Positions 1 to 64,000 of a stretch of DNA of 64,000 nt are shown here, in pieces; the stretch's first letter is position 1; each line of letters begins with the position of its first letter. The DNA is from Rugalucina vietnamica (lineage: Eukaryota; Mollusca; Bivalvia; Lucinida; Lucinidae). The notes below the pieces were generated by a model. It was given only the letters and a program-made list of their open reading frames with translations, was not told the origin of the DNA and did not search any database. The position numbers and the translations under genes are program-made. The stretch lies in the NCBI GenBank assembly GCA_964017185.1, contig OZ024882.1, positions 36,194,488 to 36,258,487 on the forward strand, read 5' to 3'.

Positions 1-152
1 TGTGCAGATGTGCAAGTGTGCAGATGTGCAAATGTGCAGACGTGCAAATGTGCGATGTGCAAATATGCAGATGTGTAGATGTGCAGACGTGCAGATGTGC
101 AGATGTTTAGATGTGCAGAAGTGCAGATGTGCAAATGTACAGATGTGCAGAC
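1..152. repeat. (TGTGCAGA)n-type minisatellite, runs off the left edge
   Basis: Imperfect tandem repeats of 7-9 bases such as TGTGCAGATGTGCAAATG. It ends near 152. Confidence 0.9.
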
Positions 153-232
153 CTGTCTTAACTCAATGATACTTACCTACACACGCAACTTATAGCTAGT
201 TCATTTTTAAAAACTGAGACCCAGGGTGCGCA

Positions 233-357
233 CCTATACGCCAATTTTCTGAAAACTCATATGCCAAATTTTATATGCCAATTTCTGGCGCTAGCGCTTA
301 TTTGAAATTGGCATATAAAAATTGACATATAAGTTTTTAGAAAATTGGCATATAGTG
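233..357. repeat. palindromic MITE-like hairpin
   Basis: CTATACGCCAATTTTCTGAA at the left is answered by AGAAAATTGGCATATAG at the right, around the centre TGGCGCTAGCGCT. Stem of about 55 bp with mismatches. Confidence 0.7.
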
Positions 358-1180
358 GCAGTCATTACCACAGTATGTTAACTTATTACGTAATCAATGT
401 ACTACAATCGGATGTGGATCGTGTGTAAACAATGATTACACATATTCGTTTGTTACATGTTTATGGAAATCTTTATAATTTGAGGTTTCATCTCGGAAAA
501 ATTGTGTGACATAATATGATTTAGCTACGGTCGCCTGAATAGGGTAAGTTAGCAGTATTTTCGTATGTTTTTGTGTTTTAATTCTTTTGTTCAATGATAA
601 ACTCACTGCCCAGGCAAACTTTTCGTGGCCGACTGATCGCTTACATGTCGAGTTTTTAAACGTAAAAGGTCATATATCTATCTTTATACTAGTGTATGAA
701 ATAGGTATTTTAGTTATCTAGAGGTTGTTCAAAGGATTCTATCAGATTCCTCCGAGAAAAGGTTCTAAATTGATTCTAAAAGACACCCACTACAAATCTA
801 AAGTCGTCCCATTTTTTTTACTGCAAGGTGTACGACTTAATGATTTTATATGATGCAGTGATATACCATTTCCTGCAGTTAATGCATCCGTTCTTGCAGT
901 AAATGCATCCTTTTATTGCAGTTTATGTACCCGTTATTTCGGTCACTATGTCTGATACTACTTACTGAACCACTAATAATAACTTTGGTAGCCACTACTA
1001 CTTTTACGCACTCTTTCGTTACCTTTCTTCATACATGCACGAGTTTCGTTGGCCATTTAAATAAGATTTTCATTTTATGTTAACCCAAACCTGAGTAAAG
1101 GTATGATTTGGAATATATTATATATGACCTATTTATTAACTCTTTCTAAGAAGACCATCTGATTACTGTTAAACTATTTT
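358..1180. other. no recognised gene
   Basis: AT-rich sequence without a splice-framed or conserved open frame and without an identifiable repeat in this window. Confidence 0.5.
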
Positions 1181-1693
1181 GGTTTGAGCCTGCCCAGGAA
1201 AAGTGGTTAAAGTCAAACCATCCATGCATATTATAAGCCTTTGTGGCTAACTTGGATGGTACGTCACGCGTATGTCGTACATACGTGAGCATACGTAGCT
1301 CATACTCCTCGACACGTAGCTCATACACCTCCATGATACGCCGAGGCGCTACGTTTTTTATTTGTGCACTTAAAAATTCGTAGCACGTACGTAGCAGGTC
1401 CGATACGCCGTACATACGTCACACATACGCCGTACATACGATTTCCAGCAATGTGGCAGATGTGCTGCGTACGTATCGCTGTTGTAGAGTATGTGTGACG
1501 AATAAGGAGTATTAGGAAAATTTTCCAAGAAAATCTTAATGCTTCTATATAATTGTTTTCGTTCTTCCGAAGTCATGGATCAGATGTTTCTCACGGTTCG
1601 GGGTGCCGTGCAGTGATTGTTCAAATGTACGCTTGGTGTGGCCTCTGTCTTTGATCATGTCGTCTTACGCCCAGGATGGGGAGCTTGGAGACC

Positions 1694-1724
<31 letters not shown>

Positions 1725-2170
1725 ACACCTCGTTTTTTTCTTCGGTGTTAATCTAGATTATGTAGATTTTGCCGGTGGCATCTTCCACCTCTGTAATGTG
1801 CGACGAATTGCCTGAACAAAGTGAACACAACCGTTTGTGTTCGCCTAGGTATTAAAAAGCAATTGGTACAGAACAGATACACCGCAGATAGGAATGGAAC
1901 GTAGTACATACGTCGCAGATACGTCACGCGTACATATATACGGCATACGTACGTAGAACATTCGCCTTGATGCGCCGTACATACGAAAGTGAAATTTCAT
2001 TGGAATACTGATACGTCACTGATACGACGCGGGAACGTAGTAAGAACGTCAGACGTACGTGCTACATACGTCGCTCGAACAAAATACGGCTCAGACCTCG
2101 GCGTATCGAAAATCTCATAGATACGCGATCGATAGGCCGCTGATACGTGAATGTGTGGCAGGCTATTAAC
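1181..2170. repeat. repeat region with ATACGTRYG words
   Basis: It begins with GTTTGAGCCTGCCCAGGAAA and a hairpin AACCATCCA..TGGATGGT (1219-1260), which also occurs at 5954-6040. The rest consists of short 'TACGTCACGCGTATG' and 'CGTACATACG' words in both orientations, interrupted by poly(C) and (AC)n at 1691-1728. It resembles the interiors of the 4667-5872 and 9717-10782 elements, but clear termini were not found. Confidence 0.5.
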
Positions 2171-2179
2171 GACGGTTTG

Positions 2180-2775
2180 CACCAGTTCCGCCGATGGTGT
2201 TCCGGTGAAACCCCTGATTTTGCCGGAATAACCCGTAGTTGTACCGATTACTGAAGGTTTATACCGGATTATGACGGTCGAGCCCCGGTGGTCTCACGGT
2301 TTGTTCCGGTGTATCCCCGCTGTTGTCCGGTTTTTGACATTCCTCCTGGTTCGCCCTGGTTGCATTAAATATTTAATAAAATCGTGAAGGCTCCCCGGTA
2401 AGCCCCGTTTACACATTCACGCTTTCCTCTACGATTCACCACGATTCACTCCGATTTCTTTTGGTCAGAAAAATCGGGATGAATCGTGGCCGAAAAGTGG
2501 AAATATTCAGTGTCACTACGATTCCGGTAAGAATGTCCACGATATAAGTACGGTGTCTGTAAGGTATCGCTACGAATCAATGACGATTCATGACGGCAAC
2601 GCTACGGTGAACGGTGGCACAACGAATAATCACGGTGCATGTATGGTTCGATACGGTATAACAACGATTCACAGCGGTAGCCGTCATGGCCAAGCGTGGA
2701 GTTTTGTGCCCAAGGGCAACGATCAAAACAAGCGGTTACAGAGAAGTTCTTTGAAAAGCGTGTATGGACAACAGA
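2180..2775. repeat. repeat region with CCGGTNTTTRCCGG-like and CACGATTCA words
   Basis: Short 'TTCCGGTGAAACCCC' words (2205-2400) are followed by 'CACGATTCACTACGATT' words (2405-2700). The start at about 2403, CCCCGTTTACACATTCACGC, resembles the GTTTACAC ends of the other word-array elements. Probable non-autonomous element, ends unresolved. Confidence 0.4.
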
Positions 2776-3757
2776 TGGGCCAAGGTCAAGAGATGACACT
2801 GACCTTAATTAATCACATACATTCATTCACTCCATCAGTTCTCTTCATCTACCACTTTTCAGGTCTCAAGCTGCAACAGTTTTAAAACAAATCCATTGTT
2901 TTCAATTTTCCTCATGTAAAAGCATATGTTTCAAAAATTGACCTTGCTGTAAAATAAGTCAAGGTCACCCAAGGGTCATCATTTGATAAAACTACAATGG
3001 GCTAGAGTTCTAAATGCTACATACCGGGCCAAGTTCTGTTAAAATTGACTTGCCGGTTCTGGAGAAGAAGATTTTTGAGTGGTCTTTACCATATCTGGGC
3101 GTGGTGGCCATCTTGATCATGTGACAAGCATTTTGCAATCACATTTTTGTTAACACTGCCCATGGAAGCCCCACTTAAAATTTGGCTTTCATTGGCCAAA
3201 CAGTTTTAGAGAAGAAGATCTTTGAAAAGTGTGTGAGGACAATAGACCGGCCAAGGTCAAAAGATGACCTTCACCTACCTTCATTTATTCCATAAGTTGT
3301 TTGCATCTACCATTTTTCAGGTCTCAGGCTGCAATAGTTTTCAAAAAATCCATATTTTTCAATTTTTCCCATGTAAAAGCCAATGTTTCCAAAATTGAAC
3401 TTGCCGTAAAATAGGTCAAGGTCATCGCAGGGTCATGATTTATATATACATTGTAGTACTTGGGCCATAGATGCTTCATGCCAAGTTTCGTTAAAATCGG
3501 TTCACCTGTTCCAAAGAAGATTTTTGAAGGGTTTACCATATATAGGCATGCCGGCCATCTTGGTCATGTGACCTGGATTATTTATATATGCATTGGTTCC
3601 CACTTCCTATAGATGCTTCATATAAAATTTGGCTTTGATTGGCCAAGCGGTTTCTGAGACGAAGATCTTTGAAAATGTGAACGCACGGACGGATGCACGG
3701 ACGCCGGCTCGAGTACCATACTATAAGCTCCCCATGAGCATTCGGCTCAGGTGAGCT
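2775..3757 (+). repeat. tandem-core interspersed element (AGGTCAAGGTCA family)
   Basis: Two to three diverged units of the same family as 31675-35545, with 'CTTGCCGTAAAATAGGTCAA', 'GCCATCTTGGTCATGTGACC' and 'ATAAAATTTGGCTTTGATTG'. It ends with an ACGGACGGATGCACGGACG tract and the terminal hairpin half GGCTCAGGTGAGCT near 3744-3757. Confidence 0.65.
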
Positions 3758-4496
3758 AAAACGTACCAATTCTTCACAAGTCAAACCATAAACATATGAA
3801 CTTTGAGTATAAATAACGCCCCCGCCCCCTCTCCTCCAAAAAAAAAAAAAAAAACAAGAAAATAAATAAATAAATAAATAAAAATAATAATAATCGAAAT
3901 TGAACGTATGCAAATGTCACAATACGTGACATTTTGTTATCAATTTTCACATTAGTGTGAAATATTGGAATGCTATAGGTGACACATTGGTACAATTTCT
4001 TCACGGGCTGTGAGATTTGGTACCAATAGTTTACAATGTCAAATTTGCGGCTCAACAGAGCTTTGGTAATAGTTACAACAGGGGCGATGGCGGATGGTGT
4101 CAGAATCATGCATATTCACCTGATATTTCCTAGTTGTCTCTGTTTAACTTGACCAGCTGCATCAGCGTCTGTAGTTTCACTTTCCCCTGCCTGAAAAATC
4201 AGGTAGCACTTGCATATTTGGGTAGACAGTATTGTCGCAAAATAAACTCCCTTATGTTAGGCAATGATGTAGTGCAGCATAATTGGATATCAATCCAATG
4301 TGGGTGGGTTACAACCTCACACAATGGAGGGGGTTGGAACGCTTATTGACATCATAATTCATTGTGTTGGCATTACAACGCCTCGGTTTCGTTCGTAGTG
4401 TGCGCCAATTAATTTAACTAGGGGCCTCCGCCCATATAGATGGGCTGCTTGTGCCTCCAGGAAACGCTTAAATACGCTATTGACTGACCATCTGAG

Positions 4497-5929
4497 CCCA
4501 GTTGTTCAAAACTAACGACGTCGTTAGTTAACGTTTCGTTAAAATTTCAAACATTAATATTACAAATACACTGTTATTTTTTAGAATCCTTTGCACTGCA
4601 AGGGATTCTCACATTTTTTCAACAAAAAATAACAGTGTATTTGTTACTTTAGCTGATATTTGCTTATGCAGCTTTCACACTTATCACGATTCGACCACGA
4701 TTGGTATCGTGGTCTTCATCGTGGACCAATCGGGACAATCGTATCCAATCTTATCAGATCGCATCACATCTTGGTGTCAATCGTGATAATCGGGCTAATC
4801 GTGGAATTTTTTTTGTCTGCCAAAAATTTTGCCACGATTACCACGATTGGCGGGACTATCGTGACCATCGCATCAGATCGTATGACATCGGAACAAATCG
4901 CAACAAATCGTATCTTATCTTGTTCCTAAATCGCGGTAATCGGGATCGACCAAAACACCGCGATCTGTTGAGATGAGTTGCGATCTCCTACGAATTGTTA
5001 CGGTCTGTTACGATTCGAGAAAAACTGCCTGGCCCGATTAACTACAAGGCGATGCGAATGACTCCCGATAGGATACGATCTGATACGAGTAAATGCGATG
5101 AGACACGACAAGCCACGCTTTTGTCAAGGATGCTTACGATCTGTTACGAATTGACAAAACATTAAATTCATCGGGCAAGATAAATGACTTTTATTCTTTG
5201 ATCAAGAATACAAAAGTAAATATCAATACGGTCCTTTTCAGTATTAATTCGAAATCTGAAGGATGCCATGAAATGGCAGCAGAGACAGGGGTAGAAAGGG
5301 GAAGGATAAGGCTTTATCATAAGCATGCATTAATAATGCAAACGTCGCATTCTCTTCATTCTCAGCTCCTCTATCATCATTGTTGTTTCGTCTTCAGAGA
5401 TTAAAAACGTAATGCGGTATATGTTTGATTTCGAAGTATATATACCAATCGCGGTCTCATCGTGACACAATCGTGGCCACAATCACCAATACGTCAAGCC
5501 AACAATCGTGAACTATCGCAACACATCGTATCAGTTCTTGAGACTCGTACCAGATCGCATCTATGCGTATCAGTTCGTATCAAATCGCGGTCACGTATCG
5601 TGATAATCGTGTCAGGTCGCATAAGGATCGCGGGCTTAATCGTAATAATCCTATCGGATCGCAACTAATCGTACCTATCCGGGACCAGTATCGTGTCACC
5701 AGATTTTGACCGATCGCCACCCTATCGTATCGGATCGCAACAGATCGTATCAAAACGCAACGACTTGCAACAGAACGCATCAGAGCGTCAAATTTTGGCA
5801 AAATGTCCCGATTAGCTACGATTTGTCAATCGTGGCAATCGTAACAGATCGTGCTCTAGTGTGAAAGCCGCATTAACAATTTTATGTCTATACGATATCG
5901 TTAAGCTAACGATGCTTTGAACAACTGGG
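4497..5929. mobile_element. TIR element with CCCAGTTGTTCAAA ends, interrupted
   Basis: Ends CCCAGTTGTTCAAA and TTTGAACAACTGGG. Just inside are CTAACGACGTCGTTAGTTAA and CGATATCGTTAAGCTAACGA, and a hairpin built on AAATACACTGTTATTTTTT (4566-4645). The middle is occupied by a second element (4667-5872). A related end occurs alone near 35770-35785. Confidence 0.6.
4667..5872. mobile_element. Harbinger-like non-autonomous element with TTA TSD
   Basis: Termini TGCAGCTTTCACACT and AGTGTGAAAGCCGCA, flanked by TTA (4664-4666 and 5873-5875). The interior is composed of AATCGTGRYAATCG-type words in both orientations. The termini and the word structure resemble the 9717-10782 element. Confidence 0.65.
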
Positions 5930-5953
5930 TCCAGATTACTGGTTAACCACTTG

Positions 5954-6040
5954 AAGGTTTGAGCCTGTCGAAGAAAAGTCGTTCAAGTCAAACCATCCAT
6001 CATACACGTTTTTAAGCCTTAGTGGCTTGCATGGCTGGTT
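5954..6040. repeat. hairpin repeat, second copy of 1181-1260
   Basis: GGTTTGAGCCTGTCGAAGAA, then TCAAACCATCCAT and a partial inverse ATGGCTGGTT. About 80 bp shared with 1181-1260. Confidence 0.6.
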
Positions 6041-6330
6041 ATATTTGGATGTCATGACATCCTTATTTTGGGGTAAAAGTCCCATAAACTGGACGCAACG
6101 TCCCGACATCTGTTGACTGGGACTTAAAGCTTCAATTCAAACAAACAAAAAATAACGAGCCGTTTTGGAGAAAATGTCGATATGCACCTCAAAAATTATG
6201 CAAATCGGGTGAAAATACCAATATGATAGTCGCACAGTGTACGCTTATGCACAATTTTCGGAAAAGATCTGGATGTGCGCTTATTTGAGTATGCGCTAAA
6301 TAGGGTCGAATAAGAATGCAATTCTCTTAC

Positions 6331-7132
6331 AGTTGCTTGTTTAACTTTTGCTTTCGTTGCTGATTGGAAATCTCGATGGCATCTTGTTAGTAACAAGGCT
6401 CTGAAATTACATGTCCTACGAGGCGTTGATTCAGATGGTACTTTGTACATTGACAAACACCGACACAGGTTTGCAAAGACAACACTACGGCTGGGCTCGC
6501 AGCTGATTGCCTGTAACAAATATAGAAAGAACGAAACAATCAACACTGTGTGGAGTATGGGGGTGTATGGGTAACTGTTTGTTTTGTTTTTGTTTTTCTT
6601 TTCTGTGTTTCTTAATGAAGACGAGTTTTATATACATTCCTTCATTTACAATTCATAAATGGAATGATAATGCCAACAATGAGTTCATTTTCTGAGAACA
6701 CACCTTTACAGATGGAGCCATCGCTTCTTGACCACTGCATCATTACTGACTATGGGACTTACATAGATTGTGGGTACACGTTAGAACCGCCTCGCCGTAC
6801 ATGCGTCTCTCTAAAAGACACAACACGACAGCAGCCTCGTTCCGGAATTTCAACGGTCTACCATTGAGTAACCGCGATTCAACCAGAAGAATTTAAACTT
6901 ACAATTTTTAGACAGCGAGAAAGACAATCACCCTGAGACATAAAACTTTAATTCAAACAAACACACATACTTTTTCGTAGATCAGATGTACAAGGGCTTG
7001 TAGTTTACTCTCTGTATTGATGCGTAAGGACTGCATCTGTGGAACCAAAGTTTGAAATGTCTCCCGTGATAGTCTGCACAGAATACCGTTTGCCTTCAAA
7101 ATATCTTTGTCTTCACAATACGTCTGACTTTC
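6331..7132 (-). CDS. diverged second eIF4G-like MIF4G fragment (two exons)
   Basis: Exon 7132-6971 (acceptor TTTTGCAG, donor GAAAAA|GTATGTG, 54 codons) encodes RETFQTLVPQMQSLRINTES and ends LIYEK. Exon 6510-6331 (acceptor GTTACAG, likely donor ACT|GTAAGA, 60 codons) encodes AISCEPSRSVVFANLCRCLS, then KVPSES and NFRALLLTRCHRDF. The intron falls after E-K exactly as in the main gene (51853/51028). Over FQTLV..EK, 19 of 29 residues are identical to the main gene. Both frames are open, so this is not a simple decayed copy. No exons for the rest of the domain are recognised downstream, and the eIF4E site and RRSLGN segment are absent. It could be a lineage-specific paralogue with a short MIF4G domain (compare PAIP1-type proteins) or a partial duplication. 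Confidence 0.6.
6735..6830. repeat. half copy of the GCCTCG palindrome family
   Basis: GATTGTGGGTACACGTTAGA then ACCGCCTCGCCGT, without the second arm. It lies in the intron region of the eIF4G-like fragment. Confidence 0.5.
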
Positions 7133-7149
7133 CTGCAAAACAAACAATC

Positions 7150-7653
7150 AATGTAATATAGTTTAAGGCATCTATCGATAAGATTTGGTTTGGTTATTTC
7201 CGTATAATGTGTACCCCCTTACACCCAAATATTATGTAGACAAGAAAAGATATGACACAAGTGTCGTATCAATAGCCTCAATTTTCTATCGCAGTCAATA
7301 ACGTATAAGACAAACCGCGCAAGGTCAACGGTTTGGTAAAATATGCCGCAAATTCAACCAATGTATTTCCATAGACAAAGATAGCTTGATTCAACAAACA
7401 TCAGAAGCACGTCGGAGACACGTAACAAATGCGTTTAATACATACGTGGTTTGTCAGAAAAGTTCGTGTACACCATTTATATTTTCAACAGAAAAAGGAA
7501 TATATCTGCTTTTGCAAAAGTATTTTATAAGCAAATATACATGAAATTTTATTGAAATCTGACAAGCAACATGTCATCTACAGCCTTTTCCCTGCACTTC
7601 CGAACCGAGTGCGGGGCAAAGGTCAACGTCTCTGTATGACGTTACTTGACATT
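7150..7653. other. no recognised gene
   Basis: Probable intron or intergenic sequence between the eIF4G-like exon and the candidate upstream exon. No conserved frame. Confidence 0.4.
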
Positions 7654-7868
7654 TTAAACTGCCAGCGCGTTATACATTTGTTTCAGGGTGTTTTCTTTAA
7701 CAAAAGATCCTTGGCTATGTCTGTGTATCCAGCTATCAAATGCAGATACGCCGCACCAATTCTCGCAAAATTGTTCGACCACCTGTTGAACATGTGTAAC
7801 AATTTCTTGCGGGGAGCATGCCAGACAGGTGATCTTCCGTTTATCATCACAGGTGGACTTCTGAGCAG
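7654..7868 (-). CDS. possible exon upstream of the eIF4G-like fragment
   Basis: Acceptor CGGTTTTCAG|CTGCTC at 7868. The frame is open to TAA at 7654 (AAQKSTCDDKRKITCLACSP, then QEIVTHVQQVVEQFCENWCG, ending QMYNALAV). It may be the last exon of an unrelated gene, or an exon joined to 7132 by the weak donor GCA|GTTTAA. I do not recognise the domain. The Cys spacing (C-x8-C-x2-C) is not a clear zinc site. Confidence 0.3.
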
Positions 7869-7869
7869 C

Positions 7870-9200
7870 TGAAAACCGACTGTGCCACAACTACTGTGAA
7901 CTAAATAGTAGCTGACAGACCGATGACTTTTCTTTTGTTTGTAACATTTTCATCGTATCTGTGGGTGATTTCCTTAACGAAACATACACAATCGGCGTCG
8001 GCTGTTCTCCGACGTCAAATTACACCATTATTTCAAACAGATTTTTCGGTCTGCTCCTGATTTTTTTTTCACATAAATCAAACTACACTGGCGCCAAGTC
8101 GGAATCTTTCTGAAACTGAAGTCAGTGTTATATGGTTTAAGGACGAAATATTTTAATGTTATACCATATTTAAGTGCCGTTGACAGGGAAAAAAACACAT
8201 TATGAAAATCGTCACATTTTATTGACGTTTTGGCACCTGTGGCCCTACGTACGCTTAAGTAGAAAATATGTCATATTTAACATGTTGATACTTCAAATTG
8301 AAACAAATTCCTCAAATATGCTCATTAGATATTGCTGCTTATATTTATACAAAAACAAAAAACTAAAGTAACAACACTTTACTTTTCCTGCTAGCCAAGG
8401 TGTCCACAAACCTCGTACATGTGCGTTCTGTACGCTTGGTGTACGTTAAAGTATTTTTAAGCATGCATCATGCTTAAAGCTCGACGTGTCTCGGGTAGTA
8501 TGTGTGTTATACGAATAAGTTCAACACGCGTTACATTAAACGTTTGATACGCGCCTATACTGTATTGTGTGCTTAACATAACTGACATAACACAAAAGTA
8601 ATCCAAAATTTTCAGCATGCTTTTAAAGATTGACGTGTATGTATATGTATGGGTATATACTAAGAGGATATTTTACTTTTTTGAGTTGAATACCAAATAT
8701 ATTTAATCGAGTGTGTTGATTTTGTACATTTTCCCATTGAAGATGCAGGCGGTGAAAATGCAAAACAAAATAAAAAAAAAATATTGAAAACACAAATATT
8801 TTGGTACACTCTTCCTTACGTTCTGAATAAAAAATTAAGATAATGAATGGAATCGTCAGAAGTTATCAGAAATAGTTAAATATCGGCTGATATAAATCAC
8901 TTGTGAAAATCATCAGATATCTCAGCATACACTTTACATAATTTACACCTATGTAATACATTAATCTTTTTTGCCATTGAAGATACGGTTATACATCATT
9001 TCAAAATTCAATATTTGATAATGCAACATTCATCTGTCTGGGCCTACCAGTTATCGCCAGTACTGAACAACTTTTTTCAGCGTTCTGCTAAATAGACTCC
9101 ATAAAAAGGAAGAATAAAAACGAATGAAGAAGGAAAAGAAACTTATTATAATAACAAAAAAAAAAAAATGAAAAGTAAAATAAAATAAAATTAAAAAAAA
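7870..9200. other. no recognised gene
   Basis: AT-rich sequence, with A-rich runs near 8770 and 9150-9205. No splice-framed conserved open frame. Confidence 0.4.
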
Positions 9201-9204
9201 TGAA

Positions 9205-9279
9205 TAGCGGATACGCGGCGAGATTCGAACCTGTAAGTCTGATTAGAAGACCGATGCGGACTTGAGCTAATGGGGCCGA
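9205..9279 (-). repeat. tRNA-like sequence (Arg-TCT-like), degenerate
   Basis: Minus strand: CCCCATTAGCTCAAGTCCGC, a CTTCTAA anticodon loop and CAGGTTCGAATCTCGCCGCG. The D-arm is too short for a sound tRNA. The AT-rich tail on the minus strand suggests a SINE relic. Confidence 0.45.
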
Positions 9280-9399
9280 TAGACTTTAAACGGCATTACT
9301 CAGTTTATTATTAACATTTATGGTCTATAAATAATAATCTAAAAATAGTTGCCATTATCGGCTGGTTTCCCGTTATCAGGTTTATGTTATATGTAAATA

Positions 9400-11481
9400 C
9401 GTGGCTTGTCCCAAAAGTCCCGTTACACATACATTTTATTCTGAACGGATAGCAGGAACCAACAACAGTAACTCATGCAGAACAATTTGCCATATTGGAA
9501 CTTATTTTACTGTACAACATGATACTAACGTCAATGACCTCACTGCTACAATTACCTTGTTAACCATGAGTAGGCATGACCGGAGCAGGTCAAATTATGC
9601 AAAATGTTTTCGTAATTTCTATTTTTCGCTGTCTGCCAAATCAACATAGGTATAAAGTGATCATTTAGAAAAATATACCAGCCTAGTTATCATTCTATGA
9701 GCATCATTTAGTGATAATACTGCGTTTACACTATGTTCCCGGCGGTCACGGCGGCCACGTTTCAGACAACCGTGAGCATAACGGGATAACCGTGAGGCGA
9801 CGCAGGGGAACGGGATTGGCAAACGTAGCACGCCGGGATAACCGTGGACACCGTGACAAATTTTTTGACAGTTTAAAAATCTGCCACGGCAGTCACGGCG
9901 GAAATGAGAAACGTAATGGGCCGTGATAAAACGGGCTGAACGTAACACACCGTGACAGAACGTAACAGTACGTAGCGAAACGTGGAGGCGGTCCGTAGTG
10001 CAACGGGAAGCTAGTGAATAGCCCGGCAAGCTACGGGTCTTCCACGTTCTGTTGCGTTTGATCACGGTCGTCTTACGTCTCGTCCCGTTTCCAACGGAAT
10101 ACTCAACACGTCTTGTTGCGTTAAGTTACGGTGCGTTACGGTCTTTGACGGTGTTCACCCCGTTCTACTACGTATGTCACGTTCTGTTACGGTTATCACG
10201 GCGCGTGAAGTTTATAGATATTGAATGACATATCATGGGGACAAGTTCCTTCATACTGGAGCAGTCACTATAGTGAACAATACAGACCATACGCTGCACT
10301 ATGCAACTGAAGAAGAATTACAATCCCGAACTTTCTTAATCAACTCTACAGTCGGTTGTTGAGGAGCGCGATTGTTATTATTATTTCAAATGAATTATTC
10401 GTATACAAAAGTAAAATAATGTGCTTTATACGGTATGGTGTCTACGTTTCGTCCGTAGCTGACCTTGACAGACCGAAAAAAACGTGTCACGCCTGGGTCA
10501 AAACGCAACTGACCGCAACAGAACGTAACAGGCCGTAATAGAACGTGCTTATAACCGTGATAGATCGTGGATAACCGTAACGTACCTTAGCGCCTCCGTG
10601 ACACACCGGCTTATCACTACCACGGCTTGTTACGGATATCGTAACACAACGTAAGAAAACGTAACAAAACGTAATAGATCTTGAAAATCAGAGAAATGTA
10701 TTACCAAAACTCCACGGCACGCTACGTTTCTAGCAAACGGGGCTGCCGGGGCCGCCGGGAACATAGTGTAAACGCAGTATAATGTTATGAAATTTGATAT
10801 TGATTTGATAGTTTGGGAGACAAATAAAGAAGCTTACCTATAAATATTCAACGACAAAATTACGACGTCGGCAAAAACATGCGGAGCAAAAATACAGGGT
10901 CGTTATACTTAAACATCTAAAATATGTCATTTAATGGAAAGCAAGCAAATGTTTAGCTTGATATTAGTTGGTGACTTCAAAACTTTTACACAACACCTAC
11001 TTTTAAAAAGATATATCAGCTAACAGTAATTTTACTTGACCTAATGAAACATTGGGAGTAGTTAACAGTGGATAGCATTTGGTAAATTATTCTACTTTTG
11101 CATGGCTGATCTTTATAGCATTATTTTGACGATTTGCTTTTAAATATTTTACTTAGGTTTCCAAAAATATGCTACAGTTTCATTTAGCTTGATATAAAAC
11201 TAATTTTAAAATGTATTTTTTGTTTGCACTGTATTCATTCAAACGGCAAAATATTAAGAAAAAAATCAAAATTAAAGGCAACGTCATTAGACCTGCTCCG
11301 CTGCAATAGGGGAACAAGGGTTCAAGCGTCCACTGCATTCTAACAAATGCACGTAGCAGTATGAAAATTTGCCCCCAAAGCCCTTAGATATAGGACTTGG
11401 TGATCATAAGTGTTGTAAGCTCTGACGTGCTGTTATTGTGGCAAAACAGTGAGTGTAATGAAACTTTTGGGACAACCCTCG
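9400..11481. mobile_element. mariner-like element, interrupted
   Basis: Outer ends CGTGGCTTGTCCCAAAAGTC and (inverted) CGAGGGTTGTCCCAAAAGTT continue into G/CATTACAC, flanked by TA on both sides (9398-9399 and 11482-11483). Removing the nested element at 9717-10782 leaves about 1.0 kb, a size usual for mariner. No transposase frame survives. Confidence 0.7.
9717..10782. mobile_element. Harbinger-like non-autonomous element nested in the mariner-like element
   Basis: Termini TACTGCGTTTACACTATGTT and AACATAGTGTAAACGCAGTA, reading inward to CCCGGCGG. The flanks give TAA if the ends are TACTGCG..CGCAGTA, or ATAAT if they are ACTGCG..CGCAGT. The interior is a dense array of CGTRRY words such as 'CCGTGATAAAACG' and 'CGTAACAGAACGTAAC'. 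There is no protein; the open frames here are by-products. Coordinates are good to a few bases. Confidence 0.7.
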
Positions 11482-11484
11482 TAT

Positions 11485-12095
11485 ATTTGGAATAGGAACC
11501 AGTGCAATGCTTAATTGATACCGAATCATTTTCCCGCCCTTGATTACTAGAAAGAGAAAGAGAATCAGGCTATCTCGGCTTCATTCGTACCTTCGAGGTT
11601 ATTATAAAAATATTGAAGTGACCACGGCAGTGTAGCGCTAAATACAAACCGCGATGAACTATTATTATTATGAAGCACAGATAGGCACTACAGGCATAGT
11701 CAATGATCGAAATCATGTCTTAAGCATGTCGTTTATAGATTAGAAACCGAAATAACAATTTATATCGAAATAATTGGGGACGAATATGCCTAAGGCTTGC
11801 AAAGACCGCAGACTGATGACCGCCGACCGAATGGCCTCTAAGCATTCTTTTTAATTTCAAACTTTTAAGTGTCCCAGTTGACAAAACAATCGATTTACTT
11901 TTTGTATGTCTACAGCTTTACATCCTAAAATAATCATATTGACGAATAAACAATCTTTTAAAACCGGACTTCTTTTTTTCTCGAATGGATATCTATATAG
12001 GCCTTTTTCAATACATTATAGCTATAGAATAGTACATTGAAGGGTTGAGGCTATAAAAAATGTGGTATACAAGGGTATACAATTTTCTTATTTTT
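11485..12095. other. no recognised gene
   Basis: Unique-looking AT-rich sequence between the mariner-like element and the palindromic repeat. No supported gene. Confidence 0.4.
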
Positions 12096-12099
12096 GCTC

Positions 12100-12180
12100 C
12101 AAAACCGTGATCGATTGTGGGTACCCGTTAGAACCGCCTCGGTGGCCAGGCGGTTAACGAGTTCCTACAATCTATGTTTT
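12100..12180. repeat. GCCTCG palindrome family copy
   Basis: GATTGTGGGTACCCGTTAGA then ACCGCCTCGG and the inverse GGCGGTTAACGAGTTCCTAC. It is flanked by GTATACAAGGGTATAC just upstream. Confidence 0.6.
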
Positions 12181-12462
12181 GGGCAAACATATTAAAATAT
12201 CATTTTTTTCTTCAGTGAAATTTAAAAACAAATCACACATGGGCAAGTTTTCGTAATGGCAAGGGCAGCGTATTTAGGCCGTTAACTGACCGAATGACTT
12301 GGTGTTTGCTCACTTGAATCAAAAAGCTTTTATTCAAATTGTGTTCGCGTGTACATGCATACGCATGTGCGTATATAAAACAGAATAAGCTACATGTGTT
12401 TATCTCGCGGCATGTAATGATACTAATGGGACGCTTTGAAGCTTTTTTTATTTCAAATATTT

Positions 12463-12696
12463 GAGCCAACACATTGGAAAACCAACAATCTGCATAGGCG
12501 AAAACAAAGGCGCAGATCAGCTTCGCAGTAACTGCGAAGCTGATCATCGCCATTGTTTTCGCTACTCTGATAGTACAATTCATCTTCTACTTAAATCCGA
12601 CATTTCAAGCTTCTAGCTCTTTTCTGTGCTTGTACAGGCCGGTTTGTGTCGGACCTGGTCAAAAATCACATTGTTGGTTTTCCCGCGAGGAGGCTC
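12463..12696 (+). mobile_element. GAGCC-family MITE with ATTT TSD
   Basis: Ends GAGCC..GGCTC, flanked by ATTT on both sides. The central perfect palindrome is GATCAGCTTCGCAGTAACTG continuing to CGAAGCTGATC. It contains the family blocks 'GAAAACAAAGGCGCAGATCA' and 'TGTACAGGCCGGTTTGTGTC'. Confidence 0.85.
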
Positions 12697-12801
12697 ATTT
12701 TATACGTAACAATCTGATCACTGTACCGGAACAAACAGAACTGATGCTCATCGCACTGCCATTGACATTGTCATTGTGACTAAATAAACAAATAAAAACA
12801 C

Positions 12802-12870
12802 ATGCCAGTTCGAGAATCGAACCAGCATCCCACATACCGTACGAGTACTCTGGCCATTGAACTATCGGGT
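12802..12870 (-). repeat. tRNA-like sequence, probable SINE head or tRNA pseudogene
   Basis: Minus strand CCGATAGTTCAATGGCCAGA (A box) and GGTTCGATTCTCGAACTGGC (B box). Acceptor-stem pairing is poor, and it is followed by an AT-rich tail (TGTTTTTATTTGTTTATTTA) as in SINEs. Confidence 0.5.
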
Positions 12871-12920
12871 TATTTTAGGCCATTAAAGCTCATTGAAAGA
12901 CACAGAAGGTATTGGATAAA

Positions 12921-13862
12921 CTATACGCTATTAAAAGTGATATAAAAATTGAGACAAACCTCGGTTTTTTGCCTTGTATGGCCCGCCATTATCTCAAGTA
13001 TGGGTTTCGTTGGAGGCGTGTTTTCACTGTCAGCTTTACTCCTTCTTCCTTCGGAATTATCGCTCTTGCTTTCATCAGCTGTGTCACTTCCATCGACGGT
13101 ATCGCTTTTGGGAGCATCGTTCCAGTTTTCACCGGAAGTATCGCTCCTGTTTTCACCAGAAGTACCGCTTCTGCTTTCACTCGAATTACCGCTCCTCCAC
13201 CCACCTACCATATCGCCCCTGTTTGCATCGGAAGTATTGCTCCTGTTTTCACCGGAAGTGTCGCTCCTGCTTTCACCGGAATTACCGCTCCGGCTCCCAT
13301 CTACCATATCGCCCCTATTTTCACTGGAAGTATCGACTCTGTTTTCACAGGAAGTATCGCTCCTGTTTTGACGAGAAGTGTCGCTGGGGCTCCCATCTAC
13401 CATATCGTCCCTGTTTACACCAGAAGTATCGCCCCTGTTTTCACCGGAATTACCGCTCCGGCTCCCATCTACCATATCGCCCCTGTTTTCATCGGAAGTA
13501 TCGCCCCTGTTTTCACAGGAAGTATCACTCCTGTTTTCACCGGAAGTATCGCTGGGGCTCCCATTTACCATATCGCCCCTGTTTTCATCGGAAGTATCGC
13601 CCCTGTTTTCACCGGAAGTATCACTCCTGTTTTCAACGGAAGTATCGCTGGGGCTCCCATTTACCATATCGTCCATGTTTTCACCGGAAGTATCGCTTTT
13701 GTTTTCACCGGAAGTATCGCTCCTGCTTTCACCGGAAGTATTGTTCCTGCTTTCATTAGATTGGCCAGAGCTTCCAGTTACACTTTGCCGGTAGTCGTTT
13801 GTTTGGACAGCTTCGCTCATGGTTCTTCTATCAGTTTCGGCGCTTATGTTGGTATTTTCCAT
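12921..13862 (-). CDS. hypothetical Ser/Asp/Asn/Arg/Gly repeat protein (24-bp repeat frame)
   Basis: From ATG at 13862 to a stop at 12921 (313 codons). The N-terminus MENTNISAETDRRTMSEAVQ is not repetitive. Most of the rest is octapeptide repeats of the type SDTSGENR, with longer super-units ending DDMVDGSPSDTS or DMVDGSRSGNS. The C-terminal part reads PPTKPILEIMAGHTRQKTEV. The 24-bp period keeps two plus-strand frames open too (12974-13759 and 12912-13880), so an open frame alone is weak evidence. The non-repeat flanks also being open only on this strand favours it slightly. It could equally be a non-coding minisatellite. Confidence 0.35.
   Translation of the reverse strand: MENTNISAETDRRTMSEAVQTNDYRQSVTGSSGQSNESRNNTSGESRSDTSGENKSDTSGENMDDMVNGSPSDTSVENRSDTSGENRGDTSDENRGDMVNGSPSDTSGENRSDTSCENRGDTSDENRGDMVDGSRSGNSGENRGDTSGVNRDDMVDGSPSDTSRQNRSDTSCENRVDTSSENRGDMVDGSRSGNSGESRSDTSGENRSNTSDANRGDMVGGWRSGNSSESRSGTSGENRSDTSGENWNDAPKSDTVDGSDTADESKSDNSEGRRSKADSENTPPTKPILEIMAGHTRQKTEVCLNFYITFNSV
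13030..13760. repeat. 24-bp minisatellite with higher-order units
   Basis: About 30 units of GTTTTCACCGGAAGTATCGC+TCCT. Every few units a variant (GGGGCTCCCATCTACCATAT or GCTCCGGCTCCCATCTACC) marks a super-unit of roughly 96-120 bp. Confidence 0.85.
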
Positions 13863-13916
13863 TACAATTTCTCTTCCTGATACCCCTTGTTGTATATCCT
13901 TTAATACACAGTTCAA

Positions 13917-15165
13917 AATATTAAAATGTTCAATGTACTTTTTCCTTTTATCGCAATGTAAACATCCCTAACTTTGACCCGAATTTAATTCTTTTCATTT
14001 TGCAAAACTATTGATCCTTTTCGTCCAAAGAGGTTTCTCTGCTCTGTATTTGACATGAGTATAGAGTTATAATAGTGTTTGCTCAGAGCAAAATTATCAA
14101 GTTCCGTAACTGGAATTTTCGGGGACGTCACATCAACTGACTGGGTCACGTGACCGGTGATGGTTCACATGTCATGAGGAGACTGTCGTACACTCGGGGT
14201 AGCTCCAGTCCCTCATCTCTGTTAAGTAATGGTCTGCGCTGTCTGGTCTCGATACTTTCCTTCACCTTTCGTTTCCAGAAGTTGTCCTCGGACATTAAAA
14301 CTTCCGTATTCTCTGGCCTGATCTTATGCCCTTCCCTTTCAGAATGCTGATAATGACATTGACATGTGTCCTTTCAATTTGGTGTCCTACTTCCTCGCTG
14401 TTCCACCAAAATAGTCTCCTTCGGTCACGTGACCAAGTCAGTTTACCTGCCGATGAAGGAGATGTGACGTCTCCGAAAAATCCAGGTACGGAATAAAACT
14501 ATTGCTTTTAGTAAAAATGTTCTATACTCATATTGATCCTTTTACTATTTTGAACAATACGCATTTATTTATCAAACAATAGATAAAAACCATTTCAAAC
14601 ACATTCATATCTTTTTCAAATGTTGTATAAGTCATCAAAAGGTACAAGTGGGCAACGATCAGGAAAAGACGCAATCAGAACAAGATTCCCACTCCAAAAA
14701 ACGAGGTGGGGAAAAACTAAATAGGCAATCAGGTACTTATACCATGAAAACATATCGTAAGCCGAATGAGCAGCTATTTTCCCAAGAGGTGGCCACTCAG
14801 TTACCTAAACTTAACTAAAAACATGATAACATACATAAGGTGCCAACAGCACAAAAACATTAAACACCAAGACATAAAACAATAAGAACCACCACAGAAG
14901 TATCGCCTTGGAACGATCAGTAATATAAAATTACTAGGGGGCTTGAATCGATTTTACAGGTACCTAACCTCACCCTCAGCTTCTGCAGTGAGTTAGTTGT
15001 TCGGTCCTAACTATAATCAATGAATCATCATGGACAAACAAATAAATCACGATAAATACCATGATGAATCAAAAACGAGGACTCACAGATTGAGTAAGCT
15101 GCCCGACGATGGAGATCCCTGGGTGCCAAATAACACTATCTCCGGAGCAAAAGAAAAAAACACCA
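13917..15165. other. no recognised gene outside the 14102-14495 element
   Basis: AT-rich sequence. The open frames are short and lack conserved motifs. Confidence 0.4.
14102..14495. mobile_element. short TIR element with CRE-like and E-box-like ends
   Basis: Inverted ends TTCCGTAACTGGAATTTTCG and (inverted) TTCCGTACCTGGATTTTTCG, each followed by GACGTCACATC and, further in, GGTCACGTGACC. Length about 394 bp. No clear TSD. Confidence 0.6.
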
Positions 15166-15169
15166 GTTG

Positions 15170-16182
15170 AACTATACTTAGAAAAACAATTGAAGGATAT
15201 GGTTTTTGTTTCGATTTCATTGCTAAAGGTATAATTTTTTCTACCCAAATAATTAATAGATATGTAGCAGAACCATCACTGCGCAAAGATTCCATAAAAT
15301 TTTCGCGTTGCCTGGAAGCGCTTCTCGCAGACTTGCAAAAACATTGGAACACCCCTGAAATTGAAGTTCCAACTGTTGCCTACCCTACCCTATTCTGCCA
15401 TTCCTCCCCTCTTACTGGTTCATTCAACTGCAAAACTGTTTTGATAATCGAAATGCCGGTACTCTTATGTCTAAAATGCATATTGGGAAAATTTCAGAAA
15501 TTTGTGATTTTTGGTTAAAAACACAATTTTTTACCAAAAAAAGTTTTTTTCGCTTAAAACGTTGCCCTTTAAGCTGCGAGTTTGGTACAGAAAACCGATT
15601 TGAGCTACGGGCATTAGTTTAGATTTTACAGCGTTTCAAAACATTTACTAAAGAACTGAACATTACCTTAATGGGAATTTGCATTACGTGATTAAAAATT
15701 TGACAACACATTTTAAAAAACGCTGTTTTAAGAAAACCAGAGCACGCATTCAAAAACGGATTTCAGTTTCATACTCACAGTGCAAAGGAAAACATTTTAA
15801 ACGAAAAAAAATTTTTGGTTAAAAAATGTGTTTTTTACCAAAAATCACAGATTTCTGAAATTTCCCCAAAGTGCGTTTTAGACATAAAGGTGTCGCCATT
15901 TCGATTATCAAAACAGTTTTGCATTTGGATGAACCAGTAAGAGGAGGTGAATGAAAGATTTGGATACAGTAGGGAGCAGTGATAACTGTAATTTTAGGGG
16001 TGTTCCATCATTTCTGCAAGTCTGTGAGAAGCGCTTCCAGGCAACTCGAAAATTTTATGGAATCTTTGCACAGTGATGGTTCTGCCATATATCTATTAAT
16101 TATTTGGTTAGAAAAAATTATACCTTAAGCAAAGAAATCGAAACAAAAACCATATCCCTCAATTGTTTTTCTAAGTATAGTT
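15170..16182. mobile_element. foldback element with inverted arms of about 400 bp
   Basis: The left arm (about 15170-15540) begins AACTATACTTAGAAAAACAA. The right arm (about 15800-16182) is its diverged inverse, ending TTGTTTTTCTAAGTATAGTT. Shared blocks include GTTTTTGTTTCGATTTC, 'CATCACTGCGCAAAGATTCC', 'GAAGCGCTTCTC', 'AAACTGTTTTGATAATCGAA' and 'TTTTTGGTTAAAAA'. A spacer of about 250 bp separates them. There is no coding capacity. Confidence 0.75.
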
Positions 16183-16554
16183 GAACCTCGATGGGCCAAG
16201 CAACAGACAAGAAGCTCCGGCCCCAACCAACTAAAATGAATAGCTTTATGTCGGGGCCATGGCCCACCGGCGTGCAATTAAAGAACGCAGCATAGTTATC
16301 GACCATGACTGGGTTAAAAACTAAGCATGCAGACTGTCACATAACATTTACACGTCTGCAACGTGATATGATTTTCTGAATTGAAACGGAAAATCAGTCC
16401 TTCCTATAAGTTTCTTAAATTTGTAAACCAAGTCACCATAAAATTCTGGATCCGAAAGGCCCTCGCGTAAAAGGGTCTTCAGCCCAACATTAAGGGAAAT
16501 CAATGCATAGTGTCTGCGATAAAATTTAGAAAATGTTATTCGAAGTTTATGATA
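16183..16554. other. no recognised gene
   Basis: Short unique stretch between the foldback element and a truncated tandem-core element. Confidence 0.4.
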
Positions 16555-16930
16555 CCGATAGCCCTGTGGTCATGTGACTTGGACCATTTATACAAACTTT
16601 CGTTCCCCCTTCCTACTGATACTCCACATGAAAGTCGCGCGGTTTCAGAGAAGACGTTTGAACATTGACAACGACTACGACGACAGAGCATGGGCATACT
16701 ATAACATGCGCGGATCCAGAGGGGGGGGGGGACCGGGGGTCCGGACCCCCCCCCCCCCCTGGAATTTGAAAATTTTACCTTAAAAAAAGGTAATTTCGAG
16801 ATTTTTAGTGGGTTGGACCCCCCCCCCCCCCCCCCCTCGCCTGTGACAAAAAATTACCATTTTCGTTGGACCCCCTCTCATGAAAATTTCTGCATGTATA
16901 AGCTCACCTAACGGCTCAGGTGAGCTAAAA
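16555..16930 (+). repeat. truncated copy of the AGGTCAAGGTCA-family element with poly(C) inserts
   Basis: It starts with the family's 'GTCATGTGACTTGGACCATTTATAC' segment (first 20 bases GTCATGTGACTTGGACCATT). It is interrupted by G- and C-homopolymer runs at about 16721-16760 and 16819-16836, and ends in AAGCTCACCTAACGGCTCAGGTGAGCT near 16900-16927. The homopolymers may be partly sequencing artefacts. Confidence 0.55.
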
Positions 16931-17554
16931 ATGTGATGACATCTGCTAGTACCAGACATGAGTCTTACCAGAAGTGACATGTCCTTTCAGTCGTGTTTCC
17001 GCATTTTCAGTCGTGTTTCCGCATTTATTTTTTATTCTACCTTCACTTTCGATTTTGAAAAATATATAAATAAAAAAAAATATTACAAAATCGATTATCC
17101 GATACATACACTGTGGCATGCTAATGAGGATTTTCCCTGAAAATAAATGACCCTTCTCCCCAAATCCCTGAAAATAAAAAAGCCCTTCTCCCTGAATCCC
17201 CCAAACCCCTGGGAGGGCCTCAAATGTGCTGCCACCTAGGGAACACCTGTGAAAATGTGAATACCAACTTCTTTGTAAAACTTGTGAAGTAATTATTTAC
17301 AGTTTGTCAGAATCTTTAGTATATTTCCAAAATTGCTTTGTGAAAATGGTGAACATCAAACATAATAGCTTGTGACGGGCTGCGGCCATCTTTGATTCAG
17401 AAATTAGGAATGTGCGTTATCTTTTTCGTAAGCATCAAGCGGAAACATTGTTTGTTGAACTTTGATTCTTTATTTTCTGAACGACTGTTTGCGATAGATA
17501 AACTTTTCCAGGGACAGGTTTCAATACCACTTTATAGCACACCTGTCAGCTGAA

Positions 17555-18810
17555 GGCTCAAAGTGAGCTTATAGTATAGGCATGATCCCGTTTATTGATC
17601 CGTCGTCCGTGCATCGTCGTCTGTCGCCGTCGTCTATAATTTCAAAGATCTTCTTCTCTGAAACCGCTTGGTAAATCAAGTCGAAGTTTTATGTGGAGCC
17701 TCCATGGGTAGGGGTTGTTTATTCATGGGATCTTGGTCACATGACCAAGATGGCCGCCACGCCCATATATGATAACCAGAGGACCAATGGTCCTGTAAAC
17801 GCTCACCTGAGACCTGAGATATATACCAATAAACTTGTTTGACTAGAATGGTAATATACATGTATATTACCCCAGGGCAGGGTCAGAGCAACCTCTGGAG
17901 TCAATTTCTTTTTTAAATCATAAAGATTCAGTGCATTTGCCAATTTACTGCAAGTTTTGCCCTTCAAATGACATTGTTACAATTTTCCCCATTCAAATGC
18001 GTAGGCAACGTAAGTTGACCTTGACATAAAAATGGTCAAGGTCATCCCAGGGTCATGATTTATATAAACTATGTAGAGGTCCATTGCCTAATGCTTCATG
18101 CCAAGTTTCAAAGTCATAGGCCTTCTGGTTCTGGAGATTTTAACGGTTTTTGCTATTTATAGCCATGGCGGCCATCTTGGTCATGTGACCTTGGTCATGA
18201 TCATTTATACAAACTTTCATTCACTCTTTCTAAGAATGCTCCACATAAAGTTTGGCTTTGATTGGCAAAGCGGTTTCAGAGAAGATGATGTTTGAATATT
18301 ACGGTCATACACATGTATATAGCCCCGGGGCGAGGCAGACAACCCTCTGGGCCCAAAATATTTTCATAAACATGAATATTCTGTCCATTTGCTCATTCCT
18401 AGCAAGTTTTTTGCCATTAATTGATATTTTCCTATTTTTTTAATTCAAATGCATGGGCGGCCTAAGTTGACCTTGCCGTAAAAAAGGTCAAGGTCATCCC
18501 AGGGTCATGATTTATATAAACTTTGTAGAGCTCCATTGCCTGATGCTTCATGCCAAGTTTCAAAATCATAGGCCTTCTGGTTCTGGAGAAGATTTTTAAA
18601 GGTTTTTGCTATTTATAGCCATGGTGGCCATCTTGGTCATGTGACCTTGACCATTAAACAAACTTTCGTTCCCCCTTCCTAAGGATGCTCCATATGAAAT
18701 TTGGCTTTGATTGGCCTAGCAGTTTCAGAGGAGATCTTTGAAATTGTGGACGACGGACGGACGACGGACTCCGGAGCAAGGGTATACGATAAGCTCACCT
18801 GTGAGCTAAA
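17555..18810 (+). repeat. tandem-core interspersed element, about 3 units
   Basis: Same family as 31675-35545. It has AAAGGTCAAGGTCATCCCAG blocks near 18031 and 18483, and repeated 'GCTTCATGCCAAGTTTCAAA' and 'CATCTTGGTCATGTGACCTT'. The right end has GGACGACGGACGGACGACGG and the short hairpin AAGCTCACCTGTGAGCT at about 18791-18808. Confidence 0.65.
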
Positions 18811-19640
18811 AACCTTTCAAAGATCGTCGGCCGATTTTGACGAAAGTTGGTATGTTACGTCGATGACTCCAGCCCATCATAATTTGTTTAAATGATGATC
18901 CTAGGCTGACCTTGACCTATTTAACGGCAAGGTCAATTTTGAAAACATAGGCTTTTGCGTGGGAAAAAGCATAAAAATGGTTATTTTGGAAACTATTGCA
19001 GCCCGAGTCGAAAGTTGCTAGATGCAGACAACTAATGGAGTGAATGAAGGTGTGTAATTAGTAAAGGTCAAGGTCGTTAGTTGACCCATGGTCATTGAAA
19101 TATCAAAATTATGGTTTTCTCAGAAATCACTGGGCCTGTGGAGCCTAGATGCTTAGGGGAACAAATTTTTGTATTCTGGGTCGAATGCTCAACACGAACG
19201 CCATGCTGAAAAATCTTTCTCCAGAACCGGTGGTGCGATTTTCACGAAACTTGGTATGTTGTATCTGGGACTCCAGCCCATCGTTGTTTGTTCAAATGAT
19301 GGCCTTAGGATGACCTTGACCGTTTTATGGCAAGGTCAGTTATGGAAACACGCTTGTACATTGGAAAAAGTGAAAACAATGGAAACTTTTGCAGCCTAAT
19401 TGATCTTAGCCCATCATAGTTTGTTCAAATGATGACCCAAGGATGACCTTGACCTATTTTACGGCAAGGTCAATTTTGAAACTGACTTTCACATGGGAAA
19501 AAGTGAAAACAATGGATTTTTTAAACTATTGCAGCCTGAGAACTGATACTTGGCAGATGCAGATAAGTAAATGAAGACAATAAAGTTGTATGAGTATTCA
19601 AGGTCAAGGTCATTGCATGATGACTAAATGTTCCAAGACC
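18811..19640 (-). repeat. inverted copies of the AGGTCAAGGTCA-family unit
   Basis: The family units are in opposite orientation to the preceding block, with TGACCTTGACCTATTT..GGCAAGGTCA near 18907, 19313 and 19444. Together with 17555-18810 this makes a head-to-head arrangement around 18800. Confidence 0.55.
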
Positions 19641-19782
19641 ATACTACTCAGTTACCCGAACTTAAAAGCTATGAAAACGTACACAGCACAAAAAGTTGAC
19701 TCCAAAACATGAAATAAATAGAACCACAACAGAAGTATCGCATTGGAATGATCAGTTATATAAAATTACAGGGGGGCGGGAA

Positions 19783-19789
<7 letters not shown>

Positions 19790-19814
<25 letters not shown>

Positions 19815-20010
19815 GGGGGGTGCTCCAAGCGATTTTAAAGCTACTTTACTCACTGATTTTCTTCTCAGCGATTTTTTTGCCAAAATTTTACTGATAAGCA
19901 ATTTTTTGGCCAAAATTTTGCTGATTAGCAATTTTTCGGCCAATATTGGCGTACTATTAGCAAGTAAGAATCCTTCGTCAAAATCGCTGATTTCCTTCAT
20001 TTTTCACAAT
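19790..20010. repeat. poly(G) tract and 30-bp tandem repeats
   Basis: A (GT)n and G-run at 19783-19820 precedes three imperfect 30-bp copies of 'TTTTTTGGCCAAAATTTTGC' plus TGATTAGCAA (about 19865-19945). The open frame here (LLISKILAKK repeats on the minus strand) is only the reading of these units. Confidence 0.7.
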
Positions 20011-20299
20011 GACCACTTCGCCCGTTTTTATGCAATTGTAGGCAAACGAAAAAAGTATGATGGCTAATTTTCACAGATCATCTTTAAACATGGTTGGGCT
20101 ACATGTATTCGGAATTTCCGATCAATCGACTGAAATCACGAAAAGACGTTCTTGAAATTTTAATGGCCAGTTGCGTTGGCTGTGGACTTAAGTATATGTG
20201 GCCTCTTGTGTTGTCAGTTCATTCCATCTTATATTAAGATCAGCTGGCTAGCCTTCACGTGTACTTGCCCTAGGATTCTGTATGTAATCGGATCAATTC

Positions 20300-20524
20300 C
20301 TGGTCCTGATGTTATGAAACTTTTTTCATGTTCAACATATAACTTAAAACTGCTGAGCATATAATTTTAACAGCTCAAAAAATAATGAATTGAAATTTCA
20401 GGTTAACATCACCACAGCATGTAATTTTTCCTGCTAATAAATTTTAAAATGCCAACAAATCTTGGCATTTTAACATATACAAGAAGGATAAATTTCAGCT
20501 GATCTGAGCATGAATATAACTTAG
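20300..20524. mobile_element. MITE with GTTATAAAACTTTTTCATGC-type ends, copy 1
   Basis: Ends GTTATGAAACTTTTTTCATG and CTGAGCATGAATATAAC. The central hairpin is AAAATGCCAACAAATCTTGG plus CATTTTAA. Diverged from the 25634 copy. Confidence 0.6.
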
Positions 20525-20677
20525 AGGCCAGGTCTTAACTTTCAATAAACAAGAGAAATAAATTAAGAGTTCATATTTTTTAATTTTATTTATAACAGAT
20601 GCCAATTTATTTACTTAAACCTTCAGGAATCATCCGACATTACTGCCTCTGACAGCAGCACAGGTCAACCTCAAAAG

Positions 20678-20900
20678 GAGCCACGCCATGAGAAAACTGG
20701 ATTTTTGTCTGAGCAAATACAAAGGTGCAGATCAGCTGTGACAGCTGTGATCAGAGCCTTTGTTTTCACAACACGGATGGTACAATTCTCCTTCTACTTA
20801 ATCCAAGATATCAAGGTCCAAGTCTTCTGCGACTGTACAGGCCAGTTTGTGTAGGACCTGGTTGGAATCCCTGAAGACCAATTTTCTCGCATCGTGGCTC
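20678..20900 (+). mobile_element. GAGCC-family MITE, diverged
   Basis: Starts GAGCCACGCCATGAGAAAAC and ends CATCGTGGCTC. The central hairpin is shortened to GATCAGCTGTGACAGCTGTGATC. Flanks AAAG and AAAT differ by one base. Confidence 0.75.
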
Positions 20901-21089
20901 AAATGACTTCAATAAACCACAACATGGCGACCACACACTGGTTATCCAGAGACAACAAACATCACCGAGAACAACAAATGTGGAGATTAGGAAAACATGC
21001 CCACGCAATATACAGTGACTTTATTCAGAAGAAAAATTTGAAAATTTTATTTGAAAAATTGACTTTTTATAAATAATTTTCACTAAAAA

Positions 21090-21240
21090 CATACATTGTG
21101 GGTACACGTTAGAACCGCCTCGCTGAGGCGGTTCTAACGAGTACCCACAATGTATGGTTTGAATCAAAAATAAGAAAATTAGGTATACCCTTGCAAACCC
21201 CATTTTTACTATATAAAAGTGGGGTTTAAGTGGCTATACA
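21090..21240. repeat. GCCTCG palindrome family copy (best)
   Basis: GTGGGTACACGTTAGAACCG, then CCTCGCTGAGG and CGGTTCTAACGAGTACCCAC form a stem of about 27 bp. It is followed by GGTATACCC and TACTATATAAAAGTGGGGTT. Other copies lie at 12100, 37785, 56285 and (half) 6765 and 27815. Confidence 0.7.
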
Positions 21241-21477
21241 TTTCACTGACCTGTTTTCCTTATGGATGACCTAATTAAGCAACAGTGGGGAATCGTCATC
21301 CCCATATTAAAGAACAAGACACAGTACCTTCCAGTGTAGCTCATATAATGTGCAAGATTGATCTGTGTTACTGTCAACTATAGAATGTACACCATGTATT
21401 CCTGTTATTCAACACGCCCATTATCCAGAGACAACCAACGTGACTGAGAACAACTAATGCAGATTAGATCAATATAT

Positions 21478-21685
21478 GAGCCGCCGCATGGAAAAATCAA
21501 CAATCTGCATAGGCCAGTAACTGCGAAGCCGATCAGCAACCTTGTTATCGCTACACGGATAGTACAATTCCTCTACTTTCTAAATCCAAAATTTCCAGCA
21601 TCTAACCATCTTCTGTGACTGTACAGCCCAGTTTGTGTCGGTCCTGGTCGGATCCAAAATTGTTGGTTTTCTCTTGCACAGGCTC
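21478..21685 (+). mobile_element. GAGCC-family MITE, diverged
   Basis: Starts GAGCCGCCGCATGGAAAAAT and ends CTTGCACAGGCTC. One arm of the central palindrome is lost. Flanks ATAT and ATAG. Confidence 0.7.
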
Positions 21686-22162
21686 ATAGAGTAGTATGCA
21701 AATACCTGTCTAGGAACAACTATCCACATATTCCGAAAGTTGTTCCCAGTATTACCTATTGTGGCATGTTGAGTTTATCCACGTCAGTTGTTCTCAGTCG
21801 TGTTCATTGTCCCTGATAACAAGTGTGATACTTCAAGTTCTCATTTACAATGACATCTGTGCTCTGTAAGCAATGAACATAGAATGTAGCTTAATTAAAC
21901 TGCATTTTGGTGATTACAGGTATTCAAACTTTATTTCCCCATAAAAACATAAGCGGTGGGTATTCACTGAAAGTACCTTGGTTATTCCTTCAAATGAGTA
22001 CTCATCACCAACATTTTTGAAGAAAAATAAAAATCCTTGTCAATAATCACAAAGAACTTGCCTTCTTTTTAACATTAACATGTAGCTGTTTTTCTTGGAA
22101 GGCAAGTTAACACAGAGCAGCACGACTGTCCAGCAACATGGTTTATTTTCTATCAATAAAAT

Positions 22163-22363
22163 GGGCCGCGACGCGAGAAAACCGGTCTTTGGGGTTTCCA
22201 ACCAGGCTTGTTCAGTCGCAAAAAAGGCTGGAAGCGTGAAATTTCGGATTTAAGAAGAGAAATTGTACTATCCGAGTAGCGAAAACAAAGGCGCTGATCA
22301 GCTTCGCAGTTAATGCGAAGCTGATCTACGCAGGCAAAATCCAGTTTTCTCATGATGCGGCTC
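22163..22363 (-). mobile_element. GAGCC-family MITE with AAAT TSD
   Basis: Starts GGGCCGCGACGCGAGAAAAC and ends CATGATGCGGCTC, with AAAT on both sides. The central palindrome GATCAGCTTCGCAGTTAATG..CGAAGCTGATC is retained. Confidence 0.8.
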
Positions 22364-22493
22364 AAATGAACTTGCCATTATAATTTATTTGAATACAAAT
22401 CTCAATTTTGAGATCATTTCAACTTTACTACACTTCTTTTGCAAGATATTGATGAAATAAATACTGAAAACTTGATATTTGATATTTAGTCAG

Positions 22494-24930
22494 AGGGCTG
22501 GCGAGCTGGAGTAAAAATCTTTTCAACCCGTCTGGTAGAAAAATTTCTTTGGTACCAGGCAAAAGTATGACTATATAGAAGTTAAATAAGGTTGGATGCC
22601 AGAAAGAAAAGTGGTGCAGATTTTTTTCAGACACCATTTTGTTACCCCACCCACTAAAAATACAATTATTTCATATTCTCGGTGGTAATAAGGCTTATCT
22701 TGCACCTCCAACACCCAATGCTACTTCTCATGGTTGTCAATGTATTTCTTGAGACTCCTGAATTGCAATCAAAGTTTGTGTCTTAAATAAACTCAACATA
22801 CATAAATAAAATAACGGTTTCCATGGCAACCCATTGTATGTTTCTCTGAATTGGTAGTGTGGCTACATAGCTCATCATATTTCTGCTGCTTCTTTCCCTA
22901 GACCCCCAAACTTGGTCTTATTTAAGAGCCTAGACACATACCTATGATTCACTGACACATCATGCAATTAAACAAATTTGCATATTCATGTTTATTTAAT
23001 ATAAAGACATTAAAAATGTCAGAAAAATCATAAAATAAAAACAATGAATAAAAAAGGCCTGAACCATGGTGCAAAATTGATTTATGTACAAATACCATTT
23101 AACATTAACAAACTTTCTAATGAACATTATGAATCTTTTTGACAATATCTAATTTGTATATTCATGAATATTATTAAAACAATCTGAAGAATTCAGAGAA
23201 AAATCATGAAAATCTAAGGTAATGTACCTATTTCATTACTGTACCTGGGTTGTAAGTTGACCAAAATGTGCTAAAAAGTATCAATTAAATGCCAGTATAA
23301 TAGATTTAAATATAATCATGAACTCTCATGTATACTGAAGATTTGTATGATTTTAGTTTTCATAAATATTAATGAAAAGTGTAGGTTATATAGGAAGATG
23401 ACAGATAAATTCGAACATTATACCGTACATAGGAAATGACCTTATCTAAGCAACATATTGCAACAGAATGCTGAATTTGGTATAAGATAATTGCTAAGAC
23501 TGCATCATAGCCCAATGGTTTGATGTATACATGGTTCTATTTTTAATCCCATGAATGTAAATGAAAACTTCCAATATCAGCGAAAAATTGTGCCAAAAAT
23601 ATTGGGACGAACCTATAAAATCACTTGCACCTCAGATGCTAATTGTCATAGAGTGCAGTGCAATTTAATATAGTCATGCAGTGTAAAATTTAATTTATCC
23701 GATTTGGTTTTCATAAATATTAATGAAAATTGTAGATGCTGTTGGAAAATGATGGACAGAAAATGACCTAAATCTTTGAAGCAAATTGCCTTAGATCGGT
23801 GAAATTTGTATAAAATAATTGCTAAGACATTGAACTTGAGACTTGTGGTCTGATTTATAAATGAAAGGATTTTAATACTTGAATCTTATTGTAAACATCC
23901 GATATCAGTGCAAAAAATACTCAACAATATGGAAATGTACCTACAAAACCACTTGTATCTTGGCCATAAATGGGTCTAGATTACTAGAAGTGGAATCACA
24001 TAATTACTCGGACAATGTTGTAAGGCTATGCAGTATTCTGATGGATAAATAGTCTGATGTTTTGTTTAATAAATACAAAGAGGAACTTTTGAAAATTTAG
24101 AAAACTGGTTGAAATTTGAGGGAGATATACATTCAAAACAACTATATCTCAGCTTTAAATAGCCCCAAAGTGCAGCAAATGGTGTCAAAACATGGCTAGG
24201 ACAACTTATTATTGTAGAGCTGTCCAATTTATTATCATATAAGTTTTAAGTTGCCGAGTAGTTATAAAAACTTTCGAAAAATTGGGGAAATGTCAGGAAA
24301 TATCAAGGGGCTGCGCCTAAAAAATCACGTCAATCTTCGCTACATATAGTTCAAGAGTGCTGAAAAATACATCAAATGGCTGCCATGATATAGTATGATT
24401 TACATGAGGTCAGCGATTCATTTAGGATACGAGTTGGCAGACTGACATGATTCAAAGACTTTGTTGGTATTTCTCCTTACGTTTATGTTTCATCTGTTCA
24501 TTATTCCCTACAGTTTTAAAGTCTTCCTTTATATTCATGAAACTCTTACTTGTGATGTTTTATTGTTTTCTCCACGTTTTATTATCTGTTTTATGATTTT
24601 TAACTTTTTATGATGATTAAAGTTAATATTCATGAACATGCAAATTAAATGTTTTGCATATGTTACCCTAGGAAGTTAGGCCAATGTTTTAGCTGTAATT
24701 TTGTATATAGTTCAATGCTCTAGCTGAGTTATGACTGATTGTGTAGGGGCACCCCCATTTATCAGAGTCACGTTAGCGAATCTAGTGTTGGTGTGTTTAT
24801 TAGCTCGTAAAAAAAATCTGCACCACTTTCAGATCTGGCATCCATGCTTAAAGTGCCTCTTATGGACTATACTAACCCACTGTACCACTGGGATTTTTCT
24901 ACCAGATGGGTTGAAAAAGAATCTGAAATA
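22494..24930. mobile_element. large AT-rich element with inverted ends of about 150 bp
   Basis: The left arm (about 22494-22650) and right arm (about 24740-24930) are diverged inverse copies sharing 'AAGTGGTGCAGATTTTTTT', 'GGATGCCAGA' and 'TCAACCCGTCTGGTAGAAAA'. The interior (about 23100-24300) is AT-rich with repeats of about 360 bp, for example TTTTCATAAATATTAATGAA at 23357 and 23708, and ATAATTGCTAAGAC at 23487 and 23815. No protein is found. Confidence 0.6.
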
Positions 24931-25109
24931 GGGCTCTTTTTTTATTTGGCCCTTTGCCTAATTTATTCAAAAGCTGACTACTCAGATTTTATCCGACACA
25001 AACTGAGTTTTATGAAAACGATCAAAAAATCATTTTACAATAATGAAGCCATATTTCCAATGGAAGCAACCTGCAAGTACCTGAAGTATGCAGAGACCTG
25101 GCTCACAGG

Positions 25110-25336
25110 TTATAGGACTATTTTCATGCTCCACTCAGCTGAGCATAAAATCAAGAATTCTCAATTTCCAAAATAACCAAAATTGGTAGAAATTTCAGGT
25201 TTATATTACAAAAGCTAGTAATTTATCCTGCTCATAAACGTGAAAATGCCAACCATTTGTTGGCATCTTAACATTTTTGAGCAGGATAAATTTTAGTCTC
25301 GGCTGAGTTGAGCATTGAAAAAGTTTTATAACCTCG
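25110..25336. mobile_element. MITE with GTTATAAAACTTTTTCATGC-type ends, copy 2
   Basis: Right end GAGCATTGAAAAAGTTTTAT+AAC. The central hairpin is AAAATGCCAACCATTTGTTG plus GCATC. Left end eroded. Confidence 0.6.
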
Positions 25337-25633
25337 AGACAAGACAAGAATTATTTCAACTATAACTGGACTCATTTTTTTTTTCCTTCTAAGCAAGCTC
25401 ATCTTTTCTTATAGTATGTCTGAGAAAATGAATGAACATAACAGCAGCATAGAGTTATATGAATTATGCCTGGAGAAAATCAATCTTTCTCCAATATAAC
25501 AGTAGAAACTGTGAATCGGCTATCAAGTTCTTGTGCAGCTCTTAATAAATGCCTTAGATGTGATTAATAGGCAATACAATTTTCGTCTTTCTAATCATGA
25601 AATCTCTAGCCTTTTGTCGCCCTGTCTCCCAAG

Positions 25634-25862
25634 GTTATAAAACTTTTTCCATGCTCAACTCAGTTTTAACTGTTCATAAATACTTCAATAGCCAAAATTA
25701 ATTCAAATTGCACATCTAGATCACTAAAATTGGTAATTTATCCTTCTGAGTCTACTGAGTCTACATCAATGTTAAAATGCCAACAATTGTTGGCATTTTA
25801 ACATTGATGAGCAGGATAAATTTTAGTCTCAGCTGAGCTTAGCATGAAAAGTTTTATAACCT
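25634..25862. mobile_element. MITE with GTTATAAAACTTTTTCATGC-type ends, copy 3 (best)
   Basis: Ends GGTTATAAAACTTTTTCCAT and TAGCATGAAAAGTTTTATAA+CC. The central perfect hairpin is TTAAAATGCCAACAATTGTT+GGCATTTTAA. 'AGCAGGATAAATTTTAGTCT' is shared with the other copies. Confidence 0.7.
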
Positions 25863-26550
25863 CAGGGCCAGCCTGGTTTGTTTAAAAACTGACTAGAAGC
25901 TCTACAAATTGATTTTCTCAGGACACTGTTCATATAAAAGCGGCCAAACAGAGCATATTTTCACACAAGCCTCATTTATACTAAAGTATATTTACACTGT
26001 TAAATCCAAAAACATTTCAGACAAAAACAAGCCTTTACTCATGATCTGTGTATGATAGAATGCCCATAGCTCCAGTACTGTATGGTAACAAAACTATTGT
26101 AGATAATGTGTTTCATTTTTGATGTTGTTTTCTTTAATTCAATTTTTACATCCATTCTAAGTTTATTTTACGCATACAGATACAATTCAATTTGTTGTTG
26201 TTGTACCAAGAAAAAGAAAAACACCCGACAACTTGATTTATCCCATGTGATCTTTCTGCCAAGCCGCCACAGCAGTGAGATGATCAAATCATTAAAGCAA
26301 ATGAAACACCCAGCAACAGGGACAATCCAATTTTGTATTGACAATACACATGCAGGTCTTGTTTGAAAATTACCCTACACTTTATTGTACAGCCTGGCTT
26401 GACTGGAAAATATATTCCTCCTCTTTTAGCATATGAAATTCCACTGGGGGTGCTTTTCTGATTTGGATGGAAGTACATGTTGTTATGACCCTGGTCTTTT
26501 GTTTTGGTCATCCAAACAATTCCACTACCATACACTATCTAGAGCTGTAT

Positions 26551-26768
26551 GAGCCATGTCATGAGAAAACCCCAATTTTTTGCACATGTGAAAACAAAGA
26601 CACAGATCAGCTGATAAGCAACTTTATTGTCCAACCACAGACCGTACAATTCCTCTTTTTCTTAAATCCGAAATATCACGCGTTTAGCCTTCTTCTGTGG
26701 CTGAACAGGCCAGTTTGTGTCAGACCTGGTTGAAAACCCTTAAGACTGGTTTTCTCACGTCACAACTC
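26551..26768 (+). mobile_element. GAGCC-family MITE, diverged
   Basis: Starts GAGCCATGTCATGAGAAAAC. It keeps 'GAAAACAAAGACACAGATCA' and 'CAGGCCAGTTTGTGTCAGAC'. The right end (CACGTCACAACTC) is degraded, and only part of the central hairpin remains. Confidence 0.7.
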
Positions 26769-27465
26769 ACATTATACAGTTATCTGTTATCTTATGTCTT
26801 ATGTACAAGCATAAATATAAGGCAAACATTTTATTAATATTCTGTCTACAATTATAATTCTTATATGAACGACAACTGATTTCTCAATCAAACAGCATAG
26901 TCAGCTATACAATAAATAATTTTTCTCCTGCAGTAGACATTTTTAAACTTGAAACATTTAATATACAGCTTTTGTTCACCAAACCCATCTATGAAAAAAA
27001 ATATAAAAAAAAATCCCTTTCAACCAACAAGAAAGAAAAAAATTCTTAGATACAATGGAAGAAGCTAAAACTCAAAATCTTTTACAAGTGTTGGCGACAA
27101 GTGTGCGACCATTGTTTTTCTTTCGATTGCTAAAATCAATTTTGTTTTTGGTAATTCCTTTTTTGCAGAATGCAAATGTACATTTGACAATTAATGCCTA
27201 TTTCCGTAACAAAACCAAATAGCACACAGAAATAAACTGTTTCACAATTTACAGTTAGACAGAAGAGCGATTTAGCTCTTGCTGCAACAACTTGCAGGAA
27301 CATTTTTATACATTTTTTTTTTCTTCTAGAAATATATAGCAAACTTTATTACTTTATTTTTAAACATTTTATGGCAACACAGCATTTGATTAATAAAGCA
27401 GTGGGTTAAATAATAGCACTGATTGAATGAAAATAAATAAATGTAGTCGAGGCAAAGCAAAACCA
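26769..27465. other. no recognised gene
   Basis: AT-rich, unique-looking sequence downstream of the eIF4G gene. Confidence 0.4.
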
Positions 27466-27479
27466 ATCAATAAGATTTT

Positions 27480-27740
27480 ATTTTAATTCAGTTTTACGTC
27501 CCTTTCAAGATTATTTCAGCTCATATCAGTAGGTGGGCGAAAACGGGAGAACCCCCGAGGAAAACCACCTGGCACACCCACAAGCAGAACTTGGCTTGTC
27601 TCACGTGGCCAGAACTGGGCTAGAACCCACACCAGACACAGCGTTGAGATGATCGAGAGATTAAGAAACAGTGCACAGGGTTGAAATGATCAAGTGGTTA
27701 AGAAACAGCGCTCTTAACCGCTCGGCCACAGGGGCCACGT
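27480..27740 (-). mobile_element. tRNA-derived SINE with 14-bp TSD
   Basis: On the minus strand it begins as a tRNA-Ser/Leu-like head, GGCCCCTGTGGCCGAGCGGT, then TAAGAGCGCTGTTTCTTAAC. It continues into a body ('CAAGTTCTGCTTGTGGGTGT', 'GGTTTTCCTCGGGGGTTCTC') and ends AT-rich. ATCAATAAGATTTT flanks it at 27466-27479 and 27741-27754. The head contains an internal near-duplication (TTAAGAAACAG... twice on the plus strand at 27661 and 27698). A body-only relative is at 48903-49030. Confidence 0.85.
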
Positions 27741-27754
27741 ATCAATAAGATTTT

Positions 27755-28755
27755 CGGCAAATCAAACAAATGCGTTCCCAAAATGACTAACTTTTGTATG
27801 AAGCAAATTTGGTGATTGTGGGTACAAGCTGGAACCCCGTGACAGTGGTACTACATGTACTATGGAGTGCTGACAATATACATTCTTTATGCAGTTTGAC
27901 ATACCTTTCAACTACTAACTCGTATTGGAACAGTTGGGGCTCAAAGCGGTGATGAAATAGTGATTTTTTCCCCAGACACGCAGACTGTCCTAATGTTTTG
28001 TTTTAATATATATACTTGTTATACTAACCAATAAAACCTTGAGGAAATATGAAGCCAAGTTCAAAAGCTGCACAGACTTGTTTGTGTCCAACCTGGATGA
28101 AGTTGCATATTACTTGAATAACTAGTTTTGCTTTGCCTCGACAAAACTCAGGGTGTGATCTGTACAAAATGGGCTTCATGACGGTGTCCAAATGTGTCCT
28201 AACAAACCAACAAAAACTTAAATTACAGCATCAAATAATAACAGTAAAACGAAACAATAATCATAAAAATTTGAACTTGTATTATCAACATAATAAAGAC
28301 ATACATTTGCTACTGACAAGGCTAACAACTTGGGGCTGGCTACTGCAATTATCCGAAACTTTAACAGAACTGGGAAAACAGACCAAGTTCACAAACTTTT
28401 TACAGCTTGAGCAGTCTGCCCTAAAGCTGTTTGCTTTTTTTAAACTTCCATTTTTAACACAAAATGAAATTTAATTTTATGATTTGTATTTTATATAATT
28501 GAAACATTGTCTTTAATGGCATGCTATGTCATGTAAATATAATTATGTAATTCTGGTATTGTATAACCAGTGTCCTAATTATTGTAGGCATCTGGTGAAT
28601 TTTATGAGAAACTCCTCATAATACACCCTCATAATACACCCAAATACCCCCATAATTAGGTCAACTGATTACGACCTGAACAAGTTCCTTGTTGGAAGGC
28701 TAAAAAGATGGCAGAAGATGAAACCAGTTTATGCTTGCATGTTCATTCAATAATT
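27755..28755. other. no recognised gene
   Basis: AT-rich sequence. A 113-codon plus-strand frame at 28133-28474 lacks any recognised motif or splice context and is not supported. Confidence 0.4.
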
Positions 28756-28883
28756 TTTCAGTCATGTCTGGACCTAGGCACTGCTTCCTGGGTATTAACC
28801 AGTACTATGTGACTTGATCAAGGACACAAATTGGTGTCCTTAGTTGCTTGATTGATTTCAAATGTTTTATGTCCCTCTCAAAT

Positions 28884-28958
28884 TGGTGCCAGTGGGATAT
28901 GAACCCATGACCTCTAAGCTAGAGTCTGACACACTTCTACTGGACTAACCAGCTCCCC
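28884..28958 (-). repeat. tRNA-like SINE head
   Basis: The minus strand reads GGGGAGCTGGTTAGTCCAGT..GGTTCATATCCCACTGGCAC, with recognisable A and B boxes. The downstream body (plus strand about 28757-28860, GGGTATTAACCAGTACTATG) recurs near 53680 and 60600. It is degenerate and not a functional tRNA. Confidence 0.55.
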
Positions 28959-28959
28959 T

Positions 28960-29730
28960 ACTAACAAACTACCTTTTGTTTCTTATTGTTCAAAGCACAC
29001 TATGACGTTTTAGATAATGAAACACATTACTCATATCAGTACATCCAACTCCATGGTTAACAGTACCATGTATGCTTGAAACAGTCAAAGTCTTCTGTAT
29101 CCAATAGGACTGTCAGAGTATATTTGGTCACAATTCTCATCTTTCTTCCCCTCCAAGGATACTTGTTCTATGACATAGCCATTAAACAACCTTGCCTCTT
29201 TATAAAATAATAATAAACAGTTTACTCCAGCTTGTTTTTCAGCATTAAATGAAATATTTTATTCAATACGGGTATAAATTTTACTCTTTTTTTTTTCCTA
29301 TTTCTTTTTTCATTCCATTTTGTTTGTCAGTTACTTTATTCACCTGTGTTGGGACAGAGCCTGGATTTTCACAGGGTGAAACTTGTTAAAGCAAATAATC
29401 TAAAGCTATCTCAATCCAGTGTCTGATGCATTAATCACTAGGCTACCATACTTTCCATGACACATTGTGCATTGCATCATCCACTTTTCACTTACAGCAT
29501 TTGCACAAGTTTATCATAAACTTAGCTTTATCAGAGGTCAGATGTACCTGAATATGCTTATCAGTATAGAAACATTATCAACAAAGCGAGTCAAACATCT
29601 AGAAGCATTTTATAAATACTCGTCAATTATATTTACACTGTCTACTCCTGAAATCAACATCACACCATGTCTATACATTGTTCAGTTGTCTTTGTCGTTT
29701 TTGGACAGACAGGTCTGGGAAATGGTGAAG
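28960..29730. other. no recognised gene
   Basis: AT-rich sequence without a supported gene. The plus-strand frame at 29467-29784 runs into a MITE end and is not supported. Confidence 0.4.
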
Positions 29731-29938
29731 AACAAGGCATTTTTGTGCTCAATTCAGCTGAGCATGAAATTAAACTGCTCATGACTTCAGAAATGGTCAA
29801 AATTGATGTGATTTTCAAGTATTAATCAATGAAGACATTCATTTATCCTGCTATTAACTGTTAAAATGCCAAAAACAGCTGGCATTTTAACATTTATGAG
29901 CAGGATAAAGTTGAGCATGAAAAAGTTTTATAACCTTG
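29731..29938. mobile_element. MITE with GTTATAAAACTTTTTCATGC-type ends, copy 4
   Basis: Right end GAGCATGAAAAAGTTTTATA+ACC. The central hairpin is TTAAAATGCCAAAAACAGCT+GGCATTTTAA. Left end eroded. Confidence 0.6.
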
Positions 29939-30359
29939 AAACTCGACAGACTGTTCACAGATCTGTGCATTATGATCTATGTCTATGTTGTTAGCTACAT
30001 TATCCTTAATTTAGTCAGTCAGTGATGGGTCTTTGTCCCAAATCTGTCTGTCCAAAACCTTAGACCTATATCATATGATAATGATTACGCATATATATAA
30101 ATCCACTTGAATTCTGTAATAATAAATCACCACATCCGCACCAATACTCCACAATGTTCCATTATAGCACCGAAGAATACATTTCACTGAATCCACGATA
30201 CTAGCACACTGATTACGAGAGGCAGTTAACTCAACAATGCTATATACAGGTAGAAATCACAGAAAAATGCCATCAATGTATTTATGCATCATAATATATT
30301 ACATGCAAATAGTATCAATAATTATAATATTGTTTATGTATGTTACTTGTGATGATTGT

Positions 30360-31275
30360 ATATCATAAACATTGTAACAATACATTTTTATTTTAACTGA
30401 TAACTCTGAAGCTAACAGTTATAAACTGATTACATGGCTTAGATATTCCATGTAACAAAATTTTAGCCTGATCATTAGTTATTGTATATGTATATACAAT
30501 ATTGTATTATCCATTGTTGTATACCTTCCTGTAAACACTTATAAAGCATACATTTTCAATGGAAATACGGGAACAAGTATTTTCAATTGAATATTGTGCA
30601 CAAAATTTATATCCAATTGAAAACTGTACACTAAGCATAATTCTAAGTACATGTACTTCTTTGCAGTGTACAAAATCATCACATAAAATTGATAACATTT
30701 ATTGCAACATAACAAATGCCTCCTTGGGAAGCCTTCACTTAGACAAAACAGTACAAAAATCACTATTTTATTTTTCATCCACAGTAAAAAATTCATTTAA
30801 ATTAGAATAAGCTTTAAACAGCAAGAGGTTAATGGATTATAGTTTGTAGGTATCAAAACGTGTATCTGTCGGAGAAACACATTAATTATCCCTCAAAAAG
30901 GTTGTATTGATGGGTACCTGGTTTCAATACGCGTTTTACATGCATCATGAGGGTTTCTTGGTATTACTTTATGAATAATGACATAAATGTATTTCTGTCG
31001 TGACAGCAAACATTTTCTCAAGAACTGTACATTGCTTGATAGCCCCTAGATCAGCCTCTTTACAGTGGCTAGGTATTATAAAGGATATCAACAACATACA
31101 ATTTTATACAAGAGCTGAATAGTATCATCTTTTCGATTATGTTTATCGATCATCGATCATCTTTTCAATCATGTTTCTTGGTCATTGAATGAAAATACAC
31201 AAAAAGGACTCCATTACCATTGCTATTTATAGCTTTATAATTTGAAAAAAAAAAGGTACTAAAGGGAAGTAACTC
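30360..31275 (-). other. EIF4G: probable eIF4G 3' UTR
   Basis: Low-repeat AT-rich sequence directly after the stop codon. The first well-placed AATAAA on the minus strand is at 30387-30392. If it is used, the 3' UTR would be about 900 bases. Further AT-rich hexamers lie downstream, so longer alternatives are possible. Confidence 0.4.
30387..30392 (-). terminator. candidate polyadenylation signal AATAAA
   Basis: The plus strand reads TTTATT, giving AATAAA on the gene strand, about 885 bases after the eIF4G stop. The assignment rests only on the hexamer and its distance from the stop. Confidence 0.3.
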
Positions 31276-31445
31276 TCAGCTATCGTTATCATCCTCTGCC
31301 TCTCGTAACCACGTGAAAAATTGTACGACTTGTTTCATAGCAACGCCTTTCCCCGGTTCTTCATCCGATTTCTCCCACTGAAGAAACGCGTCCTCGGAAA
31401 TAATGTCCTCATCATATAATGTATCAAACATTTGCCGTAATACAC
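31276..31445 (-). CDS. EIF4G: eIF4G terminal exon (W2 acidic/aromatic tail and stop)
   Basis: 170 bp, phase 1 in, stop TGA at 31276-31278. It encodes [20 protein letters not shown], then [19 protein letters not shown] and [11 protein letters not shown]. The AA-boxes (YDEDxxxEDAFxxWE and the terminal WLREAE) are those used for MNK docking in vertebrate eIF4G1. Confidence 0.97.
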
Positions 31446-34400
31446 CTGAAACAATCAAATTGGACAGTGTTTTTCTATGTTATTTATTTAGACAGTTATC
31501 AAGTGGAAAATTGGTTTAAATGAACATTTGTGCTTTGTCTTTGTACAATGCTCACTGGTTGTTTGTTATGATCACTTATGGTAAACAAATAAGCATAAGC
31601 CGCAAGGCTTTTTGTCTGAATCCCTTCAAAGATTAATGTACTGTATATTAGTATGTTGTTATTCAAGTCCGAACCAGAGGACCAATGGTCCTGTAAACGC
31701 TCACCTGAGTCTGCTGCATATACCAATAAACATGTTTGAATATTATGGTATTTAACCCCAGTGCAGGGGCAGATGAAGCCCTTGGGCCGTTTTCTTTTTT
31801 CAGAATAATCAATATTCTGTCCATTTGCCAATTTCTTGCTGGTTTTTCCCTTCAAATGACATTTTAACAGTTTTTCCCATTTAAATGCATGGGCAACCCA
31901 TGTTGACCTTGCCATAAACTTGGTCAAGGTCATCACAGGGTCATGATTTATATATACATTGTAGTACTATAGCCATGGATGCTTCATGCCAAGTTTCATT
32001 GAAGTCAATCTATCGGTTTCAGAGAAGATATTTGAAGGGTTTTTACCATATATGGGCATGGCGGCCATCTTGGTCATGTGACCTAGATTATTAATATACA
32101 CATTGGTCCTATAGATGCTTCACATAAAATTTGGCTTCAATTGGCCAAGTGGTTTTAGAGGAGAAGATGTTTGAATATTATGGTAATATACATGTATATT
32201 GCCCCGGGGTGTGGACATATGAGCCCTTAGGTCCATTTTTTTTTTTCAGAATCATTAATATTTAGTCCTACTACCCATTTCCTGCAAGATTTTCACTTCT
32301 AATGACTTTTTAAAAGTTTTCCCCATTCCAATGCATTGGCGACCTATGTTGACCTTGTCCTAAAATAGGTCAAGGTCACCACAGGGTCATGATTTATATA
32401 CACATTGTAGTACTTCAGCCATTGGTGCTTCATGCCAAGTTTCTTTGAAATCGGTCCACCAGATTCGGAGAAGAAGATTTTTGAAGGGTGTTAACCTTAT
32501 ATGGGCATGGCAGCCATCTTGGTCATGTGAACTAGATAATTTATATATACATTAATTCCTTTATTCCATAGATGCTTCACATAAAATTTGGCTTTGATTT
32601 GCCAAGCGGTTTCAGAGGAGAAGATGTTTGCATATTATGGTAATATACATGTATATTGCCGCGGGGTGGGGGCAGATGAGCCCCTGGGGTCCATTTTTTT
32701 TTCAGAATCATTAATATTTAGTCCTACTGCCCATTTCCTGCAAGACTTTCACTTTAAATTACATTTTAAAAGTTTTCCCTATTCAAATGCATTGGCAACC
32801 TAAGTTGACCTTGCCGTAAAAAAAGGTCAAGGTCATCACAGGGTCATGATTTATATACACATTGTAGTACTTGAGCCATCGATGCTTCACGCCAAGTTTC
32901 TTTGAAATCGATCCACCAGTTCTGGAGAAGATTTTTGAAGTGTTTTTACCATATATGGGCATTGCGGCCATCTTGGTCATGTGACCTGGATTATTTATAT
33001 ACACATTGATAACCCCTTCCTATTGATGCTTCACATAAAATTTGGCTTTGATTGGCCAACCGGTTTCAGAGGAGATGATGTTTGAATATTACGGTAATAT
33101 ACATGTATATTCAGGCTTTCAAGTGGGTTTTGATGAAAAAGTAGGAGAAAAGTAGGAGCCAATTCAAGAAAAAAGTAGGAGAAAAGTAGGAAAAAGTAGG
33201 AATCTGATGATAAAAAGTAGGAATCATTATATTCAACTTACCAACAAAACTGTATATAAACTCACTATAATGGCACAGGACAGCTTGGAAAAATCCAGTC
33301 ACAAGACATAAGGGCTGTATTGCTTCGGGATGATCTAAGATCTTGCTGTACATGCTGCTGTCAACCTGGAATTTTTTTTAATTTATTACTCAAATTGAAC
33401 ATTAAAACAAACCATAAAACACAGTGAATTTACTGTTCAGTGTTATTCCAGTGAGAGACAATTTGATGTTTTAATAAGCTTGCTTTGAGTTAGAAATGGT
33501 AGATTATATCAAATATGATATTCCTGAGTGTGACCTGTCAGGTAACAGAAACAAGTACACAGACCAGGAAATCATATTTCAGAGTTGAATGAGCTAGTCA
33601 ACCAGCTTCCCAATGTCAATCTCATAGATTTATGCAACAACCTATAGAGCATGTGGGTTTGAGTTACAATGGGCTAGATAGTCAACCAGCACTGTCTCTC
33701 TCTAGAACATGCATGTTTATCATCCATGGAAACTTTTAAAAAGCAAAGCTACTGTCACTATAAATCAAAAAAGATTTATACATGTACATATTCAAACTTG
33801 CAAGATATGAAGCATTTGTGAGTTTGTAATATAATTGATCATTAGCTAATTACTACAAAGTAACTAAAGAGCATCAAAACAACTGAACACAAAGGATGTG
33901 CACTCTAGAACAACTCTTTTAAAGCAGCTATTTACAGGTGCCTGTGGCTTAAGACTTAATTTCTTAACTGAAAGTATCAGCTGCAAATGGACAAGGTACA
34001 GGCAAAGCAACACTGCTACAATAAATTCTAGTCTTCCATCATGGAGACAGAACTAAAATTGGTCACTGCAGTTTGCCCTACCTAAACCTTTCTGAAATCA
34101 CTGACCAACAAAATTGAAAAGACATAGCAAGTTGAACAAAATGATCCTCAATTACATAGATCTTGCCACTTTTTGTTCCTTTTACTAATTATCTTTTAAA
34201 TTGTGACAGCCAGTGATTTCCTGAGTGGTAAGGATTACTTGAATATTACCTGATGATGTTAAGTTTTAGGTATATTCTAGTATTTCTTTCCACTCATGAT
34301 GCACCTATCTATGTTTATTTCCAGAGTGGCGGTTCAGGAAAGGAAATCAGAAATTTTAAGAAAGAAAAAATATTTCCTTTGCCAGTCTGTCTTGTAAATT

Positions 34401-37400
34401 CTCTATGATAACATAAAATTGCTCAGGAAAATTTCTTACAATGTTTTGTGTATCCAACATAATACTCCAATGGCAATGTGTTCTGCTCATTTCCAGTTAA
34501 AAGGAAATATTAAGCTACCCAATCACTGTTATCCATACAAACACTCTTCAGAGATAAACATTGATAGCTGCATAATTGTCCCTCATTTGCTAAGTATTGG
34601 GACATACATCTACAGTGCACATCCTTCACATTTATCAATATAATATATGTTCTAAGTGTTCAACTCTGAAACATACCTCTCATATCTGATGGATCAGTAG
34701 TCAAAAACATGTTTCTCAGAAACACATCAGCTGGCATAAGAGGTCAACAGTTGCATGCTCAAAGACAGCTAGAACAGCTACAGCCTTAGCAGTTGAATAA
34801 TTTTATGTCATCAGCCCTTATATCATGTAGCTGGTTCCATTCTGCAACAGACTAAAATATTTTGAATTATAACACATTTACTTTTTTTTTCATTTTTTAT
34901 ACAAAAAGTAGGAATAGTAGGAGTTTTTTGAAGAAAAGTAGGAAAAAAGTAGGAAAGGTACCAAAAAGTAGGAAAAGTAGGAAAAAGTAGGAAAAAGTAG
35001 GACTACTTGAAAGCCTGTATATTGCCCCGGGGTGGGGGCATATGAGCCCCTGGAGTCCATTTTTTTTCAGAATCATTAATATTCAGTCCTAATGCCCATT
35101 TCCTGCAAGACTTTCACTTTAAATGACATTTTAAAAGTTTTCCCCATTCAAATGCATTGGCGACCTATGTTGACCTTGCTGTAAAATAGGTCAAGGTCAT
35201 CACAGGGTCGTGATTTATATACACATTGTAGTGCTTGAGCCATCAATGCTTCGTGCCAAGTTTCGTTGAAATCAGTCCACCGGTTCTGGAGAAGAAGATT
35301 TTTGAAGGGTTTTTACCATATATGGGCATGGCGGTCATCTTGGTCATGTGATCTGGATTTCTTATATATACATTGGTTCCCCCTTCCTATAGATGCTTCA
35401 TATAAAATTTGGCTTTGGTTGGCCAAGCGGTTTCAGAGAAGAAGATCTTTGAAATTGTGGACGGACGGACGACGGACGGACGGACGCCGGATCATGGCCA
35501 TCCTATAAGCTCACCTTGTGCGCCTAACGGCTCAGGTGAGCTAATAAATAGGTTAAAACCAAATAGAATGACATAGGTTCAGTCAAATACATTACAAAAT
35601 AAGAGCTGTCGCAGCATGCTTGACTGCATCTGACTTTATCAAACATTAGGGTCAACTCTACTTATACCTTTGTATGGCAAAGGATTCTCACATTTTTCAA
35701 CAAAAATAACTGTATTTGTAATATTCATATTTGAAATTTTGACGAATCGTTTACTTACAATGTCAGTAATTTTGAACAACTGGGCCGTGAATTTCAAATC
35801 TGAGAACAATTGCACTGATATCTGTTGCTGGATGACATGGTGTAGTGTCCGAAACACATATTACTGTTTGTTTTTTTAACAAAGTCTTGTATACAATAAT
35901 TTTTTGGCTTACACAGACAATAGACAATACAGAAACACATCTAAAACCTACCCGGCGGATGTTCTAGTTTAGTAACTAATGCCTGAAGAGCATACAAGGC
36001 CTGTAACTCTGACTCGGCCTGATGATCCAGGTATTTCTGTAACAGGTCGTGTCGTTTACTGACCTCCTTCGGGTCAACCCGTATATTGCTGCCCTCACCT
36101 GAAGTAAACAAGTACTAGACAAATGTTTAACAAAAGTTTTCTAATGATGTTCCTAATTTGAGCCATGATGAGAGAAAACCAGTCTTCAGGGTTTCTGAAC
36201 AGGTCTGACACAAACCAGCCTGTGCAGCAACAGAAGATGGCTAGAGCTTGAAATTTCGGATTTAGGAAGAAGTGGTGTTGTACTATCTTTGTAGCGAAAA
36301 TAAAGGTGCTGATCAGCTTTGCAGTTACTGTGAAGCTGATCCAGGGTTCATACAGGCAAGGCCAAGTAAAATTCAAGGACTTTTCAAGGATAAATCTTAC
36401 CATTTTCAAGGACTTGGGGTGGATGCTGTAGTAGGGGGTTCTGTCTTAACTTTTGTTTCCTTCTTGATAAAGAAGTTTGTGAAAGTCCCAGATAAAGACT
36501 GTTCATGTTTCTTATGTCGATCTCCACTCGCGTGTGAGCGCAAAGCACTTTCACCCACTTGAGCCACACCAATATCTTTATTACATGCACGACAATGTGC
36601 CTTGTGTTTATTGTCCGTTTCCTTGACCCAAGGATAACGTTTCGGCCAGTCCCTGCTGTACACGCACTTTCCCATTTTGTTAAGAAATGTTGAAATTAAA
36701 TTTGTGCTCGAAAATATATCATTTTGACGTCATTTTGGTTCCGTTTTGTCTGTATTCATCATGGATTTTCATTGCAGATAAAACAGATGCAATAAATCGT
36801 GAACCATTTCTCAAGGGAAGCAACCAAATTACGGTACAAACCGATTCGCGCCATATATTTTCGGCCCAAGTTTTCGCGACCATTTCGCAAGGGAAGCAAC
36901 TCAATTACCGATTCGCGTCATACACATTCGGCCTGTTTCTCCATTATGGCGCTCTCGCCGATCTTTTTGTATTCAAACGTGCCGAACTTCTTCTAAAATG
37001 CTCACATTTGATTTTGAAACCGAATCTTATTGTCTGGAATACCGGAAGAAGTGAAATTCAAGTGCTTTTCAAGGCCAATGGCTAATTTTCCAGCACTTTT
37101 CAAGGCAAATTTGGTTTTCAAGTACTTTACAAGACAGCCCTTCATTTTCAAGTACTTTTCAAGCCTGTGCGAACCCTGTGATCTGCGCCCTTGTTTTTGC
37201 CTATGCAGATTGTTGGTTTTCCCATATGGCGGCTACATCAAATCAAACCAAATTAGATTATTTATGGGACATAGACAAACAGCATAGCCCAAGATGTGAC
37301 ACTGCAGAATGGGGCTTTTCTGTTTGCATAGAGAATTATCATTCAGAATTATCATCGAAAAATTGGATAAAATTTACAAATCACACCTGAATTCCCTAAA

Positions 37401-40400
37401 AATGCCAGTGGACTCGCCCAAATGATAATGACGGGCAAGTCCATTTTGTCAAAAATGGGTTGAGTAAGATCCCTACTTACCCAGGAAAGCACTATTACAC
37501 ACACAGGTCATCAGTGCACGGATGAACTTTGACCTCTTCGTGGTCGGATCGTCTACATTGGATTCTATCCAATCAAACACCTGCTCATTATCTCGTTTCT
37601 CCAGCACGATGAGACGGTGTAGTTCCTCTTCAATCTTAACCATAGGAAGACCTGTTGTCGGCGTAGTCGGGACACTATCACCACCTTTTGTGAACTCCAG
37701 TTTCTGAAGCATCAAGATAACAGTAAAACAGTGTACTTGGGAATGAATTACATTTTTTTTCATGTTTTCAATTCAAAACCTAAACTGCGAGTTCTCGTTC
37801 GAACCCCCTTGCTGAGGCGGTTCAAACAAGTACATGTTCCTGCAATCTACGTTTGAGCAAAAATAAGAAAAATATCAATGAAAATGTTTTCATAAGAAAA
37901 TATTCAATGAAAATTTACCATTTCTGAAGCTGTAAAAATCTTAGTATATTTCAATAAGATGGTGTTAATTTCTCTTCAATCTTAGCAGTGAGCCTGGTAA
38001 TGACATTAGTGCTCTTAACCACTCAGTCTCTGACAGCCTGGGGGCCGCCCAGCCAAGTAGTGAAGTTTCACTAATACTCTATTCGAACAAAAACAAAGGC
38101 ACAGATGAGCTGCACAGATAGCATGCTACTGATCTGTGCCTCCTGTATTTACTATTGTTACCTGATCAATGAGGAACTGTTCTATCTGGTTCTTAGGCAG
38201 GAAGTCTGTCCACTGTAGACCCGACGACTGCCAGAACTCCGCTATCTTTTTATGGCCCTGAAAACAAACAATTATATTTGCTATAACAGAGAATATAAAC
38301 TATTGAAATGACTTTGAACTTCTATACTAGTATATATAAATAGACAATGTAACTTGTAAATTCAGCAATACAGGGGACACAATTCTTTAAAGGGACAAGT
38401 GGAAATTCTTTTTATTAAACCTACACATTAAAATTTAAAAGCAGGCCAGCGAATCAACAGACTCCCCATTTAATCCAAGTCATTCTGAAAATAAAGTATT
38501 TCTTTATTAATAAACACGGACATGTGTAGCAAGTTAAAAAATACATGCAGCATTAGCGTCTGGTACCATGAAATAAATTCAGCTCAGTCGTCTGCGATCT
38601 CATCAACTAGATCTTAAAACTTCTCAATAAAGACTGACTATAAATCGAGATTATGAAATTTATTGACCTTTTAAATAGACTAGTCAGGGTCCAGTACAAG
38701 GTTATCCATATAAAATTGTAAGACTGAAGATTTTGTTTGTTTGTTATGAGATTAAATGTCCCAGTCAATTTTTAAGTCTTGTTGAGACAAATATGACTTA
38801 AGAGAAAAGTATAAATACAGATTGCATTCCAAATTTTTGGAGTAAAAGAAAGAGAAAAGCGCATCTCGTACCATCACCAAAAAGGCATTCAAAGACATGC
38901 AAAAAGAAAAAAAAAAGTACAGAAAAAAGGCAAACTAAAATGCAGCAAAGTAAAGAATTAAACTTGCAAAATATCCCAGCTTGGGAGAAAAAAAGTAACT
39001 CATTCTGAATGTTGAAGACTCACAGACTGCTTTGTTTCTTTATTTTCAGCCATCTTAAACCACAGAATTATGATACTAGTAACTAAACACACTAAGCTGA
39101 CTCAGGAGTTCAACAAGTTTTCTCATTAAATGAGCCTGTGCATGAGAAAACCACCAATTTGGGTTTCCTACCAGGTCTGACATAAACCAGGCTGTACAGT
39201 CACAGAATAAAGCTAGAAGCTTGAAACTTTGGATATAAGCAGAAGAGGAATTGTACTATCCATGTGGCGAAAAACAAAGGTGCTGATCAGTTGTGCAGTT
39301 ACTGCACAGCTGATCTGCGTCTTTGTTTTCCTATATGCAAATTGTTGGTTTTCTCATGCGAAGGCTCAAATGGTCTAATCATCTTTCATGTATAAAGAAA
39401 TTTGACTTTTAAGGTTAAGAGAGCTAAGAAGTATAGTTTATGAAGCACAAATAACGACAAGATACCTTTTTACGACAAGAGATATGCGTGTAGGATGTGT
39501 TCTGATATATGGGAGCCACCACCTATTCCTGCACCACTATATATGTAAATTTTGTACTTCAAAAACTGGCTCAAAGTGTTTGCTTTTTGGACAGGCAGGT
39601 AATTAAAACAGTTCTTTACACAGGCATCCATTACAACCCTACACTTAGTTATTACCTCTCTGTGGCATGCATCATGTAGCACCTCCGCAACAAAGATACC
39701 AGCTTTGTTAGAGGGACTGTCTACCAGAGGCTTGGCGGCCTGTTTGAGGAAGCTGAGTGGTACGCTGCCGTCCTGGATCATCTGCCCGACCAGCTCACCG
39801 AGGTATTTCCAGATCTTAGGAATGTCAATCTCCATATCCTCGGCAAACTCTAAGATCTCTATCAACCTGTGAGTGAAAATGAGATACACGTATTCTCAAA
39901 AATCCTCAAAACAAAGAAAATTGAAATGTATACACTTAATGAGCTCTGAGTGATGAAAAAATGTCTTTTGGGGTTCTGACAATCTGTACAATCACAGGAA
40001 AAGGCTAGAAGTTTGAAATTTCAGAGTGAAGAAGAGGGATTGTATTATGCATTTAACGAAAACAAAGGCGCTGTCAGATCAGCTGTCTTTGTTTTCGCAT
40101 ATGCAAAAAGCCAGTTTTCTCATGACAAGTGCACATTGGTTCTAGGTTAACATTCCAGTCAAGAATTTTTCTGTAATGTTGGGATGGAGCCAGGCATGAG
40201 TTCGAAAACCTGGAATCTTTGTAGTTGTGCTTTTCTGTTTTGATACGAGATAGCTCCTTTTAAAATTGTGTTGCCTAGCTATATCGACAATACTTAAAAT
40301 GTGAAGAAGACACTGTATTGCTTCTTTCAGACCTTGCAACCTTTTTATCACCAGTTTATCTCCTACAATGTCTCACTCACCCTTTAATATATGAATCCAC

Positions 40401-43400
40401 CGACACTATTTGATTCTCCTACGTCTCACTCACCCCTTAATATATGAATCCACCGACACTATTTGATTCTCCTACGTCTCACTCACCCTTTAATATATGA
40501 ATCCACCGACACTATTTGATTCTCCTACGTCTCACTCACCCTTTAATATATGAATCCACCGACACTATTTGATTCTCCTACAATGTTTCACTCACCCATT
40601 AATATATGAATCCACCGACACTATTTGATTCTCCTAATATGTCTCACTCACCCTTTAATATATGAATCCACCGACACTATTTGATTCTCCTAAGTCTCAC
40701 TCACCCTTTAATATATGAATCCACCGACACTATTTGATTCTCCTACAATGTCTCACTCACCCTTTAATATATGAATCCACCCATACTATTTGATTCTCCT
40801 ACAATGTTTCACTCACCCATTAATATACAAATCCAAAGACACTATTTGATTCTCCTACAATGTCTCACTCACCCTTTAATATATGAATCCACCGACACTA
40901 TTTGATTCTCCTACAATGTTTCACTCACCCTTTAATATATGAATCCACCGACACTATTTGATTCTTGACTAGATCATGTAAGAAATGGCCGGTCTGCCGT
41001 CGGGCCACCTCGGACCGCTCTAATACATGGTTCAAGGCATTGCCACAGAAGTGGGCGTGGTTGGCTGGAGGTAATTCTTTAACACAAAGGATAGCTTCCT
41101 GTAAACAGAGAGAAAAATTATGTTTACAACAATTATGTCAGCTGCCTCGGCAAAAGTTTGCTGACAATGCAACCTTTTCTTTTACATACACAGTACCATT
41201 TAATAATGCATATTGCTTTGATGTTGCATAACCTTTTTATGGGATATAGCTTCTTGACAGCAAGAAAAATATATTTAACACTATCATGTCCGCTGCCTAA
41301 GCAAACATTTGCTGACATTGTAACCTTTTCTTTCACATATAAAGCAGCATATAATAATGTCTATTGCTTTATGTTGTAAAACCTTTTTTGTGAGATTTCT
41401 TTTAATTTATTAGGTAGATAAATGGCTGACAGGTTTGGATGAAATTTTACAAAAAACAAATATGGAGTTTTGCTTGTAAGTACTCATGAACAGATGGCTT
41501 ATATGAGTGAATGTATGATTCGGACCTCTTGACTTTTGTTTTGATTTTATCTTTTCAAGATTTATGAAAGTAAAGTTTTGTGCTCCACCAAGACTCATTC
41601 TGATCTTTAAAGCTAAGCAAGTTTGCAATCGTTTCTGTACCTAACTTCTCAGAAATCAAAGACAATACCTTTATGTCTTGTATATGTAAATATTCATCTA
41701 AGATTGCTTTCGTTTTCTTGTCAATTTCTGCTTTAGGTAACTCTGGTTGAGGTGGTGTAGCGACAGGTGAAGGTCGTTCTTTCTCGGGTTCACGACCTCT
41801 TGACCTCTCCCTGGGGGCAATCTCAGCTGACTGGCTGATACCCATACTCCTGCAAGTAATAAATGTCAGTTATGATGATGAGTTATCAGCAATTATTATG
41901 AAACCTCAACAATTTTTCTGCTTCTCTGGATGAAGTGAAAGGTGTTATTTCAATTTTCACATGGCTCTACCTCATGAGGTGTATCATGTCATGTTTCAAA
42001 ACATTTGCTAACAATGTGACCCAATACTTAGCCCCATCAATATCAAGCTTGGAAAAGCAACTGAATACAGTCAATGACCTATTCAAGCAGGTTGTGTTAC
42101 TGTCAAATGTCATTTTAAAGATTGATGTGTAGCTCACTTCAAAAGCAGGCAACTTTTCCCTCTGCTACCTTTTATGTGCTGAATAACACTATCTTGAGCA
42201 TTTAAAATGTCAATTTCATTATAAATTGTTATGAAACAGCTCAAAACAAGTCCATCTAAAACTTACTTGACAGCAGCAATGGCTTTCTCTCTCTCCTGTT
42301 CCTGAGAGGCTCGGGCTGCCAACCGTGGGGGCTGACCAAACCCTCCCCGGCCCCGCCCCTCACCCCGGGCTGGACTGACTGAACTGTAGCCTCGCCGTGA
42401 CTCCTCCTCAGGCTTGCTGAGGGCTGAGAACCTGGAAAATAATTTCGTAAAATCAGAAATTGTTCTACAGTGTTGTTGATTATAATCAGCATGCCTTCAG
42501 GATTTCTTAGGCCTTCATTCGAAGTATGTAATGTACTCATCTTAGATTCCAGATAGTCTTTTGAATTTATGCTGTCACTCTGCATGAATAACTAGCAATG
42601 ACACTAACATTTTTTTCTAATATTTTTTCAGTCATGTATGGATGGAACTAACGTTTCCTGTGTACTGAAGTTGTAATAACTTATGATCAATAAATCTCTC
42701 CTTACCTATTGCTAGGAGCTTGTGGTCGTTCTTTCTCCTGTGAGGCTCTAGCCCCACCCCCTGTACTACCCCGACCCCAGCCTGCAAACCTACTAGCACC
42801 ACCACCGGGACCTAGCTGGATGGAAGATTCATCTACTTGTTGCTGAAACACAGATGAAATTACAATTTACACACAAATCTTGATCATTTTATCTGTTGAA
42901 ATAAGAGTTCAAGTCAATGTTTGAAACAATTCCTGGGGAAGCTTCACTTGAGCCAATTACCAACTTGTTGATAATTGACAACTTTTTTTTTTTTAAATCA
43001 GCAGACATAAAACATGGTCATAGAAATATTTTAAAGACTAAATCTTCATACCCAATGCAGTTTAAATGGCTGGCACACATTTATCCCGATTTCCAGTTAT
43101 CTACCTCAGAAACGAGGAATTCATAAGATTCAACATGGCATCTTTCGATACATGAAGTCATCATTGGTAGAGTAACACTTAGCAAGATATTGACAAAATA
43201 TTTGTAAATCAAGCTACATTTGATTTTTTCCCCATTTAATATAATGGCCAAATGTCGAATTTTGATACAATTCAAACAGAAAACACAGTTCGTTGTTTCT
43301 ACACTTGTAGATACAATTTTGTAATATATGAGGTTTCCTAGATTATGTTGTGAGTTAAAATATGTTTCTGTGAGCAACTTTTCAGTCATGATGGGATGTA

Positions 43401-46400
43401 CCGGTTTCCTGGGTACTCATAGAATACACGTATGAACTACATGTAGGCAACATTTTGATAATTTTCTCTCTAATTAAATAACAGGGTTATCTACCTCAGA
43501 AACGAGGAATTCATAAGATTCAACATGGCATCTTTCGACACATGAAGTCATCATTGGTAGATTCTACAGTCATGGAATAAACTGATGATATCCTGACATC
43601 CTGAGAATTGTTTTCTCTCATTTGGATGTAAAAACTTGCTTAAATAGCTTGTTTAAAAACCTTTCTTAAAGACTTACAAAACAGAAATGCTGGATAATTT
43701 TTGCATAGGGACTGACACATCTAGTTAAAACAGTGTAGTAACATTTATGACTGCAGGATGCATGTCAAATTTTACATTCTATTTTTTTTTATCATGTTAA
43801 GAGCCTTGCATAAGTTTATGGTGACTAGGTTAGTCAAGGTCAATATTTCTTATAGGTTAGCTGTATTAAGTTTTATTAAAGTTTAAATCTCAGGGAGGGG
43901 ACTCATTATATAAAGCTTCTCAAAATTTTAATTGGTTGGCGCGTTGATTTTGTATTTTTCATCTCACTCAATAGCTACTAACATATGGAGACAGGACCAC
44001 AATTTTAAGTCTCGTCCGAAGGACTGGAGAAACCGGGATACAATTCATATCCCTTTTTTACAGAGAAAGAAAGGTGATTTCACTGACTGGCAGATCTCTC
44101 AATGACATTAGTCCTAGGAAAGGCTCAGGAATTTTTTAACCTATTTTCTACCTCAGAAACGAGGAATTCATAAGATTCAACATGGCATCTTTCGACAAAC
44201 CAAGTCATCATTGGTAGAACAAATCATTCAAAACAATAAGCCACTTCTTCCTAGGTATTGAGCAATACTTAACTAAGTTTATTTGTCTTGCTCAGCCCTG
44301 GTGGGGTTCCAACCCCAGACGTTTCCATACAGACTCTGAGATCACATGACCACAGCCCCAATAAGTGATGACTGTTACATATATCTATGATTTATACCTT
44401 TGAGATCTTCATTTTAGTTGGGTCAATTGACCGGTCTATAGACTTGAACGGTGTCCGTGACTGGCCACCAACCATGTTCCAACCATCAGCACTCGGTGGA
44501 CCCATACCACCACCTTGAGGCCCCCGGCGACCTGGAACACAGAAACAAAACCATGTTGGAGAAATCTACACGCATTGTGAGAAAACCGGATTTTTGCCTG
44601 TGCGAAAACAAAGATGCAGATCAGCTTTGCAGCAACTGCAAAGCTGATCAACGCCTTTGTTTTCACTGCTCTGATAGTACAATTCCTCTTCTATTTAAGT
44701 CTAAAATTTCAAGAAGCTAGCATTTTTGTGTGACTGTACAGGCCAGTTTGTGTCGGACCTAGTCGGAAACCCTAAAGACCAGTTTTCTTGCAATGCGGCA
44801 CATTTGGTTTACAGAAATTCAGAAGACTAGACACATGTATAGGGAGCATTTGATGTTAAGGGATAATATGACACAATGACTCGATGATATCTACAAGGCC
44901 ACCATGCTTCCAATACTTAAGAATGGTTTGCCTCTTTTGATTTCAGCCTCGACACAAGAAAACCAAGTCTTCAGGATTTTCAACTGATCCAGGTCAAACC
45001 AGCAATTTTTTATTCTGGACTTGAGAAGGAGAGGGATTGTATTATCCATGTAGCGAAAAAGAAAGGCGCTGATCAGCTACTTCACAACTGATCTACGGCT
45101 ATGTTTTCACATATGCAAAAAATCCTGTTTTGTCATACAGTGGCTCACTTGATCCTCGACATCCCAGTCAACAGTTTGGAACCAATATTTCTTGTGCATT
45201 TACCAGTATCATGGGGATTAAATGTGCTTTACAAAGGTAGGTAATCAACCCAGAATCTATCCACTTAGGGAGTAGCAATACTACTTGGAAGTGCTTTACA
45301 AAGGTAGGTAATCAACCCAGAATCTATCCACTTAGGGAGTAACAATACTACTTGGAAGTTTGACACCATACTCCAATTACAAATCTTCAATTAAAACAAT
45401 GTTTTCTGAGGAAAACTATGTCCCCCCAACCGTTTAGTAATTGAAGTGTAGTTACCTTGTGATATGAAGTTTTTCTAGGGAAGACACCATGTAAGGTGTG
45501 ATAGTTTAAACTTGTTTTGGACCCTGTCTAAAATTGGGTCACAATCACCAAATTCTTATAAACTCTGAACCTCCTCACAACAATGCTTCTGAGCAAGTTT
45601 GGTCAAAATCCATCAATTAGTTTACAAGATATCGTATCGGAAAAACTAATTTCAACAGTTTTTATGGACCCGTGACCTTGGAAATTAGATCAAGGTCATC
45701 AAAATCTAATCAACTTTGAGCCTCCTCCAAACAATGCTTCTGTGCAAGTTTGGTCAAAATCCATCAACTGGTTTACAAGATATTGCAGTGAAAAGACTAA
45801 TTTCAACATTTTTTTATGGACTCGTGACCTTGAAAATTAGGTCAAGGTCACCGAAATCTAATCAACTCTGAGCCTTCTCGCAACAATGCTTCTGTGCAAG
45901 TTTGGTCAAAATCCATCAATTGGTTTACAAGTTATCGAGTTGGAAAGATTAATTTCAACATTTTTTATGGACTCGTGACCTTGAAAATTAGGTCAAGATC
46001 ACCAAAATCTAATCAACTCTGAGCCTCCTCCCAACAATGCTTCTGTGCAAGTTTGGTCAAAATCCGTCAATTGATTTACAAGATACTGCGTTGGAAAGAC
46101 TAATTTCAACATTTTTTATGGACTTGTGACCTTGAAAATTAGGTCAAGGTCACCAAAATCTAGCCGACTCTGTGCCTTCTCGCAACAATGCTTCTGTACA
46201 AGTTTGGTCAAAATCCATCCATTCGTTTACAAGTTATCGCGTTGGAAAGACTAATTTTAACATTTTTTATGGACTTGTGACCTTGATTATTAGGTCAAGG
46301 TCACCAAAATATAATCAACTCTGAGCCTCCTCCCAACAATGCTTCTGTGCAAGTTTGGCCAAAATCCATTGATTGGTTTACAAGATACTGCATTGGAAAG

Positions 46401-47167
46401 ACTAATTTCAACCTTTTTTATGGACTCGTGACCTTGAAAATTAGATCAAGGTCACCAAAATCTAATCAACTCTGAGCCTTCTTGCAACAATGCTTCTGTG
46501 CAAGTTTGGTCAAAATCCATCTATTGGTTTACAAGTTATCGCGTTGGAAAGACTAATTTCAACATTTTTTATGGACTCGTGACCTTGAAAATTCGGTCAA
46601 GGTCACCAAAATCTAATCAACTCTGAGCCTCCTCCCAACAATGCTTCTGTGCAAGTTTGGTCAAAATCCATCAATAGGTTTACAAGATATTGCATTGGAA
46701 AGACTAATTTCAACAGTTTTTATGGACTCGTGACCTTGAAAATTAGGTCAAGGTCACCGAAATCTAATCAACTCTGAGGCTCCTCCCAACAATGCCCTTG
46801 TGCAAGTTTAGTCAAAATCCATTCATTTGTTCAGAAGATATTGCGTCGGAAAACCTAATTTGATCAGTTTTCATAGGCTGGTGACCTTGAAAATTAGGTC
46901 AAGGTCACCAAAATCTAATCAACTCTGAGCCTCCTCCCAACAATGCTCTTGTGCAAGTTTGCTCAAAATCCATTCATTTGTTCAGAAGATATCGCGTCAG
47001 AAAACCTAATTTGATCAGTTTTCATGGGCTGGTGACCTTGAAAATGAGGTCAAGGTCACCAAAATCTAATCAACTCTTTCCCCCCTCCCAACCATGTATC
47101 TATGCAAGTTTGGTCAAAATCCATCCACTGGTTCAAAAGATATCGCGTAAGAAAGAAGCTACGCGGA

Positions 47168-47198
<31 letters not shown>

Positions 47199-50100
47199 GG
47201 GAACCGCACCAAAAACAATATGTCCCCCACCTTCGGTTGGGGGGACATAATTTTCTGCCAAATAACTTACCTCCACCCCCGCCACCTTTCTGACTGGCTT
47301 TCTGTTGAGCATGGAGTTGAGCCTGTACAGCCCTGTCTTGAGCCTCTTTGGCAGCCTCCTGGTGAATCTGTTCTATAGTCTTAGGATTGTTATCACTACG
47401 TCGTGGGATCCATTTACCCTGAAAAAGTTGTAATTTTCAAAATTAACAATCTCTTTTTTTTTTTCAAATTTAAATTACCGGTACTATGCTTTTGCATTTT
47501 CATGAAAATTACTATTTTTTACGATTGAATATATTTGCATTGATGTTGCTAAACAGTGTTAACAGTCTACAATAAAGTAGGGATGTCAACCGGAGTCCGA
47601 ACGTTCGGACTTCGGATCCCGTACCGAAGTTCGGATCCAAATTTTAGCATCTGGACATTCGCTAAAATATCAATGTGTCCAATATTAAGGTAAATTCCCA
47701 TTAATATATCACTTAGCAGAATAGGAAACAATAATTGTTAAATCTGTAGTGTCAAAGATCACTAAGGTGTAACAGATTCACGGGACAATACAGGTCAAGG
47801 GGAAGCAGCAATAAACAATGAAAGGATTAAAGATGATAATTGGCCTCTTTTGTTACCTTTTGAAAACGATATGATTCACACTTATCAAGGTTTAAAAATA
47901 ATTATACAGACCGTCGCCCAGCGAAACAAACATGTGTTTTAGGATTAAATAAAACAAGTATGCTTACTATGATCTTGATTTGACAAATCAAATAGGTGGA
48001 TTCTTAAGCTGACCCGTTTATGCAAAGAAGAAACAAATTCAGAATACCATAAAATTTTCTACATGTATAATGTGACTAAATTGAATTTATTTGCTGTCGC
48101 GCCAGCTCGACAAAATGGGAACTCGGTAAATTTTCGTGGATTTTTGATAATGACATAATTCAATTTTGCATTATAGAGTTACATGTAGTTTTGAGTAATG
48201 CTGTTTTAGGGTGATGTTTGATACTTTTGTGAATGTAAATGAATTTTCCTAAATTGCATGGCTTGTTTCGTTTCTGCATCACATCAACGGAAACAACGCC
48301 AAGCTTAGTAACTCTCTGTCAAGGGAACACCCGATTAACATTTATGTAAATGTACAAGTAACATTATAACCTGATCCGAAAAAAATGCGAACATTCGAAT
48401 GATCCGGATGTTTGTTTCCGAACGTCCGAACCTTAAATCTGACGCCGAATGACATCCCTACAATAAAGTCATCCAGTAACCAACATAAACAGTTAATCTA
48501 CCAACAGATATACAATTACATAGTTTTGGTAGTTGAATAGTCATGCCAATTTGAAACTTCATAAGATAGCTCATACACAAATACACGCCTTCACAGGTTA
48601 TAAAGGCATGCAAACTGTTTGCTTGAGCATACACATTTTGGCCAAGGTGACAGTTTTGATCTATTATTCAATACAAGTGCTATCATTTTGACACAAGTTT
48701 GACTCACAAAAGAACAATGAAATTAGCTTACCTTCCGTAAATCTATCACATCTTGGAGCATAAATCGGACCCGAGAGGATGTCTTCTTTTCGTTGACTAT
48801 TTTAGTCATCTGTGTAAAATACTGATCCATTCTAGGCTGAAATATAGATACTGAGAGTTACAAATTTATGTAACCATTTCTTTCTAGGCAACACTAATCT
48901 TTATGTTTTTTTATCAGTTTAACATCCCTTTCATGATTATTTCAGCTGATATTAGACGGCCAGTCTGCAGGTACGGCGAAAATGGGAGAACCCTGTTAAA
49001 AACCACTTGACACACCCGCAAGCAGAACTTGCCCCTTGTGATATTTTCATGTTTAAATAGGCCTTAAGCTCCTTTTTAAGGAACTCCAAACCTTACATTA
49101 TTTCCAAGAGTTTTTTTTAAGCAATCACATATGAGCCCTTGCATGAGAAAACCAACGATTTGCATATGCAAAAAAAAAAGACGCAGATCAGCTGTGCAGT
49201 AACTGCACAGCTGATCAGCGCCTTTGTTTTTGCCACACGGATAGTACTATTCCCCATCTACTTATATCCAAAGTTTCAAGCTTCTAGCTTTATGCTGTCA
49301 CAGTATAGCCTGGTTTGTGTCAGACCGGGTCAGAACCCAAAATGTTGGTTACCTCATGCAAAGGCTCATATCAGTTGGTAACTCCTCGCAATTTTTTTTG
49401 CTAAATCCCTTTTCCGTGATGGAATCTATCAATGCATGACATTTCGTCGAAAATGTATTTTGTCAAAAATTTTGTGACTTCAAAAATATTCACCGCAAAA
49501 TTTTGAGATTTATTCCGTAGAAGACTAGCCTATAGGTCCACACTTTGAGCCACCAACCACTAGGGTTAGAGCAAAGGTCTGGGCATGGGGACATTTTCGA
49601 CAAATGTAATTTTCGATGACCTGTCGCGGATTCGGAATCAATCTCAATTTCCTATCCAAAATTTCATGCCTCCAACAATCTTCAGTACTTGTCTAGAACA
49701 GGTTGTGCCACACCTGATCCTTCAGGCAAGTTTTCCATCCATGTTGATTTAATGGGAACAATTTTACCATGATCAATACTTACTTTAGCTTTATCAGTTT
49801 CTAATTCCTTTCCTATAGTAGTGAGCAACCGACATAAACACTCTAAATTTTCAGGATCTTTAGTCCGTAACAATTTGAACACACAATCATGCATAATGTT
49901 CTCTGTTAACATTTTTAATTTGAATAATTCACCAATAAACCTGAAAAGGAAGAGAGAAATCCATGTATGTAACCGTTATAATCCATGTTTTCAACAACGG
50001 AGACACAGATCAGACAGTCTTCAATGTTTGTGACCTTTATAATTCATGGCAAACAGTGGAGACACATATAGGTCATCGGAGTTTGGAATTCAGTAGCCAT

Positions 50101-53100
50101 TTACATAGAATATGATTCAATACACTTTACATTCATAGTAAAGTGATGAATTTTAATATGTAATTTTAGCACACAATCATTTATTCAGGGTATAAAACAG
50201 AACAAACAGAGCACACAATGTTTTGTTTACATTTTCTGTTGGATATCTTAGTGTTGTTCTATCATCATCTATTGGCACAGCTGATCAGCACTTTGTTTTT
50301 GCTTCACAGATTGCATGTTATTCTTGTTAAATCCAAAATTTCAACCTTCAAGCTTTCTGAGACTACATAGGCTGATTTGTGTAGGACCTGGTCGGAAACC
50401 TTTTTTTCCCCATGAAGCTCATACAGCGTAAGTTCATTGACTGATAATTTAAAATGGAAAGAATTTTTAAATATTTTAAACAAACAACATTTCTGTGGTT
50501 ACCTAATATTTCCCAGAGATCTCCGTTTTGCTTTAGATTCTTCATAATCTAACTCAGCTTTCAGTTCTTTCTTCTGCTCTTCCTGTAAAAACACAAACAT
50601 CAGTTAATACAGTGCTTTTTTTTTGCTTTTTTTTAAAGTTCAGTGTCATGACACTTTGTTGTTTTAACGTATATCTAACTTGCTTTTTATATATTCTTGT
50701 AAACTCTGTTTTACAGAATTACTTTCCTGATATAAAGATAAAAACATCCATAAATGGGGCAAAATCTGAGTATCCTAACAAAAAACCCATGACACCTATT
50801 ACATGCTTGTATTTTACTCACATTTTCAGCTTTTTCAATTTCCTGCCGTTTTTCAAGGAACAACATTTCTGAGGATTTGTCTTTCTCGAACTCTCTCTGA
50901 CACCGGGTCAGTAACACGGCCCTGAAGTTCACCATATCCCCGGGCTTGGTTTCTGATGGCACTTTAAACATGGACAAGCATCGACACATGTTGGCGTAAG
51001 CAACACTGAAGTTGGGCTCACTAATGGCCTGTGAGAAAAAAAAAACACAGATTTGAGCCGCATCGTGAGAAAACCGGATTTTTGCCTATGCGAAAACAAA
51101 GGCGCAGATCAGCTTCGCAGTAACTGCGAAGCTGATCAGCGCCTTTGTTTTCGCTACCCGGACAGTACAATCCCTCTTCTTCTTAAATCCGAAACTACAA
51201 GATTCTAGCTTTCTTCTGTGACTGTACAGGTCGGTTTGTGTCAGACCTGGTCGGAAACCCCGAAGACCGGTTTTCTGGCGATGCGGCTCATTTACTATAG
51301 TACGTCAACTACACCAAGACTGGGATCATACAGACTAGAAATTGTTTCCATTTTTCAACTTTTATCAACTATTTTATTCATTTTTGTTTGTTCTGTTTAA
51401 TTTTCTTTGTTGGGAATGGAGATAGCGTTCCTAAAGGATTAAAACTTATCTTTCTTTTTTTCTTCAAAATATTGTCTAACTGCTACTACTGCATACAACA
51501 TGATTTCTTAATGTATTTAATAAACCACTGACTCATGGGAGTGCTTCTTATTATACAACCTATGCTGTCGTCTCATTTGTATACCATGACATGCAAAACT
51601 CTGCTGTTGTCCATATATGGTCGACAGTTGTAAATATGAGACATGATTTTGCTGTCGTCCGATAATATGTTTCTTACTTGTAACAACTGTCTGCCGCACA
51701 TGAAACAAGGCCTAGCATACAGAAAACCAAATGTGCAGATCTGATACCTGGTAAATTAAAGAACTTTCCAGTATCTTCTGAAAATCTACAGCCAAATTTG
51801 TGTCTAACCTAATCAAACCCCAAATACTGACCTCACAATGTATTTTTTTTACCTTTTCAAAGACTAGATCAATGACTCCTTTGAGTTTATTCTCTGTGTT
51901 AATCTGCAGAGACTGCATCTGGGACACTAGAGTCTGGAATTTCTGTGGTGTCAACTTGTTTAATATACTCCTCGTCTTCTTATACAGGTCCTGGAGAAAT
52001 CAGGTTTAAACGTTTTACCATTGAAAGTGACAATTGAAAGGAATTTTCTGTAAATATCATGATTATGCCACATGGTACAACAATAATTTCTTCTCGTAAA
52101 GCCTGTTCATGTATTTCTGTTGTTGTTGTTGTTTTTGTTTTTTTTTTGTCCTTTGTTCATTTCTATTTATTTGCGATCAAGTGCAAAAATGTCCTTGTAA
52201 AGATGACAAGTTACCATCTTTTCTTAGGTCAATGTCAGTTTACCATCAATTTCAAGGTCACACTCACCTCTGTTTGTGGGTCAAGGTCAGAGTCCTTTTT
52301 CTTGTCGTCTTTATGACTGGGTTTCCAGGCATCCTCAGCTTTATGTAATGGTTCAACATCCTTGGATATAGAAATGTTAATCTGTCGCTGTGGAGGACCG
52401 CGGTCCTTGTTCTTTGAAGCACTTGGTTGTCGTGGTAACGAACGAGACTGAAATATGGAGGGATAAATTATCAGTAAAGATTCCATAAATAACTGTATTT
52501 TAACAAGTGAAAAGTTTTGTATTTTTTCCTTCATATTTTAAAAACATATATCTGGCTGGAGAATTGTTCAATGTAACTAAAACATTTTCAGCAATACAAA
52601 CTGACAATTGTTTGGTGAAATTGTCTGCTGAATCATTATGTTTTAGGAGACATTTCATGAATTTTCTGTAGGATAAAAGAAAAGGAGCTATGATATTTTG
52701 AATGATTTAGATCTTTATCAATATTACATTACAAAGTTTCAATAATGTCATCTACCCCTTTAGGTCCTCCTGGTGTGTTTGTCCACATATATTTGGGCGT
52801 GAAGTCGAAGGAGCCGTCCTGCTGCCGACCACCGCCACCATCTGATTCTCGGCTGTACCCTCGCGAAACTCCATGATGAGGCTGAAAATACACACACTTT
52901 GTGAACATCTTTAAATTTATGAATCACTTGAACAACTATTTGTGTTTAAAAAAATGAACAATCCAGTAATTTGAGTAAACAGTTTTACTATAATTTTGGG
53001 GATGGTTAAATAATGGCTATTGATTCTCTGTAAAATCATATACACAAATTCTTTCTAAGTTAATCACTACAATGAACATGTGGAACCATGTTGTTTGATT

Positions 53101-56100
53101 TTATACAAAAAAAAATCATATTTTTCATGATAGTACATCAAGTGTCTGGACAGTCGACTTCCAAAATATTTGAAAAATATCCAGCCGTGTCAACATATCC
53201 ATTCAATGTATGCACTGTACGCACACTAGCTGGCTATAAAACCAGGTAGCCGGCTTAATGTAGTGCAGTTTTGTTCTGATTTTTTTCTTAGCAGCTTGCT
53301 GCAGCTTATTAAATTTGAAAAATATTCATCAAACCATTCCCATTGATCAACAATTTCTTCCACATCTCCCGGTATATGTTAGTTTGTGTTTTAAGAGACC
53401 ATAATGGGATGAAATGGGTGATGTCTATCAACAAACAACCAAATTATATCTGGGCTTGTCCCAAGCCAGGTAGATCGATGTTTGGGGTGCCTTATTTCAA
53501 ATGCAGTATTTGCAGTTAAATTCTACACATCCATTTAATGTATGCACTGTATGCACACTAACTGGTTAGAAAACCAGCAAGCCGGCTTAATTTAGTGCAG
53601 CAATTATATTTATTAACATCCTGGTCAAAGATTTTCCAGTCATGATGTGACAAGAGCCACCGCTTCCCCCCGGCATTAACCAGTCCTATGTTGAGGTAAA
53701 TAACTGTCTCAAATCTGGTGCAAGTACGATTAAAACCTAGAACCTATTGATTCAGATGCTGACACTCCACCACCAGGCAACTGCCCTCCGCTTTGACAGC
53801 TTTTATTGTGCTTGCATCTCTTCACAAGTACTGTTTAAGAGGAGCAGTTATACATACTAACAGTCAGTTAATATTCCAACAGAACGTAAATTCACGTAAC
53901 AACTGTCGGTAGACACACAATTCTGACATAACTATCTGGACTGCTAACTTTTAAACAGCATTTTCTACCAACTGGTAAAATGTTGACAGCTCCATTTACT
54001 GTATGCACTGTACGTGCACTAACTGGCTATATATAGTCAACCAGCTAGCCGGCTTAAAAATGTGCAACCCTTCTTTTCACAATAAAGTCCCCTAAACTGA
54101 ACAAAGAAAATAGTGCACAACATTAGTTTCAATCGTTCTGTTATTTTAAGTTCATAGCTACTCTTGCTGGTTCCTATGGGTGTTTGGGTAGAAGTCTAAC
54201 ATCCCAGTCAATGATACTTCAATCATAACACCTACCTTATCTAGTATGATATCTGGTATTTCTGGCAGACCCGGGGGCTTGACCACAGCCTCTGGGGCCA
54301 TCTGGAACTGTAGCAGGAATTCTCTGTCGTAGTGCTTCTTACCCTCGGGGTTGATAGGGCTCCATTGTTCTGTGGGAGAGAAAGAACAAGAATTAGGGCA
54401 TGAACATTGTGACTGAAGAGGTGCACACTCAATCACAGTGTATCATACTGTTCATTAACAGGAAACATTCAGTTTTATTAATGAAAATGGAACCATTTTC
54501 TCAAAAACTTATTTTTTCTCGGAAATAAAAACATTTTTCTCAGAAATAAATAATTTAGTTGATTTGGACTTTTACATATGATTCCACTCAACAGCTATTG
54601 CTGCTCAGGTCATAAAGTCTCATCCAAAGGACTTGAGAAGACTAAAATTTATCAAACCCACAAGGTGTGTGTGTGGCTTAACCACTGTGCCAAGTAGGCT
54701 TCTAAAAATAATCATTTCCCCCACCTTCGGAATATTTATATCTCAACATGAGGCTGGGAACTTCGTCTTCAATCGTGTCCTTGACAGCCATCTCGTCCTC
54801 GCCGTCCGTACTGACTTCTCGGAGTTCTTCCGGGTCCTCGATTTTGATTTCAACTTTCTGAACCATCTCATCGGACGGGGTATGCTCCTCCGTGGTGTCT
54901 TCCTGAGACGGGGGCGGGGCGGCCCGGTCCGGTGACAGCCGGTTCACTGGGTCTACATTCTCTTTTTCCTCCTCAATAGTAGGACTTTCAGTGGTAGGGG
55001 CTGGTTGCTCTGGTTCAGGCTGCAAGTAGAGAAAGGGGATCGAATTAATTGCTTCACATCCAGACAACAACACTGGTCATGTAGGGATGATCAGTCACTC
55101 ATCTTGGAAAATCTCCAAGAAGCAGACTTCCAGTACTTTTGCACATACCTAGAAAATGATTCTATCTTGCCCTGGCTCAACTATATATATTTTATGACCA
55201 AATTTTCATTAGGAAAGTATGCTAGCAGAAAGACATTACCAGTACTTTTGCACATTTTTTTACCATTACCTAGAAAATGCTCTTTTTTAATCAGCGTTAG
55301 CGGATGAGTAGCCCTGGTCCCACTTAATATTTCTGTGACTAAAAATGTGGCAGATATCCAAGTATTGAGGCACACCTGGGACTGAACCCACGTCATACAT
55401 GCTCCAGATGTACCCACTGTACCCCGTTGACATAATTTCGCTTTGAGTGATCTTTCATCACGACCTCACTCGCCGCAACACTCGCTGCGTTGTGGCTCTT
55501 GTGGCTCGCGAGGATGTAATTAAAGGTCAATGAAAGAGTGGTTTTATTCACAAAACACTGCACTTGAAACAAAAATCAGTTGAATATCTATAACCTATCT
55601 ACCCAGAGCTAAGAACTTATTTGTTGTCTTTCAGGAGGGGTATATACTAGCTGCACCAAGACACTTGTCTACAGCTGATACAACAATTGAGCCGCCTCGT
55701 GGGAAAACCAACAATGTGGTTTCCGATCAGGTCTGACACAAACCGGCCTGTACAAGCACAGAGAAGAGCTAGAAGCTTGAAATTTCGGATTTAAAAAGAA
55801 GAGGAAGTGTACAATCCGTGTAGCGAAAACAAAGACGCAGATCAGCTTCGCGGTTACCGCGAAAACCGCGAAGCTGATCTGCGTCTTTGTTTTCGCATAT
55901 GCATATTGTTGGTTTTCCCACGAGGCGGCTCAATTCACACAAACATTCTCTCTTACTTCACTGGAAAATACCAATTTACTTAGTCAGCTAGACAAAAATA
56001 CTGCAAATTGATGCATATCTTGTCAAGTTATCAGACAAACAGGCTCATGTCAATTGAGTGAAAAGTTAAAACACAGAACAAGTAGAAATTGCACATAGCA

Positions 56101-59100
56101 CCAGTCTCTAACTGCCCTTAAGGGTCACCAGCATTCAATTGCTGACATTCTAAGGGCAGAACAACATCTTATGGGCTGTCTTCACTCATTATGAAAACAT
56201 GCCCATGCAATATACAGAGATTTTAAAGTTATGAAAATAAAAAAAATTTCAGTAGAAAATGTTTGTTATTTTTCTTTGCTCAAAACATAGATTGTGGCTA
56301 CATGTTAGAACCGCCTCACCGAGGCGGTTCAAACGAGTTCCCATAATCTATGTTTTGAAGCAAAAATAAGAAAAATAGGTATACTCCTGCATGCCCCATT
56401 TTTGCTATATAAAAGTGGGATATAAAAGGGTATACATACAGTTCACAGACTTGTTTTCCTGATGTACAATACAGGAACACATGCAGCATTTGGACCAGTG
56501 TAGTTAGAACTTCATTATTAGTTGTTTTTACTTTCATTCTTTCAATTCTTCATGAAATTCCTACTGTCAAAGTTGTCAGTAAACCAGTACTAAGTGAAAA
56601 TTCCTGCACCAGTAACAGCAGTTTTAGGGAGAAGTGCAAGTCATTTTTCAGGACATGTTCAAATTGATAAAAATGTTTCAATACCTGAACAGATGGAAAC
56701 ACTCCTAACATTTTAGATTCACACTATGAAGAAAAAAATCCATTTTGTTTTACACATATTTGATTTAAATACATTTTATTTGATGATGTCTGTTGGCTAT
56801 ATACAATACTGGCACAAACAAATCAACCTGCTGCCATCATCAGTGCCTTTGCCAAACTGTGCTTTCCAAATAGTAAGATTACTTATTCTTACATTTCACT
56901 TCCAACTTTTCTCCGAGACCAATGGCCTCCAAGATGAGCAGACTGCTCAATACTTAACCTGGTCATACCAAACAGTCATTGCTCTGAACAAAGCATGTTT
57001 AGATAAAATGTCACATCTATTAATAAAATTTGGCCGAGGATCAAATTTTTCAATTTTGCCAAAACTTTAATATATATATCATTACCTAATTTTATTTTTG
57101 AAAATAACATCAAACTTTGTACTTGCCAACAACTTTTCATTTATGATGGGACCGAGCCAGAGCATGAAGGGCACAGACGAGCCAGAGCATGAAGGGCACA
57201 GAGTACTAAGAGTTTTTTTACTCAACAAAACAACCCACCACCAGTCGGTTAAAACTGCTCTTTGCCCCCCACCACACCTCTTCTTCTTAAGGATCCTATT
57301 TCTATAACCCAGTTGTTTCCCCTTCAATGTGGGGTGGGAGACAGGGAGGGGCAATCTAAATATAATAGCCCTGCTGATGACACCTCTAGCCCTACTATGT
57401 GTGTTTTGATTATATCATTATCTAAATGTATGATAATCATATTTCTTACATTCTCTCCACACTGAGGTGGTAAGATCTTTATCTTTTATGTAACCCTGAC
57501 CTTAATACCTGACACATGTTACAAATGTTTAAGGTCAGCTCCAGGCTAGGATTGTTCATTTAAGGACAATATTTAACATATGCTTACCATACAAACAACA
57601 TAGTACATCCTTTGATCACAAGTAAAACTTATCCCTGTATGGTGCCCTTAAGGTGTGTATTAAATATGTCAAACCTACATAATAAATATTTAAACAAGAT
57701 TTTTTTATTCAGGTTTAAGGTTAAGGACAGAAACATTCTAGAAGAAAACCTGATCAAAACCATTACACAACATGAAAATTTAATGTCAATTTAACACATT
57801 TCATAGGGTAACATGTCATCATACTGTACATTACAACAACAATCTTTTTCTCTCAAGATTTTGATGGAGATAACCATGATCAAACACAACACATTCTATG
57901 GTGGGGCACAGCCCTGCTGTACTGGCCACCACATTACACTCTAACTGTATCAAGCTTTGACTGTCCCAATGTTTACAGTAAAATCATTTTGCCTTGGACA
58001 TCTAGTCCCTGCATGAGGTAAATCAGTACAGTCTGGAATTATCAGTTTATGTCTGGTTCTCAGTCAGGTCAGTGACTTCATGTTATCAGTGGAGGTCTAC
58101 AGTCTTTACTCTTTAGACATAACTACATGATTCACCTCCCCCTCCCCCACCCCATACACGTACAACACTTCCAGTGGTGGTCTACAGTTTTTAGACACAA
58201 CAACTCCCCCTCTGATCTGTACACTTATAATACAGCATATTGTCATCTATGATTACCCATCCCTTTAACACTCTTGTGATAACATTTATTTTAGACAAGT
58301 ATGCAGTGAAGAAAGCTGATCAAAGCTAGAAGTTGGTGCAACAGTCAGATCAGTATTTGGGATTTGACATCAAAATCAACTGCAGAATTTTGAGTTACGT
58401 AAGCTACATGAGCTTCTTACATCATCATTGCTCATTTAATGTTTTCCTGAAAAAGTTGGCAGTTTTCTGTAGTTGATTCCTGCATTTTTCAGCATTTCAT
58501 GGTTATAAGTGTAAACCCATATTATAATATATAATCGCTCGACTGCAAAACTTGATTGAAATCTGACATTCCAGATACCCATGAACAATAATCCAGACCT
58601 ATTTACATGCTATTGTGCAATGCCGCTTCAGATGGGAAGCCCTTGTAGCAGACATTGTTTCAATGCAATCCTTGTTAAGGGGCAAAACATTACATTTTCA
58701 CTGTCAGAGAAAAATGTGAGAGATGAAATTAAATGGCCATAAAAATATTTTACACATCCATGAACAAGATCATACTTGACTGAAGCCTGTACTTGTGACA
58801 TTTTAAAGGTCAAATGAACGAAAATGTGTACCTATAATTATAAATCCTTGTTGTTAATCCAAAAATCTTGAGAAAATGGAAAGGATATCCTCAAATCGGT
58901 CACTAACACTTCACTATTTTCACAGTTTTACACAGATCCTGTTGTATAAGAATGTTCTTAATCCCTGTATGTATGAAATAAATGCTGTAAGAAGTACAGT
59001 GGGTAAACACATCTATTACAATTATGTATAGAAGTACTTGAGATAATAATCTGCATACCAAATCATCACAGACCGTATATACTCTAGTCAAAAGACTGGG

Positions 59101-62100
59101 GATAATCTACCTGGCTAAGCAGAACAGAAACAACCAAAAATATCACATTCATTGATTGACTGCCTTGGCAGCATCCAAAGTAAAATGTATACAAAAAAAT
59201 TTGTATACCTACACTTGTCTTCAATTTGAAAACCATAAATTACTCGTATTATAAATGACAATTTTTTAATGTTTTTACGGTAAAAAAAAAAAAAAAAAGA
59301 AGAAAAAAAAAAAAAGAAGAAAAAAAAAATGATTTCAGGGGGAAAAATGAGGACATCAAGCCAAACTGAAGAAAAAATACAATGTACATGGACTGTACTT
59401 AATACAGACTTCTTTTTCTGTACAACAGTCAGGGTTCCCAAGGAAAGTATAAAATAAAATTCCATGACTTTTCCATGATAAGTCCATGATCGGCGTTAAT
59501 TTGCCGTTAAATTTCCAGGACTAATATTTATTTTTTTGTCAAATAACATGTTTTAAAAGGCAAGAACAGATAATTATATCACAAAAGTAACTTAATTCAA
59601 GGTATTATCTTGTTTTCTGATGAAGACAAATTAGAATGCCGTTTTGAAAAACACAACTTTATTTATCAACACTTATCGAGCCAGTGAAGCGAGCGAGGAA
59701 AAAAAATGAATCCCAAAGACATCCAAACTGGCATTTCATAACAAAATTCCATGATTTTTCCATGATATTTCATCATTTTTCAAATTCCATGAATTTTCCA
59801 TGCATGGATTTTTTTTAGCCATTTTCCAGTGCCTGTGGGAACCCTGAGTCAACTGATCATCTTGAATCAGCAGAAGAGGAAGAATGGTCAGAACTTTGTG
59901 CACACTTCTTTAGCTATCAATCTTGTACCGGCAGAAAAGTTAGATGGGTGTAAACAAGATTGGCTAGAAGAGAACAGAGTATAACCGTGTTATGGAGAAA
60001 CTCTTAGGACAATTATGGTAGAGATAAACTTCCTACCACAGATTCTACTAATAAATGACACAACATGAGGTAAAGCTGTTGATTATCTCATAACAAATAT
60101 CACTGTCTATTTATTAATAGTGCTAATCAGTGGCTAACTTCTCTCTTGCAAAAATAATTTTCCTAAAACATGGATCATGCTTAGAGAAAAAATTTCTGCA
60201 ATGTGTTGTTTCGGCGAAGTGTCGTGCACCGGATCAGCGCCTTTGATTTCCCTTCATGGATAGTTCAATTCCTCTTATTATAGTATCTGAAATTTCTAGC
60301 TTCTAGTTTGGTTTGTGTCAGACCTGGTCAGAAATCCCGAAGCCAGGTTTCTCACGTCGCTGCTCATATGATACTGGTCAAAGTCTACCTCTTTCCCAAC
60401 AACTTTTAATGATCTCTTTGTAGAAAATGAATTTTTTGTTTTGGTTTTATTGAATGTCCAAACTAGAGACATTCTTGCAGGAAAAGCATATTCCTCAGTG
60501 TATGTTTATTTCTATTTTTGTGGTTTAACAATGGTCCCTGATCCCCGTCCACAATATTTCAGTCATGTCAGATTGTTCTTTCTAAGCCAAAGCTTTCTGT
60601 ATTAAGCAGTACTTAGTATGTGGATTCAATGTGTCTTGCTAAAGTACACAATCTGACTCCAATATGAGCCGCATCTTGAGAAAACGGTTTTGCCTATGCG
60701 AAAACAAAGGCGCAGATCAGCTGTGCAGTAACTGCACAGCTGATCAGCACCTGATCTGTGCAGTAACTGCACAGCTGATCAGCACCATTGTTTCTGTAAC
60801 TCGGATAGTACAATTCCCCTTCTACTTATGGCCAAACTCTAGCCTGCTTCTGTGACTGTACAGGCCGGTTTGTGTCCAACTGGGTCGGAAACCACTAAGA
60901 CCGGTTTTCTCGCGTCAAGGCTCATATGTCCAGAAGGGTTGACCGGTTCAAACTCGAAACATCTTGACATCTAAAGGCAGGGTACCCACGCTTTTGTCAA
61001 AACCAAATTCCAGGACTTTTCCAGGCCAAATGAGTAATTTTCAAGGTCTGATCACAACAAAATTCCAGGACTTTTCCAGGATCGTCAAATTTTTAACTCG
61101 CAACAAGAAACAGTTTTTCTTATCTGAAACAGCGGACCTCGGTAATTGGGAATAAGGATTTGACTTTACACGTTCTTAACTTGGAGAATCTATGTTTAAA
61201 CAAACCTTTTATCGAAATTTGAAAACGCATCCCCGTTACTAACTTTGATGCGTGTGTATTCGGACTACCTCGGCCAAACCGATTATTTCCCTTGTTCGGT
61301 TGGGTATAAAAGCCCCATCCGAGCTGTATATAAGACGGTACCGCAAAAAAGACCGGAATATAGCGTCGCACCCAAAAATATGATCAACAACGATTGATAT
61401 TACCTATTTTATTGTTCACTTGTTCGCCGCTTTAAATCTTACCCTTCTTTCTGGGCCTGACATTTCCAGGGCAAACCATATTCCCGGACGATTCACGGAA
61501 AAATGATGAAAATTACAGATTCCAGGACTTTTCATGACCGGGAACACCGTTCTACTAATTCCCGGACCTTTCCCGAATTCCCAGTAGCGTGGGAACCCTG
61601 TAAAGGCTACCACACACCTCTCCTCTGACATGTGAGAATAAGTGACAAGTGGTACAATTCTTACAGTAACGTCCTGGGCAGTCAACAATTTGTCATGTCC
61701 GGACAGAGCCAAGGCTTTCAGATGGCTTGCTCAAAAACACAACCGAATCTCTCTCTTTCATACTATTTTGACACTCAACAAATACCCTACAATGTTCCCC
61801 AAAGTCTCCATCTCACAAAAAATGTTTGATTTGGGAGATAAATCGCTGTAACTAGATGTCAACAAGTAATATAATAAACTAGGTTAGAGTGAATCTACTA
61901 TTAGCATTAGGCTAATGCACACATACACAAGTGAAACTTACTGTTTTGTCTATATAAGCATCAAAATCTGATGAGGCTGCGAGTTGTTGAGCTTTCTTGT
62001 CGTAGTCTTTGGATTTTTTCTTGGACTTCTTTGGTGCTTCGGTTGCTGAAAATAACGTATTTTAGTATATCATCATTATAATGTCAGTTATGGCCCTATG

Positions 62101-64000
62101 GGATAAGATTCTGAAAGAGATCTGGGCAATCTATTGCAGCATGAATTTGAGCATGTGCATGAGAATACCAGCAATTTAGGTTCCAACCAGGTCCAACACA
62201 AACCAGCCGTACAGTCACAGAAGCAGGCTAGAAGCTTGAAAGTTTGGATTAAAGAAGAATAGGGATTGTATTATCTGTGTAGTGAAAACAAAGGCGCAGA
62301 TCAGCTTCGCGGTTACCACGAAGCTGGTCTGCGCCTTTGTTTTCGCCTAAGCAAATTGTTGGTTTTCCCATGCTGCGGCTCATTTAATATTATCATCTTC
62401 CATAATTTTAATGTAAAAATTTAAATAGCAAATACTTAAGTTACTGGCTTCAACTACCTAATCACATGCTCTGGGCAGTACTGTCAGAGTTCTTATATGT
62501 AGTCAGTGTTTAGTCTTTCACCAGTTACTGACACCCTGTCATTATTTTAGGAAAATGAAATCAGAAGATCAATGATAGTTCCCTCAGAAAAAAAATTCAA
62601 ATAATCAGGACTAAACCTGGAAACCAAATTAACCTTCTTAGCTAGGGTTATGCCAATATATTGCTCCTTTTTGTAGGACCTATCCAAATGCAGGATGTCA
62701 TGACATACCAATTTAATGCAAAATACATGATCTAGCACAACCTTTGTGCCTTTGTTTTCGCTAAATGGATAGTACAATCTTCCTTCATCCGAAATTTCAA
62801 GCTTCTAGCTATCTTCTTTGACACTACAGCCCAGTTTGTGTCTGACCTGGTTGGAGTTTTCACAAATGGTTCGCCTGAACAGGGTCTTTTATGTATAATT
62901 CATACCCATCGTATCTTTTGGGAGTTTATGTTCCTTTGATTGCAGATCTAGACTATAGCTTTAATACAGCTATTTTGTTTTCTTTTTTCAACCTACCTGT
63001 CATTTCTTTTGAAGTTTCTGTTGCTTCTGTTGATGGTGCTGGTTTTCGAACCTCTGTTGGCGATTCTGTTTTCATTTCCTTTTCCACTGGTGTTGGAGGC
63101 ACAATATTCACTTCAGGCGTCGCCTCACGACTTTCTTTTGAGTCTGATTTCACTGAATCACTTGTATCACTACTAGTTCTTGCTTGAGAAACCTTATCAC
63201 CGGCCACTGACACACCTTCCTCCGCCACCCTTTCTGTGGAAAGGGGTGGGGGAGGGGATTTGTCTTTCACCAAGACCTGTTTCACAGGCTCTTGTGGCAC
63301 TTTTTGAGCTTGCGGCTCAGTCTGTTTCGAAGCCTTCGAAGGTTCACTTTGTTTACTAGACAAACTCTCCGCAGATGGTTCTGGAGGTTTAACAGTCACT
63401 GGTTCTGATTGACGTTGTGAAGGTACCACAGGTTCACTTTGTCTCCGTGGTGACGGCTTTTCATGCATATTTTCGGCCGATGCCTGAGCTGGCGTTACTT
63501 GCTGTTGAGATTTGGCCGCCAGAAGCTGTGTTGGTTGAGGTGCTGTGGCCGGGGGCAGTGGCTGATGAATGGTTGAATAAGTTGGCTCTGAACCCAGACC
63601 AGCTGGAGGGGGCTGGTAATTTGCCATCTGGGTTGGAACATGACTGGGGAGTACTTTGGGTGGAGGCTGATTCGTCAGTACCTGCGGGGGTAACTGACCA
63701 GCTATCACAGGGGGAGGGGCCTGACTGGTCACTATGTGTGTTGGCTGCTGTACCGCTTGCTGTGGTGGAGCTTGGCTCTGTTGTGGCTGACCGTGCATCA
63801 CCTTGGGCGGCAACTGATTCTGTACCATGGGTTGTTGGTTCGACACCTGCTGAGGGACCCCTGCAGGTGGTGGCTGACTGACCATTCCCTGCTGCTGACT
63901 GATCAGCCCTGGTTGTGAGGGAGGGGGCTGATTTAACGACACTTGTTGGGGCGGCACATGGACACCAGGCTCCTGGGGTAACCTGTGAGTCTGTGGGGGC
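31276..64000 (-). CDS. EIF4G: eukaryotic translation initiation factor 4 gamma (eIF4G1/3 type), 22 exons, 5' partial
   Basis: This is the scaffold of the cytoplasmic cap-binding complex eIF4F. In the known family it bridges eIF4E (cap), eIF4A (helicase), eIF3, PABP and the MNK kinases to recruit 40S ribosomes. Twenty-two minus-strand exons, each listed separately, join with GT/AG sites and consistent phases into 1436 codons and a TGA stop. Order along the protein: Pro/Gln-rich leader; Ser/Glu/Lys-rich segment; acidic linker; eIF4E-binding motif YDREFLL; MIF4G domain with the family signatures RSILNKLTP and [16 protein letters not shown]; Gly/Arg linker with DGWNMV; MA3 domain; W2 domain ending [11 protein letters not shown]. 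The frame is still open at base 64000, so the N-terminus is missing. Human EIF4G1 is about 1600 residues, so most of the protein is here. Microexons in the long introns cannot be excluded. Invertebrates usually have a single EIF4G1/3 orthologue, so the vertebrate number is not assigned. Confidence 0.96.
33112..35017. mobile_element. hAT-like TIR element, 1.9 kb, inserted in a repeat
   Basis: The ends read CAGGCTTTCAAGT and ACTTGAAAGCCTG, flanked by TATATT on both sides (33106-33111 and 35018-35023). The host repeat reads acatgTATATTgccccgg in its uninterrupted copies, which confirms the empty site. Subterminal runs of AAAAGTAGGA are present at both ends (about 33135-33225 and 34905-35000). 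No transposase is seen. CAGG..CCTG ends with a 5-8 bp duplication point to hAT. If the terminal TG is counted in the duplication, it is 8 bp (TGTATATT). Confidence 0.7.
33242..33365 (-). pseudogene. exon-like segment of unknown origin inside a TIR element
   Basis: 124 bp open in one frame ([19 protein letters not shown], then [18 protein letters not shown]). It is framed by an acceptor (AATTCCAG|GTTGAC) and a near-consensus donor (GTTG|GTAAGT). In the phase of the surrounding eIF4G exons (phase 1) it would read GGT TGA and stop, so it is not an eIF4G exon. It sits within the insertion at 33112-35017. It may be a captured host exon or part of the element's own gene. I do not recognise the protein family. 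Confidence 0.45.
35952..36098 (-). CDS. EIF4G: eIF4G exon (W2, [12 protein letters not shown])
   Basis: 147 bp, phase 1 in and out. It encodes [20 protein letters not shown] and then [20 protein letters not shown] and [19 protein letters not shown] is near-invariant in animal eIF4G W2 domains. The next intron is 4.5 kb and holds nested repeats, including an exon-like segment at 33242-33365 that does not fit this frame. Confidence 0.97.
36342..37178. mobile_element. hAT-like element with BED finger, inserted in a GAGCC MITE
   Basis: Ends CAGGGTTCATACAGGC and GCCTGTGCGAACCCTG, flanked by TGATC (36337-36341 and 37179-37183). It interrupts the central palindrome of a GAGCC-family MITE (36160-37235). 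Subterminal repeats of the type TTTCAAGTACTTTTCAAG are present at both ends. It carries one short BED-type zinc-finger frame on the minus strand. Confidence 0.8.
36406..36675 (-). CDS. BED-type zinc-finger fragment of a hAT transposase
   Basis: 89 codons with a true ATG at 36675. It begins [20 protein letters not shown]. The finger is [20 protein letters not shown] continuing to [10 protein letters not shown], that is C-x2-C ... H-x4-H as in BED domains of hAT transposases. The frame stops shortly after a Thr/Pro/Ser-rich tail, and a GTAAGA donor lies just beyond the stop. The catalytic hAT core is missing, so this is a relic or a minimal domesticable DNA-binding unit. Confidence 0.65.
   Translation of the reverse strand: MGKCVYSRDWPKRYPWVKETDNKHKAHCRACNKDIGVAQVGESALRSHASGDRHKKHEQSLSGTFTNFFIKKETKVKTEPPTTASTPSP
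37481..37703 (-). CDS. EIF4G: eIF4G exon (W2 domain, FDWIESN)
   Basis: 223 bp, phase 0 in and 1 out. It encodes [18 protein letters not shown], an amphipathic helix [17 protein letters not shown], then VFDWIESNV and [20 protein letters not shown]2 (HEAT-3) folds are shared with eIF5 and eIF2B-epsilon. In eIF4G this region recruits MNK. Confidence 0.96.
37785..37860. repeat. GCCTCG palindrome family copy
   Basis: GCGAGTTCTCGTTCGAACCC..GCTGAGGCGGTTCAAACAAG. It is more diverged than the 21090 copy. Confidence 0.55.
38162..38257 (-). CDS. EIF4G: eIF4G exon (MA3-W2 junction)
   Basis: 96 bp, phase 0 in and out. It encodes [20 protein letters not shown] followed by [12 protein letters not shown]. 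The vertebrate equivalent reads [20 protein letters not shown]. Confidence 0.95.
38263..39131 (-). other. eIF4G intron, unique-looking part
   Basis: Intron sequence between the exons at 38162-38257 and 39656-39866. AT-rich, with A-rich runs near 38900-38930. No additional exon recognised. Confidence 0.5.
39132..39367 (-). mobile_element. GAGCC-family MITE with AAAT TSD
   Basis: Starts GAGCCTGTGCATGAGAAAAC and ends CATGCGAAGGCTC. AAAT flanks both sides. The central palindrome is GATCAGTTGTGCAGTTACTG..CACAGCTGATC. It lies in an eIF4G intron. Confidence 0.85.
39656..39866 (-). CDS. EIF4G: eIF4G exon (MA3, [11 protein letters not shown])
   Basis: 211 bp, phase 2 in and 0 out. It encodes [20 protein letters not shown], then [19 protein letters not shown] and [24 protein letters not shown] and the following Trp/Tyr-Leu helix are diagnostic of eIF4G MA3. 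Confidence 0.97.
39941..40133 (-). mobile_element. GAGCC-family MITE, degraded
   Basis: It retains 'ACAATCACAGGAAAAGGCTA', 'GAAAACAAAGGCGCTG' and the right-end 'CCAGTTTTCTCATGACA'. The hairpin is collapsed to GTCAGATCAGCTGTC. Confidence 0.6.
40359..40964 (+). repeat. minisatellite, about 11 x 53-56 bp, containing an eIF4G exon end and donor site
   Basis: The unit is CACCCTTTAATATATGAATC, then CACCGACACTATTTGATTCT, then CCTAC(AAT)GTCTCACT. On the gene strand each unit holds the last 36 bases of the exon at 40929-41098 followed by GGTGAGTG. Units differ by a 3-bp AAT indel and a few substitutions. Units near 40757 and 40815 are the most diverged. The rightmost unit overlaps the true exon end. 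Confidence 0.95.
40929..41098 (-). CDS. EIF4G: eIF4G exon (MA3), 3' end copied into a minisatellite
   Basis: 170 bp, phase 0 in and 2 out. It encodes [20 protein letters not shown], then [20 protein letters not shown] and ending [12 protein letters not shown]. The donor is AAAGG|GTGAGTG. The last 36 exon bases and the donor are the first unit of the tandem array that fills the start of the intron (40359-40964). Reading past this donor gives an immediate in-frame TGA, so only this donor keeps the protein frame. Confidence 0.94.
41669..41849 (-). CDS. EIF4G: eIF4G exon (start of MA3)
   Basis: 181 bp, phase 2 in and 0 out. A charged linker ([17 protein letters not shown]) leads to the MA3 entry helix [19 protein letters not shown]. 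The family has KSKAIIEEYLHLNDMKEA. The MA3 (HEAT-2) domain is a second eIF4A-binding surface in metazoan eIF4G. Confidence 0.95.
42267..42431 (-). CDS. EIF4G: eIF4G exon (RGxG linker, RFSAL)
   Basis: 165 bp, phase 2 in and out. It encodes [20 protein letters not shown], a [14 protein letters not shown] stretch and [14 protein letters not shown]. The RFSAL motif is conserved in animal eIF4G at this point. The RG-rich stretch resembles RNA-binding linkers. Confidence 0.92.
42706..42842 (-). CDS. EIF4G: eIF4G exon (Gly-rich linker)
   Basis: 137 bp, phase 0 in and 2 out. It encodes [20 protein letters not shown] and then [20 protein letters not shown]. Low-complexity linker between MIF4G and MA3. 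The donor AATAG|GTAAGG and the phase support it. Confidence 0.9.
43097..43171. repeat. 75-bp dispersed intronic repeat, copy 1
   Basis: TATCTACCTCAGAAACGAGG, then AATTCATAAGATTCAACATG and CATCATTGGTAG. Nearly identical copies lie at 43488-43562 and 44146-44218. Confidence 0.85.
43488..43562. repeat. 75-bp dispersed intronic repeat, copy 2
   Basis: Differs from copy 1 by a single base in the shared core (TTTCGACACATGAAGTCATC against TTTCGATACATGAAGTCATC). Confidence 0.85.
44146..44218. repeat. 75-bp dispersed intronic repeat, copy 3
   Basis: Same core, with TTTCGACAAACCAAGTCATC in place of copy 2's TTTCGACACATGAAGTCATC. It ends at the same CATTGGTAG. Confidence 0.85.
44398..44531 (-). CDS. 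EIF4G: eIF4G exon (DGWN linker)
   Basis: 134 bp, phase 1 in and 0 out. It is Gly/Arg/Pro-rich and contains [13 protein letters not shown] and then [15 protein letters not shown]. This matches the conserved linker between MIF4G and MA3 (DGWNTV... DxxRLxKITK in vertebrates). Confidence 0.93.
44568..44801 (+). mobile_element. GAGCC-family MITE
   Basis: Ends ACGCATTGTGAGAAAACCGG and CTTGCAATGCGGCAC. The perfect central palindrome is GATCAGCTTTGCAGCAACTG continuing to CAAAGCTGATC. The outermost GAGCC/GGCTC bases are eroded. It begins about 35 bp outside the eIF4G exon at 44398-44531. Confidence 0.8.
44946..45147 (-). mobile_element. GAGCC-family MITE, diverged
   Basis: It has 'CGACACAAGAAAACCAAGTC', 'GGCGCTGATCAGCTACTTCA' and an end CATACAGTGGCTC. 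The hairpin is shortened. Confidence 0.65.
45224..45357. repeat. 67-bp tandem duplication
   Basis: Two adjacent copies (45224-45290 and 45291-45357) beginning GTGCTTTACAAAGGTAGGTA, differing at one base (AGTAGC/AGTAAC). Confidence 0.9.
45418..47248 (+). repeat. TIR element with about 11 tandem 151-bp units
   Basis: The ends are TATGTCCCCCCAACCG and CGGTTGGGGGGACATA. Inside are about 11 head-to-tail units of about 151 bp, each with GACCTTGAAAATTAGGTCAAGGTCACC, split here as GACCTTGAAAATTAGG plus TCAAGGTCACC, and with CAATGCTTCTGTGCAAGTTT. The array ends in a (GCGGAC)n/(GCCGAC)n tract at about 47162-47200. The right terminus folds on itself (TATGTCCCCCACC-TTC-GGTTGGGGGGACATA). It lies in the eIF4G intron between 44531 and 47271. 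No coding sequence is seen. Confidence 0.8.
47271..47418 (-). CDS. EIF4G: eIF4G exon (NWVPRR-type linker)
   Basis: 148 bp, phase 0 in and 1 out. It encodes [20 protein letters not shown], then an Ala/Gln helix and KGGGGGG. The family has LRxxNWVPRRxDQGPKTIDQIHKEA at this place. The exon abuts the right end of a TIR/tandem-repeat element at 47248, only 22 bp beyond its donor site. Confidence 0.95.
47578..48460. mobile_element. non-autonomous hAT element with perfect 8-bp TSD
   Basis: Ends TAGGGATGTCA and TGACATCCCTA, flanked by CAATAAAG on both sides (47570-47577 and 48461-48468). Length 883 bp. Subterminal palindromes TCCGAACGTTCGGA and relatives are present. No transposase frame is seen. 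An 8-bp TSD with TAGGG ends is typical of hAT. Confidence 0.85.
48732..48836 (-). CDS. EIF4G: eIF4G exon (end of MIF4G)
   Basis: 105 bp, phase 0 in and out, donor AAG|GTAAGC. It encodes [18 protein letters not shown], then [17 protein letters not shown]. This is the last helix pair of the MIF4G domain, where the family has SSRIRFMLQDVLDLR. Confidence 0.97.
48903..49030 (-). repeat. partial SINE body, same family as 27480-27740
   Basis: It shares 'CCTTTCATGATTATTTCAGC', 'GGGAGAACCC' and 'CACACCCGCAAGCAGAACTT' with the SINE at 27480-27740. The tRNA-like head is missing. Confidence 0.65.
49133..49367 (+). mobile_element. GAGCC-family MITE with ATAT TSD
   Basis: Starts GAGCCCTTGCATGAGAAAAC and ends CTCATGCAAAGGCTC, flanked by ATAT on both sides. 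The central palindrome is GATCAGCTGTGCAGTAACTG..CACAGCTGATC. Confidence 0.85.
49784..49940 (-). CDS. EIF4G: eIF4G exon (MIF4[14 protein letters not shown])
   Basis: 157 bp, phase 2 in and 0 out. It encodes [20 protein letters not shown], then the helices [20 protein letters not shown] and [10 protein letters not shown]. The match to animal eIF4G is close throughout. Confidence 0.97.
50265..50428 (+). mobile_element. GAGCC-family MITE, right half only
   Basis: It keeps 'CACAGCTGATCAGCACTTTG' and the right arm (GGCTGATTTGTGTAGGACCT..CATGAAGCTC). The left half is missing. Confidence 0.6.
50503..50582 (-). CDS. EIF4G: eIF4G exon (MIF4G, RRSLGNIR)
   Basis: 80 bp, phase 0 in and 2 out, donor TTAG|GTAACC. 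It encodes [20 protein letters not shown] followed by RSLGNI. The split Arg codon is completed in the next exon to give the invariant RRSLGN(I)RFIGELFKL signature. Confidence 0.95.
50822..51028 (-). CDS. EIF4G: eIF4G exon (MIF4[12 protein letters not shown])
   Basis: 207 bp, phase 0 in and out, acceptor CTCACAG, donor AAT|GTGAGT. It encodes [20 protein letters not shown], then [17 protein letters not shown] and a charged helix ending EKAEN. This is the core of the MIF4G domain. Confidence 0.97.
51055..51289 (+). mobile_element. GAGCC-family MITE with ATTT TSD (best copy)
   Basis: Starts GAGCCGCATCGTGAGAAAAC and ends GGCGATGCGGCTC, with ATTT on both sides. The long perfect central hairpin runs GGCGCAGATCAGCTTCGCAG continuing to CTGCGAAGCTGATCAGCGCC. 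It lies 27 bp upstream of the eIF4G exon at 50822-51028. Confidence 0.9.
51853..51990 (-). CDS. EIF4G: eIF4G exon (start of MIF4G/HEAT-1)
   Basis: 138 bp, phase 0 in and out. It encodes the first helices of MIF4[16 protein letters not shown], then [16 protein letters not shown] and IDLVFEK. In known structures this domain binds eIF4A, with RNA and eIF3 contacts nearby. The intron after EK is at the same codon as in the diverged second copy at 6971. Confidence 0.97.
52268..52447 (-). CDS. EIF4G: eIF4G exon ([10 protein letters not shown] motif before MIF4G)
   Basis: 180 bp, phase 0 in and out, donor GAG|GTGAGT. It contains the highly conserved family segment [11 protein letters not shown]. 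The sequence immediately before it is basic and Gln/Arg-rich. It leads directly into the MIF4G domain. Confidence 0.94.
52756..52881 (-). CDS. EIF4G: eIF4G exon (linker, DFTPKYMWT motif)
   Basis: 126 bp, phase 0 in and out, acceptor TTTTCAG, donor AAAGGG|GTAGAT. It encodes a Gly/Arg/Ser-rich start and then [21 protein letters not shown] 42-codon symmetric exon such as this could be skipped without a frameshift. Confidence 0.9.
53195..53280. repeat. ATGCACTGTA hairpin repeat, copy 1
   Basis: CATTCAATGTATGCACTGTA, CACTAGCTGGCTATAAAACC and AGCCGGCTTAATGTAGTGCA. Copies recur at 53517 and 53987 in the same eIF4G intron. Confidence 0.7.
53517..53605. repeat. ATGCACTGTA hairpin repeat, copy 2
   Basis: CATTTAATGTATGCACTGTA..AACTGGTTAGAAAACCAGCA..GCCGGCTTAATTTAGTGCAG. 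The central GGTTAGAAAACC can form a small hairpin. Confidence 0.7.
53987..54070. repeat. ATGCACTGTA hairpin repeat, copy 3
   Basis: CATTTACTGTATGCACTGTA..AACTGGCTATATATAGTCAA..AGCTAGCCGGCTTAAAAATG. It is about 165 bp from the eIF4G exon with the eIF4E-binding site. Confidence 0.65.
54236..54369 (-). CDS. EIF4G: eIF4G exon with eIF4E-binding motif
   Basis: 134 bp, phase 1 in and 0 out. It encodes [20 protein letters not shown] followed by a conserved tail [14 protein letters not shown]. The canonical eIF4E-binding motif YxxxxL-phi is present as Y-DREF-LL. In the known family this helix docks on the dorsal surface of eIF4E and competes with 4E-BPs. This exon is the clearest identifier of the gene. 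Confidence 0.97.
54725..55019 (-). CDS. EIF4G: eIF4G exon (acidic linker before eIF4E site)
   Basis: 295 bp, acceptor CTTGCAG, donor GAAG|GTGGGG, phase 0 in and phase 1 out. It is rich in Pro, Glu and Asp ([12 protein letters not shown].., [16 protein letters not shown]) and ends LRYKYSE. That ending matches the conserved 'YKYS(E/D)QW' approach to the eIF4E-binding site. The intron upstream of it is about 6.9 kb and filled with repeats. Confidence 0.92.
55689..55931 (-). mobile_element. GAGCC-family MITE with AATT TSD
   Basis: Starts GAGCCGCCTCGTGGGAAAAC and ends CCACGAGGCGGCTC, with AATT on both sides. The terminal repeats are near-perfect over about 20 bp. The hairpin is extended (GCTTCGCGGTTACCGCGAAA and its inverse). 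Confidence 0.9.
56275..56445. repeat. GCCTCG palindrome family copy
   Basis: GATTGTGGCTACATGTTAGA, then ACCGCCTCACCGAGGCGGTT and CAAACGAGTTCCCATAATCT. It is followed by 'GCTATATAAAAGTGGGATAT' and GGGTATACAT, as in the 21090 copy. Confidence 0.65.
56446..59429 (-). other. eIF4G intron, no further exon recognised
   Basis: Long AT-rich part of the 6.9-kb intron between 55019 and 61942. It has a small tandem duplication of GAGCCAGAGCATGAAGGGCA at 57154-57203 and an A-rich run at 59281-59330. Open frames here lack conserved motifs or suitable splice phase. Confidence 0.45.
59281..59330. repeat. A-rich simple repeat
   Basis: A run of A with scattered AGAAG, about 50 bp. It creates the spurious Phe-rich minus-strand frame at 59115-59465. 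Confidence 0.8.
59430..59846. mobile_element. hAT-like element, CAGGGTTCCCA ends
   Basis: Ends CAGGGTTCCCA and TGGGAACCCTG, 417 bp, with subterminal 'TTCCATGACTTTTCCATGAT' repeats. It is related to the 60978-61600 element by its ends. Only AGT is shared by the two flanks, so the duplication is eroded. Confidence 0.65.
60187..60368 (+). mobile_element. GAGCC-family MITE, truncated
   Basis: The right-half blocks 'CAGCGCCTTTGATTTCCCTT' and 'GTTTGTGTCAGACCTGGTCA' lead to a CTCACGTCGCTGCTC end. The left half is degraded. Confidence 0.6.
60666..60923 (+). mobile_element. GAGCC-family MITE with ATAT TSD and duplicated hairpin
   Basis: Starts GAGCCGCATCTTGAGAAAAC and ends CGCGTCAAGGCTC, with ATAT on both sides. 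The central palindrome CTGTGCAGTAACTGCACAGC occurs twice in tandem (about 60720-60780), unlike other copies. Confidence 0.85.
60978..61600. mobile_element. hAT-like element with 6-bp TSD TAAAGG
   Basis: Ends CAGGGTACCCACGCT and AGCGTGGGAACCCTG, flanked by TAAAGG (60972-60977 and 61601-61606). 623 bp. Subterminal repeats of 'TTCCAGGACTTTTCCAGG' occur at both ends. No coding core is seen. Confidence 0.8.
61942..62045 (-). CDS. EIF4G: eIF4G exon (lysine-rich linker)
   Basis: 104 bp, acceptor TTTCAG, donor ACA|GTAAG, phase 1 in and phase 0 out. It encodes a basic stretch ([15 protein letters not shown]) followed by [10 protein letters not shown]. This fits the Lys-rich segment upstream of the eIF4E site in animal eIF4G (human KKRKMKELNKKE region). 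The phase matches both neighbouring exons. Confidence 0.85.
62159..62381 (-). mobile_element. GAGCC-family MITE with ATTT TSD
   Basis: Starts GAGCATGTGCATGAGAATAC and ends CATGCTGCGGCTC, with ATTT on both sides. The central palindrome is CAGATCAGCTTCGCGGTTAC..CGAAGCTGGTCTG. Confidence 0.8.
62735..62880 (+). mobile_element. GAGCC-family MITE, right half
   Basis: It keeps 'TTGTGCCTTTGTTTTCGCTA' and 'CCCAGTTTGTGTCTGACCTG', without the left half or hairpin. Confidence 0.55.
62997..64000 (-). CDS. EIF4G: eIF4G exon, partial (Pro/Gln-rich leader)
   Basis: The frame is open from the window edge. It opens with a Pro/Gln/Val-rich, low-complexity stretch ([13 protein letters not shown]-type runs) and changes to a Ser/Glu/Lys-rich stretch after about 150 residues. 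It ends ..SKEMT with donor G|GTAGGT, phase 1. The upstream boundary lies beyond the window. Disordered N-terminal regions of this composition are usual in animal eIF4G. Long open frames on the opposite strand here are a side effect of the Pro/Gln codon bias. Confidence 0.9.

Follow-up and report, generated by a model that had tools for sequence, protein, structure and literature searches.

The stretch of DNA analysed here (the window, 64,000 nucleotides from Rugalucina vietnamica) contains an eIF4G gene on its minus strand. Ten minus-strand frames of the locus were scanned with Pfam. Five of them match, in the minus-strand order PF21140, MIF4G (two frames) and MA3 (two frames), and the remaining five showed no domain match. 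The eIF4E-binding, MIF4G and MA3 domains that characterize eIF4G are therefore ordered on a single strand. The exon at 41098-40929 matches positions 18-77 of the MA3 profile (E 5.5e-5); its best PDB match in phmmer is human eIF4G (1ug3), although weak (E 0.0067). Residues 9-45 of the open reading frame at 39470-39895 match positions 76-112 of the same profile (Pfam, E 2.6e-6). The reading frame stays open when exon 41098-40929 is joined to 39866 onward. In this predicted gene structure, MA3 runs on unbroken into the exon at 39866 only if the exon-proximal donor is used. The features are as follows, with a slash marking a splice junction or an array edge.

41098-40929, minus strand: eIF4G exon of 170 nt that encodes the beginning of the MA3 domain and whose final 37 nt are array unit 1.
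40965-40362, minus strand: minisatellite, 11 units, 604 bp; unit 1 is exonic and closes with the donor of the exon itself; the other ten (units 2-11) are intronic.
40963-40965, minus strand: AGA, 3-bp microhomology, left copy (exon); the right copy is at 40361-40359.
40921-40930, minus strand: exon-proximal donor GG/GTGAGTGA, with the intron beginning at 40928; probable true 5' splice site, joining MA3 in frame to 39866.
40373-40874, minus strand: ten decoy donors, all keeping GGGTGAGTGA.
40872, 40816, 40760, 40704, 40651, 40595, 40539, 40486, 40433, 40380, minus strand: first GT bases of the decoys.
40928-39867, minus strand: intron with the ten decoy donors, 1062 nt, acceptor TTTTCACTCACAG/G.
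39866-39761, minus strand: MA3-matching start of the next eIF4G exon; 39761 marks the limit of the MA3-matching part only.

TRF reports the repeat at 40359-40965 with period 56, 11.1 copies and 93% matches. Decomposition on the minus strand gave seven units of 56 bp and four of 53 bp, with a mean pairwise identity of 0.94 among the 11. Each unit consists of 37 nt derived from the exon (AGAATCAAATAGTGTCGGTGGATTCATATATTAAAGG), a stretch that 6 of the 10 intronic units reproduce exactly, and an intronic part, 19 nt in the eIF4G unit; GG/GTGAGTGA is intact in 11/11. A sequence-only reading had proposed that the last 36 exon bases and the donor are repeated about 11 times, producing ten decoys. The decomposition bears out the unit and the decoy number, and only the length needs correction: the homology, rather than being shorter than 36 bp, is 37 nt, one more than proposed. 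With eleven near-identical copies, chance origin is excluded, and the array is real. When the eIF4G exon was used as a query, at least 10 matches were found in the genome, all at the eIF4G locus. The array flanks read GTCA/AGAATC and GTAGG/AGATAAAC, and the edges are compatible with duplication at the 3-bp microhomology.

The exon-proximal donor is predicted to pair with the 5' end of U1 at -10.9 kcal/mol, a value attained at 28 of the 7307 GT sites in the window, 11 of which are the array's own donors. Seven decoys have the same predicted energy and three are slightly stronger (-11.2 kcal/mol), and each of the 11 units thus carries a full-strength donor. As the sequence-only reading implied, the choice among these near-identical donors cannot depend on strength when the predicted energies span only -10.9 to -11.2 kcal/mol, and donor strength was rejected as the selector in eIF4G. 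Accessibility was rejected as well, since the first donor, with a predicted probability of 0.038 of being unpaired, lies inside the decoy range (0.004-0.199). The consequence of a wrong choice also agrees with that reading: splicing from any distal donor gives GGG TGA, a direct stop, and reading through the first donor gives ...SYIKG*. Its further claim that the units carry no acceptor is supported by a simple pyrimidine count around AGs, made without an acceptor model, in which none of the intron's 8 most pyrimidine-rich AG contexts lies in the array.

Thirty-seven other donor-motif arrays, picked by eye, were examined from the genome. Sixteen of them start at the exon end of a recognisable gene, including SMARCD, APC1, RABGGTB, PGAP1, an MRP-type gene and others; 8 start at an exon-like open frame, and at the start of the other 13 no exon was visible. 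One host (L042) is a JADE-type gene named from its later exons, and its array-adjacent exon gave no Pfam match and no meaningful PDB match. Copy numbers range from three to about nineteen, with more in L076. Outside these counts are the listed arrays at C2:38040881, C2:38161264, C4:44618630, C5:48645732, C9:2668052, the C10 family and C5:67088224, and some dispersed or simple arrays. TRF on 156 kb (the window, L009, L011, L013, L015, L016, L018, L020, L022, L025 and L039-L046) found no 40-85 bp array with at least 2.8 copies besides those picked by motif. In 17 of the 18 exon-first arrays tested, eIF4G included, the sequence examined held no distal donor usable short of a stop or a frame shift. 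Among 117 downstream sites in 20 arrays, chosen by the GGTRAG motif and with broken copies not counted, predicted U1 pairing was equal to that of the exon donor at 85, stronger at 20 and weaker at 12. Judged by sequence, the eIF4G array is not an isolated oddity in this genome.

Acceptor arrays were used as a mirror control. Only 1 of the 15 acceptor-motif arrays examined (1/7 and 0/8) is the mirror image of the donor arrangement; it lies in INO80C, where the exon adjoins the last acceptor copy. Most of the listed acceptor arrays are outside these 15. Donor-type arrays look commoner than acceptor-type ones at recognisable exons in the sequences compared (16/37 versus 1/15, Fisher P 0.011). Pure indifference would not predict such an excess, unless copies of an acceptor are harder to tolerate or one motif search is more sensitive than the other; selection of the arrays by eye also limits the comparison. 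The acceptor motif TTTTNCAG was enriched over its reversed control (1211 versus 462 matches), and CTTTNCAG showed no enrichment (469 versus 1133).

The array is probably a minisatellite born by duplication, in which the exon-proximal donor is used and the copies leave with the intron; tolerance, not selection, most likely accounts for its presence. A 56-bp segment spanning the MA3 exon's 3' end together with the adjoining 5' splice site would have been duplicated in tandem, joined at the 3-bp microhomology, and afterwards expanded and partly homogenised. The pre-mRNA would then carry 11 donors of nearly equal strength. The exon-proximal one would be spliced to the next exon, because no other choice keeps the MA3 frame, and the ten intronic copies would be removed along with the intron. 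The proximal choice most likely comes from exon definition, or just from this donor being the first transcribed or the nearest to the upstream acceptor. Like its sister arrays in the same genome, the eIF4G array would simply be tolerated. No spliced retrocopy recording the mature junction was found among the 12 matches listed in the genome search, all of which are at the eIF4G locus.

It is hardly credible that the array is an assembly artefact: substitutions and 3-nt indels distinguish the units, which argues against a simple assembly duplication, and arrays of many different sequences occur across the 47-contig, 1.09 Gb assembly. Some transcripts might use a decoy, hit the immediate stop and undergo nonsense-mediated decay, with copy number tuning eIF4G output. 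Ten near-equal decoys followed by an immediate stop would make leakage likely and costly, but the presence of arrays where exons of 16 further recognisable genes end favours a general by-product, and we regard such a dosage device as unlikely. Tissue-specific use of a decoy could also yield a truncated eIF4G ending in the middle of MA3, which the sequence permits; since every distal choice reaches the same stop and is a likely decay target, this is very improbable. The extra U1 sites could instead reinforce exon definition or guard the intron from premature polyadenylation. The donor block is unvaried in 11/11 units, which could hint at selection for donor retention, and 105 of the 117 downstream GGTRAG sites in 20 arrays (picked by motif, broken copies uncounted) are predicted to match or exceed the exon donor in U1 pairing. 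However, the invariance reaches P 0.04 only over all 56 unit columns (14 variable) and is not significant over the 48 columns preceding the indel-bearing linker (8 variable, P 0.13). Protection also seems little needed in a short intron of 1062 nt, and a helper role is rather improbable.

Another proposal is compatible with the duplication-and-tolerance reading and concerns the birth of the arrays: the 5' splice site may itself be a breakpoint hotspot for tandem duplication. If so, units should often consist of the exon end and little beyond the donor. Twenty exon-first arrays were compared: eIF4G and 14 more that have homology, plus 5 that have just an open frame, with L061 excluded. In 13 of the 20, a unit includes at most 12 nt of intron (null about 0.18, P 5e-6), as it is in 9 of the 15 homology arrays (P 6e-4, KS P 0.003). 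However, the 12-nt limit was set after the data were seen, only 1 of the 4 arrays in a fresh set fell within it, and the eIF4G unit itself exceeds it; the clustering did not recur in that set and is a lead only. Donor motifs also exceeded their reversed controls (AGGTGAGT, 441 versus 7; TGGTGAGT, 401 versus 61; GGGTGAGT, 194 versus 40), but AGGTAAGTB showed little excess (196 versus 158), and such match counts differ from array counts. Seeding at the donor is a doubtful, if conceivable, origin.

Taken more broadly, and only tentatively, the genome may hold a class of donor arrays seeded in conserved genes at 5' splice sites, which might themselves promote tandem duplication, and an exon-proximal rule may read all of them correctly, at the donors and at the INO80C acceptors. 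If this is true, the spliceosome faces several to dozens of near-identical donors in each array, and a wrong choice mostly costs an immediate or early stop. To our knowledge, choice among equal donors has mostly been studied on constructs. The arrays would provide a natural test of splice-site choice among near-identical donors in multiple conserved genes of one genome. They are suited to asking whether the proximal site always wins, whether leakage follows copy number, and whether donors and acceptors obey the same rule, and they bear on intron lengthening and minisatellite origin.

Several known systems can be compared with the eIF4G array. Constructs with duplicated 5' splice sites have been used to study splice-site proximity; they likewise place identical tandem donors before one acceptor, but the eIF4G array is natural, has ten decoys and lies in an endogenous gene. 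Tandem exon duplication does not describe it, as the unit takes only the last 37 of the 170 exon nt. Recursive splice sites (zero-length exons), in which a pyrimidine tract and acceptor AG stand immediately before the donor GT, do not fit either, the units reading TATATTAAAGG/GTGAGT or close variants, and the AGGT model of intron gain by tandem duplication, which calls for a new acceptor as well as a new donor, fails on a unit that has no acceptor by pyrimidine count. The gene in the first published case below is reportedly human IFI6 (6-16), with short 12-bp units and several of the donors used. The eIF4G array shares the feature of a tandem array straddling the exon 3' end and donor, but differs from IFI6 in its units of 53-56 bp, in the stop that follows each distal choice, and in having sister arrays in other genes. 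By its title, Turri 1995 describes a minisatellite that supplies multiple splice donors, as the eIF4G array does. PMC2812944 reports on human genes within segmental duplications whose exon-intron boundaries carry internal tandem repeats of minisatellite size, with 27 intron modifications, and splicing is affected in these human cases. Those repeats are variable, belong to recent paralogs and make new introns or variable exons, whereas arrays of the eIF4G type lie in conserved genes and leave the exon apparently unchanged. The potato RdRp case (PMC4974935) is also a tandem duplication that includes splice signals, but the eIF4G units supply no acceptor, and an old intron grows instead of a new one arising. 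The accessible text of the open-access literature searched held no genome-wide class of donor arrays. The kind of array is itself already published, and what is new here is its company in other genes of the same genome.

The window maps to G000:C14:36194488-36258487, where C14 is a contig of assembly G000 (47 contigs, 1.09 Gb). TRF reported a repeat at 40359-40965 of the window with a period of 56 and 11.1 copies. The array and its neighbouring exons are arranged as follows:

41098 to 40929, minus strand: MA3 exon of eIF4G (Pfam MA3 profile 18-77)
40965 to 40362, minus strand: eIF4G array of 11 units (seven of 56 bp, four of 53 bp)
from 39866, minus strand: next eIF4G exon (Pfam MA3 profile 76-112)

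The sequence-only reading had described an exon end repeated together with its 5' splice site, and this array is real and its anatomy was correctly read. Unit 1 is the exon end with its own donor (donor 1), and units 2-11 are intronic and carry ten decoy donors. The common unit consists of AGAATCAAATAGTGTCGGTGGATTCATATATTAAAGG (37 nt, exon-derived), GTGAGTGARAC and a short linker. Identity to the exon over the 37 nt is found in six of the ten intronic units, and GG/GTGAGTGA (slash, junction) is retained in 11/11 units. The meaning of this donor invariance varies with the choice of columns: P is 0.04 when all 56 are used (14 variable) and 0.13 when only the 48 ahead of the linker, which carries indels, are used (8 variable). 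The array edges read GTCA/AGAATC on the left and GTAGG/AGATAAAC on the right. One ancestral copy flanked by AGA at both ends could have given rise to the array through microhomology-joined tandem duplication, and the exon is taken as the probable source of the repeat because that is where the conservation with eIF4G lies. The window also contains 10.8 copies of a 151-bp unit at 45530-47156, between frames matching eIF4G, a 24-bp array of about 27 copies at 13116-13755 with overlapping longer periods of 96 and 168, and three copies of a 457-bp unit at 31766-33111.

The best PDB match of the 41098-40929 exon is eIF4G (E 0.0067). In a Pfam scan of 10 frames, five had no match; on the same strand MIF4G was found in two frames elsewhere and the eIF4E-binding domain in one. 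The intron between this exon and 39866 is 1062 nt long. Judged by the reading frame, donor 1 must be the productive donor, because splicing it to 39866 keeps the frame open across MA3, while read-through beyond it meets GGG TGA at once. All other array donors therefore lead to the same stop, as had been proposed from the sequence for any donor but the first.

Pairing energies were calculated with the sequence of the U1 5' end. Donor strength was ruled out as the selector of donor 1, since eight units including donor 1 pair at -10.9 kcal/mol and three decoys at -11.2 kcal/mol. Predicted accessibility was also ruled out (0.038 for donor 1 versus 0.004-0.199 in the decoys). Because neither property sets donor 1 apart, we infer that position selects it: donor 1 would be made first, lie closest to the upstream acceptor and define the shortest exon (170 nt). 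Dosage control by the array and polymorphism of the array are conjectures.

The genome was searched for strong donor motifs that occur three times at a spacing of 40-70 bases, with the reversed motif as control.

Motif matches versus reversed control, and upstream edges fetched (n=37); the figures are overlapping matches, not arrays, and arrays were chosen among the matches listed
AGGTRAGT (count includes AGGTGAGT matches): 1121 versus 240; 8 edges
GGGTGAGT: 194 versus 40; 13 edges
AGGTGAGT: 441 versus 7; 7 edges
TGGTGAGT: 401 versus 61; 4 edges
AGGTAAGTB: 196 versus 158; 5 edges

Local arrays were picked by eye; simple repeats, members of dispersed families and a small number of other candidates were set aside. 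Among the dispersed repeats, a AGGTAAGTAGACC family rich in donor-like motifs (loci L009-L024 and other places on contigs C1 and C2) is perhaps a mobile or satellite element. The first copy was the exon end of a recognisable gene (exon-first) in 16/37 fetched donor arrays. The hosts are SMARCD (E 1e-16), an EB module, a ubiquitin hydrolase (L041, C1:80.212 Mb, 57-bp units; 6e-5, under the Pfam cutoff), a class C GPCR (1e-6, under the Pfam cutoff), a JADE/BRPF-type gene (named by its later EPL1 and PHD exons, the array exon itself having no match), RABGGTB (2e-11), a heat-shock factor (0.005, weak), an acyl-CoA dehydrogenase (4e-12), a kinesin (6e-9), PGAP1, an EF-hand protein, a PLC-beta-type PH_14 protein, a P-loop NTPase, APC1 (L066, C4:6.379 Mb; 2e-17), Sld5 (0.002, weak) and an MRP-type ABC transporter (2e-7).

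Eight of the 37 (L048, L050, L061, L064, L075, L076, L086 and L088) start with an open frame that resembles an exon but has no counted homology. One of them, L061, matches a zinc finger weakly (8e-4), and its fetched stretch stops short of the upstream edge. L076 (G000:C2:15928071-15936262) has a 49-bp donor unit with 81 overlapping matches listed over a gapped 8.2 kb, and is possibly the longest donor array seen; its first copy is the end of an exon-like open frame in which a Pfam search found no match. No exon was seen at the start of 13/37 (L043, L045, L046, L049, L051, L052, L054, L057, L058, L059, L074, L077 and L089); in L045, L049 and L077 the repeat continues upstream of the stretch viewed, and L052 or L054 may have very short exons.

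In 17 of 18 exon-first arrays (eIF4G included, seven loci, L061, L075, L076, L086, L087, L088 and L090, being left out), no distal donor within the stretch examined was both in frame and stop-free. The exception is the ubiquitin hydrolase, in which the 57-bp units preserve the frame without a stop up to the donors at +57, +114 and +171, and these donors could therefore add 19-residue repeats to the protein. Across 20 arrays, 117 downstream GGTRAG sites (one of them an eIF4G site outside the ten decoys) were compared with the exon donor for predicted U1 pairing: 85 were equal, 20 stronger and 12 weaker, a count from which lost donors are absent because the sites were found through GGTRAG itself.

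The intronic part of the unit was at most 12 nt in 13/20 exon-first arrays (eIF4G and 19 others, L061 excluded) and in 9/15 of those with homology (P 6e-4, KS P 0.003). The 25-bp APC1 unit contains only 2 nt of exon and starts almost exactly at the donor, and its donors were therefore multiplied nearly without exon sequence. The eIF4G unit, with 19 intronic nt, is above the limit. The 12-nt limit was set after the 20-array result and then applied to four new arrays, of which one fell within it; breakpoint clustering at donors is a lead, not a confirmed result.

Acceptor arrays served as control. The mirror arrangement, with the last copy at an exon, was found in 1/7 fetched TTTTNCAG arrays and 0/8 fetched CTTTNCAG arrays. 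Exon-adjacent arrays thus numbered 1/15 for acceptors versus 16/37 for donors (Fisher P 0.011), a difference that is no more than suggestive, because sensitivity and noise are not the same for all motifs and the arrays were picked by eye. The one case is INO80C (L069, C1:6.873 Mb; PDB match E 5e-9), in which 39-bp acceptor units lie upstream of the exon and end at it. By eye, no stop interrupts the 13 codons of these units when they are read in frame with the exon, and the upstream acceptors could therefore add 13-residue repeats.

The setting of the eIF4G array is more interesting than the array itself, since similar arrays occur in many genes of one genome, which allows a direct test of how a donor is chosen when several nearly identical sites compete. 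A genome-wide class of donor arrays was not seen in the accessible portions of the open-access literature searched, and the available portions of PMC12783039 (earthworm metallothionein, first-intron minisatellites) and PMC3549977 (chicken MUC2) contain nothing of this kind. A minisatellite supplying multiple splice donors has already been published (Turri 1995, as cited in the reference lists of PMC2915984, PMC3618361 and PMC2572611). Passages of PMC2812944 describe tandem repeats at human exon-intron boundaries, and those of PMC4974935 describe tandem duplication producing intron gain.
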